This document shows positions 1 through 64,000 of a stretch of 64,000 nucleotides of DNA, piece after piece. How positions within the stretch are numbered: the first letter of the stretch is position 1; each line of letters begins with the position of its first letter. The DNA is taken from the NCBI GenBank assembly GCA_002356455.1, contig AP017968.1, forward strand, positions 930,001 through 994,000, read 5' to 3'. The DNA comes from Fusobacterium varium. GTDB taxonomy: Bacteria; Fusobacteriota; Fusobacteriia; Fusobacteriales; Fusobacteriaceae. The translations under genes and the position numbers were made by a program. The notes beneath the pieces were generated by a model that saw only the letters and a list, made by a program, of their open reading frames with translations, was not told the DNA's origin and did not search any database.

Positions 1-164
1 TATCAACTATAATAAATGCAGATAAGATAGTTGTAATGGAAAATGGAGAAATAAAAGAAATAGGAACTCATCAGGAATTACTTGAGTTTAAAGGTTTGTA
101 TAAACACTTTTATGAAATACAATTTGGAAAGAAAGAAAAGACAAAGGAAGAAGTATTGGCATAA
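1..164 (+). CDS. ABC exporter ATPase, C-terminal fragment (partial)
   Basis: The left edge cuts this gene; an open frame from base 3 to the TAA at 162-164 gives the last 53 residues. The sequence [17 protein letters not shown] followed by GTHQELL is the classic end of an ABC nucleotide-binding domain (H-loop region downstream of Walker B, then the conserved G-x-H-x-E-L-L). A short lysine/glutamate-rich tail follows, as in MsbA/LmrA-type fused exporters. The substrate cannot be told from this fragment. It is followed after 33 bp by rph and may be co-transcribed. Confidence 0.8.
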
Positions 165-197
165 AAAAATTGACAGATCAAGAGGAGAAATATAATA

Positions 198-962
198 ATG
201 GAAGTTAAAGAAATGATAATAGAGGAAGATTTAAGAACTTTAAAATTAAGAGAAGATGGAAGAAAAATAGACAGTCTTAGAGAAATAAAAATAACAAAAG
301 ATTTTAATCTTTATGCAGAAGGATCAGTTTTAATAGAATTTGGAAATACTAAAGTAATATGTACAGCTTCTGTAAGTGAAAAAGTACCGCCTTTTATGAG
401 AGGGCAAGGAAAAGGATGGCTTACAGCTGAGTATTCTATGATACCTAGAGCTACTGGAGAAAGAAATCAAAGAGAATCAGCAAAAGGAAAGCTTTCTGGA
501 AGAACTATGGAGATACAAAGACTTATAGGAAGAGCTTTGAGAACAGCTGTAGATTTGGATAAATTAGGAGAGAGAACTATAACTATTGACTGTGATGTTA
601 TTCAGGCTGATGGTGGAACTAGAACTACTTCTATATCAGGAGGATTTATAGCTCTTGCTTTAGCTGTAAAAAAACTTATGAAAGAGAGAGTTTTAAGTGT
701 AAATCCAATAGTATCTAATGTAGCTGCTATCAGTGTTGGAATTGTAAGAGGGACTCCTATGCTTGATTTAATGTATACTGAAGATTCTGCTGCTGAAGTA
801 GATATGAATGTAGTAATGAATGGCAAGGGAGAATTTGTAGAGGTACAGGGAACAGGAGAAGAGGCTACTTATACTAGAAAAGAGCTTAATGAACTGATTG
901 ATTTAGCAGAAGTTGGAATAAAAGAGATAATCAGACTTCAAAATGAAGTAATAGGAGAATAG
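198..962 (+). CDS. rph: Ribonuclease PH
   Basis: Phosphorolytic 3'-5' exoribonuclease that trims tRNA 3' ends using phosphate. The 254 residues cover the whole RNase PH fold: phosphate-binding segment [10 protein letters not shown] (about 84-93), RxIGRALR (108-115), the [14 protein letters not shown] block (130-143) and the metal-site segment [10 protein letters not shown]. It carries about 14 more N-terminal residues than usual before the conserved LREDGR; a second ATG at 213 is possible, but the purine-rich GAGGAGA at 180-186 fits 198 better. The rdgB gene starts 5 bp downstream, the common rph-rdgB pairing. Confidence 0.95.
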
Positions 963-967
963 ATATT

Positions 968-1558
968 ATGAAAATATTTCTAGCAACAGGAAATAAACAT
1001 AAAATAGAAGAGATAACAGCTATTTTTAAAAATGTAAAAAATATAGAGATACTTTCTATTAAAGATGGAATAAATATACCAGAAGTGATTGAAGATGGAG
1101 ATACTTTTGAAGCAAATTCTGCTAAGAAAGCATTGGAAATAGCAAAATATACTGGAATGATAACAATAGCTGACGATTCAGGATTATGTGTAGATGCTCT
1201 AAATGGAGCACCCGGGGTATACTCAGCTAGATATTCTGGAGAAAATGCAACAGATGATTCAAATAATAAGAAACTGATTAAAGAGCTGCAAGGGAAAGAA
1301 AATAGAAAAGCACACTTTGTTAGTGTGGTTACTTTAGGAAAACCAGATGGAAGAAGTTATTCTTTCAGAGGAGAGGTATCAGGAGAAATAATAGATGAAC
1401 CAAGAGGAGATAAAGGGTTTGGATATGACCCTCATTTCTTTGTAGCTGAATATGGAAAAACACTTGCAGAGATGCCAGATATAAAAAATATAATAAGCCA
1501 TAGAGCTAATGCATTAAAAAAGCTTGAGATAGGGCTGGAATATATATTAAAAGATTAA
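968..1558 (+). CDS. rdgB: XTP/dITP diphosphatase (non-canonical purine NTP pyrophosphatase)
   Basis: House-cleaning enzyme that hydrolyses dITP/XTP/ITP to monophosphates, keeping deaminated purines out of nucleic acids. All Ham1/RdgB motifs are present in 196 residues: TGNKHKIEEI at 7-16, DDSGLCVDALNGAPGVYSAR in the middle (nucleobase and metal site) and GFGYDPHFF near the C-terminus. The length is typical. It lies 5 bp after rph, so the two are one operon; a long nested hairpin follows. Confidence 0.95.
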   Translation: MKIFLATGNKHKIEEITAIFKNVKNIEILSIKDGINIPEVIEDGDTFEANSAKKALEIAKYTGMITIADDSGLCVDALNGAPGVYSARYSGENATDDSNNKKLIKELQGKENRKAHFVSVVTLGKPDGRSYSFRGEVSGEIIDEPRGDKGFGYDPHFFVAEYGKTLAEMPDIKNIISHRANALKKLEIGLEYILKD

Positions 1559-1582
1559 AAAAATAAAATATGTAATAGTAAA

Positions 1583-1662
1583 AAAGACTGATTAAAAAGT
1601 AAAGCAATTTTAGAAAATAAAAAAATTCTAAACTTAAATTTTTACTTAATAAATCAGTCTTT
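1583..1662. terminator. Long nested hairpin / bidirectional terminator after rdgB
   Basis: The outer arms AAAGACTGATT (1583-1593) and AATCAGTCTTT (1652-1662) are perfectly complementary, and two further internal complementary pairs (AAGTAAA with TTTACTT, TTTAGAA with TTCTAAA) nest inside. A T-rich stretch follows. It probably ends the rph-rdgB transcript, but about 80 nt is long for a terminator and it could be a small palindromic repeat element. Confidence 0.6.
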
Positions 1663-1846
1663 AATTTTTAACTTCTGTTTTCATAAGGAGTAATTTATTA
1701 ATTATAAATGAATCTTTATGAATATTCAAAGAATTAAAAAAATAAAATATTATAATTATTTAAATAATAATTGAAGTTTTTTCTTTGATAACTTTATGAT
1801 ATAATAAGCTTAGTGTAAAATTATTTAAAATGCAAAAGGAGAGATA

Positions 1847-3163
1847 ATGAACAGAGGACTTACTCCAAAAAGGATAGTAGAAGAACTTAATAAATATATA
1901 ATATCACAGGAAGAAGCAAAAAAAAATGTTGCTATTTCTTTAAGAAATAGAGATAGAAGAAAAAATATAGAAGATGAGGAATTAAGAAGAGAAATTACTC
2001 CTAAAAATATAATTCTGATGGGGCCAACAGGTGTTGGAAAGACGGAAATAGCAAGAAGAATAGCGAAAATAGCTGATGCCCCGTTTTTAAAGGTAGAAGC
2101 AACTAAATATACTGAAGTAGGATATGTTGGGAAAGATGTAGAGAGTATAATAAAGGACTTAACTTCTCTTACTTACAGAAAAATGAAAGAACAAAAATTT
2201 AATGAATTAAGAGAAGAGGCTTATGAAACAGCATTAGAAAAGGCAGCAAAACTTATAAAGCCATATGATTCTCTTAATGATGAGGAAAAAGCTCAAATCA
2301 TGCAGGATATTGATGAAGGAAAATATGATGATACAGAAGTTGAAATAGAAAAAACTAGAAAGGATTTAGAGCTTCCAATAATAGAGGTTGTATCTGGAAG
2401 TGATGACACTTCTGGAATTGGAAGTATTTTAGATCAGGTAATGGCAGGAGTATCTGGAAAAAGTAAAAAAATGATAACTACTGTAAAAAATGCTATTGGA
2501 ATAATGATGGACGAAGAGGTAGAGAAAAAACTTGATTTAGATTCTTTAAATGAAGAAGTTATAGAAAATGTAGAAAATAATGGAATTATTTTTATTGATG
2601 AAATAGATAAAATAGCTGAAAGAGATGGAGTAGGAAAAGGGGAAGTATCAAGACAGGGAGTACAAAGAGATATTCTTCCAATAGTAGAAGGAAGTACAGT
2701 TATGACAAAATTTGGGCCTGTAAAGACAGATCATATTCTGTTTATTGCAGCTGGAGCTTTTACACAAAGTTCACCATCAGATTTAATGCCTGAATTACAA
2801 GGGAGATTTCCAATAAGAGTAAAATTAAAGAATCTGGAGAGAGAAGATTTTGTAAAAATATTAACAGATGTAGAATATAATCTTCTTGAGCAATATACAG
2901 CAATGCTGGCTACAGATAATGTAGAACTTTCTTTTACAAAAGGGGCTATAGAAAAAATAGCAGATATAACAGCCATAATGAATGAAAAAATAGAAAATAT
3001 AGGAGCTAGAAGGCTTTCTGCAGTAGTGGAAGAATTGCTGAGAGAAGTAATGTATGAAGCTCCATATGAGAAAAAACAAAAAGTCAATATAGATGCCAAC
3101 TTTGTTAAAAAAATATTTAAAAAAGAAAATGAAGAAGAAAATCTAGATAAATATATTCTCTAA
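1847..3163 (+). CDS. hslU: HslU (ClpY), ATPase subunit of the HslVU protease
   Basis: AAA+ unfoldase that feeds proteins to the HslV peptidase. In 438 residues it shows the N-terminal LTPKRIVEELNKYIISQ segment, Walker A GPTGVGKT (59-66), the pore loop GYVG (about 91-94), the intermediate I-domain (about 110-230), Walker B IIFIDEIDKI (about 245-254), sensor 2 IGARR and a C-terminal tail ending KYIL, like the HslV-docking tail of the family. Unusually, hslV is not adjacent: rdgB precedes and a convergent MATE gene follows. The partner is presumably elsewhere in the genome. Confidence 0.95.
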   Translation: MNRGLTPKRIVEELNKYIISQEEAKKNVAISLRNRDRRKNIEDEELRREITPKNIILMGPTGVGKTEIARRIAKIADAPFLKVEATKYTEVGYVGKDVESIIKDLTSLTYRKMKEQKFNELREEAYETALEKAAKLIKPYDSLNDEEKAQIMQDIDEGKYDDTEVEIEKTRKDLELPIIEVVSGSDDTSGIGSILDQVMAGVSGKSKKMITTVKNAIGIMMDEEVEKKLDLDSLNEEVIENVENNGIIFIDEIDKIAERDGVGKGEVSRQGVQRDILPIVEGSTVMTKFGPVKTDHILFIAAGAFTQSSPSDLMPELQGRFPIRVKLKNLEREDFVKILTDVEYNLLEQYTAMLATDNVELSFTKGAIEKIADITAIMNEKIENIGARRLSAVVEELLREVMYEAPYEKKQKVNIDANFVKKIFKKENEEENLDKYIL

Positions 3164-3173
3164 AATAAAAAAG

Positions 3174-3197
3174 AGGATGGGATACCATCCTTTTTTT
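3174..3197. terminator. Bidirectional terminator between hslU and the MATE gene
   Basis: AGGATGG (3174-3180), loop GATA, then CCATCCT (3185-3191) followed by seven T residues; an A-run on the other side lets it work on the minus strand as well. It separates two convergent genes. Confidence 0.85.
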
Positions 3198-3198
3198 G

Positions 3199-4575
3199 TT
3201 ATATTGAATGTTTGTCTTTCTTTATTACTGATACCCATGGAGTCTTTGTAACTATGTAATAAAAAAGAAGACCAGCCACAGTGTTAGAAACTAGATTTCC
3301 CCAGAATACAGAATCAACTCCAAGCCATTTTTTAGTTATTATAATAAAAATATATCTTATCAGCCATACTCTTAAAAGCCCCATGATTAACGGCAGTCTT
3401 GTTCTGCCCAAACCTATAAAAGCACCTTGTGAAACCATAAATAAACCAAAACCTATAATTGAAAAAGTATATATTTTTAATGAATGGTCAGCTAATTTTA
3501 CTATTTCTTCATGATTCTGAAATAATCTTACAAGGAAATTACTGCTTGGGAGAAATATAACAATAAGAATAAAGGAAATAACTAAACTTACCAATGAACC
3601 ATACTTAAAAGATTTTTCAGCATTTTCAGGTTTTTCAGCTCCAATATTCATACTGACCATAGTTGTCACAGTAGTACCAATAGATGATGGAAGAGTAAAA
3701 CACATAGTATTAATATTACTTGCAATAGTCTGAGCTGTGAGAACTATTGCTCCATATTTTTCTACTTCCATATTGATAAGAAAAAATCCAAAGTTTATCA
3801 ATGAATAAGTTACCATAGAGGGAAGAGCTAATATTAAAACCTTTTTCAGCAGAGGAAAATCAGGATAGTACCCTCTCAAAATAAGTTGGGTTTCACTTTT
3901 TTTTACAAATAAATCATAAAACATCCAGATAGCAATAATTATATATGAGCAAAGTGAAGCCATAACAGCTCCAATTATTCCAAGATGAAAAATTGCAAGG
4001 AACAAAGTATTAAATATGATTTTTAACAACAGTAAAATTATTATTCTGATTAAAGTCGCTTCTGGCTGACCAGTGGCATTTTTTATTGCATTATATATTG
4101 CAGCCATAAATAGCAATGGAATAACAATTGAATAAAGACTTAAATAAAGAAAAACCTGATGAGCTATTTCAGGACTTATATTTTGTGATACAATAGAAGC
4201 AAAGATGATAGAAGTAGGAGCAACTAGCAGACCTATAAAAAATGCAAATACCATAATTTGAGTAGAAACTTTTTTTACTTTTTCTAAATCTCCAGTTCCA
4301 TTAATTTGACCAACAATAGCCATAGAAGCTACACCTAATCCCAAAGACAGAGCATTCAGTATATTTATTATAGGCTGTCCAAAACCAACTGCTGCTGCTA
4401 CGAGATATCCTGAGGTATGGTTTAAAAATAATCCATCTGATAATGGTATGAGAGATGAAACCATACCCATTAAAATAGTTGGAAGTGATAAAAAAAGCAG
4501 AGTATTGAGAATATTTCCATTAAGAATCATCTCACGCCTCTTTTGAACATTTGATGATAAGAGACCTATTTTCAT
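3199..4575 (-). CDS. MATE-family multidrug efflux transporter
   Basis: Inner-membrane cation-coupled efflux pump of the MATE family: 458 residues with about 12 hydrophobic segments in two homologous halves, and the family-typical opening LFLSLPTILMGMVSSLIPLSDGLF (about 29-52), where the helix-1 segment precedes a D-x-x-F turn. The start at 4575 is supported by AAGGAGG about 10 nt upstream on the minus strand. It is monocistronic between a terminator and a long hairpin in its 5' leader. The substrate is not predictable from sequence. Confidence 0.88.
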   Translation of the reverse strand: MKIGLLSSNVQKRREMILNGNILNTLLFLSLPTILMGMVSSLIPLSDGLFLNHTSGYLVAAAVGFGQPIINILNALSLGLGVASMAIVGQINGTGDLEKVKKVSTQIMVFAFFIGLLVAPTSIIFASIVSQNISPEIAHQVFLYLSLYSIVIPLLFMAAIYNAIKNATGQPEATLIRIIILLLLKIIFNTLFLAIFHLGIIGAVMASLCSYIIIAIWMFYDLFVKKSETQLILRGYYPDFPLLKKVLILALPSMVTYSLINFGFFLINMEVEKYGAIVLTAQTIASNINTMCFTLPSSIGTTVTTMVSMNIGAEKPENAEKSFKYGSLVSLVISFILIVIFLPSSNFLVRLFQNHEEIVKLADHSLKIYTFSIIGFGLFMVSQGAFIGLGRTRLPLIMGLLRVWLIRYIFIIITKKWLGVDSVFWGNLVSNTVAGLLFYYIVTKTPWVSVIKKDKHSI

Positions 4576-4606
4576 AATGCCATTCCTCCTTAGTGTATTA
4601 CTTTCA

Positions 4607-4686
4607 ATGAAGAATTATAAAAAATAAAAATTTACAGAATAAAAATAGATTTATCTGTAAATTTTTTAATAAAATATATTCTTCAT
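4607..4686. other. Nested hairpin in the 5' region of the MATE gene
   Basis: Outer arms ATGAAGAAT (4607-4615) and ATTCTTCAT (4678-4686) enclose inner arms AAATTTACAGA (4628-4638) and TCTGTAAATTT (4654-4664). The two-level architecture resembles the element at 1583-1662. On the minus strand it sits just upstream of the MATE start, so it could be a leader structure or a palindromic repeat. Confidence 0.45.
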
Positions 4687-4841
4687 GTCAAGGTCATTAT
4701 TTTTTTATTGTAACATATTTTTCCTATAAAAAAAACAAAAGTTATAAATTTTTTTTGAACTTCCTAAATGATTTTTAGGTATTACATTTTTATTGAATTT
4801 ATGTTAAACTTGAGTTGATATTAAAATTAAAATAAGGTGAA

Positions 4842-5612
4842 GTGGATAGTTTGAAGAATGAAAAATTAAAAGGAATATATTTAATTATGCTTATTCTGTT
4901 TATATGGACAGCAGGGTCATATTATAATTTATGGAACAGCTATATAATTCCAGCTCCATCAAAGATAATTGATTCTTTTGTAAAATTGATAGAAAATGGA
5001 AAATTAATAAAACATATAGCCATAAGTTTAAGACGTATATTTATAGGTTTTTCCATCACTGTTTTTTTAGCAGTTCCTTTAGGAATTTTTTTTGGTGCTT
5101 TTACAAATATTTATGTTTATTTTAAACCTGTTTTTGAATTTTTTCGTCATACTCCGCCACTTGCACTTATACCAATGATAATTTTGTGGTTTGGAATAGG
5201 AGAAACTTCTAAAATAGTAATTATAATACTGGCATCGTTTTTTCCAGTATTTTTAAATGTATTAAAAGGAGTAGGAGGCTGTGATAAAAAATATATAGAG
5301 GTAGGAAAAGTTTTTAACTTATCTCAAAAAGATATATTTTTAAAAATAATACTTCCAAATTCAGTTCCAGACATACTGGTAGGATTAAAATTAGGAATAG
5401 GATACAGCTGGAGAGCCATAATTGGAGCTGAACTTATAGCTGCCTCATCAGGAATAGGATATCTTATATTAGATGCTCAGCAGATATCAAGGTCAGATAT
5501 AGTTATGCTGGGGATAATAGTAATAGGAACTTTAGGAATAATAACAGATAATATATTTTCTAAGATTGTTTCTGCTTATATAAAGAGGAAACAGGGTGAT
5601 TACTTTGAATAA
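4842..5612 (+). CDS. NitT/TauT (SsuC/TauC)-type ABC transporter permease
   Basis: Inner-membrane permease with six predicted membrane helices. The cytoplasmic coupling loop CDKKYIEVGKVFNLSQKDIF is followed by LPNSVPDILVGLKLGIGYSW, the EAA-type region of the SsuC/TauC/ThiX family. The start is uncertain: GTG 4842 lies very close to the AAGGTGA at 4834, whereas TTG 4851 has better spacing and gives MKNEKLKG. A weak promoter (TTGAAT 4793, 17 bp, TGATAT 4816) precedes it. It overlaps the ATPase gene by 17 bp and is followed by a binding protein. The substrate is unassigned; sulfonate, taurine, nitrate-like or pyrimidine-precursor ligands are all possible. Confidence 0.88.
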   Translation: MDSLKNEKLKGIYLIMLILFIWTAGSYYNLWNSYIIPAPSKIIDSFVKLIENGKLIKHIAISLRRIFIGFSITVFLAVPLGIFFGAFTNIYVYFKPVFEFFRHTPPLALIPMIILWFGIGETSKIVIIILASFFPVFLNVLKGVGGCDKKYIEVGKVFNLSQKDIFLKIILPNSVPDILVGLKLGIGYSWRAIIGAELIAASSGIGYLILDAQQISRSDIVMLGIIVIGTLGIITDNIFSKIVSAYIKRKQGDYFE

Positions 5613-6315
5613 TATGTATAGTATCTTAAATCTTAAAAAAATATTTGAGATAAATGGAAATAAAAAAATAATATTTGAAAATATGAATTTAGAGATAGAT
5701 AACAGGAAGATAACAATTATTCTTGGAAAAAGTGGATGTGGAAAAACTACACTTTTGAGAATGATAGCTGGACTGGAAGAAATAACAGATGGAAAAATAG
5801 ATTTTTATAATAAAAATGAAGAAAAGTTAAAAGCTAAAATAGGGATGGTCTTTCAGGAAAGCCGTTTAATGCCTTGGCTTACAGTAAAAGAAAATATAGA
5901 AATACATGGAAATAAAATAGATACAGATAAATATTTAAAAATGATATCTTTAGAAGAATTTAAAGATGCTTATCCATCACAATTATCTGGAGGAATGGCT
6001 CAAAGAGTAGCAATAGCGAGGGCTTTGTCATATCAGCCAGATACACTTTTAATGGATGAGCCTTTTTCAGCTTTGGATTATTTTACAAGGGAACAGCTTC
6101 AGAGAGAGATAATAAAAGTATATGAAAAGACTGAAACAGGAATAATTTTTGTCACTCATAATATAGATGAGGCTTTAATGCTTGGTCATAGAATAATAGT
6201 TATAAATGAGGGGAAATTATATAGTTATAACATAGTAAAAAATTTTCCAAGAGATATAGGGGATATGGAACTTATTAATTTAAAAAAAGAAATTTTGAAT
6301 AAAATAAATAATTAA
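5596..6315 (+). CDS. NitT/TauT-type ABC transporter ATP-binding protein
   Basis: Energises the adjacent permease. In 239 residues it has Walker A GKSGCGKTT (44-52), Q-loop VFQES, signature LSGGMAQRVAIARAL, Walker B TLLMDEPFSALD and the switch histidine in IIFVTHNIDEA. This matches SsuB/TauB subunits in length and motif spacing. The start (GTG at 5596 overlapping the permease end, or ATG at 5611) is not certain; translational coupling is likely. It is the middle gene of a permease-ATPase-binding protein operon. Confidence 0.92.
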   Translation: MITLNNMYSILNLKKIFEINGNKKIIFENMNLEIDNRKITIILGKSGCGKTTLLRMIAGLEEITDGKIDFYNKNEEKLKAKIGMVFQESRLMPWLTVKENIEIHGNKIDTDKYLKMISLEEFKDAYPSQLSGGMAQRVAIARALSYQPDTLLMDEPFSALDYFTREQLQREIIKVYEKTETGIIFVTHNIDEALMLGHRIIVINEGKLYSYNIVKNFPRDIGDMELINLKKEILNKINN

Positions 6316-6331
6316 TTAATGGAGGGAAAGA

Positions 6332-7273
6332 ATGTTAAAGAAAATCATTGCAGCAGCTGCAGTAGGAACAGTGCTTCTTATTGCTGGTTGTGGAAAAGAA
6401 AAAACTACTGTACCAAAGGAGATAAATATAACCTATGTAAAATCTCCTTTAAATATACCATCTATTTTAGAAAAAAATAGAGATATGTTTGGAAAAGAAT
6501 TTTCAAAGGATGGAATAGAAGTAAAATTTCATGAGCTTACAACAGGGCCAGAACAAACACAGGCTCTGGCAGCAGGAGAATTAGATTTTCTTCATGCACT
6601 TGGAGGAACATCAGCTATCATAGCAGCTTCAAATGGAGTAGATTTAAAAATAACTAATATTTACAGCAGATCACCAAAAGGATTTATGATTATATCTAAA
6701 TCCTCAGATATAAAAGAGCCAAAAGATTTGGCAGGAAAGAAAGTAGCAGGGCCAAAAGGGACTATACTTCATCAGCTTTTATTAACTTATTTAGGAAAAG
6801 GTAATTTAAAAGTTGATGATATAGAATTTATTAATATGGGACTTCCAGAAGCTATGGCAGCATTGGAAAGCGGAAATGTGGATGCTGTACTTTTAGCAGG
6901 ACCAGTAGCTTTAAAAGCTATTAAAAATGGTGCAAGTGTAGTGACTAATGGAGAAGGACTTGTTGAGGGAATTGTTGTTACTGCTGTAAGTGGAAAGTTT
7001 CTTAAGGAGAATCCACAGCTTGTAGATAGATTTCTTAAAGTAAATGAAGAGGCTGTTAAATTTATAAAAGATGATTTTGAAACTACATTGAAAATAACAG
7101 CAGAGGATATAGGGCTTTCAAATGATGAAGTAATGGAGCTTTACCCATTATATGATTTTAATACTGAAATTAAAGCTTCTGACATAGATGATTTAGTAAA
7201 AACTCAAGATTTCTTAATAGAAAATGGTCTTCAAGAAAAGAAAATAGATATCAATACTATCATAAAAAAATAA
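6332..7273 (+). CDS. NitT/TauT-type substrate-binding lipoprotein
   Basis: Periplasmic ligand-binding subunit of the preceding ABC importer. It begins with a lipoprotein signal peptide, lipobox LLIAGC (Cys20), and continues as a two-lobed SsuA/TauA/ThiY-like fold: NITYVKSPLNIPSILEKNRD near the start, LAAGELDFLHALGG (ligand-cleft loop), then KEPKDLAGKKVAGPKGTILHQLLL and ALESGNVDAVLLAGP. The 313 residues are typical. GGAGGG lies about 8 nt upstream of the ATG. The ligand is not predictable from motifs alone. Confidence 0.9.
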   Translation: MLKKIIAAAAVGTVLLIAGCGKEKTTVPKEINITYVKSPLNIPSILEKNRDMFGKEFSKDGIEVKFHELTTGPEQTQALAAGELDFLHALGGTSAIIAASNGVDLKITNIYSRSPKGFMIISKSSDIKEPKDLAGKKVAGPKGTILHQLLLTYLGKGNLKVDDIEFINMGLPEAMAALESGNVDAVLLAGPVALKAIKNGASVVTNGEGLVEGIVVTAVSGKFLKENPQLVDRFLKVNEEAVKFIKDDFETTLKITAEDIGLSNDEVMELYPLYDFNTEIKASDIDDLVKTQDFLIENGLQEKKIDINTIIKK

Positions 7274-7292
7274 TAACAGAAAAGGGTGGTGG

Positions 7293-7544
7293 TTGGGTGT
7301 GTTGATACTTAAAAGAGGGGAATTTGAAAAAAATCTAAAAAAGAATTTAGAAAGAGCTCATTATGAGGACATAATTATAGAGAATGATTCCTCTAAAACA
7401 ATAGTTATATCATTAGATAAATACATTGAGACAATGAGAGAACTAAAAAAATATAAAGAATATTATCATAAAGATTCAATTAAAAAAGCAGGAAATGCTA
7501 TGAGGAATAACTTTTTTGATATTTTAAAAAAGAAAAGAGCATAG
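7293..7544 (+). CDS. Small protein resembling Phd/YefM-type antitoxins
   Basis: An 83-residue charged protein downstream of the ABC genes. The segment SSKTIVISLDKYIETMRELKKYKEYY is like the end of the DNA-binding fold and following helix of Phd/YefM antitoxins, but the N-terminal half is not a clear match. No toxin gene follows; a terminator comes directly after. The start is non-AUG (TTG 7293 or GTG 7299, with AAGGGTGG upstream). It may be an orphan antitoxin or merely an unrelated small protein. Confidence 0.5.
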   Translation: MGVLILKRGEFEKNLKKNLERAHYEDIIIENDSSKTIVISLDKYIETMRELKKYKEYYHKDSIKKAGNAMRNNFFDILKKKRA

Positions 7545-7559
7545 TTTTTAATCAAAAAA

Positions 7560-7599
7560 GGTCAGTCAAAAATTAATTTATTTGGGCTGGTCTTTTTTT
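7560..7599 (+). terminator. Intrinsic terminator after the ABC operon
   Basis: GGTCAGTC (7560-7567) pairs, with G-U wobbles, with GGCTGGTC (7585-7592), followed by seven T residues. Confidence 0.75.
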
Positions 7600-7834
7600 A
7601 TTATATTTATGTAATATTTGGGTAACAGAGGAAATTTTAAAAATATTGTAATTATTAATAAAGAGGTTAAAAAATAATTGAGCAGCCTGTATAATAACAA
7701 ATTATTAGTGAGATAAAATTCTATACAGAGGTTAAAAATTAAAAGAAAAGGGATAAGAGCTCCGTATAATGATATATCAGAATCTTAAAAATAAAGGAAG
7801 TTCTAAAAGTGAGATACTGCATAAAGGAGTTTTA

Positions 7835-9154
7835 ATGAAGTTAAGTGTAAAAAACAAAAATAAAAAAAGAATTTCTACTGTTAAAAATTTTATAGAAGAT
7901 AACTATAAGCAAGTAGAATATCTTGAAAATATGCCTATTGCTTTTACTGTGTTAAAAGTAGAAATTGATGAAAAAGGTGAGCCATATGATTTAGTATTTG
8001 TATATGCAAATAAGGCTTTAGCGGAGCTTGAAAATACTACAAAAGAAAAATTAATGGGCAGTTCATTTTATAATATATTTAAAAATGGAGATAAAAAATG
8101 GCTGAAATTATATTGGGAAACTGCATATAAGGGAATAACTCAAGAAATAGAAGCGTACAGCAATGAAATAGGAAAATTTCTTTCTATTTCATGTTATCAG
8201 ACAGCTGTGGGGTATTGTGCACAAATATTGAAAGATATATCAGAAGAAAAAAAACTTGAAATAGAAGCAGAAAAAAAGCAAAGACAATTAGATGTAATTT
8301 TAAATAATTCTATTGATATAATGTTTGATTTTGATTTAGAAACTAATACTATTTGTTCAAAACATTGTGGTTCCAGTGAATATAACAGTTTTCCAGACAT
8401 ACCTGGAGCTCCAGATACTTTAGTAGATAAAGGATTATTGGAAAGCCTTGACAGAGATAAAATAAGTGATATGATAGAGAAAATAAGAAAAGGGATGGAT
8501 AAAGCTTCATGTGAAGCTAGAATGAGACCGGAAATAGAAAAGGAGTTTCAATGGTATCAAATAACTTTATCAGCATATAATGAGGTGTATAGCAATAAAA
8601 GGTGTGTAGTAGGTTTTATGAAAAATATAAATGCAGAAACTTTATGCCGAGTACAGCTTCAAATTCAAGCAGACAGCGACAGATTGACTGAATTATACAA
8701 TTCTGGAGCTGGAAAAGACAGAATACAATATCTACTGACATTGAAAAAGAATAATACTTCAAGAAATACTATGTTTATATTTGATTTTGATAATTTTAAA
8801 ATGATAAATGATACCTATGGACATTATGCAGGAGATCAGGCTTTAAAGAAATTTGCAGAAATTTTAAAGAAGGTATTTCGTAAATCTGATGTAATATTCA
8901 GATTAGGAGGAGATGAATTTGCTGCTTTTGCAGAAAATATAGGAAATACAGAATTTGTAAAAGATGTATGTCAGAGAATGTTTCAGCAGCTGCAGGAGAT
9001 AAAAGACATGGAATTTAAAATATCAGTAAGCATAGGGGCTGCTATAACAGATAATAAGAATGTTGATTATTATGATTACTACAGAACAGCAGATAAAGCC
9101 TTATATGAAGTTAAAAGAGATCATAAGAACAATTATAAAATAGTATATTTTTAA
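7835..9154 (+). CDS. PAS-GGDEF diguanylate cyclase
   Basis: Predicted to make cyclic di-GMP from two GTP. From ATG 7835 (AAAGGAG 5-6 nt upstream; an upstream in-frame ATG at 7769 lacks such a site) it is 439 residues. A PAS-like sensor fills about 25-135 (ENMPIAFTVLKVEID, then FVYANKALAELENTT), followed by a second PAS-like region and a C-terminal GGDEF domain: FDFDNFKMINDTYGHYAGDQ, intact GGDEF at 358-362, and an inhibitory I-site RKSD at 349-352, five residues before it. No membrane helix is seen, so it is cytosolic. Monocistronic. Confidence 0.92.
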   Translation: MKLSVKNKNKKRISTVKNFIEDNYKQVEYLENMPIAFTVLKVEIDEKGEPYDLVFVYANKALAELENTTKEKLMGSSFYNIFKNGDKKWLKLYWETAYKGITQEIEAYSNEIGKFLSISCYQTAVGYCAQILKDISEEKKLEIEAEKKQRQLDVILNNSIDIMFDFDLETNTICSKHCGSSEYNSFPDIPGAPDTLVDKGLLESLDRDKISDMIEKIRKGMDKASCEARMRPEIEKEFQWYQITLSAYNEVYSNKRCVVGFMKNINAETLCRVQLQIQADSDRLTELYNSGAGKDRIQYLLTLKKNNTSRNTMFIFDFDNFKMINDTYGHYAGDQALKKFAEILKKVFRKSDVIFRLGGDEFAAFAENIGNTEFVKDVCQRMFQQLQEIKDMEFKISVSIGAAITDNKNVDYYDYYRTADKALYEVKRDHKNNYKIVYF

Positions 9155-9246
9155 ATAAAAATAAAATTTTATTTAAAAATATTTGTTACTAATTTAATTC
9201 ATAAAATATAAAAAAATGAATAATAATAATACTTTCATTGTTATAT

Positions 9247-9291
9247 CTCAGTAATTATAGCAATTAATATTTAACTGTTATAATTACTGAG
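9247..9291. terminator. Hairpin between convergent GGDEF and recJ genes
   Basis: CTCAGTAATTAT (9247-9258) and ATAATTACTGAG (9280-9291) form a perfect 12-bp stem. It lies between two convergent genes, as a shared terminator would, although the T-run is interrupted. Confidence 0.55.
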
Positions 9292-9351
9292 AATTTATTT
9301 TGCTTATTATGGAAATCTTTCTAATTTTTAATTTTTCAATCAATCTTATTT

Positions 9352-11934
9352 TTATAAATACGGAAGTATATCTTTGGTTGAATATATTTCCATATAAGTT
9401 TTTAAATTTTTAATGACTTGATTTTTTTTGTCTAAAGGGAGTTTTTTACTAAAAATTATATTTTTATTTTTTAGTTCTTCTTCAGATAGAAACTTTATGT
9501 TTGATGGAATTTCATAATTATCTGTAATATGAGTAAATCCTTGTATATTAAAAGTTTTATCTTCTGTTATTACTAGAATTTTTCTATCAATATATTTTTC
9601 TATTTCAGATTTTTCAGGATTAAGGAAAATATAAAAATCATACCCACTAATAAATTTATCCCCTATTCCTATACTTGAAATAGTTTTTTTAGATATATTT
9701 TCTTTTGTTACAAGAAGAGCTTTTTCATTTATATTTTTGTAATAAAGTCCTATAGTTTGAATTATAGTTTCAATTCCTCTTCCTCTTTCCATAATTGTCA
9801 CTGTATTATTTTTATCTTTAAAAACAGATGCTAAAGTTTTCTTTTGGATATAATTATAATTAAATTCTCCAACAAGAAAGTTTTTTATTTCTTTAAACAG
9901 CTCGCTTTGCTTTATGGCATAGGATGAAAAAGAATAATCTTTATCAATAAGAATATGAACATTATAATTTTCATCTTTTAATATAACATCTTTTACAGCA
10001 GCAGAAAATTCAATGTTATACATTTTTTTTAAAGAATTTAGTATATATTCAGTCTGAGTATCTAAATTTCCAAGATATGTACGATCATTAGCTACAGTTA
10101 TTCCCTGTTCAGAGAAAGTAAGCCTTATTTTTGGTGAATCCATCTTTCTTCTTGTATAAATTACTGTTTCTATAGGAAATTGAATATCATAAAGATCAAA
10201 AATATTTTCTATTTCATTCGAAGTCTGAATGGTTTCTCTTATATCTTCAACATACATTTTATATTGATATCTGTCTTTATAAGTTTCTAATTTTAATTTA
10301 AAGGCTATATCTATATTTCTTAAATTGACAAGATTTTCAAAAACATCATCACTATTGAACCATACACAATTTCTTATTTCATTTCCATTTTTTATGATGT
10401 TCATCATAATGTGTTTTTTATCTTTTCCTATTAGTCTTAATCCATCAAATTGACAGTTATTCAATGAGAATAAAGGAGAAGGATTGCCGAAACCAAATGG
10501 CTCTAAAAGAGATATTTTATCTAAAAAGTCATATGATATTTTGTAAAAAGGAAGTGGTCTGTCAACTTTAATTGGTTTTATGAGAGTGCTGTCTTCCATT
10601 GCAGCTTTGGCATAGTCATTGAGTTTTATACTGAATTCTTCAATATTTTCTATTTTTATTGAAAAACCAGCAGCACCACTGTGGCCTCCATATTTGATGA
10701 GAAGATCAGAAAAATTATTAATAGCTTCAATAATATTGAATCCTTCTATACTTCTGCATGAAGCAGTGGCAATTCCCTCATCAGGTTTTATTTCCATAAT
10801 TATAGTAGGTTTGTAGTATCTATCCAGAACTTTAGATGCAACTATACCAATAACTCCATGATGGAATCCCTTTTCTCCTACTATGAGAATACTTTTTTCA
10901 TAAAGTTTTTCATTTTCTATTTTTTCAATAGCTTTTTCAAATATTTCTTCCTGTATTTCTTTTCTCTCACTGTTTTTTTCTAAAAGATCTTTTATTGCTG
11001 CTGAACAAATTCTGTGGTCTTTTTCAATAAAAAGTTCAACAGCTTTTTTAGCATCTTCCAATCTTCCAACAGCATTAAATATAGGAGCTATTATAAAACC
11101 TATATCATAGGTATTAAATTTTCTTATATCATAATCTTCAAAAATTTTTTTAATAAGCATATTGAGTCCAAGCCATCTGCTTCTTTTGAGATACTCCAAT
11201 CCTTCCTTCACAAATATTCTATTTTCTTTAAGAAGGGGAACAATATCTGCTACAGTACCTATTGCAACTATATCAAGATATTTGTAAACATCTTCTTCTT
11301 TATCAAGAGTCTTAAAAAGGGCGGACATCATCATAAAAGCAGTTCCTACTCCAGCTAAATATTTAAATGTATATTCATTATCTTCCCTTTTAGGATTGAT
11401 AACTGCCAGAGCTTCAGGATTACCGTTATTTATTTCATGATGGTCAGTAACTATCATATCTATACCTAAAGCTGAAGCATGAGCTATTTCCTCATGTGAG
11501 GAGATACCACAGTCAACAGTTATGATCAGAGTTCCTCCTTCATTTTTTATATAATTTATTGCTTCTATGTTCAGTCCATAGCCTTCATCTCTTAAAGGAA
11601 TATAGTATCTTACATTCATTCCCAGCTCGCTTAGAGCTAAAAAACATAAAGAAACTGATGTAATTCCATCAACATCATAATCTCCGTATACCCACACTGT
11701 TTCATTGTTTTCTTTTGCTTGAAGAAGTCTGTTGACAGCTTTGTCAACATCTTTTAAAGAAAAGGGATCTGCCATATTCTTTATATTTACATTCAGAAAA
11801 TTTCTTATTTCTTCTTTTTCTATTATATTTCTATTATATAGAAGATTAAGAATATCTTTATCTAAATTAAGATTCTGAATATCTTCATTATTTTTCAGAG
11901 GATTTTCTCTATAAACCCATCTTGTATTTCTCAT
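9352..11934 (-). CDS. recJ: Single-stranded-DNA-specific exonuclease RecJ
   Basis: 5'-3' ssDNA exonuclease of recombination and mismatch repair. DHH-family motifs are intact: YGDYDVDG (85-90), LIITVDCGIS (about 137-145), VTDHH (162-166) and the DHHA1 region with YGGHSGAAGFSI. The OB-fold region is present, and about 290 further residues extend beyond the E. coli length (860 in total), as in other low-GC RecJ proteins. The start at 11934 (MRNTRWVYRENP) matches family N-termini. Its neighbour on the same strand is the TPR/SLT gene 10 bp upstream, so the two are probably co-transcribed. Confidence 0.95.
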   Translation of the reverse strand: MRNTRWVYRENPLKNNEDIQNLNLDKDILNLLYNRNIIEKEEIRNFLNVNIKNMADPFSLKDVDKAVNRLLQAKENNETVWVYGDYDVDGITSVSLCFLALSELGMNVRYYIPLRDEGYGLNIEAINYIKNEGGTLIITVDCGISSHEEIAHASALGIDMIVTDHHEINNGNPEALAVINPKREDNEYTFKYLAGVGTAFMMMSALFKTLDKEEDVYKYLDIVAIGTVADIVPLLKENRIFVKEGLEYLKRSRWLGLNMLIKKIFEDYDIRKFNTYDIGFIIAPIFNAVGRLEDAKKAVELFIEKDHRICSAAIKDLLEKNSERKEIQEEIFEKAIEKIENEKLYEKSILIVGEKGFHHGVIGIVASKVLDRYYKPTIIMEIKPDEGIATASCRSIEGFNIIEAINNFSDLLIKYGGHSGAAGFSIKIENIEEFSIKLNDYAKAAMEDSTLIKPIKVDRPLPFYKISYDFLDKISLLEPFGFGNPSPLFSLNNCQFDGLRLIGKDKKHIMMNIIKNGNEIRNCVWFNSDDVFENLVNLRNIDIAFKLKLETYKDRYQYKMYVEDIRETIQTSNEIENIFDLYDIQFPIETVIYTRRKMDSPKIRLTFSEQGITVANDRTYLGNLDTQTEYILNSLKKMYNIEFSAAVKDVILKDENYNVHILIDKDYSFSSYAIKQSELFKEIKNFLVGEFNYNYIQKKTLASVFKDKNNTVTIMERGRGIETIIQTIGLYYKNINEKALLVTKENISKKTISSIGIGDKFISGYDFYIFLNPEKSEIEKYIDRKILVITEDKTFNIQGFTHITDNYEIPSNIKFLSEEELKNKNIIFSKKLPLDKKNQVIKNLKTYMEIYSTKDILPYL

Positions 11935-11944
11935 TTTTGCTCCT

Positions 11945-13792
11945 TTAAAAGTTGTATAATTTTTTATAAAACATATATGTAAGTATTAAGTTTTGCAGGT
12001 CATATCTTTCTTCTGGGTCAGCTACCAATTCTAAATTTAAATCTCCATCATAATCAAATTGTATCTTATTGAGCAGCTCTTCTCCATAAATATATGCTAT
12101 AAGAGATTTAAGTTTATTCCCTTCATAAGTTTCAAGAAGAGATTTCAATTTTTCTGTTCCCATTGCTATATTTGTCTTAGGGTCAAATAAAGGAATTATT
12201 TCTTTGCGTGTTTCATAAGGAATCTGCATAAGACCTATTTTAGAGTTCTCAGATAAAAGTCTATTATTGAATTTGCTGGAAATAAGTATTGCAGAATAAA
12301 TAAGCTCTTGAGGAACATCATATTTTTTTGAGTTTACATCTACTATATTTTTATAATATAAAGGATAATTATATTTTATTAAATCTTTATATTCAAAAAA
12401 ATTTTTTCTGTATGTAGAAGAATTCTTATAAGCCAGATCAAAAAATTCACCTTTTTCAAGAATTGTAGTTATTGCATAACCATTTTGAATAGAATGTTTA
12501 TTAATAAAACTACTGTTTTCTATTTCTATTTTTATAAGTTCTTCATCTTTCATGGCTGCAATAGCTGATAGTTTTTCTATTTCTATTTTATCTACTGTAT
12601 TAACAAAATTATCATCTATATTTTTACAGTTTGCAAGCAGATTGTCAAGTATCAATCCTATTTTAAAGACAGAATTATGTTTATTTATATCAATATCTTT
12701 ATTTCTTAAAAGAAATGAATAAAACATTCCTTCATATGAATTAGGATATGTTTTTATTATATTTTCGGCTTTTTTTTCAAAAAGTTTGTCGTTACCAAGT
12801 TTTAAATAGGAATTTGCAACCATTATTTCAGTTATAATATTTTTATGTGGTATTTTAGCTGCTGTTTTTAATACTTGTTCATAATCGCCAAAAGAATAAT
12901 ATATACCTGTTCTATAAAATAATGCAAGAGAAGAATATCTGCTCCCTTTTACATTTTCGAAAGCATAAAGGCATCTTGAGAAATCTTTCAGCCTATAGTA
13001 AGCAACTCCTTTATAGAAAAAATATAAATCTTTATTTCCATTTTTTGCATATTCATCAGTTAAAGTAATAATTTCTTTGTTTTTTCCAGCTCTGATTAAA
13101 GTTCTGAAAAGTTCAGATTCAGCTTTTTCTCTGTCAGATTTTGTAATGTTAGAATTTTTTAGAATTATTTTATAAAGTTTTTCAGCCTTTCCATATTCTT
13201 TTTTTGAAAGAAAAAAATGAGCAGCTTTTAGAAGTTCGGTTGTTGGAATTTCTCCCACATGTGAAAAATCACTTTTAAATTTGAGATTGTAATAATTTTG
13301 ATACTGAATATCTTCTTTTGCAAGTAATTCAAGGGCTCTTTCTTCAAAATGTGAAGTAATAGGAGAAAAAGTAGAATAATCTAATCTTTTTAAATACAGC
13401 AGACCAGTTTCTTTATTTCCCATTTTTATGAGTGCATCACCAAGTGAATAATCCCTTTCAGCAAAATAAATATTTTTTTCTATTTCTGAGCCTCTATTGA
13501 AAAAAGAAAGTTTATGAGAGAAAACAGCCTTTTCAAGATAGAAAACAGCATTTTTCCAATCTTCCATTCTATAATAAGTCATTCCTATAAAATAAAAGGC
13601 ATAATTATTTTTTAGAATAGGAGAAAAGGAATAACTTTTTAAAAGAGTTTCAAATTTATTTTGAGCTTCTTCATAATGACCATTGTGATATGCATTTTTT
13701 CCTTGAATAAAAATATCATAATCTTCATAAGTATAAGTAAAAGCTATAGAACTATTTATAATAAAAAATAAAATCATAAATATTTTTTTCAT
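11945..13792 (-). CDS. TPR protein with a C-terminal SLT-like domain, catalytic Glu apparently lost
   Basis: A secreted or periplasmic protein of 615 residues from ATG 13792 (AGAGGTG upstream; the longer frame to 13861 lacks a site). Signal peptide MKKIFMILFFIINSSIAFT, then tetratricopeptide-like repeats (GKNAYHNGHYEEAQNKFETL; GMTYYRMEDWKNAVFYLEKA; GVAYYRLKDFSRCLYAFENV), then an SLT-like lytic transglycosylase domain near the C-terminus. There, SAILISSKFN followed by SKIGLMQIP aligns with the usual xIxxESxF..SxxGxMQxMP, but Ser stands where the catalytic Glu is expected. The domain may be a binding module only. This layout resembles Slt70 (superhelix plus SLT). Confidence 0.8.
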   Translation of the reverse strand: MKKIFMILFFIINSSIAFTYTYEDYDIFIQGKNAYHNGHYEEAQNKFETLLKSYSFSPILKNNYAFYFIGMTYYRMEDWKNAVFYLEKAVFSHKLSFFNRGSEIEKNIYFAERDYSLGDALIKMGNKETGLLYLKRLDYSTFSPITSHFEERALELLAKEDIQYQNYYNLKFKSDFSHVGEIPTTELLKAAHFFLSKKEYGKAEKLYKIILKNSNITKSDREKAESELFRTLIRAGKNKEIITLTDEYAKNGNKDLYFFYKGVAYYRLKDFSRCLYAFENVKGSRYSSLALFYRTGIYYSFGDYEQVLKTAAKIPHKNIITEIMVANSYLKLGNDKLFEKKAENIIKTYPNSYEGMFYSFLLRNKDIDINKHNSVFKIGLILDNLLANCKNIDDNFVNTVDKIEIEKLSAIAAMKDEELIKIEIENSSFINKHSIQNGYAITTILEKGEFFDLAYKNSSTYRKNFFEYKDLIKYNYPLYYKNIVDVNSKKYDVPQELIYSAILISSKFNNRLLSENSKIGLMQIPYETRKEIIPLFDPKTNIAMGTEKLKSLLETYEGNKLKSLIAYIYGEELLNKIQFDYDGDLNLELVADPEERYDLQNLILTYMFYKKLYNF

Positions 13793-13956
13793 TTTTAAGA
13801 CACCTCTTATTAAAATATCTGCTACTATAATTATTACAAAATAACTTGAAAATGGCAACAATTATATTATTTTTTTATTTTTTAAAAAAAATATTGAAAT
13901 TATTTAAAATATATTAGATAATGAAAAGCAGTATTTTGTTTTTTTAGGAGGTGGAG

Positions 13957-15867
13957 ATGGGAATAATAAAAGTATTAGATGAATCAGTTTCTAACATAAT
14001 TGCAGCTGGAGAAGTGGTTGAAAATCCAGCCAGTATGCTGAAAGAGCTTTTGGAAAACTCATTGGATGCAGAAAGTAAGAGCATAAAAATAGAAGTAAAA
14101 TCTGGCGGAAGACATGTGATAATATCTGATGATGGAAAGGGAATGACTCAAGATGATCTGCTTCTTTCTGTAGAAAGACATGCAACAAGTAAAATAGCTA
14201 AAAAAGAGGATTTATATAATCTTTTTACATATGGGTTTAGAGGAGAGGCACTTTCTTCTATCTCAGCAGTATCAAAAATGTCTTTATCTTCTCGAACTAA
14301 AGATGATGAAACAGGATCAGCAATAACAGTCTCTGGTGGGAAAATAACAGGTCTTAAAGAAATTCAGAGAAATGTGGGAACTACCATAGAAATAAAAGAT
14401 TTATTTTTTAATACTCCTGCAAGATTAAAGTTTTTGAGAAAGACTACAACAGAATATATGAATATAAAAGATATAATAGTGCAGGAAGCCTTAGGGAACC
14501 CCAATACAGCAATAACTCTTATACTAGATGATAAAGTAAGCATAAAGACAAGTGGAAATGGAATTGACAATACTATTGTAGAAATATTTGGCAGAAATGT
14601 TTTGAAAAACTCAAAAGCTTTTTCTATGGGATATTTAGGAAATGCATCACTGTACAGAGCAACAAGAGATTCTATATTTACATTTGTCAATGGTCGTATG
14701 GTAAAATCAAAACTTCTGGAGAATGCTGTTATTGATGGATATTATACAAAACTTATGAAAGGAAAATATCCTTTTGCAATACTATTTTTAGAAATAGATC
14801 CTAAAGAGGTAGATGTCAATGTACATCCTTCAAAAAAAATAGTTAAATTCTCAAATGAATCTAATATATATGGAAAAGTTTTAAGAGAAATTGAAAACTG
14901 TTTTGAAGGAGATGATATTTTTGTTTCTCCAACTATGGAAAAAACTATTGAAAAAGAAAGTGAAGCTTTGATAGATTTTTCAGAGTTTTCAAAGTTTGTT
15001 CCTATGAAGGCAGAAAACGCTAAATTTGAAGGGATTGAAGTAGAAAAATATTCAAAAACAGAGATTACCAACAGGGAAACAAAAAAAGAGATTATAAAAT
15101 CTGATGAAGATGATTTTGAAAATATGTTCATTAAAAAGGAAAAAGCTGTTCCTTTTGAAATAAAAGAAGAAATAAAAGTGTTTGAAGGAAATGAAAAATC
15201 TGATATAATAAAAACCGATGTTATTCCTGATGCAAAAAATGAATTTAAAGAAGAAATTGAAAAAGATGAAATAATTATATCAGAAGAAAAAAATATTGTA
15301 TCTAAAATAGATTTTAAAGTATTAGGACAGATATTTGATTCTTTTATCTTGGTAGAAAGAGATGGAGTATTTGAAATATATGATCAGCATATAGTTCATG
15401 AAAGAATACTTTATGAAAAACTAAAAAAAGAATATTATGGAACAAATGTAAGCAGACAGCAGCTGCTTGTTCCTATAAGAATAACTCTTGATCCAAGAGA
15501 AAGAGAACTTATATTTGAAAATATTGAATATTTCACAGGATTTGGATTTGAAATTGATGAGTTTGATGAAAATGAAGTGGTAATAAGGTCAGTTCCAGTA
15601 ATGAATTTTAGAGACAGTACAGAGAATATTTTCAAAAATATAATAAAAAATCTTAAAGAAAATAAAGAAACAGATATCAGAGAAAATATTATAATTTCAA
15701 TGTCATGTAAAGGAGCAATAAAAGCTAATGAAAAGCTTTCTCTTAATGAAATGGAAACAATAATAAAAAAACTTCATGAAATAGGAGAATATACATGTCC
15801 TCATGGAAGACCAATTATAGTAAAAATTACTCTGAATGATCTGGAAAAACTTTTTAAGAGAAAATAA
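13957..15867 (+). CDS. mutL: DNA mismatch repair protein MutL
   Basis: Coordinates mismatch repair after MutS. The N-terminal GHKL ATPase shows ENSLDA, DDGKGM and YGFRGEALSSI. A long acidic, lysine-rich linker (about 310-445) leads to a C-terminal dimerisation/endonuclease domain with the metal motif DQHIVHERI (from about residue 476) and CPHGRP near the end, so this is a nicking-type MutL as in bacteria lacking MutH. Start ATG 13957 has AGGAGG five nt upstream; GTG 13951 is in frame but overlaps that site. The rlmH gene follows after 30 bp. Confidence 0.96.
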   Translation: MGIIKVLDESVSNIIAAGEVVENPASMLKELLENSLDAESKSIKIEVKSGGRHVIISDDGKGMTQDDLLLSVERHATSKIAKKEDLYNLFTYGFRGEALSSISAVSKMSLSSRTKDDETGSAITVSGGKITGLKEIQRNVGTTIEIKDLFFNTPARLKFLRKTTTEYMNIKDIIVQEALGNPNTAITLILDDKVSIKTSGNGIDNTIVEIFGRNVLKNSKAFSMGYLGNASLYRATRDSIFTFVNGRMVKSKLLENAVIDGYYTKLMKGKYPFAILFLEIDPKEVDVNVHPSKKIVKFSNESNIYGKVLREIENCFEGDDIFVSPTMEKTIEKESEALIDFSEFSKFVPMKAENAKFEGIEVEKYSKTEITNRETKKEIIKSDEDDFENMFIKKEKAVPFEIKEEIKVFEGNEKSDIIKTDVIPDAKNEFKEEIEKDEIIISEEKNIVSKIDFKVLGQIFDSFILVERDGVFEIYDQHIVHERILYEKLKKEYYGTNVSRQQLLVPIRITLDPRERELIFENIEYFTGFGFEIDEFDENEVVIRSVPVMNFRDSTENIFKNIIKNLKENKETDIRENIIISMSCKGAIKANEKLSLNEMETIIKKLHEIGEYTCPHGRPIIVKITLNDLEKLFKRK

Positions 15868-15897
15868 ATTGAATTTTTTTGAAAAAAGGAGTATATT

Positions 15898-16365
15898 TTG
15901 AATGTATCTATTATATGTGTAGGAAAAATAAAAGAAAAATACATAGTTGAAGGAATAAATGAATTCTTGAAAAGAATGCAGTCTTTTGCTAAAATGAAGA
16001 TTGTGGAATTAAAAGAAGATGGGAATGACAGCAGCAGAAACATTTCTATTGAAAAAGAGTCAGAAGATATTCTTAAGACAATGGAAAAATTAGGTGGATA
16101 CAATATTCTGCTAGATATTCAGGGGAAAAATTTTTCTTCAGAAGAGATGGCAGCAGAAATAGAAAAGCTTGCAGTAAATGGTGTGAGCAGTATAAATTTT
16201 ATAATTGGTGGATCATATGGAGTATCAGAAAATGTAAGGAAAACAGTAGATATGAGATTAAGTTTTTCAAAAATGACTTTTCCACATCAATTGATGAGAT
16301 TGATACTCAGTGAACAAATATACAGATGGTTCAGCATTATAAAAAATACAAAATATCATAAATAA
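15898..16365 (+). CDS. rlmH: 23S rRNA (pseudouridine1915-N3)-methyltransferase RlmH
   Basis: SPOUT-class methyltransferase acting on helix 69 of 23S rRNA. The 155 residues are the family length, with the trefoil-knot SAM site FIIGGSYGVSENV, a FPHQLMRLILSEQIYRW segment and the terminal YHK. The start is TTG at 15898, supported by AAGGAG about 9 nt upstream and alignment to the family N-terminus (MNVSIICVGKIKEKY). Confidence 0.95.
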   Translation: MNVSIICVGKIKEKYIVEGINEFLKRMQSFAKMKIVELKEDGNDSSRNISIEKESEDILKTMEKLGGYNILLDIQGKNFSSEEMAAEIEKLAVNGVSSINFIIGGSYGVSENVRKTVDMRLSFSKMTFPHQLMRLILSEQIYRWFSIIKNTKYHK

Positions 16366-16416
16366 CACAGCTAATAAAAATATTTTAAAAGTTAATAAAT
16401 TTAGGAGGGAAGAGTT

Positions 16417-16752
16417 ATGTATTCGCAAGGAGAAACTTTTTATCATGACATTGATGATGAAGAGTACGAATTACATGTAGTTGAAAATGTTGTAATGGGA
16501 GATAAGGAGTATATAATTGCAGAGGATTTTGATGGACAAATCCATGTATTTTTATACGATGAAGAAGCTGAAGATATTTATTTAATGGAAGATAGTGATG
16601 CTATGGAAGTTATAGAATATTGGAGAGAAGAATATTTATCTGGTGATGATATAGGTGACTATGAAGAAGATGAATATTATGACAGAGAAGATGATTACAG
16701 TGAAAAATTTGATAATGAAGATTATTATGAGGATGAAGAGGAATACTATTAA
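16417..16752 (+). CDS. DUF1292-like acidic protein
   Basis: A 111-residue protein whose first about 65 residues (FYHDIDDEEYELHVVENVVMGDKEYIIAE) resemble DUF1292 proteins of clostridia: a small beta fold with the motif of a modifiable E-Y-x-V followed by K-E-Y-I. The C-terminal about 45 residues are almost purely Asp/Glu/Tyr. AGGAGGGA precedes the ATG. Its TAA shares one base with the next gene's ATG, indicating coupling. Function unknown. Confidence 0.75.
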   Translation: MYSQGETFYHDIDDEEYELHVVENVVMGDKEYIIAEDFDGQIHVFLYDEEAEDIYLMEDSDAMEVIEYWREEYLSGDDIGDYEEDEYYDREDDYSEKFDNEDYYEDEEEYY

Positions 16753-17120
16753 TGAGTAAATTTATGATAAAAAGTATAGATAGTTATAATGAAAAATCAT
16801 TTGAAATGGTAAATGGTTTAAAAAAAGAGGAAAATAATAAAATTATCTATGAATATAAAAGTAAATTAGGCGATTGTAAAATATCTTTTCATGATGAAAA
16901 AATATTTATACACAGAGAAAATGATGGTATAAAAAATGTTATAGAAGTTGATTTAAACAATAAGACTGAATTTTTATATTGTGGTGAAGGATTTGAAAAA
17001 AACTTTCATATACTAGGTGAGAAAATAACTTATAAAAAAAATATATTGGAATTTTCCTATAAAATATTAGATAATGGAGAAGAAGTCAATAATGTTTCAA
17101 TCACCATTAAAGAATATTGA
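16752..17120 (+). CDS. DUF1934-like small beta-barrel protein
   Basis: A 122-residue protein translationally coupled to the preceding acidic protein (overlap of one base). Alternating beta-strand pattern (IIYEYKSKLGDCKISFHDEKIFIHR; KNILEFSYKILDNGEEVNNVSITIKEY) suggests a lipocalin-like barrel of the DUF1934/YwiB type. The match is from memory and weak. Function unknown. Confidence 0.6.
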   Translation: MSKFMIKSIDSYNEKSFEMVNGLKKEENNKIIYEYKSKLGDCKISFHDEKIFIHRENDGIKNVIEVDLNNKTEFLYCGEGFEKNFHILGEKITYKKNILEFSYKILDNGEEVNNVSITIKEY

Positions 17121-17132
17121 TAATATTTTGAA

Positions 17133-17161
17133 TAGAGCATATCTGATTTATGCTCTATTTT
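17133..17161 (+). terminator. Intrinsic terminator
   Basis: TAGAGCATA (17133-17141), 7-nt loop, TATGCTCTA (17149-17157), then TTTT. It closes the mutL-to-DUF1934 stretch before the TPR lipoprotein gene. Confidence 0.85.
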
Positions 17162-17178
17162 CATAAACAGGAGGTAAA

Positions 17179-20101
<2,923 letters not shown>

Positions 20102-20126
20102 TTATAATTTTATTTAAAAATATTAA

Positions 20127-20177
20127 AATACACCTATAAGAGCAGGTTTGACTTGTTTTTATAAGGTGTATTTTTTT
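20127..20177 (+). terminator. Intrinsic terminator after lysS
   Basis: AATACACCT (from 20127) pairs with AGGTGTATT (ending 20172) across a loop of about 27 nt, with a run of T following. Confidence 0.75.
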
Positions 20178-20276
20178 AGTATTAAAGCTTTTATAAAAAG
20201 AAAAAAATATTTTTTTACTTTGCAACTAAGAACAAAATGTGCTAAAATATTTTTTTAGAATGTAGGAGGGAAGAAA

Positions 20277-20642
20277 ATGATACAAGAATTTTTAATTATT
20301 TTTATAATTAATTATATTGGAATTATTCTTACAGAAGTGTTTAATTTGCCAACTCCAGGAACGATCAATGGAATGCTTTTGCTTTTTGCACTGCTTTATT
20401 TTAAAGTGCTGAAACTGGAAAAAATAGAAAAAGCAGGAGATTTTTTGCTGCTGAATATGACAATATTTTTTATGCCTCCTTCTGTAAAACTGATTGAATC
20501 ATTATATTTATTAAAAACAGGACTGTTGAAAATAATATTTTTACTTGTTTTTACAACTTTATTGACAATGGTAGTGACAGGAATAACTGTTCAATATCTC
20601 ATAGAGAGAAAGGAGAGAAAATATGGTAGAAGTATTGACTAA
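20277..20642 (+). CDS. lrgA: LrgA/CidA-family holin-like protein
   Basis: Small membrane protein with four hydrophobic helices (121 residues), including the family signature LPTPGTINGMLLLFALLYFKV and DFLLLNMTIFFMPPSVKL. The LrgA/CidA family modulates murein hydrolase export, autolysis and by-product transport. The gene overlaps lrgB by 20 bp. AGGAGGGA precedes the ATG. Confidence 0.9.
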   Translation: MIQEFLIIFIINYIGIILTEVFNLPTPGTINGMLLLFALLYFKVLKLEKIEKAGDFLLLNMTIFFMPPSVKLIESLYLLKTGLLKIIFLLVFTTLLTMVVTGITVQYLIERKERKYGRSID

Positions 20643-21315
20643 TACCCCATTTTTTGGTGTAATAATAAGTCTGGTAGCTTTTGAAATAGGGAAGATAGTA
20701 TTTAAGAAAACCAAGATGGCATTGTTTAATCCACTTCTTATAGGAACTATTATAGTTATACTTTTTCTAAACTTTTTCAAGATACCTGTTAATAATTATA
20801 TGCAGGGTGGGAATTTCATAGTTTTCTTTTTAGCACCTGCTACTGTTGTATTAGCTATTCCGCTTTTCAGGCAGATAGATCTTTTAAAAAAGAATTTTGT
20901 TCCAATAATGGGTGGGGGTATAGTAGGTTCAATTGTTGCTATTGTTTCTGTAGTAGTATTGGGAAAATTAATGGGAATAGATCAGCAGCTTTTACTGTCA
21001 TTTATGCCTAAATCTATTACAACACCTATAGGAATAGAACTTTCTACACTGCTTGGAGGAATTCCTTCAATAACAGTTTTTGCAATAGTAATAACAGGAA
21101 TAACTGGAAATGTTTCTGCTCCTTATATACTTTCTATATTTAGAATAAAACATCCTGTAGCAAAAGGTATAGGAATCGGTATATCAAGCCATGCTGTAGG
21201 AACAAGCAGAGCTATAGAAATGGGAGAGGTGGAAGGAGCTATGAGTGCTTTGTCAATAGTCATAGCAGGAATACTCACAATAGTAATAGCACCTCTTGTG
21301 AGAATATTTGTTTAA
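20623..21315 (+). CDS. lrgB: LrgB/CidB-family membrane protein
   Basis: Partner of the preceding LrgA-like protein: 230 residues, about 7 membrane segments, with LrgB family signatures LLSFMPKSITTPIGIELSTLLGG and HAVGTSRAIEMGEVEGAMSAL. ATG 20623 has AGGAGAG upstream inside lrgA. No LytSR-type regulator is adjacent; a terminator hairpin follows. Confidence 0.92.
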   Translation: MVEVLTNTPFFGVIISLVAFEIGKIVFKKTKMALFNPLLIGTIIVILFLNFFKIPVNNYMQGGNFIVFFLAPATVVLAIPLFRQIDLLKKNFVPIMGGGIVGSIVAIVSVVVLGKLMGIDQQLLLSFMPKSITTPIGIELSTLLGGIPSITVFAIVITGITGNVSAPYILSIFRIKHPVAKGIGIGISSHAVGTSRAIEMGEVEGAMSALSIVIAGILTIVIAPLVRIFV

Positions 21316-21327
21316 GATAATTGTATG

Positions 21328-21387
21328 AAAGATGATTGATATGTTAAAAGTATTAGAGCTTAATAACATTAAAAATCATCTTTTTTT
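21328..21387 (+). terminator. Terminator after lrgAB
   Basis: AAAGATGATT (21328-21337) and AATCATCTTT (21374-21383) form a 10-bp stem with a 36-nt loop, followed by more T residues. Confidence 0.65.
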
Positions 21388-21397
21388 ATTTTTGCTC

Positions 21398-21428
21398 TTG
21401 ACTTAGAGTATACTCTAATGTATATACT
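21398..21428 (+). promoter_or_regulatory. MerR-type promoter with 19-bp spacer and palindromic operator
   Basis: -35 TTGACT (21398-21403) and -10 TATACT (21423-21428) are separated by 19 bp, which is too long for ordinary sigma-70 use but diagnostic of MerR-activated promoters. The spacer holds the perfect palindrome TAGAGTATACTCTA (21404-21417). It drives the MerR gene and the alcohol dehydrogenase. Confidence 0.88.
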
Positions 21429-21456
21429 AAATATAAAGAAGGAGGGTGAAATTTTT

Positions 21457-21870
21457 ATGAATCTTAGTATAAAAAAAGTAGCAGAACAAACTGGGCTTAC
21501 GGAATATACTCTAAGATATTATGAAAAGGAAGAGCTTCTTGTATCCATTAAAAGAGATGAAGCTGGAAGACGAGTATATGATGAAAAAGATATGGAAATA
21601 ATAAATACTATTACCTGTTTAAAAAATACAGGGATGCCAATCAAAGAAATAAGAAAATTTGTTAAATATACAACAAAGGGAGATTCTACCCTCGAAGATA
21701 GAAGAAAAATGGTATTGAAGCAGAAAAAAATGGTGGAAGAAAAAATAGAAGAATTAAAAAAAGAATTGAATAAAATCAGTAAAAAATTAGATTATTATGA
21801 AGCGGCCTGTAAAGCAGGAACTTCTAAAAATGTGAAGAAAAAGTTTTATCCAGAAAACTGCAGCATATAA
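21457..21870 (+). CDS. MerR-family regulator, AdhR-like
   Basis: A 137-residue protein from ATG 21457 (GGAGGG upstream; a longer frame from 21418 would start inside the promoter). N-terminal winged HTH (IKKVAEQTGLTEYTLRYYEKEELL), then a dimerisation coiled coil (about 80-120). Cys54 in TITCLKNTGMPIKEI is in the position of the redox or aldehyde-sensing Cys of Bacillus AdhR; that equivalence is from memory. It sits directly before an iron alcohol dehydrogenase, fitting aldehyde-responsive control. Its own promoter carries the operator, so autoregulation is likely. Confidence 0.88.
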   Translation: MNLSIKKVAEQTGLTEYTLRYYEKEELLVSIKRDEAGRRVYDEKDMEIINTITCLKNTGMPIKEIRKFVKYTTKGDSTLEDRRKMVLKQKKMVEEKIEELKKELNKISKKLDYYEAACKAGTSKNVKKKFYPENCSI

Positions 21871-21902
21871 TAATATTTTTCAATTAAGGAGGAAGATATA
21901 GA

Positions 21903-23066
21903 ATGGAAAATTTTACTTTTTACAATCCGGCAAAAATTATTTTTGGAAAAGGAACTGAAAATCAGGTAGGAAAAGAAATGAAAAAATTAAGCAGCCGTGT
22001 ACTTTTAGTGTATGGTGGAGGAACTATTAAGAGAATAGGGTTATATGATACTGTTGTGAAGTCCTTAAATGCCGAAAATATCTCTTTTGTAGAATTAGGC
22101 GGAGTACAGCCTAACCCGAGATTACAATTGGTAAGAGAGGGAATTAAGCTGTGCAGAGAGCATAAATTGGATGCTATATTAGCTGTAGGTGGAGGAAGTA
22201 CAATTGATACTGCAAAAGGAATAGCTGCAGGTGTAAATTATGATGGAGATGTATGGGATTTTTATGAAAGAAAAGCTGGACCTGATGAAGCACTTCCAAT
22301 AGGGGTAGTACTGACTATACCAGCAGCAGGAAGCGAATCAAGTATGGGAAGTGTTATCACAAAAGAGGAAGGACTTTTAAAACGTTCATGTGGAAATGTT
22401 TCAATGATTCCTAAATTTGCAATAATGAATCCAGAATTTACATTTTCTCTTCCAAGCTATCAAACTGCCTGTGGAGCTTCAGATATATTAGCTCATCTTA
22501 TGGAGCGTTATTTTACTCAGGTGGAACATGTAGATTTTACAGACAGACTAATAGAAGCAACTATGAAAACAGTTATAGATTATGCCCCTTTGGCAATTAA
22601 AGAACCAGAAAATTATGACGTACGTGCTGAAATTATGTGGGCTGGAACAATAGCACATAATAGTCTTTTAAATACAGGACGTCTTGGAGATTGGGGTTCT
22701 CATCAAATAGAGCATGAAATCAGTGCTATATATGATATAGCTCATGGAGCAGGGCTTTCTATTGTGTTTCCTGCATGGATGAAATATGTATGTCATGAAA
22801 ATATGGATAGGTTTGTACAGTTTGCAGTTCGTGTATTTGGAGTGAATATGACTCTTACAGATAAAGAACTTGTAGTGAAGCAAGGTATCCAAAAACTTGA
22901 GGAATTTTATTATAGTTTGGGACTGCCTGTATACTTGAAAGAAGTAGATATTCCAGATGACAGATTGAAAGAAATGGCAGAAAAATGCTGTAAAAAAGGA
23001 CCACAAGGAAACTTTAAAAAATTATATGAAAATGATGTGTTTGAGATATTGAAACTGGCAAGATAA
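21903..23066 (+). CDS. Iron-containing (group III) alcohol dehydrogenase, YqhD/butanol-dehydrogenase type
   Basis: NAD(P)H-dependent reduction of aldehydes to alcohols. In 387 residues it has the nucleotide-binding GGGSTIDTAKGIA segment, metal-ligand helices SDILAHLMERYF and HQIEHEISAIYDIAHGAGLSIVFPAW (three His and an Asp bind the metal) and the N-terminal FYNPAKIIFGKGTE typical of BdhA/YqhD. It lies 32 bp after the AdhR-like gene and shares its promoter, suggesting aldehyde detoxification. A strong terminator follows. Confidence 0.93.
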   Translation: MENFTFYNPAKIIFGKGTENQVGKEMKKLSSRVLLVYGGGTIKRIGLYDTVVKSLNAENISFVELGGVQPNPRLQLVREGIKLCREHKLDAILAVGGGSTIDTAKGIAAGVNYDGDVWDFYERKAGPDEALPIGVVLTIPAAGSESSMGSVITKEEGLLKRSCGNVSMIPKFAIMNPEFTFSLPSYQTACGASDILAHLMERYFTQVEHVDFTDRLIEATMKTVIDYAPLAIKEPENYDVRAEIMWAGTIAHNSLLNTGRLGDWGSHQIEHEISAIYDIAHGAGLSIVFPAWMKYVCHENMDRFVQFAVRVFGVNMTLTDKELVVKQGIQKLEEFYYSLGLPVYLKEVDIPDDRLKEMAEKCCKKGPQGNFKKLYENDVFEILKLAR

Positions 23067-23098
23067 AATTACAGTGAAAACATATTGAAATAAAAAAA

Positions 23099-23127
23099 TC
23101 CCCTCAATAATAGAGGGGCTTTTTTTA
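23099..23127 (+). terminator. Intrinsic terminator after the alcohol dehydrogenase
   Basis: CCCCTC (from 23100), 7-nt loop, GAGGGG, then a run of T residues to 23127. Confidence 0.92.
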
Positions 23128-23155
23128 TAACACGGGGGAGTGTTAAAAAAACAAA

Positions 23156-23241
23156 GACTAAAAATAGACTCTGGGGGTTACAGAAATCTAATTTACTATG
23201 TCAGTCTCGATTTAAGTATACCTCATCTATTATTTTTAGTC
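23156..23241. other. 86-bp structured intergenic element, unexplained
   Basis: Perfect 11-bp terminal inverted repeat GACTAAAAATA (23156-23166) / TATTTTTAGTC (23231-23241), with a nested AGACT/AGTCT pair inside and an unusually GC-rich internal stretch (CTCTGGGGGTTAC). It lies between convergent genes, beyond the dehydrogenase terminator. No known riboswitch consensus was recognised. It could be a small RNA, a long terminator for the minus-strand pfpI transcript or a MITE-like repeat. Confidence 0.4.
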
Positions 23242-23295
23242 AATATTAAAATTTTTTACAATCAAATAGGAAAATAACAAAAATTGAATAATTTT

Positions 23296-23841
23296 TTATA
23301 ATTCCATACCAGTTTTTATTTTGTTAATAGTATCTGACTCCAGTAAAGATTCGGCTAATTTAAGAGCAAAAGTCAAAGAATGACCAGCACCCATACCAGT
23401 TATAAGTTTACCATCTTTAACAATATTTTTTTCTTCATACTGGTAATTTTTCATAAGCTCCTTTACAGAAGTATGACATGTTATTTTTTTTCCAGAAGCA
23501 ATATTATGGTTTCCTAAAATTGAAGGAGCTCCACATATAGCACCCACAAATTTTTCATTAAGTATATAAAATTTGATGAGCTCAACTACTTCATTTGAAT
23601 TTCCAAGGTTGATATATCCAGGATATCCTCCTGGCAGCACAATCATATCTCCATCTTTTAAATCAGTTTCTTTTAAAGTTGTATCAGCTTTAACTAATAC
23701 TTTTTGAGCTGACATAACATCTTTTTCAGAAGTGATAGAAACAGTTTTGACATCTGCTCCACCTCTTCTCAAAACATCAACAGGAGTTAAGGCTTCAATG
23801 AGTTCAAAACCATCTGCTAATAAAACATAAACTTTTTTCAT
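23296..23841 (-). CDS. DJ-1/PfpI-family protein (YajL/ThiJ type)
   Basis: A 181-residue alpha/beta protein with the DJ-1 nucleophile elbow GAICGAPSILGNH (Cys about 98), an upstream acidic loop DGFELIEALTPVDVLRRGG containing the partner Glu, and the ADVKTVSI and MIVLPGGYPG segments. Family members act as chaperone or glyoxalase/deglycase-like stress proteins; which applies is unknown. It is 25 bp downstream of the 90-residue gene on the same strand and probably shares its promoter. Confidence 0.88.
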   Translation of the reverse strand: MKKVYVLLADGFELIEALTPVDVLRRGGADVKTVSITSEKDVMSAQKVLVKADTTLKETDLKDGDMIVLPGGYPGYINLGNSNEVVELIKFYILNEKFVGAICGAPSILGNHNIASGKKITCHTSVKELMKNYQYEEKNIVKDGKLITGMGAGHSLTFALKLAESLLESDTINKIKTGMEL

Positions 23842-23866
23842 CCTGATGCCTCCTTGGTATATTTAA

Positions 23867-24139
23867 TTATAAATTTTCTACAGTTAATTTTCCTTGAGTA
23901 ATCAATGAACGAACAAATTGATGAGCATCTACTACTGCATTACAATATACAGACTTAGTTTCTCCTTCAAAGAAAGCATTAAGAAGAATCTGCTGCTGTT
24001 CAGCAATATTTCTATCTAATTCTTCAATAGTGAGAGTTCCCCCTTTGTATTCTTCAATAAGAGCTTCATATATAGTATCAAAAGTAGAATCATACAGTTG
24101 CTCTTCCCAGTTTTCAATTATAGACATAATTTTTTTCAC
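23867..24139 (-). CDS. Uncharacterised 90-residue protein upstream of the DJ-1 gene
   Basis: Not recognised. Mostly helical, acidic N-terminal half (IIENWEEQLYDSTFDTIYEALIEEYKGG) and no membrane segment or signal. The start is GTG 24139 or, more likely, ATG 24127 with AGAGG 10 nt upstream. A promoter with an overlapping dyad lies 40-70 bp upstream. It is first in a two-gene unit with the DJ-1 protein. Confidence 0.7.
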   Translation of the reverse strand: MKKIMSIIENWEEQLYDSTFDTIYEALIEEYKGGTLTIEELDRNIAEQQQILLNAFFEGETKSVYCNAVVDAHQFVRSLITQGKLTVENL

Positions 24140-24162
24140 CTCTTTATATGTATTAAATTTGT

Positions 24163-24207
24163 TTAAGATAACAGAATTATCTTAACATTTCTTACTGAAA
24201 ATGTCAA
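24163..24207 (-). promoter_or_regulatory. Minus-strand sigma-70 promoter overlapped by a dyad operator
   Basis: Reading the minus strand: TTGACA (24207-24202), 17 bp, TAAGAT (24184-24179). The perfect 9-bp dyad TTAAGATAA (24163-24171) / TTATCTTAA (24177-24185) covers the -10 and start region, as a repressor operator would. It drives the 90-residue gene and the DJ-1 gene. Confidence 0.75.
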
Positions 24208-24332
24208 TTTTTATGCAATGGAGAAACCATTGATAAAAACCATGTTTAAGCTTTTAAGTCATTGATATTCTGAATGAATTAATGTATCTATGAAATAAAT
24301 TCTTATATTATATATTATACCATTAAAATAAA

Positions 24333-24358
24333 AAAACGATTATAAAAATAATCGTTTT
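24333..24358. terminator. Intrinsic terminator after lysO
   Basis: AAAACGATTA, loop TAAAAA, TAATCGTTTT: a perfect 10-bp stem with T/A runs on both flanks. It ends the minus-strand lysO transcript. Confidence 0.75.
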
Positions 24359-24365
24359 AAAAATT

Positions 24366-24968
24366 TTAACTTAAGCTGAATATTGCTACAACAGCTGGGA
24401 CCAAAATAGGAACAACTATTGTGATTACAAGACCTGAATAAAAAGCTATTATAGATATATCAGGGGGATTGCTTCTGTTTATAACAGGAAGCACAGAATC
24501 CATTGCAGTAGCTCCAGCAGATGACACCGATTGAAATGATCCAATTTTAGCAGCTATAAATGGTATTGTAAATATTGCTAAAAGTTCTCTGAATACATTT
24601 GAAAGAAAGGCGGTTCCACCTAATTGAGCATTTATTTTAGAAAGCTCTATAGCAGAAAATGAATACCATCCCATACCAGAACTTACTGCAACTCCCTCTC
24701 CTAAAGAAAGAGTCGTAATAAAAGAGGCAAGAACTCCTCCAAGTAAAGAACCAATTATTGTAATAAAAGGCAGCAATAATACTTTTTTATTTAAAGTTTT
24801 TAACTGCTCAAATACACTTTGATTTTTTCCTATGTCTATTCCAACAAAGAATAGAAGAAGACACAATCCAAACTTAATAAGATTATCAGCATGAGCTAAT
24901 ATAAGGGAATTTTTACAGAAAAATCCAAGAAGACCTCCTATAATAACAGATAAAGCTATTCCAAGCAT
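24366..24968 (-). CDS. LysO-type lysine exporter, C-terminal part (split gene)
   Basis: A 200-residue membrane protein matching the C-terminal two-thirds of DUF340/LysO (YbjE), a lysine exporter in E. coli: LCLLFFVGIDIGKN, SSGMGWYSFSAIELSKI, LGGTAFLSNVFRELLAIF and a late PVINRSNPPDISIIAFYSG segment. Its ATG shares one base with the stop of the preceding small gene, giving coupled translation. In other bacteria both parts form one protein of about 300 residues. A role in lysine export is inferred from the family. Confidence 0.8.
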   Translation of the reverse strand: MLGIALSVIIGGLLGFFCKNSLILAHADNLIKFGLCLLLFFVGIDIGKNQSVFEQLKTLNKKVLLLPFITIIGSLLGGVLASFITTLSLGEGVAVSSGMGWYSFSAIELSKINAQLGGTAFLSNVFRELLAIFTIPFIAAKIGSFQSVSSAGATAMDSVLPVINRSNPPDISIIAFYSGLVITIVVPILVPAVVAIFSLS

Positions 24969-25243
24969 TATTTATCCCCTCCTCTGTAAAAGATATGAGT
25001 CAGAAGTATACTGCCCAATACTGCACATCCTGCTACTATGATAGATTCTAATCCTAGTATATGAAAATTAGCAATAATTTTATCATCTGAACCTATTTTG
25101 TATCCCATTACTCCAAGCAGAAAAAATAGAGATAAAGTTTGAAGAAGCCCAACTTTCCCATCAATAATTTTAGGAATCCAACCTTTTTTAGTTATAAAAT
25201 AACCTACAGAGATTATAAGAATATACAATACGATGTCATGCAT
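24968..25243 (-). CDS. LysO-type lysine exporter, N-terminal part (split gene)
   Basis: A 91-residue membrane protein with three hydrophobic helices (LYILIISVGYFITKKGWIP; QTLSLFFLLGVMGYKIGSDD; GCAVLGSILLTHIFYR). It corresponds to the N-terminal DUF340 segment of LysO and is coupled to the 200-residue C-terminal part through an overlapping TAATG. The arrangement looks like an evolved split rather than a frameshift, since both parts have proper ends. Confidence 0.72.
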   Translation of the reverse strand: MHDIVLYILIISVGYFITKKGWIPKIIDGKVGLLQTLSLFFLLGVMGYKIGSDDKIIANFHILGLESIIVAGCAVLGSILLTHIFYRGGDK

Positions 25244-25258
25244 AAAATTCCCCCTTTA

Positions 25259-26311
25259 TTAATTTTTATTTATTAAAAACTTAAAAATAGTTTTTTGAAT
25301 ATAAGGATTTGATGGTGAGTATATCCTACCTTTTTCAGGAAGAAAATTTAGAACATCAGGATAATCCTGAGTTTCAAAACAGATACCCATATGTTTTCTG
25401 CAATCTGAGCCATCTGAAAGTTTTCCTATTTCATGAAGATAATTTCCACTGTATACAACAACTGCTGGCTGATCAGTAAAGACTTTTAATATTCTTCCAG
25501 AAATATCATCTTTAAGTTCAGCAGCAGGAATATTTTTATTTTGCTCTAAAATAAAAGGATGATCCAATCCATTATTTACAATTCTGATTTGAAAATTATC
25601 AGAATCAAGGGAAGTTTTTAAAAGAGAAAATTCACAAAAATCAAAAGGAGTTCCATATGTTTCAGATATTTTTATTGGGAGAGTAGCCTCATCCACAGCA
25701 ATAAAAGCACTAGAGTTCAGTTTTAAATACTCATCAGATATAGTTCTTTTAAAATCTCCACTTAAATTAAAATATGAGTGATTGGTAAGATTTATATATG
25801 TTTCTCTATCAGTAGTTCCATAATATTCAAGGGATAGCTCATCATTCTTTAATATATATTTTACAGTGACAGAAATATTTCCTGGAAACCCCTCTTCTAA
25901 ATGAGGACTTTTAAGTGTGAGTTCCAAACCAATAAAGTTATCTCCTTTTATTTCTTTAACATTCCATATTTTATGGCTAAAATTATTTATTCCACCATGA
26001 ATATTATTTTTTCCACTATTAGTATTAAGTTTGTATCCAGTATCTCCTATCTTTAGTTCAGCATTGGATATTCTTCCAGCATTTCTTCCTACAATAGCTC
26101 CAAAATAAGGAGATCTTTCTTCATAATCAGAGATGTTATTCAAATTTAAGACTATATTTTCAATCTTTCCATTTTTATCTGGAAAAGAAATTTTCCTTAT
26201 AATTCCTCCATAATTGAGAATTTCTACTTCTAAAAAATCATTTTTAAGAGTATATAATTTCACTGTTTCATCAAATTTTGTTTTGCCCCAATTTCTAACT
26301 GTTAATTCCAT
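25259..26311 (-). CDS. galM: Aldose 1-epimerase (mutarotase)
   Basis: Interconverts alpha and beta anomers of aldoses such as galactose and glucose. The 350 residues show the substrate segment AIVGRNAGRI, the catalytic His in INLTNHSYFNLSG and the catalytic Glu in GICFETQDYPDVLN. Length and order are typical. It is on the same strand as lysO and 15 bp upstream of it, possibly one transcript, although no functional link is apparent. Confidence 0.93.
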   Translation of the reverse strand: MELTVRNWGKTKFDETVKLYTLKNDFLEVEILNYGGIIRKISFPDKNGKIENIVLNLNNISDYEERSPYFGAIVGRNAGRISNAELKIGDTGYKLNTNSGKNNIHGGINNFSHKIWNVKEIKGDNFIGLELTLKSPHLEEGFPGNISVTVKYILKNDELSLEYYGTTDRETYINLTNHSYFNLSGDFKRTISDEYLKLNSSAFIAVDEATLPIKISETYGTPFDFCEFSLLKTSLDSDNFQIRIVNNGLDHPFILEQNKNIPAAELKDDISGRILKVFTDQPAVVVYSGNYLHEIGKLSDGSDCRKHMGICFETQDYPDVLNFLPEKGRIYSPSNPYIQKTIFKFLINKN

Positions 26312-26510
26312 TTATTCTCACCTCTGAGCATTATTCTAACATAAAACAGGAATAAAAGATAGATATAAAAAGCATAAGTAAAAGATTTTAAGAAATGAAT
26401 ACAGTAAATAAAATAAATCGTATACATATATATATAATATTTTTATTATTGAAAAAATGTGGTATATATAAAATACAAGGGAAAAAGAATATTATACGGA
26501 GGGGGATTTA

Positions 26511-28037
26511 ATGAAGAAAAGAATTTTAATATTGTTATCATGTTTATTATCTTTTTTATTGGTTAGCTGTGGAGGAAGTAAGACAGCTGAAAAATCAGCT
26601 GCTGCACCAAAGGATACATTAGTATTTGCCCAAATATCAGAATGTAAAACTTTAGATCCACAAGATACAACAGAGCAGTATTCTCAAAGAATAATAAATG
26701 TACTTTATGACAGACTTGTAGAAGTAGATGAAATGACAGGAGAAATAGTACCTGGACTGGCAAAAAGCTGGGAAAGAATAGATGACAATACTCTTTTATT
26801 CCACCTTAATGAAAATGTAAAATTTCATAATGGGGAAAAATTTACAGCAAATGATGTAAAGTTTACTATTGAAAGAGCTAAAGAGTTACCAAAAGTAGGA
26901 CATTTATATAAACTAATAAGTAATGTAGAAGTTGTAGATGATAATACAGTAAAAATTATAACAAGTGAGCCTTTTGCTCCATTATTAGCTCATTTAAGTC
27001 ATAAAACAGCTTCAATAATAAGTGAAAAATATTATGCTGAAAAAGGAAATAAATATTTTGAAAATCCTGTAGGAACTGGTCCTTATAAATATAAAGATTG
27101 GAAGATAGGGGACAGAATAACTTTAGAAGCATTTCCTGAATATTTTAAAGGTGAACCAGCAATAAAATATATAGTAGTAAGAGCAGTTCCAGAAGAAAAC
27201 AGCAGAGTTATAGGTCTTGAAACTGGAGAAATAGATATGACAGCCGATTTGGGTGCTGAATCAAGAAAAATAGTTTTAGATAATAAAGATAAAATAAACT
27301 ATCTTGAATCAAGCGGAATATCTGTAAACTATGTAGGAATAAATACAGATAAAGGTGTTTTGAAAGATAGAGATGTAAGAAGAGCAATAGCAATGGCAAT
27401 AAACAGAGATGATATTATTAATAGTATTATGATGGGAACAGTAGATAAAGCTAATAGTTTTATAGCTCCAGGAACATTTGGATACAGCCCAGAGTCAAAA
27501 GTTTTAGAATACAATCCAGAAGAAGCTAAAAGAATAATCCAAGAAAAAGGATTAACAGGAACTAAATTAAGTCTTGGAGTAAGTAATAGTCCTGTAAGAA
27601 TGCAAATGTGTGAAATAATTCAAGCTCAATTAAAAGAAGTAGGAATAGATGTGTCTATAGAATCTTTGGAATGGGGAACTTTCCTAGCTGCAACTGGTAG
27701 AGGAGATCTTGATATGTTTACACTTGGATGGGGACCATCTACATATGATGGAGATTATGGATTCTATCCTAATTTCCACAGTTCTCAATTAGGTGGAGCT
27801 GGAAACAGATCACAATATGTAAATCCAGCAATGGATAAATTATTGGATGAAGCTAAAAAAGAAGTAGATCAAAATAAAAGAAAAGAATTATACAAACAAG
27901 TTGCAGAAATAGTCTATGATGATGTACCAGTTATTCCTATGTACTATTCTAACAATACAGTAGCAGCTGTAAAGGGAATAGAAGGGGTAAAAGCAACAAG
28001 TTACATTAACTTTGATGAATTAAGTTTTAAAAAATAA
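26511..28037 (+). CDS. Peptide/nickel-type ABC substrate-binding lipoprotein
   Basis: Periplasmic binding protein of the SBP_bac_5 (OppA/DppA) family, 508 residues. Lipobox LLVSCGG (Cys20). Family segments: TLDPQDTTEQYSQRIINVLYDRLVE, LAKSWERIDDNTLLFHLNENVKFHNGEKFTANDV and NPVGTGPYKYKDWK. The partner permeases and ATPases are not in the window, so it serves a transporter encoded elsewhere. An M42 peptidase follows after 32 bp, consistent with peptide scavenging. Confidence 0.92.
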   Translation: MKKRILILLSCLLSFLLVSCGGSKTAEKSAAAPKDTLVFAQISECKTLDPQDTTEQYSQRIINVLYDRLVEVDEMTGEIVPGLAKSWERIDDNTLLFHLNENVKFHNGEKFTANDVKFTIERAKELPKVGHLYKLISNVEVVDDNTVKIITSEPFAPLLAHLSHKTASIISEKYYAEKGNKYFENPVGTGPYKYKDWKIGDRITLEAFPEYFKGEPAIKYIVVRAVPEENSRVIGLETGEIDMTADLGAESRKIVLDNKDKINYLESSGISVNYVGINTDKGVLKDRDVRRAIAMAINRDDIINSIMMGTVDKANSFIAPGTFGYSPESKVLEYNPEEAKRIIQEKGLTGTKLSLGVSNSPVRMQMCEIIQAQLKEVGIDVSIESLEWGTFLAATGRGDLDMFTLGWGPSTYDGDYGFYPNFHSSQLGGAGNRSQYVNPAMDKLLDEAKKEVDQNKRKELYKQVAEIVYDDVPVIPMYYSNNTVAAVKGIEGVKATSYINFDELSFKK

Positions 28038-28069
28038 ATCAGCAAAATTAAAGATGGAGGCATAATCAA

Positions 28070-29140
28070 ATGAAAAAACTTATTAAGATGATTGAGGAAC
28101 TGACAAATACTTTTGGAGCTCCCGGTTTTGAAGATGAGGTTATAGAAAAAATAAAAAAAGAGGTAAATTTTCTAAGTTCTGAAAGGGATTCAATAAATAA
28201 TCTATATATAGGGCTGGAAGAAAGAGATACAACTATACCAACAGTAGCATTAGATTGTCATACTGATGAAGTAGGATTTATAGTAGAAAATATTAATAGA
28301 AATGGGTCTATCAGCTTCCTTACTTTAGGTGGATGGCATGTAGGAAATGTTCCTGCCAGTGCTGTTGTTATCAAAAATAATAAGGGAGAATATATCAAAG
28401 GAATAGTTACATCTAAACCACCTCACTTTATGACTGATGAAGAAAAAAATAGGCTTCCAAAAATGTCAGAACTTACTATTGATATAGGAACAAGCAGTTA
28501 TGAAGAAACTGTTGAACTCTATGGAATAGAAGTAGGAAACCCAATTGTTCCAGATGTAAGTTTTGTATATGATGAAAAAATAGGTATAATGAGAGCAAAG
28601 GCTTTTGATAATAGACTTGGATGTGCTGCTTCAATTGAAGTATTAAAAAGTGTAAAGGATAAAAAAATAGCTAATGTCAATGTAGTTGGAGCATTTGCAT
28701 CACAGGAAGAAGTTGGATTGAGAGGAGCACAGGTAGCTGCTTATAGAGTAAAACCTGATTTTGCAATAGTATTTGAGGGATCACCTGCTGATGACAGTTT
28801 TAAGGAAAGAACAGCTTCTCATGGAGCATTGAAAAAAGGTGTACAGCTGAGAGTTGTAGATGGAGCTATGATATCTAATCCAAGAGTATTAAAATTTGCA
28901 AGAGATATAGCTGATAAAAAGGGAATAAAATACCAAATGATAGCAAGAGAAAAAGGATCAACTAATGGAGGAAAATATCACATTTCTGAAACTGGTATTC
29001 CTGTACTTGTGCTGGGAATTCCTACAAGATATATTCATACTCATTATTCATATGCCTCAATAGATGATTTAACAGCAGCTATATCATTAGCTGTAGAAGT
29101 AATAAAAGAATTGAATAAAGATGTAATAAAATCATTTTAA
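28070..29140 (+). CDS. M42-family metallo-aminopeptidase
   Basis: Cytosolic di-metal aminopeptidase (glutamyl aminopeptidase/FrvX/YsdC group), 356 residues. Metal ligands and catalytic residues are visible: DCHTDEVG (first His/Asp), AFDNRLGC (bridging Asp), SQEEVGLRGA (catalytic Glu pair), VFEGSPADD and a late TRYIHTHYSYAS (last His). It directly follows the peptide-binding lipoprotein, so it probably degrades imported peptides. Confidence 0.93.
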   Translation: MKKLIKMIEELTNTFGAPGFEDEVIEKIKKEVNFLSSERDSINNLYIGLEERDTTIPTVALDCHTDEVGFIVENINRNGSISFLTLGGWHVGNVPASAVVIKNNKGEYIKGIVTSKPPHFMTDEEKNRLPKMSELTIDIGTSSYEETVELYGIEVGNPIVPDVSFVYDEKIGIMRAKAFDNRLGCAASIEVLKSVKDKKIANVNVVGAFASQEEVGLRGAQVAAYRVKPDFAIVFEGSPADDSFKERTASHGALKKGVQLRVVDGAMISNPRVLKFARDIADKKGIKYQMIAREKGSTNGGKYHISETGIPVLVLGIPTRYIHTHYSYASIDDLTAAISLAVEVIKELNKDVIKSF

Positions 29141-29141
29141 T

Positions 29142-29186
29142 AAAAAAATCACTCATGAGATAAATTTATCTTATGGGTGATTTTTT
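29142..29186 (+). terminator. Intrinsic terminator after the M42 peptidase
   Basis: AAAAAATCA to GGGTGATTTTTT hairpin with inner AGATAA/TTATCT pairing, followed by T-rich sequence. It resembles the terminator at 43436-43483. Confidence 0.8.
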
Positions 29187-29286
29187 ATTTGATTAACTGT
29201 CTTTAAATAAACATTTTTCGTTAAAATACCCCAAAATTATCAGGTGTTATTTAATAACTTGAGGATAAAAAAGTTTTAACTAAAAT

Positions 29287-29754
29287 TTAAGATTCCCAAA
29301 ATGGATCAACTTCAGTTTCTCCATAATAATATCCTCCATAAATAGTCACTGACATATCTTCATCAATATCAGGCATAGCATCTCCAATCCAATGATATAC
29401 TTCTCCATCCAATGAAAGATACCCTTCTGGATGATTTCCAAAACATATATGTTTTAATAATTCCATACATTCATTAAAATTTTCACTTTTTGCTATATAA
29501 AAAACATTTTCATCTTCTTTACTGTTCAACTCACTTCCATCTCCAGTGGCAAATGCAAAAAGTTTTTCATCAATATCAGCAACAATAATTATTTCATTCA
29601 ATTCACCATTTTCATCCTGCATTTCTTTAAATTTTTTCAAAGCAAGATTTATGTGCTTTGAAAGTTCAGGAACTAATTGTTTATTTCCTACTTCAAAAAA
29701 AAGTTTCCCCAATTCATTAATTGTTTTTTCACCATATTTTTCCATAATATTCAT
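29287..29754 (-). CDS. Uncharacterised 155-residue acidic protein
   Basis: Not recognised. Soluble, acidic, mixed alpha/beta. The N-terminal half is helical (ELSKHINLALKKFKEMQDENG), the C-terminal half strand-rich and Tyr/Gly-rich (MSVTIYGGYYYGETEVDPFW). No signal peptide. AGGAGG-like sequence sits just upstream on the minus strand. It belongs to a minus-strand run of unknown proteins; small acidic proteins like this are common as immunity proteins, but no toxin is seen here. Confidence 0.7.
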   Translation of the reverse strand: MNIMEKYGEKTINELGKLFFEVGNKQLVPELSKHINLALKKFKEMQDENGELNEIIIVADIDEKLFAFATGDGSELNSKEDENVFYIAKSENFNECMELLKHICFGNHPEGYLSLDGEVYHWIGDAMPDIDEDMSVTIYGGYYYGETEVDPFWES

Positions 29755-29873
29755 ATCATACCTCCATAAATAAATTTTGTGTATTATAAATATAGCAGAA
29801 CTTTTTTATAAAACATTCATTCTGACAATTATAATTTTAATTAAATATAAAAAATTTTGTTCTTATAATTTTT

Positions 29874-30005
29874 TCAAATATCATAATCTTTTTTGTTATC
29901 ATTATAATTTTTATACTGTTTATAAATAAAAAATATACTCATAAATAAAATGATAAAAACAGTTATAGAAGATAAAATTATTAAAAGTATTAAAAGTATC
30001 TTCAC
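29874..30005 (-). CDS. 43-residue single-pass membrane peptide
   Basis: Short ORF with GTG start at 30005 preceded by a strong AAGGGGGG. The sequence opens MKILLILLIILSSITVFIIL, forms one or two hydrophobic helices and ends in a polar Lys/Asn/Asp/Tyr tail. It is 32 bp downstream of the 205-residue membrane protein gene on the same strand. Function unknown. Confidence 0.6.
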   Translation of the reverse strand: MKILLILLIILSSITVFIILFMSIFFIYKQYKNYNDNKKDYDI

Positions 30006-30037
30006 AAATCCCCCCTTATAAATGACTAAATTCTTAA

Positions 30038-30655
30038 TTAATTATATCTTGTTAAATCTTTATATATTTCTTTTTGCTTTTTGTACTCTTTTGAAAAAAA
30101 TCCTTTGGTTACTTTAATTTGAGGATAATCAGAAAGTATTTTTCTTAAAAGAGTTTCAAATAAAGAAATTTTATTATACTCCAACAAAATCTTAACTTTT
30201 TTGCCATCTGTCTTGTAAAGATATATCATTAGAGAATTTCTGTATTTTTGTATTACTTTATGAGTATGTATCCATATTACTGAGTTAATATTTACTCTTT
30301 CAAGTGAAAATCCCCTATTTATTATAAGAAGATTTTCACGAAGCAATAAAGGAAGTGAATAAACAGCAAAATTAAGAGAAAGATTTTCTTTTTCTTCAGC
30401 AGTAAGAAGAGATTCAAAAATATCTTGATTTTTCCATATAGCTTTCCATACAAAAAACCAGACAAGACAGGCAAAAAAAACTACTATTGTAATAATAATA
30501 ACAGCAAGAATTGCATCTTCTTTTCTTGATGGGCCAACAAGTTCTACAGGGAACCTAGTAGCTTCTTTATAGAAAAGAACAGCAAAAATTATTTCTATAC
30601 CTAGAAAAATTCCCCATACTAGAAATAAAGACAAGTATTTTATTACATTTTTCAT
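30038..30655 (-). CDS. Membrane protein with two N-terminal helices and a PH-like cytosolic domain
   Basis: A 205-residue protein: hydrophobic helices at about 7-28 and 50-70, then a soluble region whose strand pattern (LLRENLLIINRGFSLERVNINSVIWIHTH; NSLMIYLYKTDGKKVKILLEY) resembles bacterial PH-like domains such as those of YcxB proteins. It lies 24 bp downstream of the 569-residue unknown gene and is probably co-transcribed. Function unknown. Confidence 0.68.
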   Translation of the reverse strand: MKNVIKYLSLFLVWGIFLGIEIIFAVLFYKEATRFPVELVGPSRKEDAILAVIIITIVVFFACLVWFFVWKAIWKNQDIFESLLTAEEKENLSLNFAVYSLPLLLRENLLIINRGFSLERVNINSVIWIHTHKVIQKYRNSLMIYLYKTDGKKVKILLEYNKISLFETLLRKILSDYPQIKVTKGFFSKEYKKQKEIYKDLTRYN

Positions 30656-30679
30656 AAAATTTTTCCCCTTTATAATTTT

Positions 30680-32389
30680 CTATTCTTCTTCATTATCCTC
30701 AGATAGAGTTAGAATTTTTTGAAGATATTCTTGATTTACTTTGCTGGCTTCATCTATAGCTTCTTTCAACTCATCTTCTCCACCCCATATGCTTTCTATA
30801 ATTTCATATATGGAATAACTGCTGATTTCACTATTTTCCAGTTCTTCTACAAATTTACTTAAAATATCAGGATTATTTAATCCATCAAAATTACTTCCTT
30901 TATAACCATGGTTATTTGAATTAATTAAACAGGCAATAACTACAGGAATATTCTCAGAAGTTATGCCAAATTTATCTATATACTCTCCTACAAACCAGCT
31001 TGGACTGATAGAATGTTCAGAATCATTTTGTTCCATAAATTTTTGTACTATGTCACCATTTGAAATGTCAGCCAACCCTAGAGCAAATACCGCATATCCA
31101 CCTACTGGAACAGCTTCTTCACTGTCTGCATCACTGTAATAATCATATGAATCCATTATAGTATTAACATATTCTTTCATTAGTGGGTGAAGTGCTGGAT
31201 ACTTGGCACAGTTATTCCAGAAAACATTTGCTTTTGTTTTCTTTAAATCAGGAATAGGAAGAAATTCTTTAACTTTAGAATTGAATTTTATGCTATATTC
31301 ATTAGGGAATCCAGCTTTTATTAAACAAATTATAAATTCAATCATAGCTTTATATGCTTCTTCACACTCTTCTTTTATCTTGAGATCTATAATTTTATCA
31401 ATATCATTTCCTAAACAAGTTACATATTTATCCTTATATTGTACTATATCAGCTGGAATCTGCCCTGTTCCAAATTTTAATATATTTTTAGCTTCTTTGT
31501 ATCCTAGTTCACCAGCCTTTTTCAGATAATCTCGTCCATATTGTCTTTCATATTTATCAGTTCCATGTATCAGCATCATCATAGACAACCAGCAGGCAAG
31601 AGCCAATTCCTCTTCATTAGGAGTGTGACTTTCATTTACCTGAGTAAGTATGGCAGCTCCATTGGCAAAACCATAAATGAGATCAGTCATAGTACTGCTG
31701 AATCTGGTTTTTTTAGCTTGTTCAATAAGAGCAGTAAAAAATTCTATAAGATAGTTTCTGCCAAATTCTTCAAGAAAATCCTGTACTGCAGCAGAGCATA
31801 TAGGAACTAGAGAATTATCTATTTCACTGATATCAGTAGTTTTGTATTCTTTATTTTTGATGAAGTTGTATATGAGTTCTTTACGCTTATTCAGACGTTT
31901 TTCATCTTTAGCTGTTATTCTGGTTTGTTCCCATACCTGTCCCTGCATATGTGGAGCATCTGTGGGAAGAGGATCACGAGAAACACTTAATGTCATAGTG
32001 ATTCCAAAGGCAGCATTGTACAATTCCCCATAAGGTTCATTGTCTACTTTATTCTGAAGCCATTTTTGTATTGTTGGAACTATTTCATTTTTAAAAATTT
32101 CACTTGTCAAGAATTTTAAATCTATATCAGTTTGTTCTTTCATTCTGTTATAAGATACATGAATTCCATTAAATTCAAAGAAACATGTAATTTCATTATT
32201 TTCTTTTGTATCATATTCAGGCTGTGCTTTGTGATGATACCAAGAAAAATGAATTCCTTTTGCCCAGCCAGGCATAAATCTATCTTCAGGTAATGTTTCT
32301 TTTTTTTCAATAGCTTCTCTGATTTCTTTTTCATAAAATTCAAAAATTTCAATCATTTTATCTGTTACTGCTTTTACTTTGCTTTCCAT
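30680..32389 (-). CDS. Large uncharacterised protein, possibly DUF6138-like
   Basis: A 569-residue soluble protein, largely helical, with no signal peptide and no recognised catalytic motif. A middle segment (LACWLSMMMLIHGTDKYERQ, then GRDYLKKAGELGYKEAKNIL) looks like a Sel1/TPR-type helical pair, the YLKKAGELGYKEA piece especially. A resemblance to DUF6138 is a recollection only. First gene of the minus-strand unknown cluster; an imperfect hairpin (32452-32481) lies in its upstream region. Confidence 0.65.
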   Translation of the reverse strand: MESKVKAVTDKMIEIFEFYEKEIREAIEKKETLPEDRFMPGWAKGIHFSWYHHKAQPEYDTKENNEITCFFEFNGIHVSYNRMKEQTDIDLKFLTSEIFKNEIVPTIQKWLQNKVDNEPYGELYNAAFGITMTLSVSRDPLPTDAPHMQGQVWEQTRITAKDEKRLNKRKELIYNFIKNKEYKTTDISEIDNSLVPICSAAVQDFLEEFGRNYLIEFFTALIEQAKKTRFSSTMTDLIYGFANGAAILTQVNESHTPNEEELALACWLSMMMLIHGTDKYERQYGRDYLKKAGELGYKEAKNILKFGTGQIPADIVQYKDKYVTCLGNDIDKIIDLKIKEECEEAYKAMIEFIICLIKAGFPNEYSIKFNSKVKEFLPIPDLKKTKANVFWNNCAKYPALHPLMKEYVNTIMDSYDYYSDADSEEAVPVGGYAVFALGLADISNGDIVQKFMEQNDSEHSISPSWFVGEYIDKFGITSENIPVVIACLINSNNHGYKGSNFDGLNNPDILSKFVEELENSEISSYSIYEIIESIWGGEDELKEAIDEASKVNQEYLQKILTLSEDNEEE

Positions 32390-32451
32390 TTAATCACTCT
32401 CCAATATTTTGTCTGCCCAAAGATGTATATTGTATGGGGATGTCTTAATAA

Positions 32452-32481
32452 CTTGTATCACAATCTGTGATTGCATACAAG
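32452..32481. other. Hairpin upstream of the unknown cluster
   Basis: CTTGTAT (32452-32458) pairs with ATACAAG (32475-32481), and CAATC/GATTG pairs inside, with a 3-nt loop. The rest of 32390-32822 is AT-rich and shows nothing recognisable. Confidence 0.4.
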
Positions 32482-32822
32482 AAAGCTGAATATTCAATTA
32501 CGCACTTAATAGTTGCTGAAAGTCTTTAAAAATTAAGATTAGAGAAAACTTTTCATCTGAAAATATAGAATTATAAAATTATTTCAAAGATTTTTAAAAA
32601 TTATAGGTAATTTACAATAGTATATCTGTGATTTATATAAAAAATAAGTTGAATAAGTATTTATAAGAAAATTTATTATTTAATATTTTTTATCTTTTAT
32701 CTTGATTTCAGACTATCAATGGTTAATGTATCATTTATTAAAAAAAATCAAATTTTTTGTACTATTTTGTAATAATATGCTTGCCTTTTAAAATTGATTG
32801 TGCTATATTATATTCAAATAAA

Positions 32823-32858
32823 TGTATATACAAATAGAAATTAAAAATATATACAAAT
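32823..32858 (+). promoter_or_regulatory. Candidate GntR/UTRA operator pair upstream of the mannose-type PTS
   Basis: The palindrome TGTATATACA (32823-32832) and a second TATATACAAAT (32848-32858) repeat the 11-mer at 32825-32835 exactly, 23 bp apart, about two helical turns. They sit 20-60 bp before the first PTS gene. The divergence of position and palindromy fits a GntR-family repressor, most simply the one encoded at 36770. Confidence 0.55.
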
Positions 32859-32879
32859 TATAAAAAGGGGGATAAGATA

Positions 32880-33320
32880 ATGAAAAATATAGTTTTAGTT
32901 ACCCATGGGAGTTTTGCTGAAGGAATTCTCACCTCCCTGAAACTCGTATATGGAAACACTGAAAATACTGCATCTGTAACTATTACTGCATCTGAAAGTA
33001 TTCAGGAAATTCTGTCAATGATAAGAAAAAGGATAGATGAATTTAAAAATGATGATCCTGTGGTGATAATAACAGATATAGCTGGAGGAAGTACCACTCA
33101 GGCTGCTTTGGAGGCGCTGTCATACAAAGATAATATTTATCTTCTTACAGGATTAAGTCTTGGACTTTTGCTGGAAGTAGTATTGGCAGATTTTACAGAC
33201 AGCAAAGCTGAAAATATAGAAATTTTAAATGAAATAATAGAAAACTCAAGACAAACTATTAATCTTATAACTGATTTAGAAGAAAATATAGATTCTGTAA
33301 GGGACAATTGTGAGCTATAG
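32880..33320 (+). CDS. PTS mannose-family EIIA component
   Basis: Phosphocarrier domain of a mannose-family PTS, 146 residues. The phosphorylatable His is in VTHGSFAEGI (His9), followed by the typical IITDIAGGSTTQAAL loop. First gene of an EIIA-EIIB-EIIC-EIID-SIS operon; AAAGGGGG precedes the ATG. Sugar import and phosphorylation is its role; specificity is set by the IIC/IID subunits. Confidence 0.92.
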   Translation: MKNIVLVTHGSFAEGILTSLKLVYGNTENTASVTITASESIQEILSMIRKRIDEFKNDDPVVIITDIAGGSTTQAALEALSYKDNIYLLTGLSLGLLLEVVLADFTDSKAENIEILNEIIENSRQTINLITDLEENIDSVRDNCEL

Positions 33321-33328
33321 GAGGAAAA

Positions 33329-33814
33329 ATGATTAGATTATTAAGAGTAGATGACAGACTTATTCATGGACAGGTAGCTGTAAGCTGGACTTCATTTATT
33401 GGAGCTGATACTTTGTTGGTAGCTAATGAAAAAGCTACAAAAGATAAAGTTATGCAGATGGCTTTCAATATGGCAAAACCACCTCAAGTATTATTATCAA
33501 TAAAAAATATAGAAAATGCTATTGCTGTAATAAATAATCCAAAATATGTAGATAAAAAAATATTTGTTGTAACAGGGAGCTTGGAAGATGCCTTGAGCAT
33601 TTGTGAAAAATGTGAAGGAGTTAAAGAGATATGCTTGGGAGGAATCAGAAAAGCTGAGGGGAAAAAAATGGTAGAAAGACAGGTTTATCTGAATAATGAA
33701 GAAATAGAAATAATGAAAAAAATAAAAAATTTAGGTAAAGAAGTTTTTCTTCAGGCTGTACCTACAGAAAAGAAACTAAGTTTTGAAGATGTAATAAAGG
33801 AATATACAAAATGA
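33329..33814 (+). CDS. PTS mannose-family EIIB component
   Basis: A 161-residue EIIB with the phosphorylation His in RVDDRLIHGQVAVSW (His about 15), as in the mannose/fructose/sorbose families. It receives phosphate from EIIA and passes it to the sugar bound by IIC/IID. It starts 8 bp after EIIA with GGAGG upstream. Confidence 0.94.
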   Translation: MIRLLRVDDRLIHGQVAVSWTSFIGADTLLVANEKATKDKVMQMAFNMAKPPQVLLSIKNIENAIAVINNPKYVDKKIFVVTGSLEDALSICEKCEGVKEICLGGIRKAEGKKMVERQVYLNNEEIEIMKKIKNLGKEVFLQAVPTEKKLSFEDVIKEYTK

Positions 33815-33834
33815 TATAAAAGGGGGTAGACTAA

Positions 33835-34632
33835 ATGTTAATCAAAGCATTATTACTTGGAATATTAGCAGGTTTTGCTATATGGGATGGACGTGTTTTC
33901 GGGCAGCATATGTTTGATAGGCCAATAGTGACAGGACCAATTGTTGGACTTATACTTGGAGATGTACATACAGGAATTGTAATGGGGGCTTCTCTGGAAC
34001 TAGTGATGATGGGAATAGTAGGAATAGGTGCTGCTACACCACCTGATGTAGTAGCTGGTGGAATATTATCTACAGCATTTGCTATTATGTCTGGATTGAG
34101 TATGGATGCAGCAGTTGCACTTTCACTGCCAATAGCCACTCTGGCTCAATCAGTTGGAATTTTAGACAGAACTATAAATACAACATTTCTTCACTGGGCA
34201 GATAAGGCAGCAGAAGAGGGGAATCCTGATAAAGTAGCAAGGGCTATGTGGTATGGTGCATTTTTATTCTTTTTCAGTGAGTTTATAGTAGTATTCCTTG
34301 GAGTTCTTTTAGGATCAGGAACTATCGCTTCTTTTATAAATGCTCTTCCTCCATTTATCATTTCGGGACTAAGAGTGGCTAGTGGTATGCTTCCAGCATT
34401 GGGAATAGCTATATTGATGCAGTTAATATTTGATAAAGCAAATGCTGCATATCTATTTGTTGGGTTCATTCTGACAGCTGTTCTTGGAGTAAGTACAGTA
34501 GCAACAGCTATTGTAGGAGCTATAATAGCATATGTAATATATCAGACTTCGATGAATCATAAAAAAGAGATAGACGCAATAATGGCTGTTATGAACAGTA
34601 ATTCTGATGATGATTTAGGAGGTGAATTATAA
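33835..34632 (+). CDS. PTS mannose-family EIIC component
   Basis: A 265-residue membrane protein with about seven helices and the EIIC-Man hallmark region GPIVGLILGDVHTGIVMGASLELVMMGIVGIGAATPPD. It forms the translocation channel together with EIID, whose gene starts 2 bp after its stop. Confidence 0.94.
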   Translation: MLIKALLLGILAGFAIWDGRVFGQHMFDRPIVTGPIVGLILGDVHTGIVMGASLELVMMGIVGIGAATPPDVVAGGILSTAFAIMSGLSMDAAVALSLPIATLAQSVGILDRTINTTFLHWADKAAEEGNPDKVARAMWYGAFLFFFSEFIVVFLGVLLGSGTIASFINALPPFIISGLRVASGMLPALGIAILMQLIFDKANAAYLFVGFILTAVLGVSTVATAIVGAIIAYVIYQTSMNHKKEIDAIMAVMNSNSDDDLGGEL

Positions 34633-34634
34633 AT

Positions 34635-35465
34635 ATGGAAAAAATAGAAAAAAATGAGAAAAGGAATTCAGTTACAAAGAGTGATTTAACAAAAGTTTTT
34701 TGGAGATCATTTCCTTTACAAGCATGTTTTAATTATGAAAGAATGCAGAATGTAGGTTTCTGTTATTCATTGCTTCCTATTTTTAAAAAACTTTATCCTA
34801 AAAAAGAAGATATGTCAGCGGCTTTAAAAAGACATCTTGAGTTTTTTAATACTACACCACAAACTGTTACTTTTATCACAGGGGCATGTATAGCTTTGGA
34901 AGAACAAAATGCTAAAGCTGATGGGAATTTTGATATGGCATCTATTGCTGCTTTAAAAGCTGCGTTAATGGGACCCATAGCAGGAATAGGGGATTCTTTC
35001 TTTTGGGGAACTTTCCGTATTATTGCTGCGGGGATAGGATGCAGTCTGGCTACACATGGAAGTATACTTGGACCAATACTATTTTTACTTATATTTAATA
35101 TTCCTCATTATCTGGCAAGGTATTATGGACTTAAAATAGGATATAAAGGAGGGATAGAATTTATTGCCAATGCACAGGAATCAGGAATGATAGGGATTCT
35201 CACTAATTGTGCAAAGGTTATGGGATTGTGTGTGGTAGGAGCTATGATAGCTTCAATGGTAAAATTTACTATTCCTTTTACTATCAGTATTACTGGTGCG
35301 ACAATAAAAGTACAATCTATATTTGATCAGATTCTGCCATCTGTATTGCCGCTTATATTGACGTTTATAATTTATATGCTGTTAAAAAAGGGGATTAAGA
35401 CTACTCATGTTATGTTTGGGTTAATTATTATAGGTATATTAGGAACTTATATAGGAGTGTTATAA
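34635..35465 (+). CDS. PTS mannose-family EIID component
   Basis: A 276-residue membrane protein with the EIID signature LQACFNYERMQNVGFCYSLLP and the conserved GPIAGIGDSFFWGTFRIIAAG. The last PTS subunit of the operon. The stop overlaps the start region of the SIS-domain gene, so expression is coupled. Confidence 0.94.
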   Translation: MEKIEKNEKRNSVTKSDLTKVFWRSFPLQACFNYERMQNVGFCYSLLPIFKKLYPKKEDMSAALKRHLEFFNTTPQTVTFITGACIALEEQNAKADGNFDMASIAALKAALMGPIAGIGDSFFWGTFRIIAAGIGCSLATHGSILGPILFLLIFNIPHYLARYYGLKIGYKGGIEFIANAQESGMIGILTNCAKVMGLCVVGAMIASMVKFTIPFTISITGATIKVQSIFDQILPSVLPLILTFIIYMLLKKGIKTTHVMFGLIIIGILGTYIGVL

Positions 35466-36589
35466 TGATGAAAAAAGATAATTTAATAATGTTTGATTAT
35501 ATTTGTGAAACACCTATTGCTTTAAGAAAGATAATAGAGAATAGAAAAGAAATAGCTGATGAATTTGTGAAATACTATAAAGATAAAGAGATAGAACAAA
35601 TTTATGTAATAGGTTCTGGTACTAGTTATCATGCAGGATTAGCAGCTAAAGTATTCCTTGAGGAGATATTTGGAAAAAAAGTTTTTTGTATGTATCCTAC
35701 CCAGTTTGCAAGAACAGAAAAAGTTTTCTGTAAAAAGACTTTGGTAATAGGAATGTCACAGGGAGGACAGAGTCTTTCTACAGTAGAGGGACTTGAATCT
35801 GCAAAAGAAAGAGAACTTTATACAGCAGCTGTTTCAGAAAATCCTACAGCATTAATTTTTGACTATGCTAATACTAAAACTTTGATAGAAGTAGGAAATG
35901 AAAAATGCGGAGCAAAAACAAAGGGATTTGCTGGAACAACTTTAACTTTAATGATTATGATAATGGAACTGCTTGGAACACAAAATAAACTAAGTGAAAA
36001 ACAGATAAATGAATATCTCCAAAGAATGGAAAAAGTCATTGCCAATATGGATAATGTAATTGATGCTTCTGTTAAATGGTTTGAGAAAATAGGAAAAGAA
36101 TTTATTTCTGCTGAAAGAGTAATTGTTGTAGGTTATGACAATAATTATGCTGATGTTTTAGAGGGAGCATTAAAAATTCTTGAAACAATACGTCAGGGAG
36201 TATCAGGGTACGATATAGAAGAGTTTTTTCATGGAATATATAATTCCATAACAGATAATGCTCACATATTCTATCTGGCTTCTAAAAGTGATTATAAACC
36301 TAGAACACAAAAACTGATAGAGATATTAAAGGAATGGACACCACATAACTATATGATCTCATCTCCTGAAGGAGTTGAAAATTATTCTGAGAAAGACTTA
36401 ATCTGCAATTTTACTGAAGATGCTCTTTTTGGACAATGGGAATATATTCTTCCATTACAAATAGTTGCTTGTTTTGGAGCTGAGCAGTTAGGAATAGATC
36501 CTTCTATACCTAAAGATCCAAATTTTCATAAAAGAATAGGAAGTAAGAAATTAGATGGAATAAGAGATCAATACACAGTTATAAAATAA
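35465..36589 (+). CDS. SIS-domain sugar-phosphate deglycase/isomerase, FrlB/Gfr-like
   Basis: A 374-residue double-SIS protein, with the first SIS sugar-phosphate loop IYVIGSGTSYHAGLAAKVFLEE and SQGGQSLSTVEGL serine/glycine loop. Located immediately downstream of a mannose-type PTS and next to a GntR/UTRA regulator, it fits enzymes that split phosphorylated Amadori products (fructoselysine- or glucoselysine-6-phosphate deglycases) or a glucosamine-type isomerase. The first is favoured by gene context; the substrate is not proven by sequence. Confidence 0.82.
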   Translation: MMKKDNLIMFDYICETPIALRKIIENRKEIADEFVKYYKDKEIEQIYVIGSGTSYHAGLAAKVFLEEIFGKKVFCMYPTQFARTEKVFCKKTLVIGMSQGGQSLSTVEGLESAKERELYTAAVSENPTALIFDYANTKTLIEVGNEKCGAKTKGFAGTTLTLMIMIMELLGTQNKLSEKQINEYLQRMEKVIANMDNVIDASVKWFEKIGKEFISAERVIVVGYDNNYADVLEGALKILETIRQGVSGYDIEEFFHGIYNSITDNAHIFYLASKSDYKPRTQKLIEILKEWTPHNYMISSPEGVENYSEKDLICNFTEDALFGQWEYILPLQIVACFGAEQLGIDPSIPKDPNFHKRIGSKKLDGIRDQYTVIK

Positions 36590-36601
36590 TTTTTATATTC
36601 T

Positions 36602-36640
36602 AAGAAGAATCCTCAAACTCCAAAATTTGAGGCTTCTTTA
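36602..36640 (+). terminator. Terminator after the PTS-SIS operon
   Basis: AAGAAG...CCTCAAA (36602-36617) pairs with TTTGAGG...CTTCTTT (36626-36639), 8-nt loop, T-rich tail. Confidence 0.85.
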
Positions 36641-36769
36641 TTTTAGATTTAATTTTAAACTAAATCTACTAAATTTTAGTAAAGTATGTTATTCTATTAT
36701 TGTAAGAAACTAAAATGAAAATAAGCATAATTTCAATAATATAGAGAACATGTACAATAAGGAGAGGAC

Positions 36770-37477
36770 ATGCCTAAAGAATCAAAATATAAGATTATAG
36801 AAAACAATATAATAAAAGATATAAAAGAACAAAAATTTAAGTCTGGAGATCGTATACCTACAGAGGTTGAGCTTTGTGAAAAATTTAATACCAGCCGTAT
36901 GACTGTTAATAAAGCAATAGTATCTTTGGTTTCCAAAGGGTATATAAAAAGAGTATCTGGAAGGGGAAGTTTTGTCACAGGACAGATAATCGAAAAGCCT
37001 CTTAAAAGAATTCCAAGGAGTTTTTCAGAAGATATGCGTTCTATAGGACTTGAGCCAGGAGCTATACTTTTGGAGTATAGAATATTACGAGCTTCTGAGC
37101 TTCCTCAAAATATCTTTCAAAAATTGAATGTACAATCTAATGAATTTGTACATTTCTTTTCTAGATTAAGAACAGGGAATGGAATGAATGTAGCTATTAG
37201 TTATGACTATGTTCCCTGCAGTACTCTTCCTGTTATAGAAGCAGCTAGACTAGAGGGATCATTCTTCGAATATGTAAAAGAATGCGGCTTGAATCTGGGA
37301 AGTACTGACTTAGTAATTACAGCAACTCTGCCTACTAGTGAGCAAAGAGAAAAACTAAAAATAGAAAATGAAGCTCTATTAAAAGTATCTCATATCACAA
37401 GACTTGATGATGGACGAATTCTTGAATATATAGATACATTTTATGTAGGCAGTATGTATGCCTACAGAGCAGTTTAA
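36770..37477 (+). CDS. GntR-family (HutC/UTRA) transcriptional regulator
   Basis: A 235-residue repressor: winged HTH at 1-70 (KYKIIENNIIKDIKEQ; PTEVELCEKFNTSRMTVNKAI; RVSGRGSFV) and a UTRA effector domain from about 85 to the end. Situated just downstream of the PTS-SIS operon, it probably senses the phosphorylated sugar. AAGGAGAGG lies 8 nt before the ATG. The last 103 bp, through most of the stop codon, are duplicated exactly at 38546-38648. Confidence 0.92.
   Translation: MPKESKYKIIENNIIKDIKEQKFKSGDRIPTEVELCEKFNTSRMTVNKAIVSLVSKGYIKRVSGRGSFVTGQIIEKPLKRIPRSFSEDMRSIGLEPGAILLEYRILRASELPQNIFQKLNVQSNEFVHFFSRLRTGNGMNVAISYDYVPCSTLPVIEAARLEGSFFEYVKECGLNLGSTDLVITATLPTSEQREKLKIENEALLKVSHITRLDDGRILEYIDTFYVGSMYAYRAV
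37374..37476 (+). repeat. 103-bp direct repeat, copy 1 (3' end of gntR)
   Basis: This segment, the C-terminal coding end of the GntR gene, is identical over 103 bp to 38546-38648. The two copies flank the MerR gene unit. Confidence 0.95.
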
Positions 37478-37557
37478 TAAGAAGAGGAAAATAACAAGTA
37501 CAGAAAATTTTGACTTGGTGGAACAACATAATATAAGTATATAATTAAAATTAAGGG

Positions 37558-37587
37558 CTGCCTTCAGTTATTGAATGGCAGTTTTTT
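37558..37587 (+). terminator. Intrinsic terminator after gntR
   Basis: CTGCC with adjoining TTCA (from 37558) pairs with TGAA and GGCAG (ending 37581), with one bulged T, followed by six T residues. Confidence 0.8.
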
Positions 37588-37660
37588 ATTCTTAAAATTA
37601 TAGATGAAGTATCAACAGTTACAGTCGAAAATATATATTAAAGAATAATTAAAATTATTA

Positions 37661-37691
37661 TTGACTCTCCTCTTACAGGATGGTGTAAAAT
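37661..37691 (+). promoter_or_regulatory. MerR-type promoter, 19-bp spacer
   Basis: TTGACT (37661-37666) and TAAAAT (37686-37691) are 19 bp apart. The spacer holds the imperfect dyad TCCTcttacAGGA, as in operators of multidrug-type MerR activators. It directly precedes the MerR gene, implying autoregulation. Confidence 0.85.
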
Positions 37692-37710
37692 TTTTAAGAG
37701 GTGATTTATT

Positions 37711-38523
37711 TTGTATAAAATAGGCTTGTTTTCACAAATAACAAAAACAACTATAAAAGCATTAAGGTATTATGATGAAGTAGGATTATTAAAACCCTCT
37801 ATAATTAATAAAGAAAATAATTATAGATACTACACAACAGAGCAATTATATACTCTTCATAAAATATTATGCTTAAAACAAATGGGATTTTCTATATCTG
37901 AAATTTCTACAATTTTAAATAATGATAATATCAAACAAATAATAAATAGAAAAAAAATTAACTTAGAAAAAGAAATAGCATGTTTAGTGGATCAACTTAC
38001 AAGGTTAAACAATTTTTCTAATGAAAATATAAAAGGAGATGGTTTTATGAATTATCAAGCAGCTATAAAAAATACACCTGAATGTATTGTTTATTACAAG
38101 AAGTTATCAATAGCAAATTATAATGATTATTTTAAAGTTATTCCACAGATAGGCAAAGAAGTAATAGAAGCAAATCCAGATTTAAAATGTATGATTCCAG
38201 AATACTGTTTTATTCAATACTTAGATGATGAATATAAAGAACAGAATTTTAGTATTGAATATTGTGAAGCTGTAATAAAATTTGGAAAAGAAACAGAATC
38301 AATAAAATTTAAAAGGCTTCCAAGTATTTTAGTTGTATCAACATTACATAAAGGAGATTACAATAATTTAAGAGATGCATATAATTACCTTTTTTCATGG
38401 ATAAATAAGAATAATTATGAATGTATTGATAAAGCAAGAGAAGTTTACATAGATGGAATATGGAATAAAAAAAATAAAGAAGAATGGTTAACAGAATTAC
38501 AGATTCCTATAAAGAAATTATAA
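37711..38523 (+). CDS. MerR-family regulator with GyrI-like effector domain
   Basis: A 270-residue protein. N-terminal MerR HTH (IGLFSQITKTTIKALRYYDEVGLL) and coiled coil (to about 115), then a GyrI-like ligand domain (MNYQAAIKNTPECIVYYKKLS; YCEAVIKFGKE; YINGIWN-type end) as in BltR/Mta-type multidrug sensors. The start is TTG at 37711 with AGAGGTGA upstream. No efflux gene is adjacent. The gene lies alone between two perfect copies of the gntR 3' end, suggesting recent insertion or rearrangement. Confidence 0.88.
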   Translation: MYKIGLFSQITKTTIKALRYYDEVGLLKPSIINKENNYRYYTTEQLYTLHKILCLKQMGFSISEISTILNNDNIKQIINRKKINLEKEIACLVDQLTRLNNFSNENIKGDGFMNYQAAIKNTPECIVYYKKLSIANYNDYFKVIPQIGKEVIEANPDLKCMIPEYCFIQYLDDEYKEQNFSIEYCEAVIKFGKETESIKFKRLPSILVVSTLHKGDYNNLRDAYNYLFSWINKNNYECIDKAREVYIDGIWNKKNKEEWLTELQIPIKKL

Positions 38524-38545
38524 AAGATTAAAGTAAAAAAAGAAA

Positions 38546-38648
38546 CTCTATTAAAAGTATCTCATATCACAAGACTTGATGATGGACGAATTCTTGAATA
38601 TATAGATACATTTTATGTAGGCAGTATGTATGCCTACAGAGCAGTTTA
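38546..38648 (+). repeat. 103-bp direct repeat, copy 2 (displaced gntR 3' end)
   Basis: Identical to 37374-37476. It encodes the GntR C-terminus but has no gene body in front of it, so it is a non-functional fragment. Immediately downstream begins the promoter of the small RNA. Confidence 0.95.
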
Positions 38649-38673
38649 TTAAACTTTAAACTTAATATCCACC

Positions 38674-38702
38674 TTGTATTTTTTGATAAATCAGGATATA
38701 AT
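38674..38702 (+). promoter_or_regulatory. Promoter of small RNA 1
   Basis: TTGTAT (38674-38679), 17 bp, TATAAT (38697-38702). The promoter and its surroundings (TTTTTTGATAAAT, AGGATATAATTAAGTAA) are nearly identical to 58776-58810. Confidence 0.85.
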
Positions 38703-38708
38703 TAAGTA

Positions 38709-38782
38709 ACAACAACAAATTTAATTTCAAAATCAACACCAAGTAGAGAGATATCTGTCATAACCAGATCTCTCTTTTTTTA
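38709..38782 (+). ncRNA. Candidate small RNA 1 (antitoxin-RNA-like), upstream of the CRISPR locus
   Basis: A predicted transcript of about 74 nt from the strong promoter to a terminator hairpin: AGAGAGATATCTG (38745-38757), loop TCATAAC (38758-38764), CAGATCTCTCT (38765-38775), then eight T. It is homologous in promoter, size and hairpin sequence (ATCTGTC..AACCAGAT) to the RNA at 58811-58878, which neighbours a toxin-like gene. No ORF. Its own target is not evident nearby; the following 60 bp hold no recognisable toxin. Confidence 0.6.
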
Positions 38783-38843
38783 ATAATTTGAATATATAAA
38801 AGCTTTTGAAAAAATTATAGAAATAGAAAGAAAAATAGAACTT

Positions 38844-38872
38844 TAACATAACTATATTAAGTGAATATGATA
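38844..38872 (+). promoter_or_regulatory. Promoter for CRISPR array 1 and cas13c
   Basis: TTAACA (38844-38849), 17 bp, TATGAT (38867-38872), predicting a start near 38879. It is the closest good promoter upstream of leader 1, array 1 and cas13c, all in the same direction with no terminator between. Confidence 0.6.
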
Positions 38873-38925
38873 CTATAGTTAATAGAGGGGATTGTCGCTC
38901 TGGAATGCTGTAAAAACTATAGAAG

Positions 38926-39064
38926 ATAGACAAAAAAAGAAACTAGAAAATATGGGAGGTATAGAAATAATAAAATAGAATCAAAAGAAAAAATAGAAAA
39001 TAAAGGGAAATAGACAAAAACCAGTAGAGAAAGCATTGAAAAATAAGGACAGGAAACCTAATGG
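38926..39064 (+). other. CRISPR leader 1
   Basis: An AT-rich, purine-dominated stretch directly before array 1. Its last 75 bp (ending AAAACCAGTAGAGAAAGCA, TTGAAAAATAAGGA) match leader 2 (42996-43140) closely, which marks it as a functional leader and sets the array orientation left to right. Confidence 0.75.
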
Positions 39065-39226
39065 GACTAAATCCATATAAGTGGAATTTAAACTTATTTC
39101 TTTTAATGTGCAAATTGGACATTCTATTTTTGGACTAAATCCATGTAATTGGAATTTAAACTTACTTTTATTTCAATATCAGTCCATCTATATTTCAGAC
39201 TAAATTCATGTAAGTGGATTTAAAAT
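39065..39226 (+). CRISPR. CRISPR array 1 (3 repeats, 2 spacers), type VI-C
   Basis: 29-bp repeats at 39065-39093, 39133-39161 and a degenerate terminal one at about 39198-39226. The repeat opens GACTAAATCC and closes GGAATTTAAAC. Within it AAATCC pairs with GGAATTT (one bulged A) around an 8-nt loop, leaving a 3' AAAC, as expected for a Cas13 5' handle. Spacers are 39 and 36 bp (39094-39132, 39162-39197). All copies carry one or more changes from the array-2 consensus. The end of the array is about 30 bp from the cas13c ATG. Confidence 0.92.
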
Positions 39227-39255
39227 ATTTAAATTAATATAAAGTGAGGAATTTT

Positions 39256-42200
39256 ATGGAAAATAAAAATAAACCCAATAGAGGCTCGATAGTTAGAATT
39301 ATAATTTCTAATTATGACATGAAAGGAATAAAAGAGCTTAAAGTTCGTTATAGAAAACAAGCACAACTGGATACTTTTATTCTACAGACTACTCTTGATA
39401 AAAGTAATAACTCTATTTTAATCAATGATTTTAGAGTTAAAGCCAGAGAAAAATATAGATATAGCTTTACATATGATGGAAAAGAGAAATTCTCTGTTCC
39501 ATCTAACAGCATTATTGTAACTAAAATAGATAATGCAGCTCCAGAAAAATCTAAAGAAATAAGAAAATATAAGATAACTTTAGGAATAGATGAAAAATGT
39601 AAAACTGGAAGTATGATTACAGCTGCCATAGAAGACTTATTAGAAGATGACAGAGTGAGAGAAGGAATAAGAAATCCTAGAAGAAAAGCATCAAAAACTG
39701 AAAGAAAACTCATAACAGAATCTATCTGCCATAACTATGCTCAAATAACTCAGTGTCCAGTTGAAGAAATAGACGCTGTAAAAATCTATAAAGTAAAGAG
39801 ATTTTTGAGCTATCGTTCTAATATGTTACTATTTTTTGCTTTGATAAATGATTTTTTATGTAAAAACTTAAAAAATGAAAAAGGTGAAAAAATAAATGAA
39901 ATATGGGAAATGGAAAATAAAGGAAATAATAAAAAGATAGACTTTGATGAGAACTACAATATATTAGTTGCACAAATTAAAGAGTATTTTACTAAAGAGA
40001 TTGAAAATTATAATAATAGAATAGATAATATTATTGATAAGAAGGAATTGTTAAAATATTCTGAAGAAAAAGAAGAAAGTGAAAAAAATAAAAAATTAGA
40101 AGAATTGAATAAATTAGAGTCTCAAAAATTAAAGATTTTAACTGATGAAGAGATAAAAGCAGATGTCATAAAAATAATAAAGATATTTTCTGATTTAAGA
40201 CATTCATTAATGCACTATGAATATAAATATTTTGAAAATTTATTTGAAAACAAAAAAAATGAAGAATTAGCTGAATTGTTAAATTTGAACCTATTTAAAA
40301 ATCTTACTCTGCTAAGACAGATGAAAATTGAAAATAAGACTAATTATTTAGAAGGGGATGAAAAATTTAACATCCTAGGAAAAGATGTAAGGGCTAAAAA
40401 TGCACTTGGACATTATGACCTTTTAGTTGAACAAAAGAATGGTTTTAATAATTTTATAAACAGCTTTTTTGTTCAAGATGGAACAGAAAATCTTGAGTTT
40501 AAAAAATTTATTGATGAGAACTTTATAAAAGCTCAAAAAGAATTAGAAGAAGATATAAAAAACTGTAAAGAATCAGTAAAAAAGTTAGAAAAAAAATTAA
40601 AAGAAAATCCAAAAAAATCTGAAGACTTGGAAAAAAAATTAGAAAAAAAACAAAAAAAATTGAAAGAATTAAAAAAAGAATTAGAAAAAATGAAGCAGCA
40701 CTACAAAAGATTAAACTGTGCTTATGTATGGGATATTCATAGTTCAACTGTATATAAGAAACTATATAATGAAAGAAAAAATTTGATAGAAAAATATAAT
40801 AAGCAACTAAATGGGCTACAAGATAAAAATGCTATAACTGGTATTAATGCACAACTTTTAAGAATAAAAAAAGAGATGGAGGAAATTACCAAAAGTAATT
40901 CTTTGTTTAGACTGAAATATAAAATGCAGATAGCATATGCTTTTTTAGAAATGGAATATGAGGGAAATATTGCTAAATTTAAAAATGAATTTGATTGTTC
41001 TAAAACAGAGAAAATTCAAGAATGGTTAGAAAAAAGTGAGGAATATTTAAATTATTGCATGGAAAAAGAAGAGGATGGAAAAAATTATAAATTTCACTTT
41101 AAAGAAATATCTGAAATTAAAGACACACATAATGAGGAATGGTTGGAAAATACTTCAGAAAACAATTTATTTAAATTCTATATTTTAACTTATTTACTGC
41201 TACCTATGGAATTTAAAGGAGACTTTTTAGGAGTTGTGAAGAAACATTATTATGATATAAAGAATGTAGATTTTACAGATGAAAGCGAAAAAGAATTGTC
41301 TCAGGAACAGATAGATAAAATGATTGGAGATAGTTTTTTCCATAAAATTCGTTTATTTGAAAAAAATACAAAAAGATATGAAATAATAAAATATTCTATT
41401 TTAACCTCAGATGAAATAAAGAAATATTTTGAATTATTAGAATTAAAAGTACCTTATCTTGAATATAAGGGTATTGATGAAATAGGAATATTTAATAAAA
41501 ATATAATTCTTCCAATTTTTAAATACTACCAGATTATTTTCAGATTGTACAATGATTTAGAAATACATGGACTATTTAATGTATCATTTGATATAAATAA
41601 AATATTGAGTGATTTAAAAAGCTATGGCAATGAAAATATTAATTTCCGAGAATTTCTTTATGTAATAAAGCAAAATAATAATTCAAGTACTGAAGAAGAG
41701 TATCAGAAAATTTGGGAAAAGTTAGAGTCAAAATATTTAAAAGAGCCTCTGTTGACTCCAGAGAAAAAAGAAATTAATAAAAAAACAGAAAAAGAATTGA
41801 AAAAATTAGATGGGATAAGTTTTCTTAGAAATAAAATTTCTCATTTAGAGTATGAGAAAATAATAGAAGGAGTTCTAAAAACAGCAGTTAATGGAGAAAA
41901 TAAAAAAACTTCTGAAACCAATGCTGATAAAGTATTCCTAAATGAAAAAATCAAGAAAATAATAAATTTTATTAAAGAAAATGAATTAGATAAAATTGAG
42001 CTGGGCTTTAATTTTATCAATGATTTTTTCATGAAAAAAGAGCAATTTATGTTTGGACAAATAAAGCAAGTAAAAGAAGGAAATTCAGATAGTATAACGA
42101 CTGAAAGAAAAAGAAAAGAGGAGAATAATAAAAGACTTAAAATAACCTATGGATTAAACTATAATAATTTAAGTAAGATTTATGAATTTTCAAATACTTT

Positions 42201-42732
42201 AAGAGAAATAGTAAATTCTCCTTTATTTTTAAAAGACAGCACTCTTCTAAAAAAAGTTGATTTATCTAAAGTAATGCTGAAGGAAAAACCAATATGTAGT
42301 TTGCAGTATGAAAATAATACTAAATTAGAAGATGATATAAAAAGAATATTACTTAAAGACAGTTCAGATATTATGGGAATTTATAAAGCAGAAGTAGTAA
42401 AGAAATTAAAGGAAAAGCTGGTTTTGATATTTAAATACGATGAAGAAAAAAAAATATATGTAACAGTATATGACACTTCAAAAGCAGTTCCTGAAAATAT
42501 ATCAAAGGAAATATTAGTAAAAAGAAATAACTCAAAGGAAGAATATTTTTTTGAGGATAATAAGAAAAAATATACTACTCAATATTATACTTTAGAAATA
42601 ACTAAAGAAAATGAATTGAAAGTAATTCCAGCAAAAAAACTAGAAGGAAAAGAATTTAAAACTGAGAAAAAAGAAGAAAATAAACTTATGTTAAATAATC
42701 ATTATTGTTTTAATGTAAAAATTATCTATTAA
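39256..42732 (+). CDS. cas13c: Cas13c, type VI-C CRISPR RNA-guided RNase
   Basis: A single-protein effector of 1158 residues from ATG 39256 (GAGGA upstream; GTG 39244 is less likely). Two HEPN RxxxxH nuclease motifs: RHSLMH at 315-320 and RNKISH at 858-863, both in typical contexts (DLRHSLMHYEY; FLRNKISHLEYEK). Two HEPN motifs, this length and this spacing, a flanking 29-bp repeat array and a Fusobacterium-like background together support Cas13c. A Lys/Glu-rich coiled coil spans about 425-487. On target RNA recognition the family cleaves RNA including in trans; many Cas13 proteins also process their pre-crRNA. No cas1, cas2 or known accessory gene is nearby. Arrays lie on both sides. Confidence 0.92.
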   Translation: MENKNKPNRGSIVRIIISNYDMKGIKELKVRYRKQAQLDTFILQTTLDKSNNSILINDFRVKAREKYRYSFTYDGKEKFSVPSNSIIVTKIDNAAPEKSKEIRKYKITLGIDEKCKTGSMITAAIEDLLEDDRVREGIRNPRRKASKTERKLITESICHNYAQITQCPVEEIDAVKIYKVKRFLSYRSNMLLFFALINDFLCKNLKNEKGEKINEIWEMENKGNNKKIDFDENYNILVAQIKEYFTKEIENYNNRIDNIIDKKELLKYSEEKEESEKNKKLEELNKLESQKLKILTDEEIKADVIKIIKIFSDLRHSLMHYEYKYFENLFENKKNEELAELLNLNLFKNLTLLRQMKIENKTNYLEGDEKFNILGKDVRAKNALGHYDLLVEQKNGFNNFINSFFVQDGTENLEFKKFIDENFIKAQKELEEDIKNCKESVKKLEKKLKENPKKSEDLEKKLEKKQKKLKELKKELEKMKQHYKRLNCAYVWDIHSSTVYKKLYNERKNLIEKYNKQLNGLQDKNAITGINAQLLRIKKEMEEITKSNSLFRLKYKMQIAYAFLEMEYEGNIAKFKNEFDCSKTEKIQEWLEKSEEYLNYCMEKEEDGKNYKFHFKEISEIKDTHNEEWLENTSENNLFKFYILTYLLLPMEFKGDFLGVVKKHYYDIKNVDFTDESEKELSQEQIDKMIGDSFFHKIRLFEKNTKRYEIIKYSILTSDEIKKYFELLELKVPYLEYKGIDEIGIFNKNIILPIFKYYQIIFRLYNDLEIHGLFNVSFDINKILSDLKSYGNENINFREFLYVIKQNNNSSTEEEYQKIWEKLESKYLKEPLLTPEKKEINKKTEKELKKLDGISFLRNKISHLEYEKIIEGVLKTAVNGENKKTSETNADKVFLNEKIKKIINFIKENELDKIELGFNFINDFFMKKEQFMFGQIKQVKEGNSDSITTERKRKEENNKRLKITYGLNYNNLSKIYEFSNTLREIVNSPLFLKDSTLLKKVDLSKVMLKEKPICSLQYENNTKLEDDIKRILLKDSSDIMGIYKAEVVKKLKEKLVLIFKYDEEKKIYVTVYDTSKAVPENISKEILVKRNNSKEEYFFEDNKKKYTTQYYTLEITKENELKVIPAKKLEGKEFKTEKKEENKLMLNNHYCFNVKIIY

Positions 42733-42736
42733 AATC

Positions 42737-42765
42737 TTGTAATTTTTTAATAAACATAGTACAAT
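42737..42765 (+). promoter_or_regulatory. Promoter of the 27-codon peptide gene
   Basis: TTGTAA (42737-42742), 17 bp, TACAAT (42760-42765); predicted start near 42772. It begins only 5 bp after the cas13c stop codon. Confidence 0.75.
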
Positions 42766-42838
42766 CTTAGCAGGATATTAGTATTTGAAGCCACTAAATT
42801 TTAATTCAGTTGTAACTAAAAAATAGGAGGTATTCAAA

Positions 42839-42922
42839 ATGCTAAATTTTAAAATTTGTATTCTTGTACTAAAAGCAGCATTAGTTGTTTTAGAAGTATG
42901 TGAATATGTAATGGATAAATAA
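42839..42922 (+). CDS. 27-residue hydrophobic peptide, candidate type I toxin, between cas13c and array 2
   Basis: Start ATG has a perfect AGGAGG 8 nt upstream. The peptide opens MLNFKICILVLKAALVVL and ends EVCEYVMDK: short charged N-terminus, one membrane helix, polar C-terminus. The unit has its own promoter and terminator, giving an RNA of about 195 nt. The RNA's 5' region AGCAGGATAT (42769-42778) is complementary over 10 bases to ATATCCTGCT just after the stop (42924-42933), like the fold-back of hok-type mRNAs. Its sequence matches no toxin family I recognise. An ordinary small membrane peptide is possible. Confidence 0.65.
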   Translation: MLNFKICILVLKAALVVLEVCEYVMDK

Positions 42923-42935
42923 GATATCCTGCTTA

Positions 42936-42967
42936 AACTGATTGTCTCTGGATAGTCAGTTTTTTTT
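42936..42967 (+). terminator. Terminator of the 27-codon peptide mRNA
   Basis: AACTGATTGTC (42936-42946), loop TCTG, GATAGTCAGTT (42951-42961): 11 bp with two G-U pairs, followed by T residues to 42967. Confidence 0.88.
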
Positions 42968-42995
42968 GTCAGTAACCAATAGCGAAAAAAATGCT

Positions 42996-43140
42996 GGGGA
43001 TAGACAAAGGAGAAATAATAGAATAAGAGGTATAAAAAGAAGAAGAGGAAAAATAATTTAAAGAAAAAATAGAAAATAAAGAGAGATCGATAAAAACCAG
43101 TAGAGAAAGCATTGAAAAATAAGGATGAAAAACTTAACTA
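42996..43140 (+). other. CRISPR leader 2
   Basis: Shares with leader 1 an almost identical end (AAAGAAAAAATAGAAAATAA, AAAAACCAGTAGAGAAAGCA, TTGAAAAATAAGGA) and a weaker match near GATAGACAAA. It directly abuts array 2. No strong -35/-10 pair was found in it. Confidence 0.75.
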
Positions 43141-43433
43141 GACTAAATCCATGTAAGTGGAATTTAAACATTTAAATCAAGTTCATAATATTGTGAATCA
43201 TCTTTAGACTAAATCCATGTAAGTGGAATTTAAACTCTTCTAAGAATTCTTCCATCTGGTTTCTCCAAGATGACTAAATCCATGTAAGTGGAATTTAAAC
43301 GTTTCAGAATTTAATTCTAAATTAGCTCTTTCTAAAGTGACTAAATCCATGTAAGTGAAATTTAAACTTTTCTACTTCGAGAACTCTCGAAATAATTATA
43401 AAAAGACTAAATCCACATAAAAAAAATATTTTA
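43141..43433 (+). CRISPR. CRISPR array 2 (5 repeats, 4 spacers), type VI-C
   Basis: 29-bp repeats at 43141, 43207, 43272 (these three identical), 43339 (one change) and a truncated terminal repeat from 43405. Spacers of 37, 36, 38 and 37 bp (43170-43206, 43236-43271, 43301-43338, 43368-43404). Degeneration at the right end and the leader on the left give left-to-right transcription, as for cas13c. The fourth spacer contains a perfect small palindrome, TTCGAGA-AC-TCTCGAA. Confidence 0.97.
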
Positions 43434-43435
43434 AT

Positions 43436-43483
43436 AAAAAAATCATCATCCATGGGGGAAATTCACCTTGTGGGTGATTTTTT
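43436..43483 (+). terminator. Terminator after array 2
   Basis: AAAAAATCATC...GGGTGATTTTTT hairpin, like that at 29142-29186. It should end the array-2 transcript. The remaining 360 bp to the next gene are AT-rich with one dyad (AATGTTA/TAACATT near 43727-43757) and nothing else recognisable. Confidence 0.7.
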
Positions 43484-43849
43484 GTTATGGCAGATAATTT
43501 TTAATAAAAAGATAACTTTAATATTAAAATAAACTTCATATTTTTTTTAGGAATTATGAGAAAATAGTGAATTTTTTAAAATAGAAAAATAAAAAAAATC
43601 ATTAAAAAAATGCTTTAAAAAATATCAGCAAAATAAAATTCATTAAAAGAGATATCATAAATAATTATAATATATTTTATTCTGTTCTTTATTTCAACAT
43701 TTGATTCTGCTATATACAAGAATAGAATGTTATGCTAATATATGAATCGTAACATTTATAAAAAGCTTAAATATTAAAAAAAGATTATAAAAAAAGTATT
43801 AGTTATAAAAAAGTTATTATATATTACTATGAACTTGAAGGAGTGAAAG

Positions 43850-44752
43850 ATGGATAACAAGAGAAGCACAAAGAATCAACCATTTTGCTGGCAGGAGAAA
43901 AAAATACTGCGATTGCTAAGATGTCAGTATGAGGGAAAGGAGCATGACAAACTTAGAAATTTGTATTTAACTCTTACTGAAATCTACAGTGATTTTAATG
44001 GGCAGGATATCAAATACTACACTCAAACAATAATTAAATATAGCAGCTTAGGTAAGGATTGGATACCAAAAGGATTAAAAATATTTGAAAACTTAAAAGT
44101 GATACAGTTGGTGGAAGAAAGAAATAAGGGGAAATTTAAAGGAAAAAGATTAATATTCACTCCTGAAAATATCGAAGAAATGGAAAAATTTACCAATGAA
44201 CAAAAAATCAATGACGAGAATACCATTCCTGATAAAACCGTTACTGAATTTTTAGAGCCATCAGAAGATAGTCTTTTATTAGAAGATAATAAAAGAATAG
44301 AAGATATAAATAATACACACACAGGTGAAGATAAAAAAGTTGATGATAATCTACAATGAGAAGAAGAATTTGAAAAAGATAAATTAAGTGATACTCCTAT
44401 GGAGATACAGGACATATTAAAAAAATACAGGGATTTAGAACTCCCAGATTTTAAATATCCTCCAGAGAACTATATTATCTTGAGAGTGTATAGGGAGCTA
44501 GGAATTGCAAAGCTGTATGAAGCATTGACATTGATGTCAAAATCTGAATTTGTAAAAAATAATATGAGTATAAATGCAATATTTAAAATTGAAAATCTTA
44601 AAAAAGCTCTCAATGGAAATTTTAAAGATAAAACAGGTATAGGCAAAAAGAGTATCCCTGATACTAAAAAAGAGTTTAAAGAGCCTGTATATGAAGACTT
44701 TACAGGGGATTTTATAAAAAATCTGCTCAATGGAACAGCTGGGGGAAAATAA
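43850..44752 (+). pseudogene. Phage/plasmid-type replication initiator, interrupted by in-frame TGA
   Basis: Two open frames (43850-44359 and 44399-44752) lie in the same reading frame, separated only by TGA at 44357-44359 and 13 open codons rich in Glu/Lys. Joined, they make a protein of 300 codons including the stop: an N-terminal winged-helix domain (NQPFCWQEKKILRLLRCQYEGK; SSLGKDWIPKGLKIFENLKVIQLVEER), an acidic linker, and a C-terminal helical region (YIILRVYRELGIAKLYEALTLM) as in DnaD-like phage replication proteins. A dnaC-type gene follows directly, the usual partner. A nonsense mutation is the simplest reading; the downstream half could still be made from ATG 44399. Confidence 0.75.
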
Positions 44753-45559
44753 ATGGTAAAATGTCAGTTTTGTGGAAAAGATTATGTGAAAAATAAAAAT
44801 AAATATTTTAAAATGCTTCCAGAGGGGATTAAAAAAAATCTGGAGTATATACCAGCATGCAGCTGTCTGGAAGACAGCAAGGAAAGAGAAATGGAGGAAC
44901 TGGAAAAGAAAAGAATGCAGGAGTGCATTAAAAACAGGCTGAAAAAATGCAGAGATATTTCTGTAATGGATAAAAAATTTTTGAACAGCAGATTTGAAAA
45001 TGCAGATATGAGCAGTAATCATATGCAGCTGGCAAAAAAATATGTGGAAAGTTTTCTGAAAAAAGATAAAAAAGAGGGACTGCTTTTTTATGGTGGAATA
45101 GGCACAGGAAAGACTTTTGCAAGCGCATGTATAGCAAATTATCTCATGGAGAGAGGGAAAACTGTCATAGTAATTAATTTGGGGCTGTATTTTAATAAGC
45201 TGAGTATTGAATGGGGAGAGGGAGAAAAGATTATTCTCGAACAGGCAGAAAAATGTGATCTGATGATTATTGATGATTTTGGCGCTGAAAAAGGTCTGGA
45301 TAAGAATCAGACTGGATGGAGGGCAGAAAAAATATATAATCTCATAGATGGGAGATATAGAAGTGAAAAACCTTTGATAATATCGACAAATCTGAATTTC
45401 AGTGAAAATGAAAATAAATGTGAGATAACTGAGAAATTTTCAACACAGGGGCATAACAGAATTAGAGATAGAATAATTGATATGTGCTTTCCTGTACAGA
45501 TAGCAGGAAAAAGCAGGAGAGGAATGACACAGGAAAGATTCAGTGAATTTATATCATAG
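44753..45559 (+). CDS. DnaC/DnaI-like phage replication ATPase (helicase loader)
   Basis: A 268-residue protein. N-terminal zinc-binding Cys pattern (CQFCGKDY and PACSCLED), then an AAA+ domain with Walker A GGIGTGKTF (about 113-121), Walker B DLMIIDDFGAEK and arginine-finger region GHNRIRDRI. This fits helicase loaders of phages and mobile elements. The start ATG is 1 bp past the preceding stop. The gene appears intact although its neighbours are interrupted. Confidence 0.88.
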   Translation: MVKCQFCGKDYVKNKNKYFKMLPEGIKKNLEYIPACSCLEDSKEREMEELEKKRMQECIKNRLKKCRDISVMDKKFLNSRFENADMSSNHMQLAKKYVESFLKKDKKEGLLFYGGIGTGKTFASACIANYLMERGKTVIVINLGLYFNKLSIEWGEGEKIILEQAEKCDLMIIDDFGAEKGLDKNQTGWRAEKIYNLIDGRYRSEKPLIISTNLNFSENENKCEITEKFSTQGHNRIRDRIIDMCFPVQIAGKSRRGMTQERFSEFIS

Positions 45560-45576
45560 AAAATCTGGGAGGAAAA

Positions 45577-45630
45577 ATGAATGGAAAGGGATTAGAAAAT
45601 AACTATAAAAGGGGAACTGCTGATGAATAG
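45577..45630 (+). CDS. 17-codon ORF coupled to the HTH gene
   Basis: GGGAGG is 5-6 nt before the ATG and the stop overlaps the next gene's start (GATGAATAG). It may only serve translational coupling. No function can be proposed. Confidence 0.35.
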   Translation: MNGKGLENNYKRGTADE

Positions 45631-45862
45631 GGAAGAATATATCTACAAACAGCTTGAAAAACTTTCATCTCTGGATAAAGCTCTTTCTTAGGAAATAGCT
45701 GTATCTCTTGGGGAATGGGCAACAATTGAGGAAGTGGCAAAATATTTAAAAAGACATAAAAATACCATCTATGACAAAGTGGATGGGGGAGATCTTCTCT
45801 ACAGGAGAATAGGACCGAGTATTTTAATATATACCAGAAGTATAATTTTTCTGCTGGAATAA
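45623..45862 (+). pseudogene. Excisionase-like HTH protein, interrupted by in-frame TAG
   Basis: The frame from ATG 45623 runs 79 codons, broken only by TAG at 45689-45691 (codon 23). Beyond it the sequence reads GEWATIEEVAKYLKRHKNTIYDKV, then GDLLYRRIGPSILIYTRS, a MerR/Xis-type HTH (DNA-binding excisionase-like) domain. With the interrupted initiator upstream, this indicates decay of a mobile-element module. A downstream internal start could still make the HTH domain. Confidence 0.75.
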
Positions 45863-45969
45863 TTTTGAACTTTCACAATCCATCACAAATCATAACATTG
45901 AATCACTGTTTAATCCTGTCTGAAAATAGTATCATGTATGTATGACAAAAATAAAACAGGAGGAACAAA

Positions 45970-46287
45970 ATGGCAGCAGGAGAAAATCAGGTAATTTTAA
46001 CAGTGGTACAAAAAGAAATTGTAAAGGTGGAAAATGCTATCAAGAGAGAGAAAGCTATATTGAAAAATATAGATGATATCACAGCAACTCTTGAGCATAT
46101 AGCAGAACAGGTGGAGGCAGGAACAGCGTTTCCGGAAAATTCAGCATATGAATCATACCAAGAGTGGCAGACAAGCGCTGAAAAAGAAGTCAAGTCTTAC
46201 AATACTTCATTGGAAACAATAGACAAGTACAGAAGTCTGCTGGGAGCATATGAATTTTATGTAAAAAATAATACACCAGAAGCTTAA
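45970..46287 (+). CDS. Uncharacterised 105-residue helical protein
   Basis: Not recognised. Two long helices with heptad-like pattern (VQKEIVKVENAIKREKAILK; EKEVKSYNTSLETIDKYRSL) separated by a loop. Strong AGGAGG 6-7 nt before the ATG. Part of the mobile-element region and followed by a terminator, so possibly a structural or regulatory phage protein. Confidence 0.65.
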   Translation: MAAGENQVILTVVQKEIVKVENAIKREKAILKNIDDITATLEHIAEQVEAGTAFPENSAYESYQEWQTSAEKEVKSYNTSLETIDKYRSLLGAYEFYVKNNTPEA

Positions 46288-46296
46288 TCAGGGAAA

Positions 46297-46328
46297 AGGC
46301 TGTGGCAGAAGCTGCAGTCTTTTTTTTA
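46297..46328 (+). terminator. Intrinsic terminator
   Basis: GGCTGTGGC, loop AGAA, GCTGCAGTC (with mismatches) followed by eight T residues. Confidence 0.75.
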
Positions 46329-46359
46329 CTCAAAAATAAAAAAATAGAGGGAGAGAAAA

Positions 46360-46605
46360 ATGAAAAGTAATACAGAACTGTTTTTCAAGATAATAACTAC
46401 AACAGGAACTTTTTTATTGGCATATCACAAGTACATACTTTCACTGTTTGACAAAAAACTGGACAAGAGAGATTGTGAAAAAGAAAGACTGTATGCAGAG
46501 AAATTCAGAATAGAAAATATAAAGACACTAACTGATGGAATAAAAAGAATAGAAGAGAGAATGACAGGAATAGAAAAAGAATTGATGAAACAATACAAGA
46601 ATTAA
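46360..46605 (+). CDS. Small membrane-anchored coiled-coil protein
   Basis: An 81-residue protein: N-terminal hydrophobic segment (FFKIITTTGTFLLAYHKYIL, about 8-27), then a charged coiled coil (KERLYAEKFRIENIKTLTDG; IEERMTGIEKELMKQY). The layout recalls phage holin-accessory (haemolysin XhlA-like) proteins with the order of parts reversed. GAGGGAGAG precedes the ATG. Function unproven. Confidence 0.6.
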   Translation: MKSNTELFFKIITTTGTFLLAYHKYILSLFDKKLDKRDCEKERLYAEKFRIENIKTLTDGIKRIEERMTGIEKELMKQYKN

Positions 46606-46675
46606 TACACTAAGTAAAATACTCTTTAATACTATAAAAATAATAAAAGTTCTCTTTAATGTATAAAGGCGAACT

Positions 46676-46705
46676 TTTACATGTTTTAACTTTATCAATT
46701 ATAAT
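46676..46705 (+). promoter_or_regulatory. Plus-strand promoter inside the inverted-repeat segment
   Basis: TTTACA (46676-46681), 18 bp, TATAAT (46700-46705), pointing to the autotransporter gene. Confidence 0.55.
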
Positions 46706-46726
46706 CTCTAAAATTGATAAAGTCAA
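46698..46726 (-). promoter_or_regulatory. Minus-strand promoter inside the inverted-repeat segment
   Basis: On the minus strand: TTGACT (46726-46721), 17 bp, TATAAT (46703-46698), closer to consensus than the plus-strand one. In the present orientation it points away from the adhesin; inversion of the segment would aim it at the adhesin. It shares its -10 region with the plus-strand promoter. Confidence 0.6.
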
Positions 46727-46912
46727 GATAAAAATATTTTTAGAGAAAACATCCTTAAAAAATGCCCCCCTGTAAATAAAGTAATTACGACTATTTTATG
46801 TTCGCTTTTATACATATAAGAGAACAATTATTAATTTTGCTGAATTTGAGATTATTATAAATATAAAAAAGTTGAATTTAAAGTAAAAAATATCAAAGGG
46901 GGAGAGGAAAAT

Positions 46913-49900
46913 ATGATTAAAGAAATGGAGAAAGCTTTAAAAAGATATCTCAAGGGAAAGAATAGAATAACAATGGGAGTGGTAGTAGCTTTTTTACTGG
47001 GAAGCAGTTTTGCATTTGGAGATGTTACAGTAAAATATGAAGATTCAACTATTAAAATACTAGATAATTCAGGAACTATTACAGAAATTGGAACAGTAAC
47101 AAAAAATTCTGATGATGAATTTACCTGGACATTACCAGAAGGAGCAAATATAACTGAAACTGTAAAAATAGATGATACAGTAAATACAAATAATATTAAA
47201 GTAAATATAGTGAATAGTGGAACTATAAGCAGTTCTGGAAATGGAAATTATATAGGAAATGGAATTAGTTCTTATTCTAATTCAGATAGTAATACAATAG
47301 GAGATATAACAAATAGTGGAAGTATAAGAGGAAACAGTACTGGTGGAGGTAAATCAGGAAATGGAATATTTTCTGATTCTGATACTTTAAATAGTATAAT
47401 AGGAAATATAACAAATAGCGGAAGTATAAGTGGAAACAGTACTGTTGAAGCTCATTCAGGAAATGGAATATATTCTTATTCTGATACTTCAAATAGTATA
47501 ATAGGAAATATAAAAAATAATGGAAATATCAATGGCAGTACTACTGGCAGTGGAAATAAATCAGGAAATGGAATATATTCTTATTCTGATTCAGCTAGTA
47601 CAATAGGGGATATAACAAATAGTGGAAGTATAAGAGGAAACAGTACTGGCGGAGATAGTTCAGGAAATGGAATATATTCTTATTCTGATTCAGATGGTAG
47701 TACAATAGGAGATATAACAAATAGTGGAAGTATAAGAGGAAACAGTACTGGCGGAGATAAATCAGGAAATGGAATATATTCTTATTCTGAGACTGGAGCT
47801 AGTACAATAGAAGATATAACAAATAGAGGAAGTATAAGTGGAAACAGTACTGGTGGAAATGATTCAGGAAATGGAATATATTCTTATTCTAAACCAAGTA
47901 GTACAATAGGAAATATAACAAATAGTGGAACTATAAGTGGTAGTACTACTGGTAATGGAGATAAATCAGGAAATGGAATTTTTTCTTATTCTAAGACTGG
48001 AGCTAGTACAATAGGAGATATAATAAATAGTGGAACTATAAGTGGCAGTACTACTGGTATTGGAAATTATTCAGGAAATGGAATTTATTCTACTAGTAGT
48101 GAGAGTATAATAGGCAATATAATAAATTATGGAATAATTAGTGGAAAAAGTACTAGTGGAAGTGAATCAGAAAATGGAATTTATTCTTATTCTTTTAGAG
48201 ATGATTCTATTTCAAAGAGTAAAATAGGCAACATAACGAATTATGGAACAATTAGTGGAAATGGTAGAAACGTTTATAGTGGAAATGGAATTTATTCTTC
48301 TTCTAGTACTAATCTTTCTTCTACAAGTAGTAAAATAGGAAAGATAACGAATTATGGAATTATTAGTGGCAGTACTACTGGTAGTGGAAATTATTCAGGA
48401 AATGGAGTTTTTTCTTCTTCTTCTTCTGGTTCATCAATAATAGAATCAATTTCAAATACTGGTGTTATAATGGGAAGCAACAATGGAATATATATTAAAG
48501 GAGATTCTAGTTCAAAGATTGATAAATATAGCAATTATGGACTTGTAATAGGACAGACACCAGTCAAAATTGAAGGTGGCGGAACAGTAAACACTCTAAA
48601 AGAACAGGGAATGGCTATAACTCTTGATGGAAGTGGAGATATCACTTCTATTGCTTCAGGAACTGGAGGAAGTACAGGAATATATTCTATAGTGAATACT
48701 CAATTAAGAGATAATTCAGGAAGCGCAGTATCATCTGGTGCAGTAGATTCATATGATGTATATACAAGCGACCAAAGTATTTCAGATACTATCATCAATG
48801 GTGCTGGTGTAAATAGTGGAACAGTGACAATAGAAGCAGATAAGAATTTCTCACTTAATGGTGGAGTTGTCAATGCCTATAAAACTGCTGTTACAGTTAA
48901 AGATGGAGCTTCATTTACTGGTACAGATGTAACAATTAATGGTGGGGGCTTAGATGGAAATACTGTTGTTATTTCTGGAAGTGCAGGAGCTAATACAGTA
49001 AATATATCTGGAAATTCTTTTATCAATGGAAAAGTTGATTTAGGAGATGGAGATGATATTTTATTTATTGGAAATTCCACTCAAATCAATGGAGATATAG
49101 ACGGTGGAACAGGTAATGGGGATATTCTTAATTTTGGTTCAGCCGTTTCCAGAGCAGTGGGAAATGATAATATAAATCTTTTCCATAAAATATCAAATAT
49201 GGAAAACATAAATATAAATCAGAAAGTAACTGCATTTGAAACTTCCGAAATTACAGGAGCAAAAGATATTAATATTGGTAAAAATGGGGAGTTTGTATTA
49301 AGAATAGATACAAGCAAAGTGGACAACACAAGTGGGACAGATAAAATTACAGGTCATGCACTTTATGGGAATATAGGAACAATATCTTCAACAGGAGGAA
49401 AATTATTACTTGCTCTTAATGGAGTAGGGAATGAAAGTATAATAAGTTTTGGAAATACTCAATTGGATAGCAGTTTGGTGACAGGAGATGAAGGAAAATA
49501 TCAGGAAGATATAACTTTAGATACAACATCACTGCTTCACTCAGTAGGAAAAATAGATTTATCAAACAATGAAATAAAAATTACAGCTAAATCTAATCTT
49601 CCTACAAAACCAATTAATCCAGATAATATAACATATGAAAAATTAAATAAAATATATCATGGTATTCTTTCGGTAGATAAATTAGAAAACTTTAATGTAG
49701 ATACTGATGAAAAACTCTCATCATTTATGGGATACTTAAATGACATCTATGCAGGAAATCCATACTCATATTCTTCTGAATTATCAAGAAAATCAATGGG
49801 AATGTTCAGAGATATAGTTACTGAAAATTTATTTAAAGCAGATACAGGAAAATGGATGATATATGGCGGACTTACTCATATAGATGGAGGAACTAAAGAT

Positions 49901-50746
49901 ACATATTATGGAAAAGGATACTATACTTATGATATAGGAAGTTCTGATATAGATGCAGATACAAAAATCACAGGAGCATATATGCTTGGAGAATATGGTG
50001 TATCTGACACACTGACTTCTGGAGTGATAATCGGAGGAAATAAATTGAAATCTGATTTGTCTAATGGATCAAAAGTAGATGGAAGTGCAATGTATCTTGG
50101 AGCTTATGCGAAAAAATATATTGGAAATTTAAAAGTAACAGCAGGATTAGGATTCCAATATGGAGATTATGATGCAGACAGAACAGCAGCAGGAAGAGAA
50201 ATTACAGAAACAAGAAGTTATTCTTCAAGCTACAGTGATTTGACTTATGATATTTATCTAAATGGAAGATATTCACATAATATTAGAGAGAACTTATTCC
50301 TAGAACCTTATGGAACTTTATCATACACATATGTAGATCAAGATGGAGCAGATGAGGGAAATAAAACTTTAGCAATAGAAACAGATTCAAAATCATTTGA
50401 TTATACATCAGCCAAAGTGGGATTAGATCTTAAAAAAGTGATACCACATGAAAAAGGAAAGAGCACATTATCAGTTGGGGCAAGCTATACAAGACTGCTT
50501 AATGGCGCAGATGAAGAATATATCACAGGAAGATTTAAAGGTGGAAGCAACTTTGATATATTAGTTGCCCACAAGAATGAGCACAGCTTAGGATTGAATG
50601 CTAAATATACACTTGAACTGGAAAATGGAATCTTATTTGATGTAAAAGGAACTTACTCTGTAGAAAGAGATTCACATAATCAATCTGGAAAGAATAAGAC
50701 TAAAGGTGAATGGATAGTAGGAACAGGACTGGGTTATAAGTTCTAG
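46913..50746 (+). CDS. Type V autotransporter adhesin with about 12 internal repeats
   Basis: Large surface protein, 1277 residues. The extended signal peptide (KALKRYLKGKNRITMGVVVA, then a hydrophobic core ending FAFG) is the type seen on Fusobacterium autotransporters. Residues about 95-540 carry some 12-13 imperfect repeats of 32-37 residues (pattern IGDITNSGSIRGNSTGG, SGNGIYSYS), then a beta-helix-like passenger with NG/DG-rich turns (about 560-900) and a C-terminal beta-barrel (about 1000-1277) ending GLGYKF, the expected terminal aromatic. Likely an adhesin. GGGGGAGAGG precedes the ATG. Confidence 0.92.
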   Translation: MIKEMEKALKRYLKGKNRITMGVVVAFLLGSSFAFGDVTVKYEDSTIKILDNSGTITEIGTVTKNSDDEFTWTLPEGANITETVKIDDTVNTNNIKVNIVNSGTISSSGNGNYIGNGISSYSNSDSNTIGDITNSGSIRGNSTGGGKSGNGIFSDSDTLNSIIGNITNSGSISGNSTVEAHSGNGIYSYSDTSNSIIGNIKNNGNINGSTTGSGNKSGNGIYSYSDSASTIGDITNSGSIRGNSTGGDSSGNGIYSYSDSDGSTIGDITNSGSIRGNSTGGDKSGNGIYSYSETGASTIEDITNRGSISGNSTGGNDSGNGIYSYSKPSSTIGNITNSGTISGSTTGNGDKSGNGIFSYSKTGASTIGDIINSGTISGSTTGIGNYSGNGIYSTSSESIIGNIINYGIISGKSTSGSESENGIYSYSFRDDSISKSKIGNITNYGTISGNGRNVYSGNGIYSSSSTNLSSTSSKIGKITNYGIISGSTTGSGNYSGNGVFSSSSSGSSIIESISNTGVIMGSNNGIYIKGDSSSKIDKYSNYGLVIGQTPVKIEGGGTVNTLKEQGMAITLDGSGDITSIASGTGGSTGIYSIVNTQLRDNSGSAVSSGAVDSYDVYTSDQSISDTIINGAGVNSGTVTIEADKNFSLNGGVVNAYKTAVTVKDGASFTGTDVTINGGGLDGNTVVISGSAGANTVNISGNSFINGKVDLGDGDDILFIGNSTQINGDIDGGTGNGDILNFGSAVSRAVGNDNINLFHKISNMENININQKVTAFETSEITGAKDINIGKNGEFVLRIDTSKVDNTSGTDKITGHALYGNIGTISSTGGKLLLALNGVGNESIISFGNTQLDSSLVTGDEGKYQEDITLDTTSLLHSVGKIDLSNNEIKITAKSNLPTKPINPDNITYEKLNKIYHGILSVDKLENFNVDTDEKLSSFMGYLNDIYAGNPYSYSSELSRKSMGMFRDIVTENLFKADTGKWMIYGGLTHIDGGTKDTYYGKGYYTYDIGSSDIDADTKITGAYMLGEYGVSDTLTSGVIIGGNKLKSDLSNGSKVDGSAMYLGAYAKKYIGNLKVTAGLGFQYGDYDADRTAAGREITETRSYSSSYSDLTYDIYLNGRYSHNIRENLFLEPYGTLSYTYVDQDGADEGNKTLAIETDSKSFDYTSAKVGLDLKKVIPHEKGKSTLSVGASYTRLLNGADEEYITGRFKGGSNFDILVAHKNEHSLGLNAKYTLELENGILFDVKGTYSVERDSHNQSGKNKTKGEWIVGTGLGYKF
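47200..48520 (+). repeat. Tandem coding repeats of about 100 bp in the adhesin
   Basis: Twelve or so units with near-identical blocks such as ATAACAAATAGTGGAAGTAT and TCAGGAAATGGAATATATTC. Units in 47280-47840 are the most alike at DNA level, later ones more diverged. Unit lengths are multiples of three, so copy-number change would keep the frame. Confidence 0.9.
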
Positions 50747-50767
50747 TGGAAATAACAGGGGGAAGTT

Positions 50768-51061
50768 ATGACAGAAGGGGAATTTATAAGATTCTATAAA
50801 AAGAGAAATGGACTAAAGAATCAGCAGGAAGTAAAAGAAAAGATAGACTTATTCTGGAATACACTGCTAAAAGTTCTGGATAAAGGGGAAAAGGTAACCT
50901 TTAAAAATTGGGGAACATTTGAAGAAAAAGAGGTAAAACCAAGAAAAATAATGATAACTAAAATAAATAAATCTGGTTATACAAAATCTAAAAAGAAGAT
51001 AAGATTCAGAGCAGGAGCGGGCTTGCAGGATATAGTAAATGGAGCTGGTACTGATGAATAA
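50768..51061 (+). CDS. HU/IHF-family DNA-binding protein 1
   Basis: A 97-residue histone-like protein: N-terminal helical pair (GEFIRFYKKRNGLKNQQEVKEKIDLFWNTL) and the beta arm region (GEKVTFKNWGTFEEKEVKPRK), ending with KIRFRAGAGLQDIVNGA like the HU C-terminus (KxPxFxxGxxLKxxVN). It starts 21 bp after the adhesin stop with GGGGGAAG upstream and overlaps the next HU gene by 23 bp. May be co-expressed with the adhesin. Confidence 0.88.
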   Translation: MTEGEFIRFYKKRNGLKNQQEVKEKIDLFWNTLLKVLDKGEKVTFKNWGTFEEKEVKPRKIMITKINKSGYTKSKKKIRFRAGAGLQDIVNGAGTDE

Positions 51062-51326
51062 GAGAGAATTAGCAAAAGTATACAGTGAAACAAGTAAAGG
51101 GGAAATATCAGCAAGAAAAGCACTGAAAGAAATAGAAGTATTTCTTGAAACAATGCAGGAGGCTTTGCAGAAAAGTCATTCATTGATATTTAGAAATATA
51201 GGAATATTTGAAGTGAAGGAAAGAAAACCAAGAATAATAGCCAATCCAGTAACTAAAGAACCTATGAAGATTTATCCAAAAAAAACAGTGAAATTCAGAG
51301 AATCTAAAAATATTCAGGATAAATAG
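51039..51326 (+). CDS. HU/IHF-family DNA-binding protein 2
   Basis: A 95-residue HU-like protein. The ORF opens at ATG 51039, but ATG 51054 (MNKRELAKVYSETSKGEISARKA) matches the HU start better. The body shows SLIFRNIGIFEVKERKPRIIANPVTKEP, the DNA-arm motif (GTFxxRxRxAxxGxNPxT), and ends KTVKFRESKNIQD. It overlaps the first HU gene and could heterodimerise with it. Confidence 0.88.
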   Translation: MELVLMNKRELAKVYSETSKGEISARKALKEIEVFLETMQEALQKSHSLIFRNIGIFEVKERKPRIIANPVTKEPMKIYPKKTVKFRESKNIQDK

Positions 51327-51342
51327 AAATAATAAAATAACA

Positions 51343-51391
51343 ATACTCTCTTTAATAAAAGATAATAGGTTATCTTTTATAAAGAGAGTAT
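51343..51391 (+). terminator. Strong terminator after the adhesin-HU unit
   Basis: ATACTCTCTTTA...AAAGAGAGTAT with inner AAAAGATAA/TTATCTTTT: a nearly perfect long stem, then TTTTAT. Confidence 0.9.
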
Positions 51392-51461
51392 TTTATATAA
51401 TTTAAGATTAAGTAATCATAGTTACCATTTCTATTTGAATTAGTGTAATAATATTTTCTAT

Positions 51462-52613
51462 TTATTTTATTGGTTGTATAATTTTTTTCACATATTTCTC
51501 TATTCTTTCTACAGCTTCTTTCAGTTTAAATATATCTGCTGTAAGTGATATTCTAAAATATTTTTCTGTTCCAAAAGAGATTCCCGGAACTACTGCCACT
51601 TGTACCTTTCTCAGTATATCCATTGCAAAATCAAAAGAATTTAATTCTGAAACTTCTGAATAATCTGCAAATATATAGAATGCTCCCTTTGGTTCAACTA
51701 CTTTAAATCCTAACTTTATTAAAGAATTTTTCATATATAACGCTCTTTCTTTATATATATTCATAAGTTCACTTCTGTCTTCAAACTTTTTCAGTGCAGT
51801 TTCTGCTGCTGCAATGGATAAAGTCACTGGAGAACTCAATGTATATAAGGTAGTATTCAAAAAATATCTTCTGTATTCCAATGGGAAAATAGTATATCCT
51901 ATTCTCCAGCCTGTCATTGAATGTGATTTTGAAAATCCATTTATTATGATAAGTTTATCTTTTATTCTGTCAAATGAACTGAAAGAGTGAAAATTATAAA
52001 ATGAAAGTTCACTATATATTTCATCTGATATAAGGAATATATCCCTTTTCTTTATAAAATCTGCTATTGTATTCATTTCCTCTAAAGTTAACACATTTCC
52101 TGTAGGATTACAGGGATTGCTTAAAAGTAAAGCTTTTGTTTTACTGGAATAATTTTCTTCTAATAATTCTGCAGTTATTTTAAACCCTGTTTTTGTTATA
52201 TCAACAAATACAGTTTCAGCACAGCACAAACTTATCATAGGTGGATATCCTGGATAAAAGGGTACTGGTACCATAACTTCATCTCCTGAATTTAAAATTG
52301 TTTTCAAACATGATGATAAAGCTTCTGAAGCTCCTACATTTATGATTACATTATCAGCTGCATAACTGGAACCATATTTTCTATTGTAATAGTCTGCTGT
52401 TAATGTTCTGATTTTTTCCCCACCACCAGTAGGAGAGTACCTCAGTTGATGCTCAGCTCCATATTTTAATGCCTCTGTTATTAGTTCTTTTGGTGAAGGA
52501 ATGTCTGGCTCTCCTATTGTTAGATCTATTGCATCTGAATATTTTCTTGATTCTTCATTGAGCGTTCTGATAAGGGAGTATTGAAGTTTTGATACTTCTC
52601 TGTTTATCTCCAT
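51462..52613 (-). CDS. PLP-dependent aminotransferase (class I/II), DAP-pathway aminotransferase candidate
   Basis: A 383-residue fold-type I aminotransferase with the PLP-lysine segment INGFSKSHSMTGWRIGY, NPCNPTGNVL, ISDEIYSEL and a terminal RIS substrate-binding Arg (FRISLTAD). Last gene in the lysC-dapA-dapB-dapH unit, 9 bp after dapH, so its probable job is N-acetyl-L,L-2-amino-6-oxopimelate transamination (PatA role); an aspartate aminotransferase role is the alternative. Confidence 0.85.
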   Translation of the reverse strand: MEINREVSKLQYSLIRTLNEESRKYSDAIDLTIGEPDIPSPKELITEALKYGAEHQLRYSPTGGGEKIRTLTADYYNRKYGSSYAADNVIINVGASEALSSCLKTILNSGDEVMVPVPFYPGYPPMISLCCAETVFVDITKTGFKITAELLEENYSSKTKALLLSNPCNPTGNVLTLEEMNTIADFIKKRDIFLISDEIYSELSFYNFHSFSSFDRIKDKLIIINGFSKSHSMTGWRIGYTIFPLEYRRYFLNTTLYTLSSPVTLSIAAAETALKKFEDRSELMNIYKERALYMKNSLIKLGFKVVEPKGAFYIFADYSEVSELNSFDFAMDILRKVQVAVVPGISFGTEKYFRISLTADIFKLKEAVERIEKYVKKIIQPIK

Positions 52614-52622
52614 CTTTCCCTC

Positions 52623-53327
52623 CTATTTTCTTAAATCGTCTACCAATTGTGTCTTTCCCAATGTTTTCTCATCTACATTTTTTATTATTCTTGCTGGATT
52701 TCCTGTAACAACAGCTCCTGCAGGCACATCTTCAAGAACTACTGCCCCTGCTCCTACCACTGCTCCTGTTCCTATTCTTACTCCTTCTATGATTACAGCA
52801 TTGGCTCCCACAAGAACTCCATCCTCTACTATTACCGGCTTAGCTGAAGGAGGTTCTACTACTCCTGCAAGTACAGCTCCTGCTCCAATATGGCAGTTTT
52901 TACCTACTGTAGCTCTGCCCCCAAGTACTGCTCCCATATCTATCATAGTATTATCTCCTATTACTGCTCCTATATTTATCACAGCTCCCATCATAATAAC
53001 AGCATTATTTCCAATAGTTACCTTATCTCTTATGACAGCTCCAGGCTCTATTCTTGCATTTATGTTTCTATAATCTAAAGTTGGTACTCCTGAATTTCTT
53101 CTGTCATTTTCAATATAGTAATCTGTTATATTATCTCTATATTTTTTCAGCACTCTGTTTATTTCATCTGATTCTCCTATCAGTATGTATGAACCCTTTC
53201 CTCTAAAGACCTGTGCTGAAGTTTCAATATCATTTATATCTCCATTTATATATGCTTTTACTGGTGTTCTTTTTTGTGAATTTTTTATAAAAGCTATTAG
53301 CTCTTCTGCTGTATTTAAGTTTGTCAT
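52623..53327 (-). CDS. dapH: Tetrahydrodipicolinate N-acetyltransferase
   Basis: A 234-residue acyltransferase with an N-terminal DapH-specific domain ([27 protein letters not shown]), then a left-handed beta-helix of hexapeptide repeats (about 90-205: [31 protein letters not shown]). This acetylates tetrahydrodipicolinate in the acetyl branch of DAP/lysine synthesis. It overlaps dapB by 4 bp. The deacetylase, epimerase and decarboxylase of the route are not in the window. Confidence 0.95.
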
Positions 53328-54037
53328 CTTTCCTCCTGATTTTCAAAAATATTTTTCATAGTATATATTCCTGCTTCTTTTCCAATAAGAAATTCAGCTG
53401 CTTTTAAAGCTCCCGCAGCAAATATTTTTTTAGACATTGCAGTGTGTTTTATTTCTATAACTTCATCTTCTCCACAGAAAAGAACTGAATGTTCTCCAAT
53501 AATAGTTCCTCCTCTCAAAGAATGGATTCCTATCTCATTTTTTTCTCTCTTTCTATTTCCTTCTCTTCCATATTGCTCTCTCATAGTTTCTGAACAGCTT
53601 TTCTTTATAGTTTCAATTAAATTTTTAGCTGTTCCGCTTGGAGAATCCACCTTTTTATTATGATGTTTTTCTATTACTTCTATATCATAGTTTCCATAGA
53701 GTACTGGAACTATTCTTTCAAGAATATCATTTAAAAGGCTCACTCCTAAAGACATATTTGAAGAGAGAAGTACAGGTATTTCTCTAGCTGCTTCCTTTAT
53801 CTTCTTTAATATTTCATTTGAATATCCAGTAGTTGCAATAACCAGAGGTATTCTTTTCTCTTTTGAATAATCCAAAAGAGAATTCAATCTTGAATAATGA
53901 GAGAAATCTATTATTACATCTCCAGTTTCAGTAGCCAGTTCATCTGTAAAACCTGTTATTCTTATATTCTCATTATTTTCTGCTGTTTCTTTTATCAACC
54001 TTCCCATTGCTCCAGTTCCATGTATTATTATTTCCAT
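53324..54037 (-). CDS. dapB: 4-hydroxy-tetrahydrodipicolinate reductase
   Basis: NAD(P)H-dependent reductase of DAP synthesis, 237 residues: N-terminal Rossmann motif [18 protein letters not shown], catalytic [16 protein letters not shown] (paired His then Lys) and a C-terminal [12 protein letters not shown] segment. Overlaps dapA by 10 bp and dapH by 4 bp: tight coupling within the operon. Confidence 0.96.
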
Positions 54038-54915
54038 CTTGCCACCTCATGAGCAGTTAATATATCTATCAGTTTTATTCTGTTTGATTCCTCCATTGCT
54101 CCCAATGGAAGTCTGCAATTTCCTGTTTTATATCCAAGAAAATTCATTGCCTCTTTTATTGGAACTGGATTTGTTTCAAGAAATAGAGCATTTACAAGAT
54201 CATTATATTTCAATTGTAATTCTCTTGCTTTCTCTACTTCTCCATTTAAAAATGAAATTACCATTTCATGACTTATATCAGGAATTATATTAGCTGCTAC
54301 AGAAATAACTCCTTTCCCTCCTAATGAAAGAACTGGAACTATCATATCATCGTTTCCAGAATAAATATCAAGTTCAGGTACTTCTCTTGCTGCCTCTGCA
54401 ACATACGATATATTTCCACTAGCCTCTTTTAGAGCTGTAATATTTTCTATTTGTACCAGTTTTTTCAAAAGTGATATAGAAAGATTTACCCCTGTTCTTG
54501 AAGGAACATTGTACAATATCACAGGTATTTTAACCCCTTCTGCTATTGTTTTGTAGTGTTCATATATTCCGTTTTCATTTCCCTTGTTATAGTAAGGTGT
54601 AACTACTAAGAGTCCATCTGCCCCAGCTTTTTCTGCACTTTTACTAAATTCAGCAGCATGTCTGGTATCATTTGATCCTGTTCCTGCTATTACAGGTATT
54701 CTGTTGTTTATTACTTCCACTGTAAATTTTATTACTGAAAGTTTTTCTTCATCAGTAAGGGTACTTCCTTCCCCGGTAGTTCCAGTTACTATTATTGCAT
54801 CTGTATGATTTAAAAGATGAAATTCAAGTATATCTCTAAGTCTTAAGTAATTTACTTCGCCATTTTCATCGAAAGGAGTTATGAGGGCAACTCCTGAACC
54901 TGTAAACAATTCCAT
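54028..54915 (-). CDS. dapA: 4-hydroxy-tetrahydrodipicolinate synthase
   Basis: Condenses pyruvate with aspartate semialdehyde, the committed DAP/lysine step. The TIM-barrel enzyme of 295 residues shows GTTGEGSTL (45-53), the catalytic Tyr in YNVPSRTG (Tyr135) and the Schiff-base Lys163 in ALKEASGN. Second gene of the operon, 10 bp after lysC. Confidence 0.97.
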   Translation of the reverse strand: MELFTGSGVALITPFDENGEVNYLRLRDILEFHLLNHTDAIIVTGTTGEGSTLTDEEKLSVIKFTVEVINNRIPVIAGTGSNDTRHAAEFSKSAEKAGADGLLVVTPYYNKGNENGIYEHYKTIAEGVKIPVILYNVPSRTGVNLSISLLKKLVQIENITALKEASGNISYVAEAAREVPELDIYSGNDDMIVPVLSLGGKGVISVAANIIPDISHEMVISFLNGEVEKARELQLKYNDLVNALFLETNPVPIKEAMNFLGYKTGNCRLPLGAMEESNRIKLIDILTAHEVARWK

Positions 54916-54925
54916 TTATTTCCTC

Positions 54926-56131
54926 CTAAAGTCCAAATTCTACAGCAGCTGATTCTACAGCTCTATTTATTAAATTTCTTTCTATACTGCATGATATACT
55001 TATTTCAGAAGTAGTTACCTGATAGAATTCCACTCCAGCACTACTCAATGCTGAAAAAAATCTTCCTGCAATTTCAGAATTATTTATCATTCCAATTCCT
55101 ACCACCGATATCATTCCCAGATTATCCTGATATTCTATCTCAATTTCTGAGTATCTGTTTTTTATCTGCTCCACTACTTGATTTAATAAATATTTTTCTC
55201 CAAGAGTACAGCTGAATGATATGTCTGTTTTTCTATTTCTATTTATATTTTGAGTAATCATATTTATATTCAGACCACAATTATTTATTATTAAAAATAT
55301 CTCTGCTATCTTTTCTGCTGAGTAATCTATATTTGAAATTGTTGTTACAATTATTTCATTTGCTACACTGAGCCCAGTTACTAATTTTTCCTCTAAGATG
55401 CTATCTTTTTCCATGATATATGTTCCTCCTGTTTCACTTAAACTCTTTCCTACAAAAATTGGTATATTAAACTTCTTTCCTAATTCCACTGCTCTTGTTT
55501 CCATTACTCCTGCACCAAGGTGTGCCATCTCCATCATCTCCTCATATGAAATCTTATCTAATAGTCTTGCATCTTTATATATTCTAGGGTCTACACTATA
55601 TATCCCTTCCACATCTGTATATATTCTGCATTCACATTCTAAAGCAGCTGCCAGAGCTACTGCACTTGTATCTGAACCCCCTCTTCCAAGAGTTGTTATA
55701 TCTCCATTTTCATTAACTCCCTGAAATCCAGTTACTATGACTATTTTTCCATCTTTCAGATAATTTTCTATCCTCTCTGCATCTATACTTTTTATCTTAC
55801 TTTTTGTATGAATTCCCATAGTTTTTACATTTGCCTGCGGTCCTGTAAGTGATACCGCCTTTTCTCCTTCAGCGTTTAATGCTATAGAAAGAAGTGTAAC
55901 TGTCTGCTGTTCTCCAGTTGACAAAAGAGAATCAAGCTCTCTCTGATCAGGATTTGAAGAAATTTCATTAGCCATCTTTATTAAAGTATCTGTTGTCTTT
56001 CCCATTGCTGAAGCAACAACAACAATTTCATCATATTTTTCCTTCTTCAGCTTACTGATATATCCAGAAATCGCCTTTACCTTTTCTATTGTTGCTACAC
56101 TTGAGCCACCATACTTTAATACTACTCTCAT
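54926..56131 (-). CDS. lysC: Aspartate kinase (aspartokinase)
   Basis: First step of the aspartate pathway, 401 residues. Kinase domain with KYGGSSVATIEKV at the N-terminus, TLGRGGSDTSAVALAA and ECRIYTDVEGIYSVDPR. C-terminal tandem ACT domains (from about 260) for amino-acid feedback, including ITQNINRNRKTDISFSC and IGMINNSEIAGRFFSAL. First gene of the operon; lysine feedback is likely given the operon. The aspartate-semialdehyde dehydrogenase gene is elsewhere. Confidence 0.96.
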   Translation of the reverse strand: MRVVLKYGGSSVATIEKVKAISGYISKLKKEKYDEIVVVASAMGKTTDTLIKMANEISSNPDQRELDSLLSTGEQQTVTLLSIALNAEGEKAVSLTGPQANVKTMGIHTKSKIKSIDAERIENYLKDGKIVIVTGFQGVNENGDITTLGRGGSDTSAVALAAALECECRIYTDVEGIYSVDPRIYKDARLLDKISYEEMMEMAHLGAGVMETRAVELGKKFNIPIFVGKSLSETGGTYIMEKDSILEEKLVTGLSVANEIIVTTISNIDYSAEKIAEIFLIINNCGLNINMITQNINRNRKTDISFSCTLGEKYLLNQVVEQIKNRYSEIEIEYQDNLGMISVVGIGMINNSEIAGRFFSALSSAGVEFYQVTTSEISISCSIERNLINRAVESAAVEFGL

Positions 56132-56478
56132 AAAAAAAATCTCCCTTTAAAGTATTTTTGTTAACTTTATTTAATTTTATATTAAAATAAAAGATAAATA
56201 TAGCAATCAAATTTAAATAAATAATATTCATTAAAAAGTATAAATAATTAGTAAAATATTGGATTTAGTAAATAAAAATTATTCATATAAATAGAATCTA
56301 TACTCTGTGTCTGTATAATTATTATTTAAATATGGATGATAATTTTATAAAAATATACTTGTAATAATAAAAAAAGTATATAAAATATTATAAAAATTAT
56401 TTTAATTTTATATATTGAAAATTTTGTCTAAATATGATATATAATAAATACATATATAACTGGTTTTAGGAGGATAGT
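56132..56478. other. AT-rich divergent intergenic region
   Basis: About 350 bp between lysC (minus) and the lipoprotein gene (plus), which must hold both promoters. It is very AT-rich. I see no lysine riboswitch or other conserved leader, only generic AT-rich promoter-like sequence such as TATATAATAAAT near 56440-56455. Confidence 0.5.
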
Positions 56479-56841
56479 ATGAAAAAAAGTTTTATAATTT
56501 TAGGAATGATATTAACTATTGCAGGATGTGGAAAAGAGATTGAAAAAAATGAAAAAAAAGAAGAAAAAATAAAAATCGAGCAGAATATTCCAGCAAATGA
56601 AAAAGAATTAGTAACTTTTAAAAGAGAAGATAATAAAGAAATAATAACTTTAGAATCTTCAAACTATTTTGAAACAGGAATATTGACAATTGGAAATAAG
56701 AAAATAGAAATGATAGAAGCTGTAAGTGGTTCAGGAGTTAGACTTGTTTCAAAAAATAATGAGATAGAAGTACATTTTAAAGGAAAAGAAGGTATCTTGT
56801 CACTAGATGGAAAAGATATTAATTTAACTGTAGAAGAGTAA
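56479..56841 (+). CDS. Small uncharacterised lipoprotein
   Basis: A 120-residue lipoprotein, lipobox LTIAGC (Cys17), then a short charged helix (KEIEKNEKKEEKIKIEQ) and a strand-rich domain (ETGILTIGNKKIEMIEAVSGSGVRLVSKNNEIEVHFKGKEG). The second half resembles MliC/lysozyme-inhibitor-type domains (GxGxRY..NxEIxxHxKGxEAxL): SGVRLVSKNNEIEVHFKGKE is close to that consensus, although the usual membrane-bound C-type lysozyme inhibitor cysteines are absent. AGGAGG precedes the ATG. Confidence 0.7.
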   Translation: MKKSFIILGMILTIAGCGKEIEKNEKKEEKIKIEQNIPANEKELVTFKREDNKEIITLESSNYFETGILTIGNKKIEMIEAVSGSGVRLVSKNNEIEVHFKGKEGILSLDGKDINLTVEE

Positions 56842-56912
56842 AAAAATATAAAATACCATAATATATTTGTTGGTTATCAGTAAAAATTAGAAAATAAACA
56901 GGAGTATTTGAT

Positions 56913-56959
56913 ATACCTCCTTCATCTTATATTATTTTAAGATGGAGGAGGTATTTTTT
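56913..56959 (+). terminator. Strong terminator after the lipoprotein gene
   Basis: ATACCTCC (from 56913) and adjoining CATCTTA pair with TAAGATG and GGAGGTAT, followed by six T residues. Confidence 0.88.
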
Positions 56960-57108
56960 ATGAATAAATTAATAAATAAGTAAAAATTTTTTTATGAGAA
57001 AATAGCAATTAAGAATTGACAAAATGCAAGGGCCTATTTCTTGTATGCAACCAAGAAGTGTGATAATATTTTTTTACAGGAATAAAATATAGCTAGGAGG
57101 GATACATA

Positions 57109-57855
57109 ATGGCAGAACTTACAAAAGAATGGCTTAAAAAGAAATTAAAACAAATATTAAAGGGGATTGATGAATCAGAACAAGATGATTATAATTGGTA
57201 TTTAGATATTTTATGGGAAGACTTTGAAAATGAAGATGATTCAATAGGAGTTATAGAGGAATATTTTGCAAAAGAGGCAGTGAAGTATGAAGAACTGCAT
57301 CCATTTATGCGTGAGATAGTAAAAAAAATAACAGAACTAAATGAACCAGAGGATGAAGTTTCATTAGATGGTGAATCTGCTGGAGGTTCATTTTTTGCAA
57401 CAGAATTGGCTTTGGTTAATAAGGAGGATGTACTTCTTTATGCAGAACTTTTTCAAAGTACAGATCCAGATCATGAGGAACCAAGTTATTTTGAGGAGAG
57501 TTTTGTTCGTATAATAAAAAAATATGGTTGGAATAGTGTAATATATCCACTGTTGTATGCACATAGTTTTGTTCATGGACAGCATAATCTTGAGATAATC
57601 ACAATAGAAGATGCAGAAAAGTTAACTGAATTTCTTAAAAAAGATGGTAATTTAGATGAATTTTTAAGAGGATTGGCAGAATGGACAAATAAATACAGTT
57701 ATTATGATTATCAACTTGAAAATGTATTTAGAGTTTTACTAGATGGAGCATTAAATTTAAAAGATGATAAAGAAGTAGAGGATGCAGTTGAAAAATTTAC
57801 AGCTATAACAGCAGAAGGAAATATTCCAAAGGAAGCTGATTTGAAAAATAAATAA
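57109..57855 (+). CDS. Uncharacterised acidic protein of 248 residues
   Basis: Not recognised. Soluble and acidic, helical at both ends (EWLKKKLKQILKGIDESEQD; DKEVEDAVEKFTAITAEGN), with a central strand-rich region rich in aromatic residues (WNSVIYPLLYAHSFVHGQHN). No signal peptide. AGGAGGG 7-8 nt before the ATG. It stands alone; immunity-type function has been considered for such proteins but nothing here proves it. Confidence 0.65.
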   Translation: MAELTKEWLKKKLKQILKGIDESEQDDYNWYLDILWEDFENEDDSIGVIEEYFAKEAVKYEELHPFMREIVKKITELNEPEDEVSLDGESAGGSFFATELALVNKEDVLLYAELFQSTDPDHEEPSYFEESFVRIIKKYGWNSVIYPLLYAHSFVHGQHNLEIITIEDAEKLTEFLKKDGNLDEFLRGLAEWTNKYSYYDYQLENVFRVLLDGALNLKDDKEVEDAVEKFTAITAEGNIPKEADLKNK

Positions 57856-57889
57856 AAAATTGTAAAATACTTTGTAAAAATAAAAGTCA

Positions 57890-57930
57890 AAAACCTTCTG
57901 GATAAAATGTTATTAATCTAAAAGGTTTTA
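57890..57930 (+). terminator. Probable terminator
   Basis: AAAACCTT (57890-57897) pairs with AAGGTTTT (57922-57929) with partial pairing between; short T-run. Confidence 0.5.
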
Positions 57931-58179
57931 CTATTTGAATTATTTAAATTTGAGTTTTATTTCAAGTTTAAAAATTCTGATATTATTTTTATAAAATGAG
58001 ATAGTTTTATTTTTTTATGTATTTTTGAATCATATCTTCATTATATATAAGTTTCCATATAAATATCTTCTATTGTTTAATTGATTAATTTTAAGTAAAT
58101 TACTTCATAAAAATGTAATTTATTTTAGAAATTTGATTTTATGTTATAATAGGATGATAAAATAATAAAGGGGAGAGGT

Positions 58180-58707
58180 ATGAAACTAAAATCAAAGATA
58201 CTCATATTTTTATTATTTATAGTAATATGTGGAATAATTATGCCACAGAAATTTTCTATGCCTGTAGAGAATGGGACTAGGAGAGATTATAATCAAAAAA
58301 GTTTTTGGTATTACCCATGGGGAAAGTCTATAACTCACAAAGGAGTAGATATATTTGCTAAATCTGGAATAAATGTATTAAGTTCTACAATGGGATTTGT
58401 TATATATGAGGGAAATATAAAATCAGGAGGGAATGTTGTATTGATACTTGGGCCTAAATGGAGATTGCATTACTATGCTCATTTAAAAACTATTGATACA
58501 AAAAGATTTTCTTTTGTAAAAAGGTGTGAGAAGATAGGAAGTGTAGGAGATACTGGAAATGCAGCAGGCAAACCTCATCATCTTCATTATTCAATAGTTA
58601 CATTGATTCCATATCCATGGCTGAAAGATGATTCAAGACAGGGGTGGAGAAAGATGCTGTACCTGAATCCAATAGAGTATTTAAATAATGCAGAAAATTT
58701 GAAATAG
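58180..58707 (+). CDS. M23-family (LytM) peptidase
   Basis: Secreted or membrane-anchored murein endopeptidase-like protein, 175 residues. N-terminal hydrophobic anchor (ILIFLLFIVICGIIM), then an M23 core: HKGVDIF (zinc His and Asp), LHYYAHL (catalytic His) and HHLHYSI (last zinc His), all intact. Probably cleaves peptidoglycan cross-links; no activating or partner gene is adjacent. GGGGAGAGG precedes the ATG. Confidence 0.92.
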   Translation: MKLKSKILIFLLFIVICGIIMPQKFSMPVENGTRRDYNQKSFWYYPWGKSITHKGVDIFAKSGINVLSSTMGFVIYEGNIKSGGNVVLILGPKWRLHYYAHLKTIDTKRFSFVKRCEKIGSVGDTGNAAGKPHHLHYSIVTLIPYPWLKDDSRQGWRKMLYLNPIEYLNNAENLK

Positions 58708-58775
58708 TTTATTGAGAAAAGAATAAAGAAAAAGTGGTGTATCTTGTTATTAAGCAGGAGTTATAAATTTCAATC

Positions 58776-58804
58776 TTGCATTTTTTGATAAATTAGGATA
58801 TAAT
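58776..58804 (+). promoter_or_regulatory. Promoter of small RNA 2
   Basis: TTGCAT (58776-58781), 17 bp, TATAAT (58799-58804). The region is nearly identical to the promoter of small RNA 1. Confidence 0.88.
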
Positions 58805-58810
58805 TAAGTA

Positions 58811-58878
58811 AGCAATTATTATAAACGGCAAAATACCAGAGAGAACTATCTGTCGCAACCAGATAGTTCTTTTTTTTT
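58811..58878 (+). ncRNA. Candidate antitoxin small RNA 2
   Basis: Predicted 68-nt RNA ending in a perfect 11-bp terminator stem: AGAACTATCTG (58842-58852), loop TCGCAAC (58853-58859), CAGATAGTTCT (58860-58870), then T residues. The 7-nt loop is the exact reverse complement of the loop at 59062-59068 in the neighbouring toxin-like mRNA, so a loop-loop contact in trans is possible. No ORF. Homologous to small RNA 1. Confidence 0.72.
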
Positions 58879-58889
58879 ACCTTTAAATG

Positions 58890-58898
58890 TGGTATTAT
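58890..58898 (+). promoter_or_regulatory. Extended -10 promoter of the toxin-like mRNA
   Basis: TGG followed by TATTAT (58893-58898), the TGn extended -10 form, with no strong -35. Predicted start near 58905. Confidence 0.55.
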
Positions 58899-58948
58899 AT
58901 ACCAGTGTGATGGCTTTAATCCCTTAAAAGAAAGGGGGTATCTTGCTG

Positions 58949-59017
58949 TTGAGAAAATTTAAAATAATTGCGATTGTAATAATATTGTTTTTCCTGATAG
59001 TATATAAAGCCTATTAG
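58949..59017 (+). CDS. 22-residue hydrophobic peptide, candidate type I toxin
   Basis: From TTG 58949 (10 nt after GGGGG; TTG 58943 is the alternative) the peptide opens MRKFKIIAIVIILFFL and ends IVYKAY: basic N-terminus, one membrane helix, short polar end, as in Hok/Fst/Ldr-type toxins. The Shine-Dalgarno is within a small hairpin (CCCTT/AAGGG). The mRNA 5' end (58902-58915, CCAGTGTGATGGCT) can pair over 14 nt (two G-U) with 59040-59053 after the stop. This double masking is typical of type I toxin mRNAs. Confidence 0.72.
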   Translation: MRKFKIIAIVIILFFLIVYKAY

Positions 59018-59052
59018 GTAAAACCACTGTTATGAAATAAGCTGTCACACTG

Positions 59053-59076
59053 GGACTAGGAGTTGCGACCTGGTCC
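59053..59076 (+). other. 3' UTR hairpin of the toxin-like mRNA, complementary to small RNA 2
   Basis: GGACTAGG (59053-59060), loop AGTTGCGA, CCTGGTCC (59069-59076): 8 bp with one wobble. Loop bases GTTGCGA (59062-59068) match the small RNA 2 loop in antisense. Confidence 0.72.
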
Positions 59077-59090
59077 TTTTCTAATACAAT

Positions 59091-59123
59091 AAAAAAACTG
59101 CCCTATTAAAGGCAGCTTTTTTT
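59091..59123. terminator. Bidirectional terminator
   Basis: CTGCC (59098-59102), 8-nt loop, GGCAG (59111-59115), with A-run before and T-run after; serves the toxin-like unit and the convergent PTS operon. Confidence 0.88.
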
Positions 59124-59147
59124 ATATTTGAGTTGAGAGCAAGCAAA

Positions 59148-59465
59148 TTAGTTATTTGAGTTATAGTGTTCAATAAGTTTTTTTACTATATCTTCAGCTT
59201 TTTTTACAGCATCTGCTATTTTAACTCTTACTATTTTTTTCCCTTTAAATCTCTCTTCATTTTTAATAGCAACTTCTTTAGTTAAAACTACATAATCTGT
59301 ATTTGTTAAATCAGCTTCTGTGATAACATTTTCAATACCAATACCACCTTGAGTTTCTACTTTTATTTCTACCCCTAATTTTTCTCCAGCTTTTTTAAGA
59401 GCTTCAGCAGCCATATATGTATGAGCTACCCCTGATGGACAAGCTGTAACAGCAACTATTTTCAT
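59148..59465 (-). CDS. PTS fructose-family EIIB component
   Basis: A 105-residue EIIB with the phosphocysteine in VTACPSGVAHTYMAAEAL (Cys9), the hallmark of the fructose-specific IIB family. Last gene of the regulator-IIA-IIC-IIB set. It passes phosphate from IIA to the sugar on IIC. Sugar could be fructose, mannose-like or mannosylglycerate-type. Confidence 0.94.
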   Translation of the reverse strand: MKIVAVTACPSGVAHTYMAAEALKKAGEKLGVEIKVETQGGIGIENVITEADLTNTDYVVLTKEVAIKNEERFKGKKIVRVKIADAVKKAEDIVKKLIEHYNSNN

Positions 59466-59541
59466 TATAATTCCCCCTTATCAAAAATTTTATTAAATTA
59501 TTTACAATGATTAAAATTTCCCATATAACCCTCTATATACT

Positions 59542-60609
59542 CTAATCAAAATCTAATTCTAATTCAAGTTCCTCTTCTTCTTTTTCAGCTTCAATAGCTT
59601 CTTTTAATTCAGATACAGGTTTTTTCATAGTGTTTACCATGACAGCTGTGACAGCAGCTCCAGCAATAGTACCAATGATATATCCTATTTTTCCTTCAAC
59701 TACTGGAAGTACAATCCACCCACCCCATGGAGCGTGATTGATAACATTCATTATAAATCCAATAATATTTCCAACCATACCACCAACAACAATAGATGGA
59801 AGTACTCTTAATGGATCTGATACAGCAAAAGGAATAGCTCCTTCAGAAATTCCAATCATTCCCATAAGTATAGCAGCCTTACCTGCTTCTTTTTCATCTT
59901 GTGTATATTTTTTAGGTGCTAAGAATGTAGCAAGTCCCATTCCAATAGGTGGAGTACATATAGCTATACCAACTCCTCCCATAAGCCATGGATGTTCACC
60001 AACCTGAGTTTGAGCGAACAGAGTAGCAACTTTATTAATAGGTCCTCCCATATCAAATGCAGTCATTCCTCCAAGAATAGCTCCAAGAACAGCTTTACTA
60101 GCATCCTGCATTCCAGTCAGCCATCCATTTAATCCAGCCATCATCAATGCAATAGGAGTTCCTATTATCCACATAACAATTCCACAAGTAATTAAAGTTC
60201 CAAACAAAGGACAGATGAATATTGTTGAAACAGATTTCATACTTGCTGGAAGTTTGATTTTTTTCAATTGATTAACAATAAATCCAGCTAAGAATCCAAC
60301 TATTATAGCACCTAAGAATCCAGTACTATATTGTTGAACAGCAATCCAAGAACCTATCATACCAGGAGCAAGTCCAGGTCTGTCAGCTATTGAGTAAGCA
60401 ATATATCCACCAAGAACAGCAGGGAATATAGTAAGACCAGCAATACCCATATCAGATATATTTTTTAATAGTCCAGAATCAGGAACAGCTCCTTTTCCTC
60501 CCATCATGACAGCTAATGATAAGAGAACTCCTCCTGCTACAATAAATGGCAGCATGTGGCTAGTTCCAAATAAAAGATGTTTTCTAAGTTCAAGTAAAGT
60601 TTTTTTCAT
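59542..60609 (-). CDS. PTS fructose-family EIIC component
   Basis: A 355-residue permease from ATG 60609 (GGAGG upstream; the frame extends to 60627 but that ATG overlaps the site). About nine helices, family signatures HMLPFIVAGGVLLSLA, RPGLAPGMIGSWIA, GGMTAFDMGGPINKVA and EGAIPFAVSDPLRVLPSIVVGG. Ends with a long Glu/Leu/Asp tail. Forms a sugar channel with separate IIA and IIB proteins rather than a fused FruA. Confidence 0.94.
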   Translation of the reverse strand: MKKTLLELRKHLLFGTSHMLPFIVAGGVLLSLAVMMGGKGAVPDSGLLKNISDMGIAGLTIFPAVLGGYIAYSIADRPGLAPGMIGSWIAVQQYSTGFLGAIIVGFLAGFIVNQLKKIKLPASMKSVSTIFICPLFGTLITCGIVMWIIGTPIALMMAGLNGWLTGMQDASKAVLGAILGGMTAFDMGGPINKVATLFAQTQVGEHPWLMGGVGIAICTPPIGMGLATFLAPKKYTQDEKEAGKAAILMGMIGISEGAIPFAVSDPLRVLPSIVVGGMVGNIIGFIMNVINHAPWGGWIVLPVVEGKIGYIIGTIAGAAVTAVMVNTMKKPVSELKEAIEAEKEEEELELELDFD

Positions 60610-60640
60610 TGTTTGTTTCCTCCCCATATTTTTATTTATA

Positions 60641-61081
60641 TTAGTTATTTATTGCATTCATTATTTCTTCTACATTATTAGATTTAGATAAAAATTCTCT
60701 GAAATCATCATCTAATATTTTTTTAGAAAGATTTACAAGGATGTTGATATGCTCATTTCCAGCAGCTTCAGAAGGAATAGCAAGCATAAATATAAATTTT
60801 GCAGTTTCCTGTTCTTCTTCGCTCCACATAATATTATTGCTTAATCTGGCAAATGCAACAGCAGGATATTTTACAGCTGTACTTTTTCCATGAGGCAGTC
60901 CTACTTCATAACCTACAGCAGTTTCTGCAATAGCCTCTCTATCCATCAGAGATTTAAGATATTCTTCATAATTGTCTACAACTCCATCTTCAACGAATAA
61001 TTTTGCCATTTCTTTGATTGCTTCATTTTTGTTTTTCATAGTTTTGTTTAATAAAATACGATTTGCATTTATTAATGCCAT
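60641..61081 (-). CDS. PTS fructose/mannitol-family EIIA component
   Basis: A 146-residue EIIA (PTS_EIIA_2) with phospho-His in EVGLPHGKST. It follows the regulator gene by 11 bp and precedes IIC, so it is part of one transcription unit. AGGGGG precedes the ATG on the minus strand. Confidence 0.94.
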   Translation of the reverse strand: MALINANRILLNKTMKNKNEAIKEMAKLFVEDGVVDNYEEYLKSLMDREAIAETAVGYEVGLPHGKSTAVKYPAVAFARLSNNIMWSEEEQETAKFIFMLAIPSEAAGNEHINILVNLSKKILDDDFREFLSKSNNVEEIMNAINN

Positions 61082-61092
61082 TTTGTTTCCCC

Positions 61093-63153
61093 CTAATTAA
61101 ATAAATTTTTAAATGTTATGTAAATTTCACTAATAGTTTGACAATTTTCTAAGGTATTCAGAAGTTTTACTTCTCTTAGTGTATTGATAAATTCCATTAA
61201 TCCATTCAGATGTTCTCTCTTATCCTTACTTGCAAGAGTAATGAGGAGTTTTACTTTTTCATTTTCAGGAAATTCTACAGGTTCATCTAATAAAAGAATG
61301 CTTATTCCCGTTTTTGATACACTTTCATTTCCTCTGGCATGAGAAAGAATTATTCCTTCTTGTATTACCATATAGCTTCCAAACTTATTGATAAGATCTA
61401 TTATTTCATCAAGATAACTTTCTGATACAATGTTTTCCTCAATGAGTTTTACCCCGCTCATTTTAATTGCCTCTTCCCAGTTATCAGCTTTTTTTCTTTT
61501 CTCTATTCTTGACATGCTGATCATGTCAGTAAACTTTAAAAAACTTGATTTTGAAATATCATCTAATATCTCATTTTTAAAATGTTTTTTCATATCTTTT
61601 ATAAAATTTTCTTCATTATGTATAGTACAATTTCTCTTTGTGAGTTCTAAGAGTTTAGATAATTTTATTTTATTTTTAGATTGTGAAAGATGGAGTGCTT
61701 CCAGCCTTCTTACATCTTCTTTGCTTAATATTGGAGATACTGTTACTACTGGGAGAAGAGTATTTTCCAGATTAGTAATAGTAGTTATTATTAAGTCTAT
61801 ATTTTCCACATTTTTATAAGTTTCCAGCATATTATATGGAATAGTATCTACAATATTTACTGAAAATTTTTCTTGAATGCTTTCAGCTAAAAATTTTGAT
61901 GTACTATATCCTGAACCACACACTATAAGAATGTCTTTGAATACCCTTTTTTTCACTCTTTTAATAGCAAGCTGAAAATGCATTGCTATATATGCAATTT
62001 CTTCATTTGACATGCTCAATCCTTGAAAATCACATTTTTTCCATGCTTCTTCCACCTGAGTCAATATCAGAGGATAACTTTCCTTAAAATCATTATAAAT
62101 CTCTGAACTTAGCTGTATTCCAGTTTTTGCTCTATAAATAGCAGGTTTTATGTGATTGATAAGTCCCTCAAGCAGAGTTTCGTCTTTATCCAGACCAGAG
62201 TATCCAAATTTACTCACTTCTTTAATCAGCTGCATTATAAAAGTTTCTATCTGTACCCAGTTGCCATAAAATGAGTGATCAAAATTAAAAGTGTTGCTTC
62301 CAAGAAAATATTCAGTCAGGGTTAAAAGTTCTCCTTCTGAAAATTCAGAGTCAGTAAGGAATTTTTTTACTGCCAGGTATTCAGGTGTATTTGAAAGAAA
62401 ATTCATATTTTTAATTGTAGTAATTTCATAGTTTTGGTATCTATTAAGCAGTATAAGAATGTAAAAGAACAGAACCTTAAAAGCTTCATCGCTTATATTT
62501 TTATTGTTTTCTTTGAGTATATTTTTTAAAAGTTTATATGCCTTATTGGTAATAATCTTATCAAAGAAGTTATCCATTTCCTTCCAGGGAATAAAAAATC
62601 CATGGTAGTATGTTTTTGTTATGATTATTTCATCATTTTTGAATGTGATATCATAGTTTTTTAAAAGAATATCCAATAGAAGCTTTCTGATATTTCTTTC
62701 ATCCCCTGTAATAGTGAGGCATTTATTATTTTCATTGGAAAGATTTAACATAAATGTTTTTAAATACTTTTTTATACGCTTGATATCATTTTTTAAAGTT
62801 ACAGCACTAACTCCTAAAAATATACTTATATCTTCTATAGTAGTAGGTTCTTTCTTAAAAAGATAAAAGTTGATTATTATTTTTTCTCTTTCATCTTGTG
62901 AAAAACTGTAAAGATATATATTTTCATTTATTTTTTCTACTACTGTATCCAGTGTAGAAGAGAAAGTTATTATACCTTTTTTAATGTTTAATTCTGGAAG
63001 TTTCAATATATTTAAATGATAGTTGCAGTCATCTATTTTATATCTAAGGCTTCTTTCACTTAAATCCATAATTTTTGAATTTTCTTCCAGTGTGTTAATT
63101 TTGTTCTGAGTTATGTTTTTTATGAGATTTAGAATATCTCTAGTCATGGCCAT
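61093..63153 (-). CDS. PRD-containing PTS regulator (MtlR/LicR-type BglG family)
   Basis: A 686-residue activator: N-terminal HTH pair (ILNLIKNITQNKINTLEENSK; TTIEDISIFLGVSAVTLKNDIK), two PRD domains (about 190-400, with HSFYGNWVQIETFIM and ISNEEIAYIAMHFQLAI), an EIIB-like domain with ILIVCGSGYSTSKFLAE (about 405-421) and a C-terminal EIIA-like domain with QEGIILSHARG. Phosphorylation by HPr and the PTS subunits would tune expression of the following IIA-IIC-IIB genes. GGGAGG precedes the ATG. Confidence 0.92.
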   Translation of the reverse strand: MAMTRDILNLIKNITQNKINTLEENSKIMDLSERSLRYKIDDCNYHLNILKLPELNIKKGIITFSSTLDTVVEKINENIYLYSFSQDEREKIIINFYLFKKEPTTIEDISIFLGVSAVTLKNDIKRIKKYLKTFMLNLSNENNKCLTITGDERNIRKLLLDILLKNYDITFKNDEIIITKTYYHGFFIPWKEMDNFFDKIITNKAYKLLKNILKENNKNISDEAFKVLFFYILILLNRYQNYEITTIKNMNFLSNTPEYLAVKKFLTDSEFSEGELLTLTEYFLGSNTFNFDHSFYGNWVQIETFIMQLIKEVSKFGYSGLDKDETLLEGLINHIKPAIYRAKTGIQLSSEIYNDFKESYPLILTQVEEAWKKCDFQGLSMSNEEIAYIAMHFQLAIKRVKKRVFKDILIVCGSGYSTSKFLAESIQEKFSVNIVDTIPYNMLETYKNVENIDLIITTITNLENTLLPVVTVSPILSKEDVRRLEALHLSQSKNKIKLSKLLELTKRNCTIHNEENFIKDMKKHFKNEILDDISKSSFLKFTDMISMSRIEKRKKADNWEEAIKMSGVKLIEENIVSESYLDEIIDLINKFGSYMVIQEGIILSHARGNESVSKTGISILLLDEPVEFPENEKVKLLITLASKDKREHLNGLMEFINTLREVKLLNTLENCQTISEIYITFKNLFN

Positions 63154-63352
63154 ATAACTTCAACCTCCCTCAATATATTTTAAGTATACTTTTCTTTGGT
63201 AATATATTCAAGTAAAATGGTTTTCACTTTTTTTGTGAAAAGAAATATATCAACAGGAATATTTTGAATTTTAAAAAAACTATATGTCTGCTTTTAGTAT
63301 AGATAAAAGAAGAAAAAAATAAAAAATAGATAAATAGTTCCAGTAAGAGAAG
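63154..63352. other. Divergent intergenic region
   Basis: Between the PRD regulator and the ABC-F promoter. It has a small hairpin TTTTCAC/GTGAAAA (63219-63240 region) and otherwise AT-rich sequence; promoters of the minus-strand operon must be here. Confidence 0.4.
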
Positions 63353-63382
63353 ATTGACTTTTTAAAGTAAAATTTGTATAAT
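63353..63382 (+). promoter_or_regulatory. Promoter of the ABC-F resistance gene
   Basis: TTGACT (63353-63358), 18 bp, TATAAT (63377-63382), near consensus; starts transcription about 245 bp before the ABC-F ATG, giving a long leader. Confidence 0.88.
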
Positions 63383-63416
63383 TATTTTAAGAAGCACAAA
63401 AAATGGAGGTGAAGGA

Positions 63417-63437
63417 ATGAAGAAAATTTCTTGCTAA
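63417..63437 (+). CDS. Leader peptide MKKISC of the ABC-F attenuator
   Basis: ATG with GGAGGT 6-8 nt upstream, six codons then TAA. Its position at the 5' end of a leader with competing hairpins is that of a regulatory uORF on which stalled ribosomes alter folding. Confidence 0.7.
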   Translation: MKKISC

Positions 63438-63499
63438 TAATTTAAATGGTATATCAAAAAACATACAGGCGGTCTTACCGTTGATTTTGATGTGCCTTA

Positions 63500-63608
63500 G
63501 CAGGAAAGTTATTCATTTTTTCTCTCATTTATATATACAGAATATTCTTATTAGAATATTTTTTCTGTGATTTTATGAGCTGCAAGAATTAACTTTCTTG
63601 CGGCTTTT
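63500..63608 (+). terminator. Attenuator: antiterminator arm and intrinsic terminator in the ABC-F leader
   Basis: The terminator is GCTGCAAGAA (63579-63588), loop TTAACT, TTCTTGCGGC (63595-63604), then TTTT. The upstream segment GCAGGAAAGTTA (63500-63511) is complementary, with one G-U, to TAACTTTCTTGC (63590-63601), which covers the loop and 3' arm, so the two structures exclude each other. A second hairpin (AATATTC/GAATATT) lies between. Confidence 0.82.
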
Positions 63609-63632
63609 ATTAATTTCACAGGAGGGATGTGT

Positions 63633-64000
63633 ATGTCACTTATAAATATATCTAACTTGACATTTGCTTATGATGGTAGTGTAGACAGCATTTTTAAAAA
63701 TGTGTCTTTTCAAATAGATACAGATTGGAAATTAGGGTTTACTGGAAGAAATGGAAGAGGTAAAACTACTTTTTTAAATCTTTTATTAGGAAAATATGAA
63801 TATAAGGGAAGTATTTCAGGTGGAGTTATATTTGAATGTTTTCCATTTGAAATAAAGAATAAAACTTTAAAAACAATAGAAATAATAGATAGTTTAAATA
63901 TTGAATATCAGATGTGGGAGCTTGAAAGAGAGATGTCACTCTTAGATATTTCAGAGGATATACTGCATAGAGAATTTAATACTCTATCTAATGGAGAACA
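63633..64000 (+). CDS. Lsa-type ABC-F ribosome-protection ATPase (partial)
   Basis: The right edge cuts the gene; 122 residues are present. MSLINISNLTFAYDGS, the Walker A GRNGRGKTTFLNLLLGKYEY and a signature beginning NTLSNGEQ match antibiotic-resistance ABC-F proteins of the Lsa group, which displace lincosamide, streptogramin A and pleuromutilin from ribosomes. ATG 63633 has GGAGGG 7 nt upstream; in-frame ATG 63627 is too close. Expression appears attenuated by the leader. Resistance spectrum is inferred from the family. Confidence 0.9.
   Translation, partial: MSLINISNLTFAYDGSVDSIFKNVSFQIDTDWKLGFTGRNGRGKTTFLNLLLGKYEYKGSISGGVIFECFPFEIKNKTLKTIEIIDSLNIEYQMWELEREMSLLDISEDILHREFNTLSNGE

What the first reader, a model, noticed from the sequence alone, without database searches (positions are those of the whole stretch)
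43850..45862. Two neighbouring replication-module genes each broken by a single in-frame stop
A DnaD-like initiator is interrupted by TGA (44357) and an excisionase-like HTH gene by TAG (45689); in both the frame continues with sensible protein sequence, and no frameshift is needed to join the parts. The dnaC-type gene between is intact. The simplest view is a decaying prophage or plasmid remnant. A less likely one is programmed readthrough or an element recoded for stops.
Basis: partly seen in the sequence, partly recalled or inferred. Interest (0 to 1): 0.52.

Follow-up and report, generated by a model that had tools for sequence, protein, structure and literature searches.

The report
Decayed copy of repeated replication cassette
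Two genes in this stretch of a gut bacterium's chromosome are broken by ordinary stop mutations in one of many copies of a phage-like DNA-replication cassette that sits in front of surface-protein genes; the breakage is ordinary, but the cassette, which seems to carry a replication origin inside a gene, is the more interesting thing.

Summary
In detail: a 300-codon DnaD-like initiator (43850-44752) carries one in-frame TGA (44357) and an 80-codon HTH_17 gene (45623-45862) one in-frame TAG (45689); dnaC between them is intact. Both stops are private to this copy: no other aligned copy has one there (0 of 25 HTH; 0 of 16 DnaD, 6 of these gapped). Recoding is unsupported: none of the 57 ordinary tRNAs has a stop-reading anticodon, and the one tRNA-Sec has no SECIS-like hairpin or conserved residue to serve. 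The locus is one copy of a multi-copy accessory cassette (DnaD-DnaC-HTH-p105-p81-autotransporter-HU-HU), found in many states of decay in four genomes. Within dnaD, the codons just before the TGA are almost frozen at synonymous sites, hold 15-bp iteron-like repeats and an AT-rich tail shared by initiators with three different N-domains, and survive in deletion derivatives: most likely a lambda-O-like origin inside the initiator gene. Verdict: decay, confirmed; 'prophage or plasmid remnant', partly. The origin and the cassette's mobility are inferred, not shown by experiment.

The parts
43390..43410 (.). approximate left edge shared by cassette copies; it meets the last, hybrid CRISPR repeat of the Cas13c array
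   Evidence: homology to other copies begins here in many loci and the flanks differ
43850..44752 (+). DnaD-like replication initiator gene, broken by TGA
44357..44359 (+). in-frame TGA, codon 170, private to this copy
   Evidence: 0 of 16 other aligned rows has a stop there, 10 sense and 6 gaps; same-genome decayed copy L075 also sense
44180..44345 (+). probable in-gene origin: segment with frozen synonymous sites
44216..44245 (+). two 15-bp iteron-like repeats (other copies have up to about ten)
44269..44299 (.). AT-rich palindrome, 13-nt arms
44303..44325 (+). 23-bp AT-rich origin tail shared by copies with different initiator N-domains
44399..44752 (+). 117-aa ORF of the initiator C-domain, possible restart product
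44753..45559 (+). dnaC-type helicase loader, intact
   Evidence: Pfam IstB_IS21 1e-13; phrog_50 DnaC-like helicase loader 1.9e-45
45623..45862 (+). HTH_17 / excisionase-like gene, broken by TAG
   Evidence: Pfam HTH_17 29.6 bits, cut-off 27
45689..45691 (+). in-frame TAG, codon 23, private to this copy
   Evidence: 25 of 25 other aligned copies have sense codons there
45970..46287 (+). p105, conserved small protein of unknown function
   Evidence: 85-99% identical, full-length or nearly so, in G000, G009 and G010
46360..46605 (+). p81, conserved small protein of unknown function
46913..50746 (+). autotransporter (type V secretion), 1277 aa
   Evidence: Pfam Autotransporter 7.4e-28
50768..51061 (+). 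HU/IHF-like DNA-binding protein 1
   Evidence: Pfam Bac_DNA_binding 1.5e-11
51039..51326 (+). HU/IHF-like DNA-binding protein 2
   Evidence: Pfam Bac_DNA_binding 2e-18

Best explanation
This is one decaying copy of a multi-copy accessory cassette of Fusobacterium chromosomes. The cassette joins a phage-type replication module (origin-binding initiator with a DnaD-like role, DnaC-type helicase loader, small excisionase-like HTH protein) to an autotransporter operon (p105, p81, autotransporter, two HU-like proteins). Shown: both stops are in the assembled sequence, are private to this copy, and lie in genes intact in sister copies; other copies have lost the same genes by deletion and frameshift. 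Inferred: the initiator works as lambda O does. Its N-domain would bind iterons that lie inside its own gene, the adjoining AT-rich tract would melt, and the conserved C-domain would bring in DnaC and the host helicase. In this copy the TGA cuts off the C-domain just after the origin segment, so the replicon is most likely dead, and the TAG removes the HTH domain. Once fixed in the chromosome the replication genes appear dispensable, while p105, the autotransporter and the HU genes usually stay.
For: Stops. Intact relatives: nearest DnaD copies 89% identical with no stop (G009); HTH 25 of 25 others sense at the column; DnaD 10 sense and 6 gaps of 16 others. Graveyard: of eight G000 cassettes examined (window, L073-L079), two have all three genes whole, the window has two nonsense mutations, and five have lost dnaC, HTH and p105. 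Origin: synonymous differences per site 0.13 and 0.09 at codons 121-160 against 0.23-0.87 in the other 20-codon blocks, ten copies; same-residue codons identical in 0.97 of comparisons at codons 119-158 against 0.74 overall, 0 of 5000 column shuffles reach it, best 40-codon block of dnaC 0.75 (6 copies of each gene); 15-bp-period repeats; tail shared across N-domain types A, B and C; tail pattern at 8, 12, 9 and 8 sites in G000, G008, G009, G010, reversed control 0. Phage kinship: phrogs DnaC-like helicase loader; a related pair with terminase- and portal-like neighbours in L088.
Against: The parts after the stops still look constrained (dN/dS 0.23-0.25 for DnaD, 0.15 for HTH against L073, the latter from only 5 synonymous and 3 nonsynonymous changes), so either the stops are young or the fragments still work. 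Type-A initiators match no Pfam or NCBIfam family and only one weak phrogs model; 'DnaD-like' rests on type-B and type-C relatives that share the C-domain, and the predicted model is of low confidence. Low synonymous divergence in the linker could also come from gene conversion among copies. Nobody has shown replication from this segment. dnaC, p105 and p81 are whole, so decay is partial.
Confidence: 0.78

Rival explanations
1. Functional split: the TGA merely separates an origin-binding N-protein (169 aa) from a C-domain protein (117 aa, ATG 44399), both still used.
For: The stop lies in the linker between domains; the C-domain has an in-frame ATG; the N-domain and the part after the stop keep dN/dS well below 1. 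Among 19 copies with whole dnaC in four genomes, 4 have a broken DnaD and 3 of these breaks (window, L095, L100) lie in or just after the linker. N-only ORFs exist in G010 (L098, L101, L102).
Against: 15 of those 19 keep a single full-length ORF. The N-only copies have also lost dnaC, as decay predicts. No clear ribosome-binding site before 44399 was seen by eye. It does not explain the TAG in HTH, where the only in-frame restart listed (GTG 45734, 42 aa) removes the start of the HTH domain.
Confidence: 0.1
2. Programmed readthrough or recoding of TGA (as selenocysteine or otherwise) and TAG.
For: Frames continue cleanly. The genome does carry a tRNA-Sec over the family cut-off (anticodon tca). 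The 81 nt around the TAG fold somewhat better than shuffles (z -1.82, 7 of 200).
Against: No suppressor tRNA among the other 57. RNA after the TGA folds no better than shuffles (z -0.02 and 0.59). The aligned column lies in a variable, often gapped linker, not at a conserved cysteine. TAG ends dnaC in the same operon, and TAG ends 9 and TGA 3 of 44 window ORFs of 150 aa or more. No relative carries either stop.
Confidence: 0.02
3. Sequencing or assembly error in a repeated region.
For: The locus belongs to a repeat family, where short reads can be misassigned during polishing.
Against: Hybrid Illumina and PacBio assembly with error correction; this copy is distinct from the fuller same-genome copies (about 82-84% DNA identity to L073 and L074), and no fetched copy carries these stops.
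Confidence: 0.04
4. The frozen linker is not an origin: it reflects gene conversion among copies, or an overlapping RNA or antisense gene.
For: Cassette copies recombine (near-identical tracts within genomes). A 130-aa antisense ORF covers the segment in the window.
Against: Conversion would homogenise amino acids too, yet dN in the linker is not reduced; the tract is only about 120 bp and repeat number inside it varies between copies. The antisense stretch is not kept at that length: longest stop-free stretch 148 aa in the window, 83-106 aa in 7 of 8 others, 195 aa in the repeat-rich L099. No Rfam family matches the window.
Confidence: 0.25
5. Remnant of a prophage that once filled this site.
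For: Phage-type initiator and loader pair; a prophage with a related pair in G009 (L088) and a viral contig (L110).
Against: No structural, lysis or integrase gene in the cassette; the same non-phage gene set recurs in many copies. Of 13 integrase-family matches in the genome only one lies within 10 kb of any of the eight G000 cassettes.
Confidence: 0.08

Closest known systems
Phage lambda O/P replication module with ori inside gene O
   Same: Two-gene module, origin binder then helicase loader; iterons followed by an AT-rich tract in the middle of the initiator gene (lambda: four 18-bp iterons plus a 39-bp AT-rich region within O, PMC6022878, passages read).
   Different: Repeat period 15 bp with about 2 to 10 units; loader is DnaC-type; sits in chromosomal cassettes with autotransporter and HU genes, with 8-12 tail sites per genome in four genomes; origin function unproven.
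Phage replisome organisers and DnaD-like helicase loaders (phrog_5968, phrog_186, PF09681)
   Same: The prophage copy L088 matches these strongly and shares the C-domain with the window protein.
   Different: The window's own N-domain (type A) matches no named family.
Autotransporter (T5SS) and FadA loci of F. varium Fv113-g1 (PMC5720691)
   Same: Same genome; the paper reports 44 autotransporters, and FadA paralogues next to them.
   Different: In the passages and sections read, the paper does not describe the replication cassette or its origin; 'replication' and 'CRISPR' occur 0 times in its main text.
Phage-inducible chromosomal islands (PICI; PMC6092414, abstract in search listing only)
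   Same: Small chromosomal elements with phage-type replication genes and cargo (partly recalled).
   Different: No integrase or attachment site found in this cassette.

Membership tests
lambda-type O/P replicator | initiator gene followed directly by helicase-loader gene | tested here: met
   43850-44752 then 44753-45559
lambda-type O/P replicator | iterons inside the initiator gene, between its domains | tested here: met
   15-bp-period repeats in the linker; 2 in the window, up to about 10 in L099
lambda-type O/P replicator | AT-rich tract beside the iterons | tested here: inconclusive
   the 30-bp block at 44270 is 83% AT, but blocks along the gene range from 53 to 87%, so composition alone says little; conservation of the tract is strong
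lambda-type O/P replicator | autonomous replication driven by initiator and loader | not testable with these tools
   needs a plasmid test
DnaD family | match to DnaD domain models | tested here: not met
   type-A protein has no Pfam or NCBIfam match; a type-B relative matches DnaD_N below its cut-off and phrogs DnaD-like helicase loaders
DnaC/IstB-type helicase loader | AAA+ loader family match | tested here: met
   PF01695 1e-13 above cut-off; phrog_50 1.9e-45
Excisionase-family HTH (HTH_17) | HTH_17 above cut-off | tested here: met
   29.6 bits, cut-off 27; an intact relative scores 27.5 on NCBIfam excise, just below its cut-off 28.8
Prophage | structural and integrase genes in the same element | tested here: not met
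   none in the cassette; integrase-family places
PICI | own integrase and specific attachment site | tested here: not met
   no integrase in the cassette; attachment site not searched for beyond the edges

The most novel reading that the evidence does not exclude
Fusobacterium carries a domesticated family of lambda-O-like replicators, each with its origin inside its initiator gene, placed in front of adhesin (autotransporter) loci. Copies that have lost the initiator and loader still keep the origin, so intact copies might fire them in trans, amplifying or moving surface-protein genes, or the many origins might act as decoys that drain the initiators of infecting phages.
Probability: 0.15. 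Interest if true: 0.8.

Novelty: new variant of a known kind. Interest (0 to 1): 0.42.

Why it matters
The broken genes themselves are ordinary. The cassette matters because this strain is reported to carry the most autotransporters of the Fusobacterium compared (PMC5720691), and here a phage-type replicon with a probable in-gene origin is tied to such genes in copy after copy. It offers a testable route for how adhesin loci multiply and move, and would explain why the replication genes rot while the adhesin genes stay. Ectopic lambda origins block lambda infection (PMC4488673, abstract read), so an anti-phage role is also testable.

Tried and rejected
Selenocysteine: tested because the genome has a tRNA-Sec; no SECIS-like fold and no conserved residue at the column. 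Suppressor tRNAs: 57 ordinary tRNAs plus tRNA-Sec, 58 in all, agree with the 58 reported in the paper; none but tRNA-Sec reads a stop. Rfam: nothing in the window. Structure prediction of the read-through initiator with one relative was poor (mean pLDDT 41.6); its N-part shows helices followed by two strands, as a winged helix would, but I ran no fold search on so weak a model. Phage records: DnaC has 115 matches, all under 60% identity, no close phage source. p105 in plasmids: 2 of 72,556 records. Left-flank gene at 35465 gave no match in three relatives, uninformative by itself. Cassette at the orthologous site: the right-flank gene at 51462 is present in G008, G009 and G010, but window homology stops at 51481-51490 and no cassette adjoins it in the 13.7-14.5 kb examined (distant HU-like hits about 12.7 kb away in G008). 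Literature: no paper holds Fusobacterium, autotransporter and DnaC together (0 papers); two searches listed nothing on such a cassette, judged from the listings; this covers the open-licence library only.

Full report
Identity of the window. The genome's 4,122,841 bases in three contigs, the first of 3,965,155, equal the chromosome plus two plasmids of Fusobacterium varium Fv113-g1 (3,965,155 + 89,623 + 68,063; PMC5720691 Table 1). The window is chromosome 930001-994000. Of that paper I saw the abstract and outline, passages, section 8, and part 1 of 2 of section 12.

The DnaD-like frame 43850-44752 has one TGA at codon 170; the HTH_17 frame 45623-45862 has one TAG at codon 23; dnaC at 44753-45559 is whole. 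No frameshift is needed in either.

The stops are private. In an alignment of 26 HTH copies the window is the only one with a stop at column 23; four of those 26 (L080, L106-L108) are distant. In an alignment of 17 initiators, the stop column is sense in 10 of the 16 others and a gap in 6, never a stop. The closest initiators, in G009, are 89% identical with no stop. A decayed copy in the same genome (L075) is also sense there although broken elsewhere. So the TGA arose after these copies parted. Intact copies exist for both genes.

Recoding is not supported. The 57 tRNA places found by the Rfam model, plus tRNA-Sec, were all given to ARAGORN; only tRNA-Sec reads a stop. The RNA after the TGA has no unusual fold; the 81 nt around the TAG fold somewhat better than shuffles (z -1.82), which I regard as chance. 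TAG ends dnaC in the same operon.

What the locus is. The same genes recur together across G000, G008, G009 and G010: initiator, DnaC, HTH, p105, p81, then an autotransporter and two HU-like genes, or other surface-protein genes. I fetched 36 stretches of 19 kb around matches. The left edge is shared near window 43390-43410 and the flanks differ. The gene right of the cassette is present in three relatives without the cassette beside it. I therefore read it as an accessory, inserted cassette; how it moves is not shown, and no integrase belongs to it. Of 13 integrase-family matches in the genome, one lies about 3 kb from one cassette (3,156,459 against 3,160,058) and none within 10 kb of the other seven.

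State of the copies. Of eight G000 cassettes (window, L073-L079), L073 and L074 have whole initiator, dnaC and HTH; the window has two nonsense mutations; L075-L079 have lost dnaC, HTH and p105 and keep pieces of the initiator. L080 was left out: it has a distant HTH (37%) and p105 (62%) and no initiator. In four genomes 19 copies have whole dnaC (prophage L088 and the more distant L106-L108 left out); 15 of 19 have a whole initiator and 18 of 19 a whole HTH. The four broken initiators are the window (TGA), L095 (TAA), and L100 and L103 (frameshifts at A-runs). Where p105 is found it has no stop in any fetched copy.

Initiator anatomy. One C-domain is joined to at least three N-domain types: A (window), B (for example L073, L074, L086, L087, L096) and C (prophage L088), which points to modular exchange. 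Types B and C match replication-initiation and replisome-organiser families; type A matches none by name.

Probable origin inside the gene. Against the two G009 relatives, dS is 0.03-0.07 in codons 111-169 but 0.39-0.51 in codons 1-110 and 0.40-0.42 after the stop, while dN in the linker is 0.057, not reduced. Over ten type-A copies the trough is at codons 121-160; five type-B copies show a weaker dip (0.18 and 0.30 there, 0.31-0.88 in the other blocks). With 6 of the 10 type-A copies, 0.97 of same-residue codons are identical at codons 119-158 against 0.74 overall, 0 of 5000 column shuffles reach this, and the best dnaC block is 0.75. The segment holds 15-bp-period repeats, 2 in the window and 7 to about 10 in L075, L099 and L100, then an AT-rich palindrome and a 23-bp tail that also occurs with N-types B and C. 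The tail pattern, up to 2 mismatches, lies at 8, 12, 9 and 8 sites in G000, G008, G009 and G010, with 0 for the reversed control and 0 in G001 and G002.

Is the origin kept on purpose? Copies found through the initiator are biased towards keeping the linker. So I counted from p105 matches of at least 74% identity (19 sites), comparing positions by eye: the tail lies close upstream in 15 of 19 and dnaC in 13 of 19. The four without the tail pattern have type-B initiators. All 6 that lack dnaC keep the tail. This agrees with retention, but deletions that happen to spare the tail could do the same.

Mechanism. By analogy with lambda, where ori lies within gene O as iterons plus an AT-rich region and P brings in the helicase (PMC6022878, passages), the N-domain would bind the iterons, the AT-rich tract would open, and the C-domain with DnaC would load the helicase. 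In the window the TGA comes just past this segment and removes the C-domain. The step from anatomy to function is inference.

Verdict. The two stops are ordinary decay in one copy. dN/dS after the stops is still low, so the stops are probably young. The more interesting result is the cassette and its probable in-gene origin, which I did not find described in the open-licence library (listings only).

Noticed in passing
window 39244-42732, with repeats at 39066-39226 and 43133-43427: Cas13c (CRISPR type VI-C) effector, PADLOC profile score 1280.7 bits, with CRISPR repeats on both sides; the last repeat is a hybrid that runs into the cassette's left edge.
   Followed up: partly
G000 chromosome 2909048 and 3159861 (L078, L079), and L091: Single repeats of the Cas13c array lie at the left edge of two cassette remnants, and sequence like that before the array adjoins a cassette in G008, suggesting array and cassette edge have moved together.
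   Followed up: partly
L100 near 7250 and L103 (reverse strand) near 6445: Initiator frameshifts at runs of A: decay, or possible slippage-based switching.
   Followed up: no
L109: A viral-collection contig holds the cassette with its autotransporter frame cut short after about 97 codons and phage-like genes (integrase- and transposase-like by eye) following.
   Followed up: no
L096 and L097: Two cassettes in G008 are 98.5% identical over 3.6 kb but diverge in the autotransporter, consistent with recent duplication and passenger exchange.
   Followed up: no
G000 chromosome 2840380-2840470: tRNA-Sec gene, so this F. varium strain probably makes selenoproteins.
   Followed up: no
G000 chromosome 2282783-2282859: tRNA-like gene called tRNA-Tyr with the unusual anticodon ATA.
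   Followed up: no
window 50768-51326 and other cassettes: A pair of overlapping HU/IHF-like genes follows many of the autotransporters; their role is unknown.
   Followed up: no

Follow-up and report, generated by a model that had tools for sequence, protein, structure and literature searches.

The 177-bp cassette at 46649-46825 of the window, the 64,000-nucleotide stretch of AP017968 from the Fusobacterium varium Fv113-g1 genome analysed here, is very probably an invertible promoter of the autotransporter gene that follows it. This phase-variable reading, put forward in the initial annotation, is supported by a genome-wide family of paired sites, by the identity of the central bases within each pair and by opposite orientations of the segment between homologous loci. 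The cassette has the organization of an inverton, in that a short intergenic segment before a gene is bounded by inverted repeats and contains a conserved outward promoter. The features of the locus are as follows.

46360-46605, plus strand: small upstream gene, function not assigned; its 3' end belongs to the repeated module
46649-46674, plus strand: left putative recombination site, GTTCTCTTTAATGTATAAAGGCGAAC; two half-elements of ~10 bp, GTTCTCTTTA and GTTCGCCTTT (inverted), around the overlap
46659-46665, plus strand: left copy of the overlap, ATGTATA (positions 11-17 of the arm); the right arm has the same seven bases
46675-46799, no strand: putative invertible segment of 125 bp, conserved across 12 cassettes of Fv113-g1
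46676-46705, plus strand: promoter-like TTTACA-18-TATAAT directed towards the gene (TTTACA 46676-46681, TATAAT 46700-46705)
46698-46703, minus strand: -10 box TATAAT, partner of the TTGACT -35 box with a 17-bp spacer
46721-46726, minus strand: TTGACT, the -35 box of the conserved promoter, which in this orientation reads away from the autotransporter
46800-46825, minus strand: right putative recombination site, forward letters GTTCGCTTTTATACATATAAGAGAAC, minus-strand reading GTTCTCTTATATGTATAAAAGCGAAC
46809-46815, minus strand: right overlap region ATGTATA; core identity holds across 23 pairs
46913-50746, plus strand: autotransporter of 1277 aa with a PF03797 beta-barrel, the gene that would be switched; ribosome-binding sequence AAAGGGGGAGAGG just upstream
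50768-51061, plus strand: HU/IHF-like protein (PF00216); included in the repeated module on its downstream side
51039-51326, plus strand: second HU/IHF-like protein (PF00216), after the first HU/IHF-like gene

The arms, whose starts are 151 bp apart, enclose 125 bp and match in inverted orientation at 23 of 26 positions, the mismatches falling at arm positions 9, 10 and 20. Both these repeats and the near-palindromic character of each arm had been described in the initial annotation and are borne out. The pair is the single case in the 64-kb window of inverted repeats matching at 23 or more of 26 positions with a start spacing of 100-300 bp. Simulated windows (80 first-order Markov sequences with the window's own dinucleotide composition) contained a mean of 0.025 such repeats, and only one of the 80 had any.

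The cassette is a member of a large family. When the whole Fv113-g1 genome was searched with the arm pattern, allowing up to two mismatches, 85 strand-matches were obtained, compared with one for a reversed-pattern control. These further copies, for which the initial annotation had suggested a search, form 23 inverted pairs, mostly 141-156 bp apart; as only the surroundings of pattern matches were read, 23 is a lower bound for the family in this strain. Twelve of the 23 pairs sit 87-221 bp before autotransporters with a nearly identical signal peptide (MIKEMEKALKRYLKGKNRITMG). All 12 of these sister genes have the cassette, which is part of a repeated module that includes a conserved upstream flank. 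The remaining pairs precede HU-like genes, additional large genes resembling autotransporters, or genes of other kinds. Sites are present in four of 98 Fusobacteriota genomes, namely Fv113-g1 (G000) and three related genomes (G008, G009 and G010).

Comparison of the paired arms revealed a signature expected of site-specific recombination. When each left arm was set against its reverse-complemented partner, arm positions 11-17 displayed no mismatch in any of the 23 pairs. All but one (six of seven) of these positions differ from pair to pair, and at each variable position random pairing would give 2.0-10.7 mismatches. Positions 9, 10 and 20, just outside the core, mismatch at the frequency expected of random pairing. 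None of 100,000 permutations matched all the cores, the best reaching 15. Across the four site-bearing genomes, 61 of 65 pairs share a seven-of-seven core match in the inverted register. The clearest exception, G010 C1:1564473/1564624 (L161 8674/8825), with cores ATACATA and ATCTATA, has the appearance of a hybrid between two loci and would be expected to be locked, without inversion. Tyrosine recombinases require identity across an overlap of 6-8 bp, and act at near-palindromic sites of the loxP/FRT type. The arms at 46649 and 46800, inverted half-elements around a matched overlap, have the make-up that a site pair for such an enzyme would have, while a conserved overlap of ~7 bp does not fit an Mpi-type serine invertase, for which the overlap is 2 bp. 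Some GTTC arms pair with another type of half-site (GGGCGC.../AGCCGCC...), 152-153 bp off, again with a seven-of-seven core match (G000 C1:134290, 3713498 and 3940472; G009 C1:3109672; G009 L136); this half-site is possibly a second binding specificity.

A tyrosine recombinase, the other component sought after the initial annotation, was found to co-occur with the sites. The candidate is a 198-aa protein encoded by two genes in Fv113-g1 (C1:3156432 and C1:3237238). When 98 Fusobacteriota genomes were compared, matches of at least 80% identity came from the four with sites and from no others; as the four form one clade, this co-occurrence is effectively a single evolutionary event. Each of the other tyrosine recombinases in these genomes is either missing from at least one of the four or present in Fusobacterium genomes that lack sites, as judged from lengths and match scores rather than from a tree. 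The candidate has the size and the R-K-HxxR-H-Y catalytic domain of the FimB/FimE type; the residues of this motif line up with their FimB/FimE counterparts and are intact in the four genomes. The protein does not fall within the FimB subfamily, as it is 17-19% identical to FimE/FimB and reaches no NCBIfam equivalog cut-off. No convincing inverted repeats were found around the candidate gene, and none that were clear beside the majority of distant relatives. The link to the sites is correlative, and with somewhat better than even confidence it points to the 198-aa recombinase, the likeliest candidate, as the invertase, acting in trans.

It is also conceivable, at rather less than even probability, that the switch is real and is driven by a different enzyme, for instance a housekeeping recombinase of the Xer type or a paralogue, either the one at C1:1631168 or one on a plasmid. 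Only the identity of the enzyme is at issue here, and an invertible promoter would stand in either case. This alternative draws support from the several related recombinases in the Fv113-g1 genome and from the proposed 198-aa gene having no flanking arm site. The paralogue at C1:1631168, however, lies inside its own repeats, which differ in sequence from the arms, and one of the four genomes with sites has no intact copy of it; the plasmid paralogues were not detected in the three relatives that share the sites, and Xer-type genes are present in site-less genomes as well. Recombinase specificity cannot be read from similarity in this group, since the C1:1631168 paralogue is 76% identical to the 198-aa candidate yet uses a different repeat.

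The C1:1631168 gene belongs to a second type of invertible element, in which separate inverted repeats of 26-27 bp (TAATAAAAATATCTTATATTAACCATT type) enclose the gene of a 198-aa tyrosine recombinase. The element occurs at G000 C1:1631168 (L070), G008 C1:3280800 (L131) and G009 C1:1678061 (L172), and adjoins a FadA-type adhesin and lipoprotein operon. Its segment of ~805 bp is inverted in G009 with respect to both G000 and G008, with colinear flanks, which makes DNA inversion by recombinases of this kind probable in the clade. The plasmid pFv113-g1-1 encodes two further small tyrosine recombinases (G000 C2:60359 and 62620), one of which adjoins an autotransporter gene; no clear flanking repeats were evident beside either.

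The 125-bp segment contains two outward promoters with a shared -10 region, one on each strand, in agreement with the initial annotation. The plus- and minus-strand -10 boxes overlap at 46698-46705 because ATTATAAT is self-complementary. These calls are consensus matches, and conservation distinguishes the two promoters. TTGA(C/T)-17-TA(T/C)AAT is common to the aligned segments of the four genomes. The stronger promoter, TTGACT-17-TATAAT, which points away from the autotransporter, is the conserved one. The proposal that TTTACA-18-TATAAT serves the gene fared less well: this sequence is confined to the F. varium (Fv113-g1) copies, is absent from the segments compared in related genomes and was rejected as a working promoter for this lack of conservation; it is probably incidental. 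As the conserved promoter is the TTGACT one and not the gene-ward TTTACA, the present orientation at the window locus is read as OFF. A terminator upstream of the promoter was also considered as a fixed part of the module and was discarded, its occurrence in 11 of 47 segments against 2.6 expected being too weak.

Comparison of assembled loci revealed opposite orientations of the segment between homologous loci in the related genomes. In G008, the segments at L122 and L123, which lie before homologous autotransporters, have colinear flanks and are 88% identical when one is inverted, compared with 63% in direct alignment; the L122 segment is likewise inverted relative to G010 L158, again with colinear flanks. 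Similarly, the segment at G009 L135 is inverted relative to L141 and L151, both with colinear flanks. The G009 pair L143 and L171 was left out, as its flanks are near-identical but its segments align both ways. By contrast, all 12 segments of the window's own family are in the same orientation. With respect to autotransporter-size genes in the four genomes, the promoter points away in 36 of 42 cases and towards the gene in one, with five ambiguous; for HU-like genes eight point away, four towards and two are ambiguous. The ratio of 36 to one, together with the uniform sister cassettes, means either a strong bias to OFF or rare switching.

This skew, and the existence of at least one naturally mismatched pair (the G010 C1:1564473/1564624 exception), could be taken to indicate that the cassettes are former invertible promoters now locked, or nearly locked, in the OFF state and kept to silence their genes. 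Such a history is unlikely. The overlaps stay identical in nearly all pairs although the cores diverge from locus to locus, which calls for ongoing recombination or for selection to preserve the identity; the candidate recombinase retains its catalytic residues in all four genomes, and orientation does differ at some homologous loci. The remaining alternative, raised in the initial annotation, that the arms are operators through which a dimeric regulator loops or represses the promoter with no inversion, is very improbable and was not borne out: the near-palindromic arms and the uniform orientation of the 12 sister cassettes are compatible with it, but a tyrosine recombinase needs near-palindromic sites equally, operators offer no reason for 7-bp centres that are identical locus by locus in the inverted register next to bases that differ (the feature that favours tyrosine recombination, and one that no permutation reproduced), and none for opposite orientations between homologous loci.

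If the cassette is an invertible promoter, its operation can be outlined. A tyrosine recombinase would bind the paired half-elements of each 26-bp arm, and strand cutting and exchange across the ~7-bp overlap ATGTATA would invert the 125 bp between the arms. In the assembled orientation TTGACT-17-TATAAT would fire away from the autotransporter, the OFF state. After inversion the -10 box would lie near 46771-46776 and the transcript would start ~130 nt before the ATG at 46913, where a strong ribosome-binding site precedes the start codon, giving the ON state. The invertase would be the 198-aa recombinase supplied in trans from C1:3156432 and C1:3237238. The window switch would be one of at least 23 in Fv113-g1, such that a cell could display different subsets of surface proteins. 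The sequences themselves show the repeats and their number, the identity of the overlaps, the conservation of the promoter and the opposite orientations at homologous loci; that inversion takes place in Fv113-g1 today, which state is ON and which OFF, and which recombinase is responsible are inferred.

Invertible promoters for surface proteins, autotransporters included, are already well established. In the fimS switch of Escherichia coli type 1 pili, as here, a promoter is carried on a short invertible segment, and FimB and FimE (200 and 198 aa) resemble the 198-aa candidate in length and share its catalytic residues. Identity to these enzymes is only ~18% (~19% to FimB), and fimS is a single locus with adjacent recombinases and no shared site sequence, in contrast to the more than 20 dispersed loci described here. 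In uropathogenic E. coli CFT073 the invertible promoter ipuS, bounded by inverted repeats, drives the autotransporter gene upaE and is a target of tyrosine recombinases, some of which work on several switches (PMC6083910). That system differs in its 260-bp element, 7-bp repeats, adjoining recombinase genes, single autotransporter and enterobacterial host (PMC6083910). The network logic is that of Bacteroides fragilis Mpi, a master recombinase reported to invert at least 13 dispersed surface-molecule regions; Mpi, however, is a serine recombinase whose targets include seven polysaccharide loci (PMC5903667), whereas the overlap in Fv113-g1 is long, locus-variable and of the tyrosine type. Clostridioides difficile RecV is a tyrosine recombinase that acts on several dispersed switches, mostly far from its own gene, although its seven sites have mostly unrelated repeats (PMC5903667), while in Fv113-g1 the 23 or more pairs all belong to a single family of repeats. 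Akkermansia, too, has an inverton close to autotransporter genes (PMC11892184).

What is notable here is the number of loci, the phylum and the locus-specific overlaps. Fv113-g1 was isolated from an ulcerative colitis patient, and 44 autotransporters are annotated in its genome; their redundancy and variable expression are remarked on in the genome paper, which did not mention inversion and does not contain the words invert, recombinase, integrase or promoter (PMC5720691). The literature searched, which included few subscription journals, yielded no report of promoter inversion in Fusobacterium. There is perhaps an even chance that phase variation in F. varium and its close relatives is organized as a network across the genome: a single small recombinase would serve more than 20 promoter cassettes in trans, mostly those of autotransporters and HU-like proteins, and the differences in the 7-bp overlap from locus to locus would work as an address code, making inversion at one locus more likely than exchange with another. 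Such a network would be the first described in Fusobacteriota, as far as the searched literature shows. If at least a quarter of the 44 autotransporters lie behind switches, single cells would have different surface coats, bulk expression data would average mixed states, and evasion of antibodies or phages would become a testable idea.

Two further observations were made in the course of the analysis. Divergent HU/IHF-like gene pairs recur beside autotransporters, at 50768-51326 in the window and near many other switches, and HU/IHF-like genes are themselves located behind some switches; the proteins could be accessory bending factors, or simply cargo. Upstream of the cassette, at 39244-42732, the window encodes Cas13c, the type VI-C CRISPR effector (NCBIfam NF038193, 1061 bits), and this gene is flanked at 39057-39231 and 43133-43372 by short direct repeats of CRISPR-like character (GACTAAATCCATGTAAGTGGAATTTAAAC, spaced 65-68 bp).
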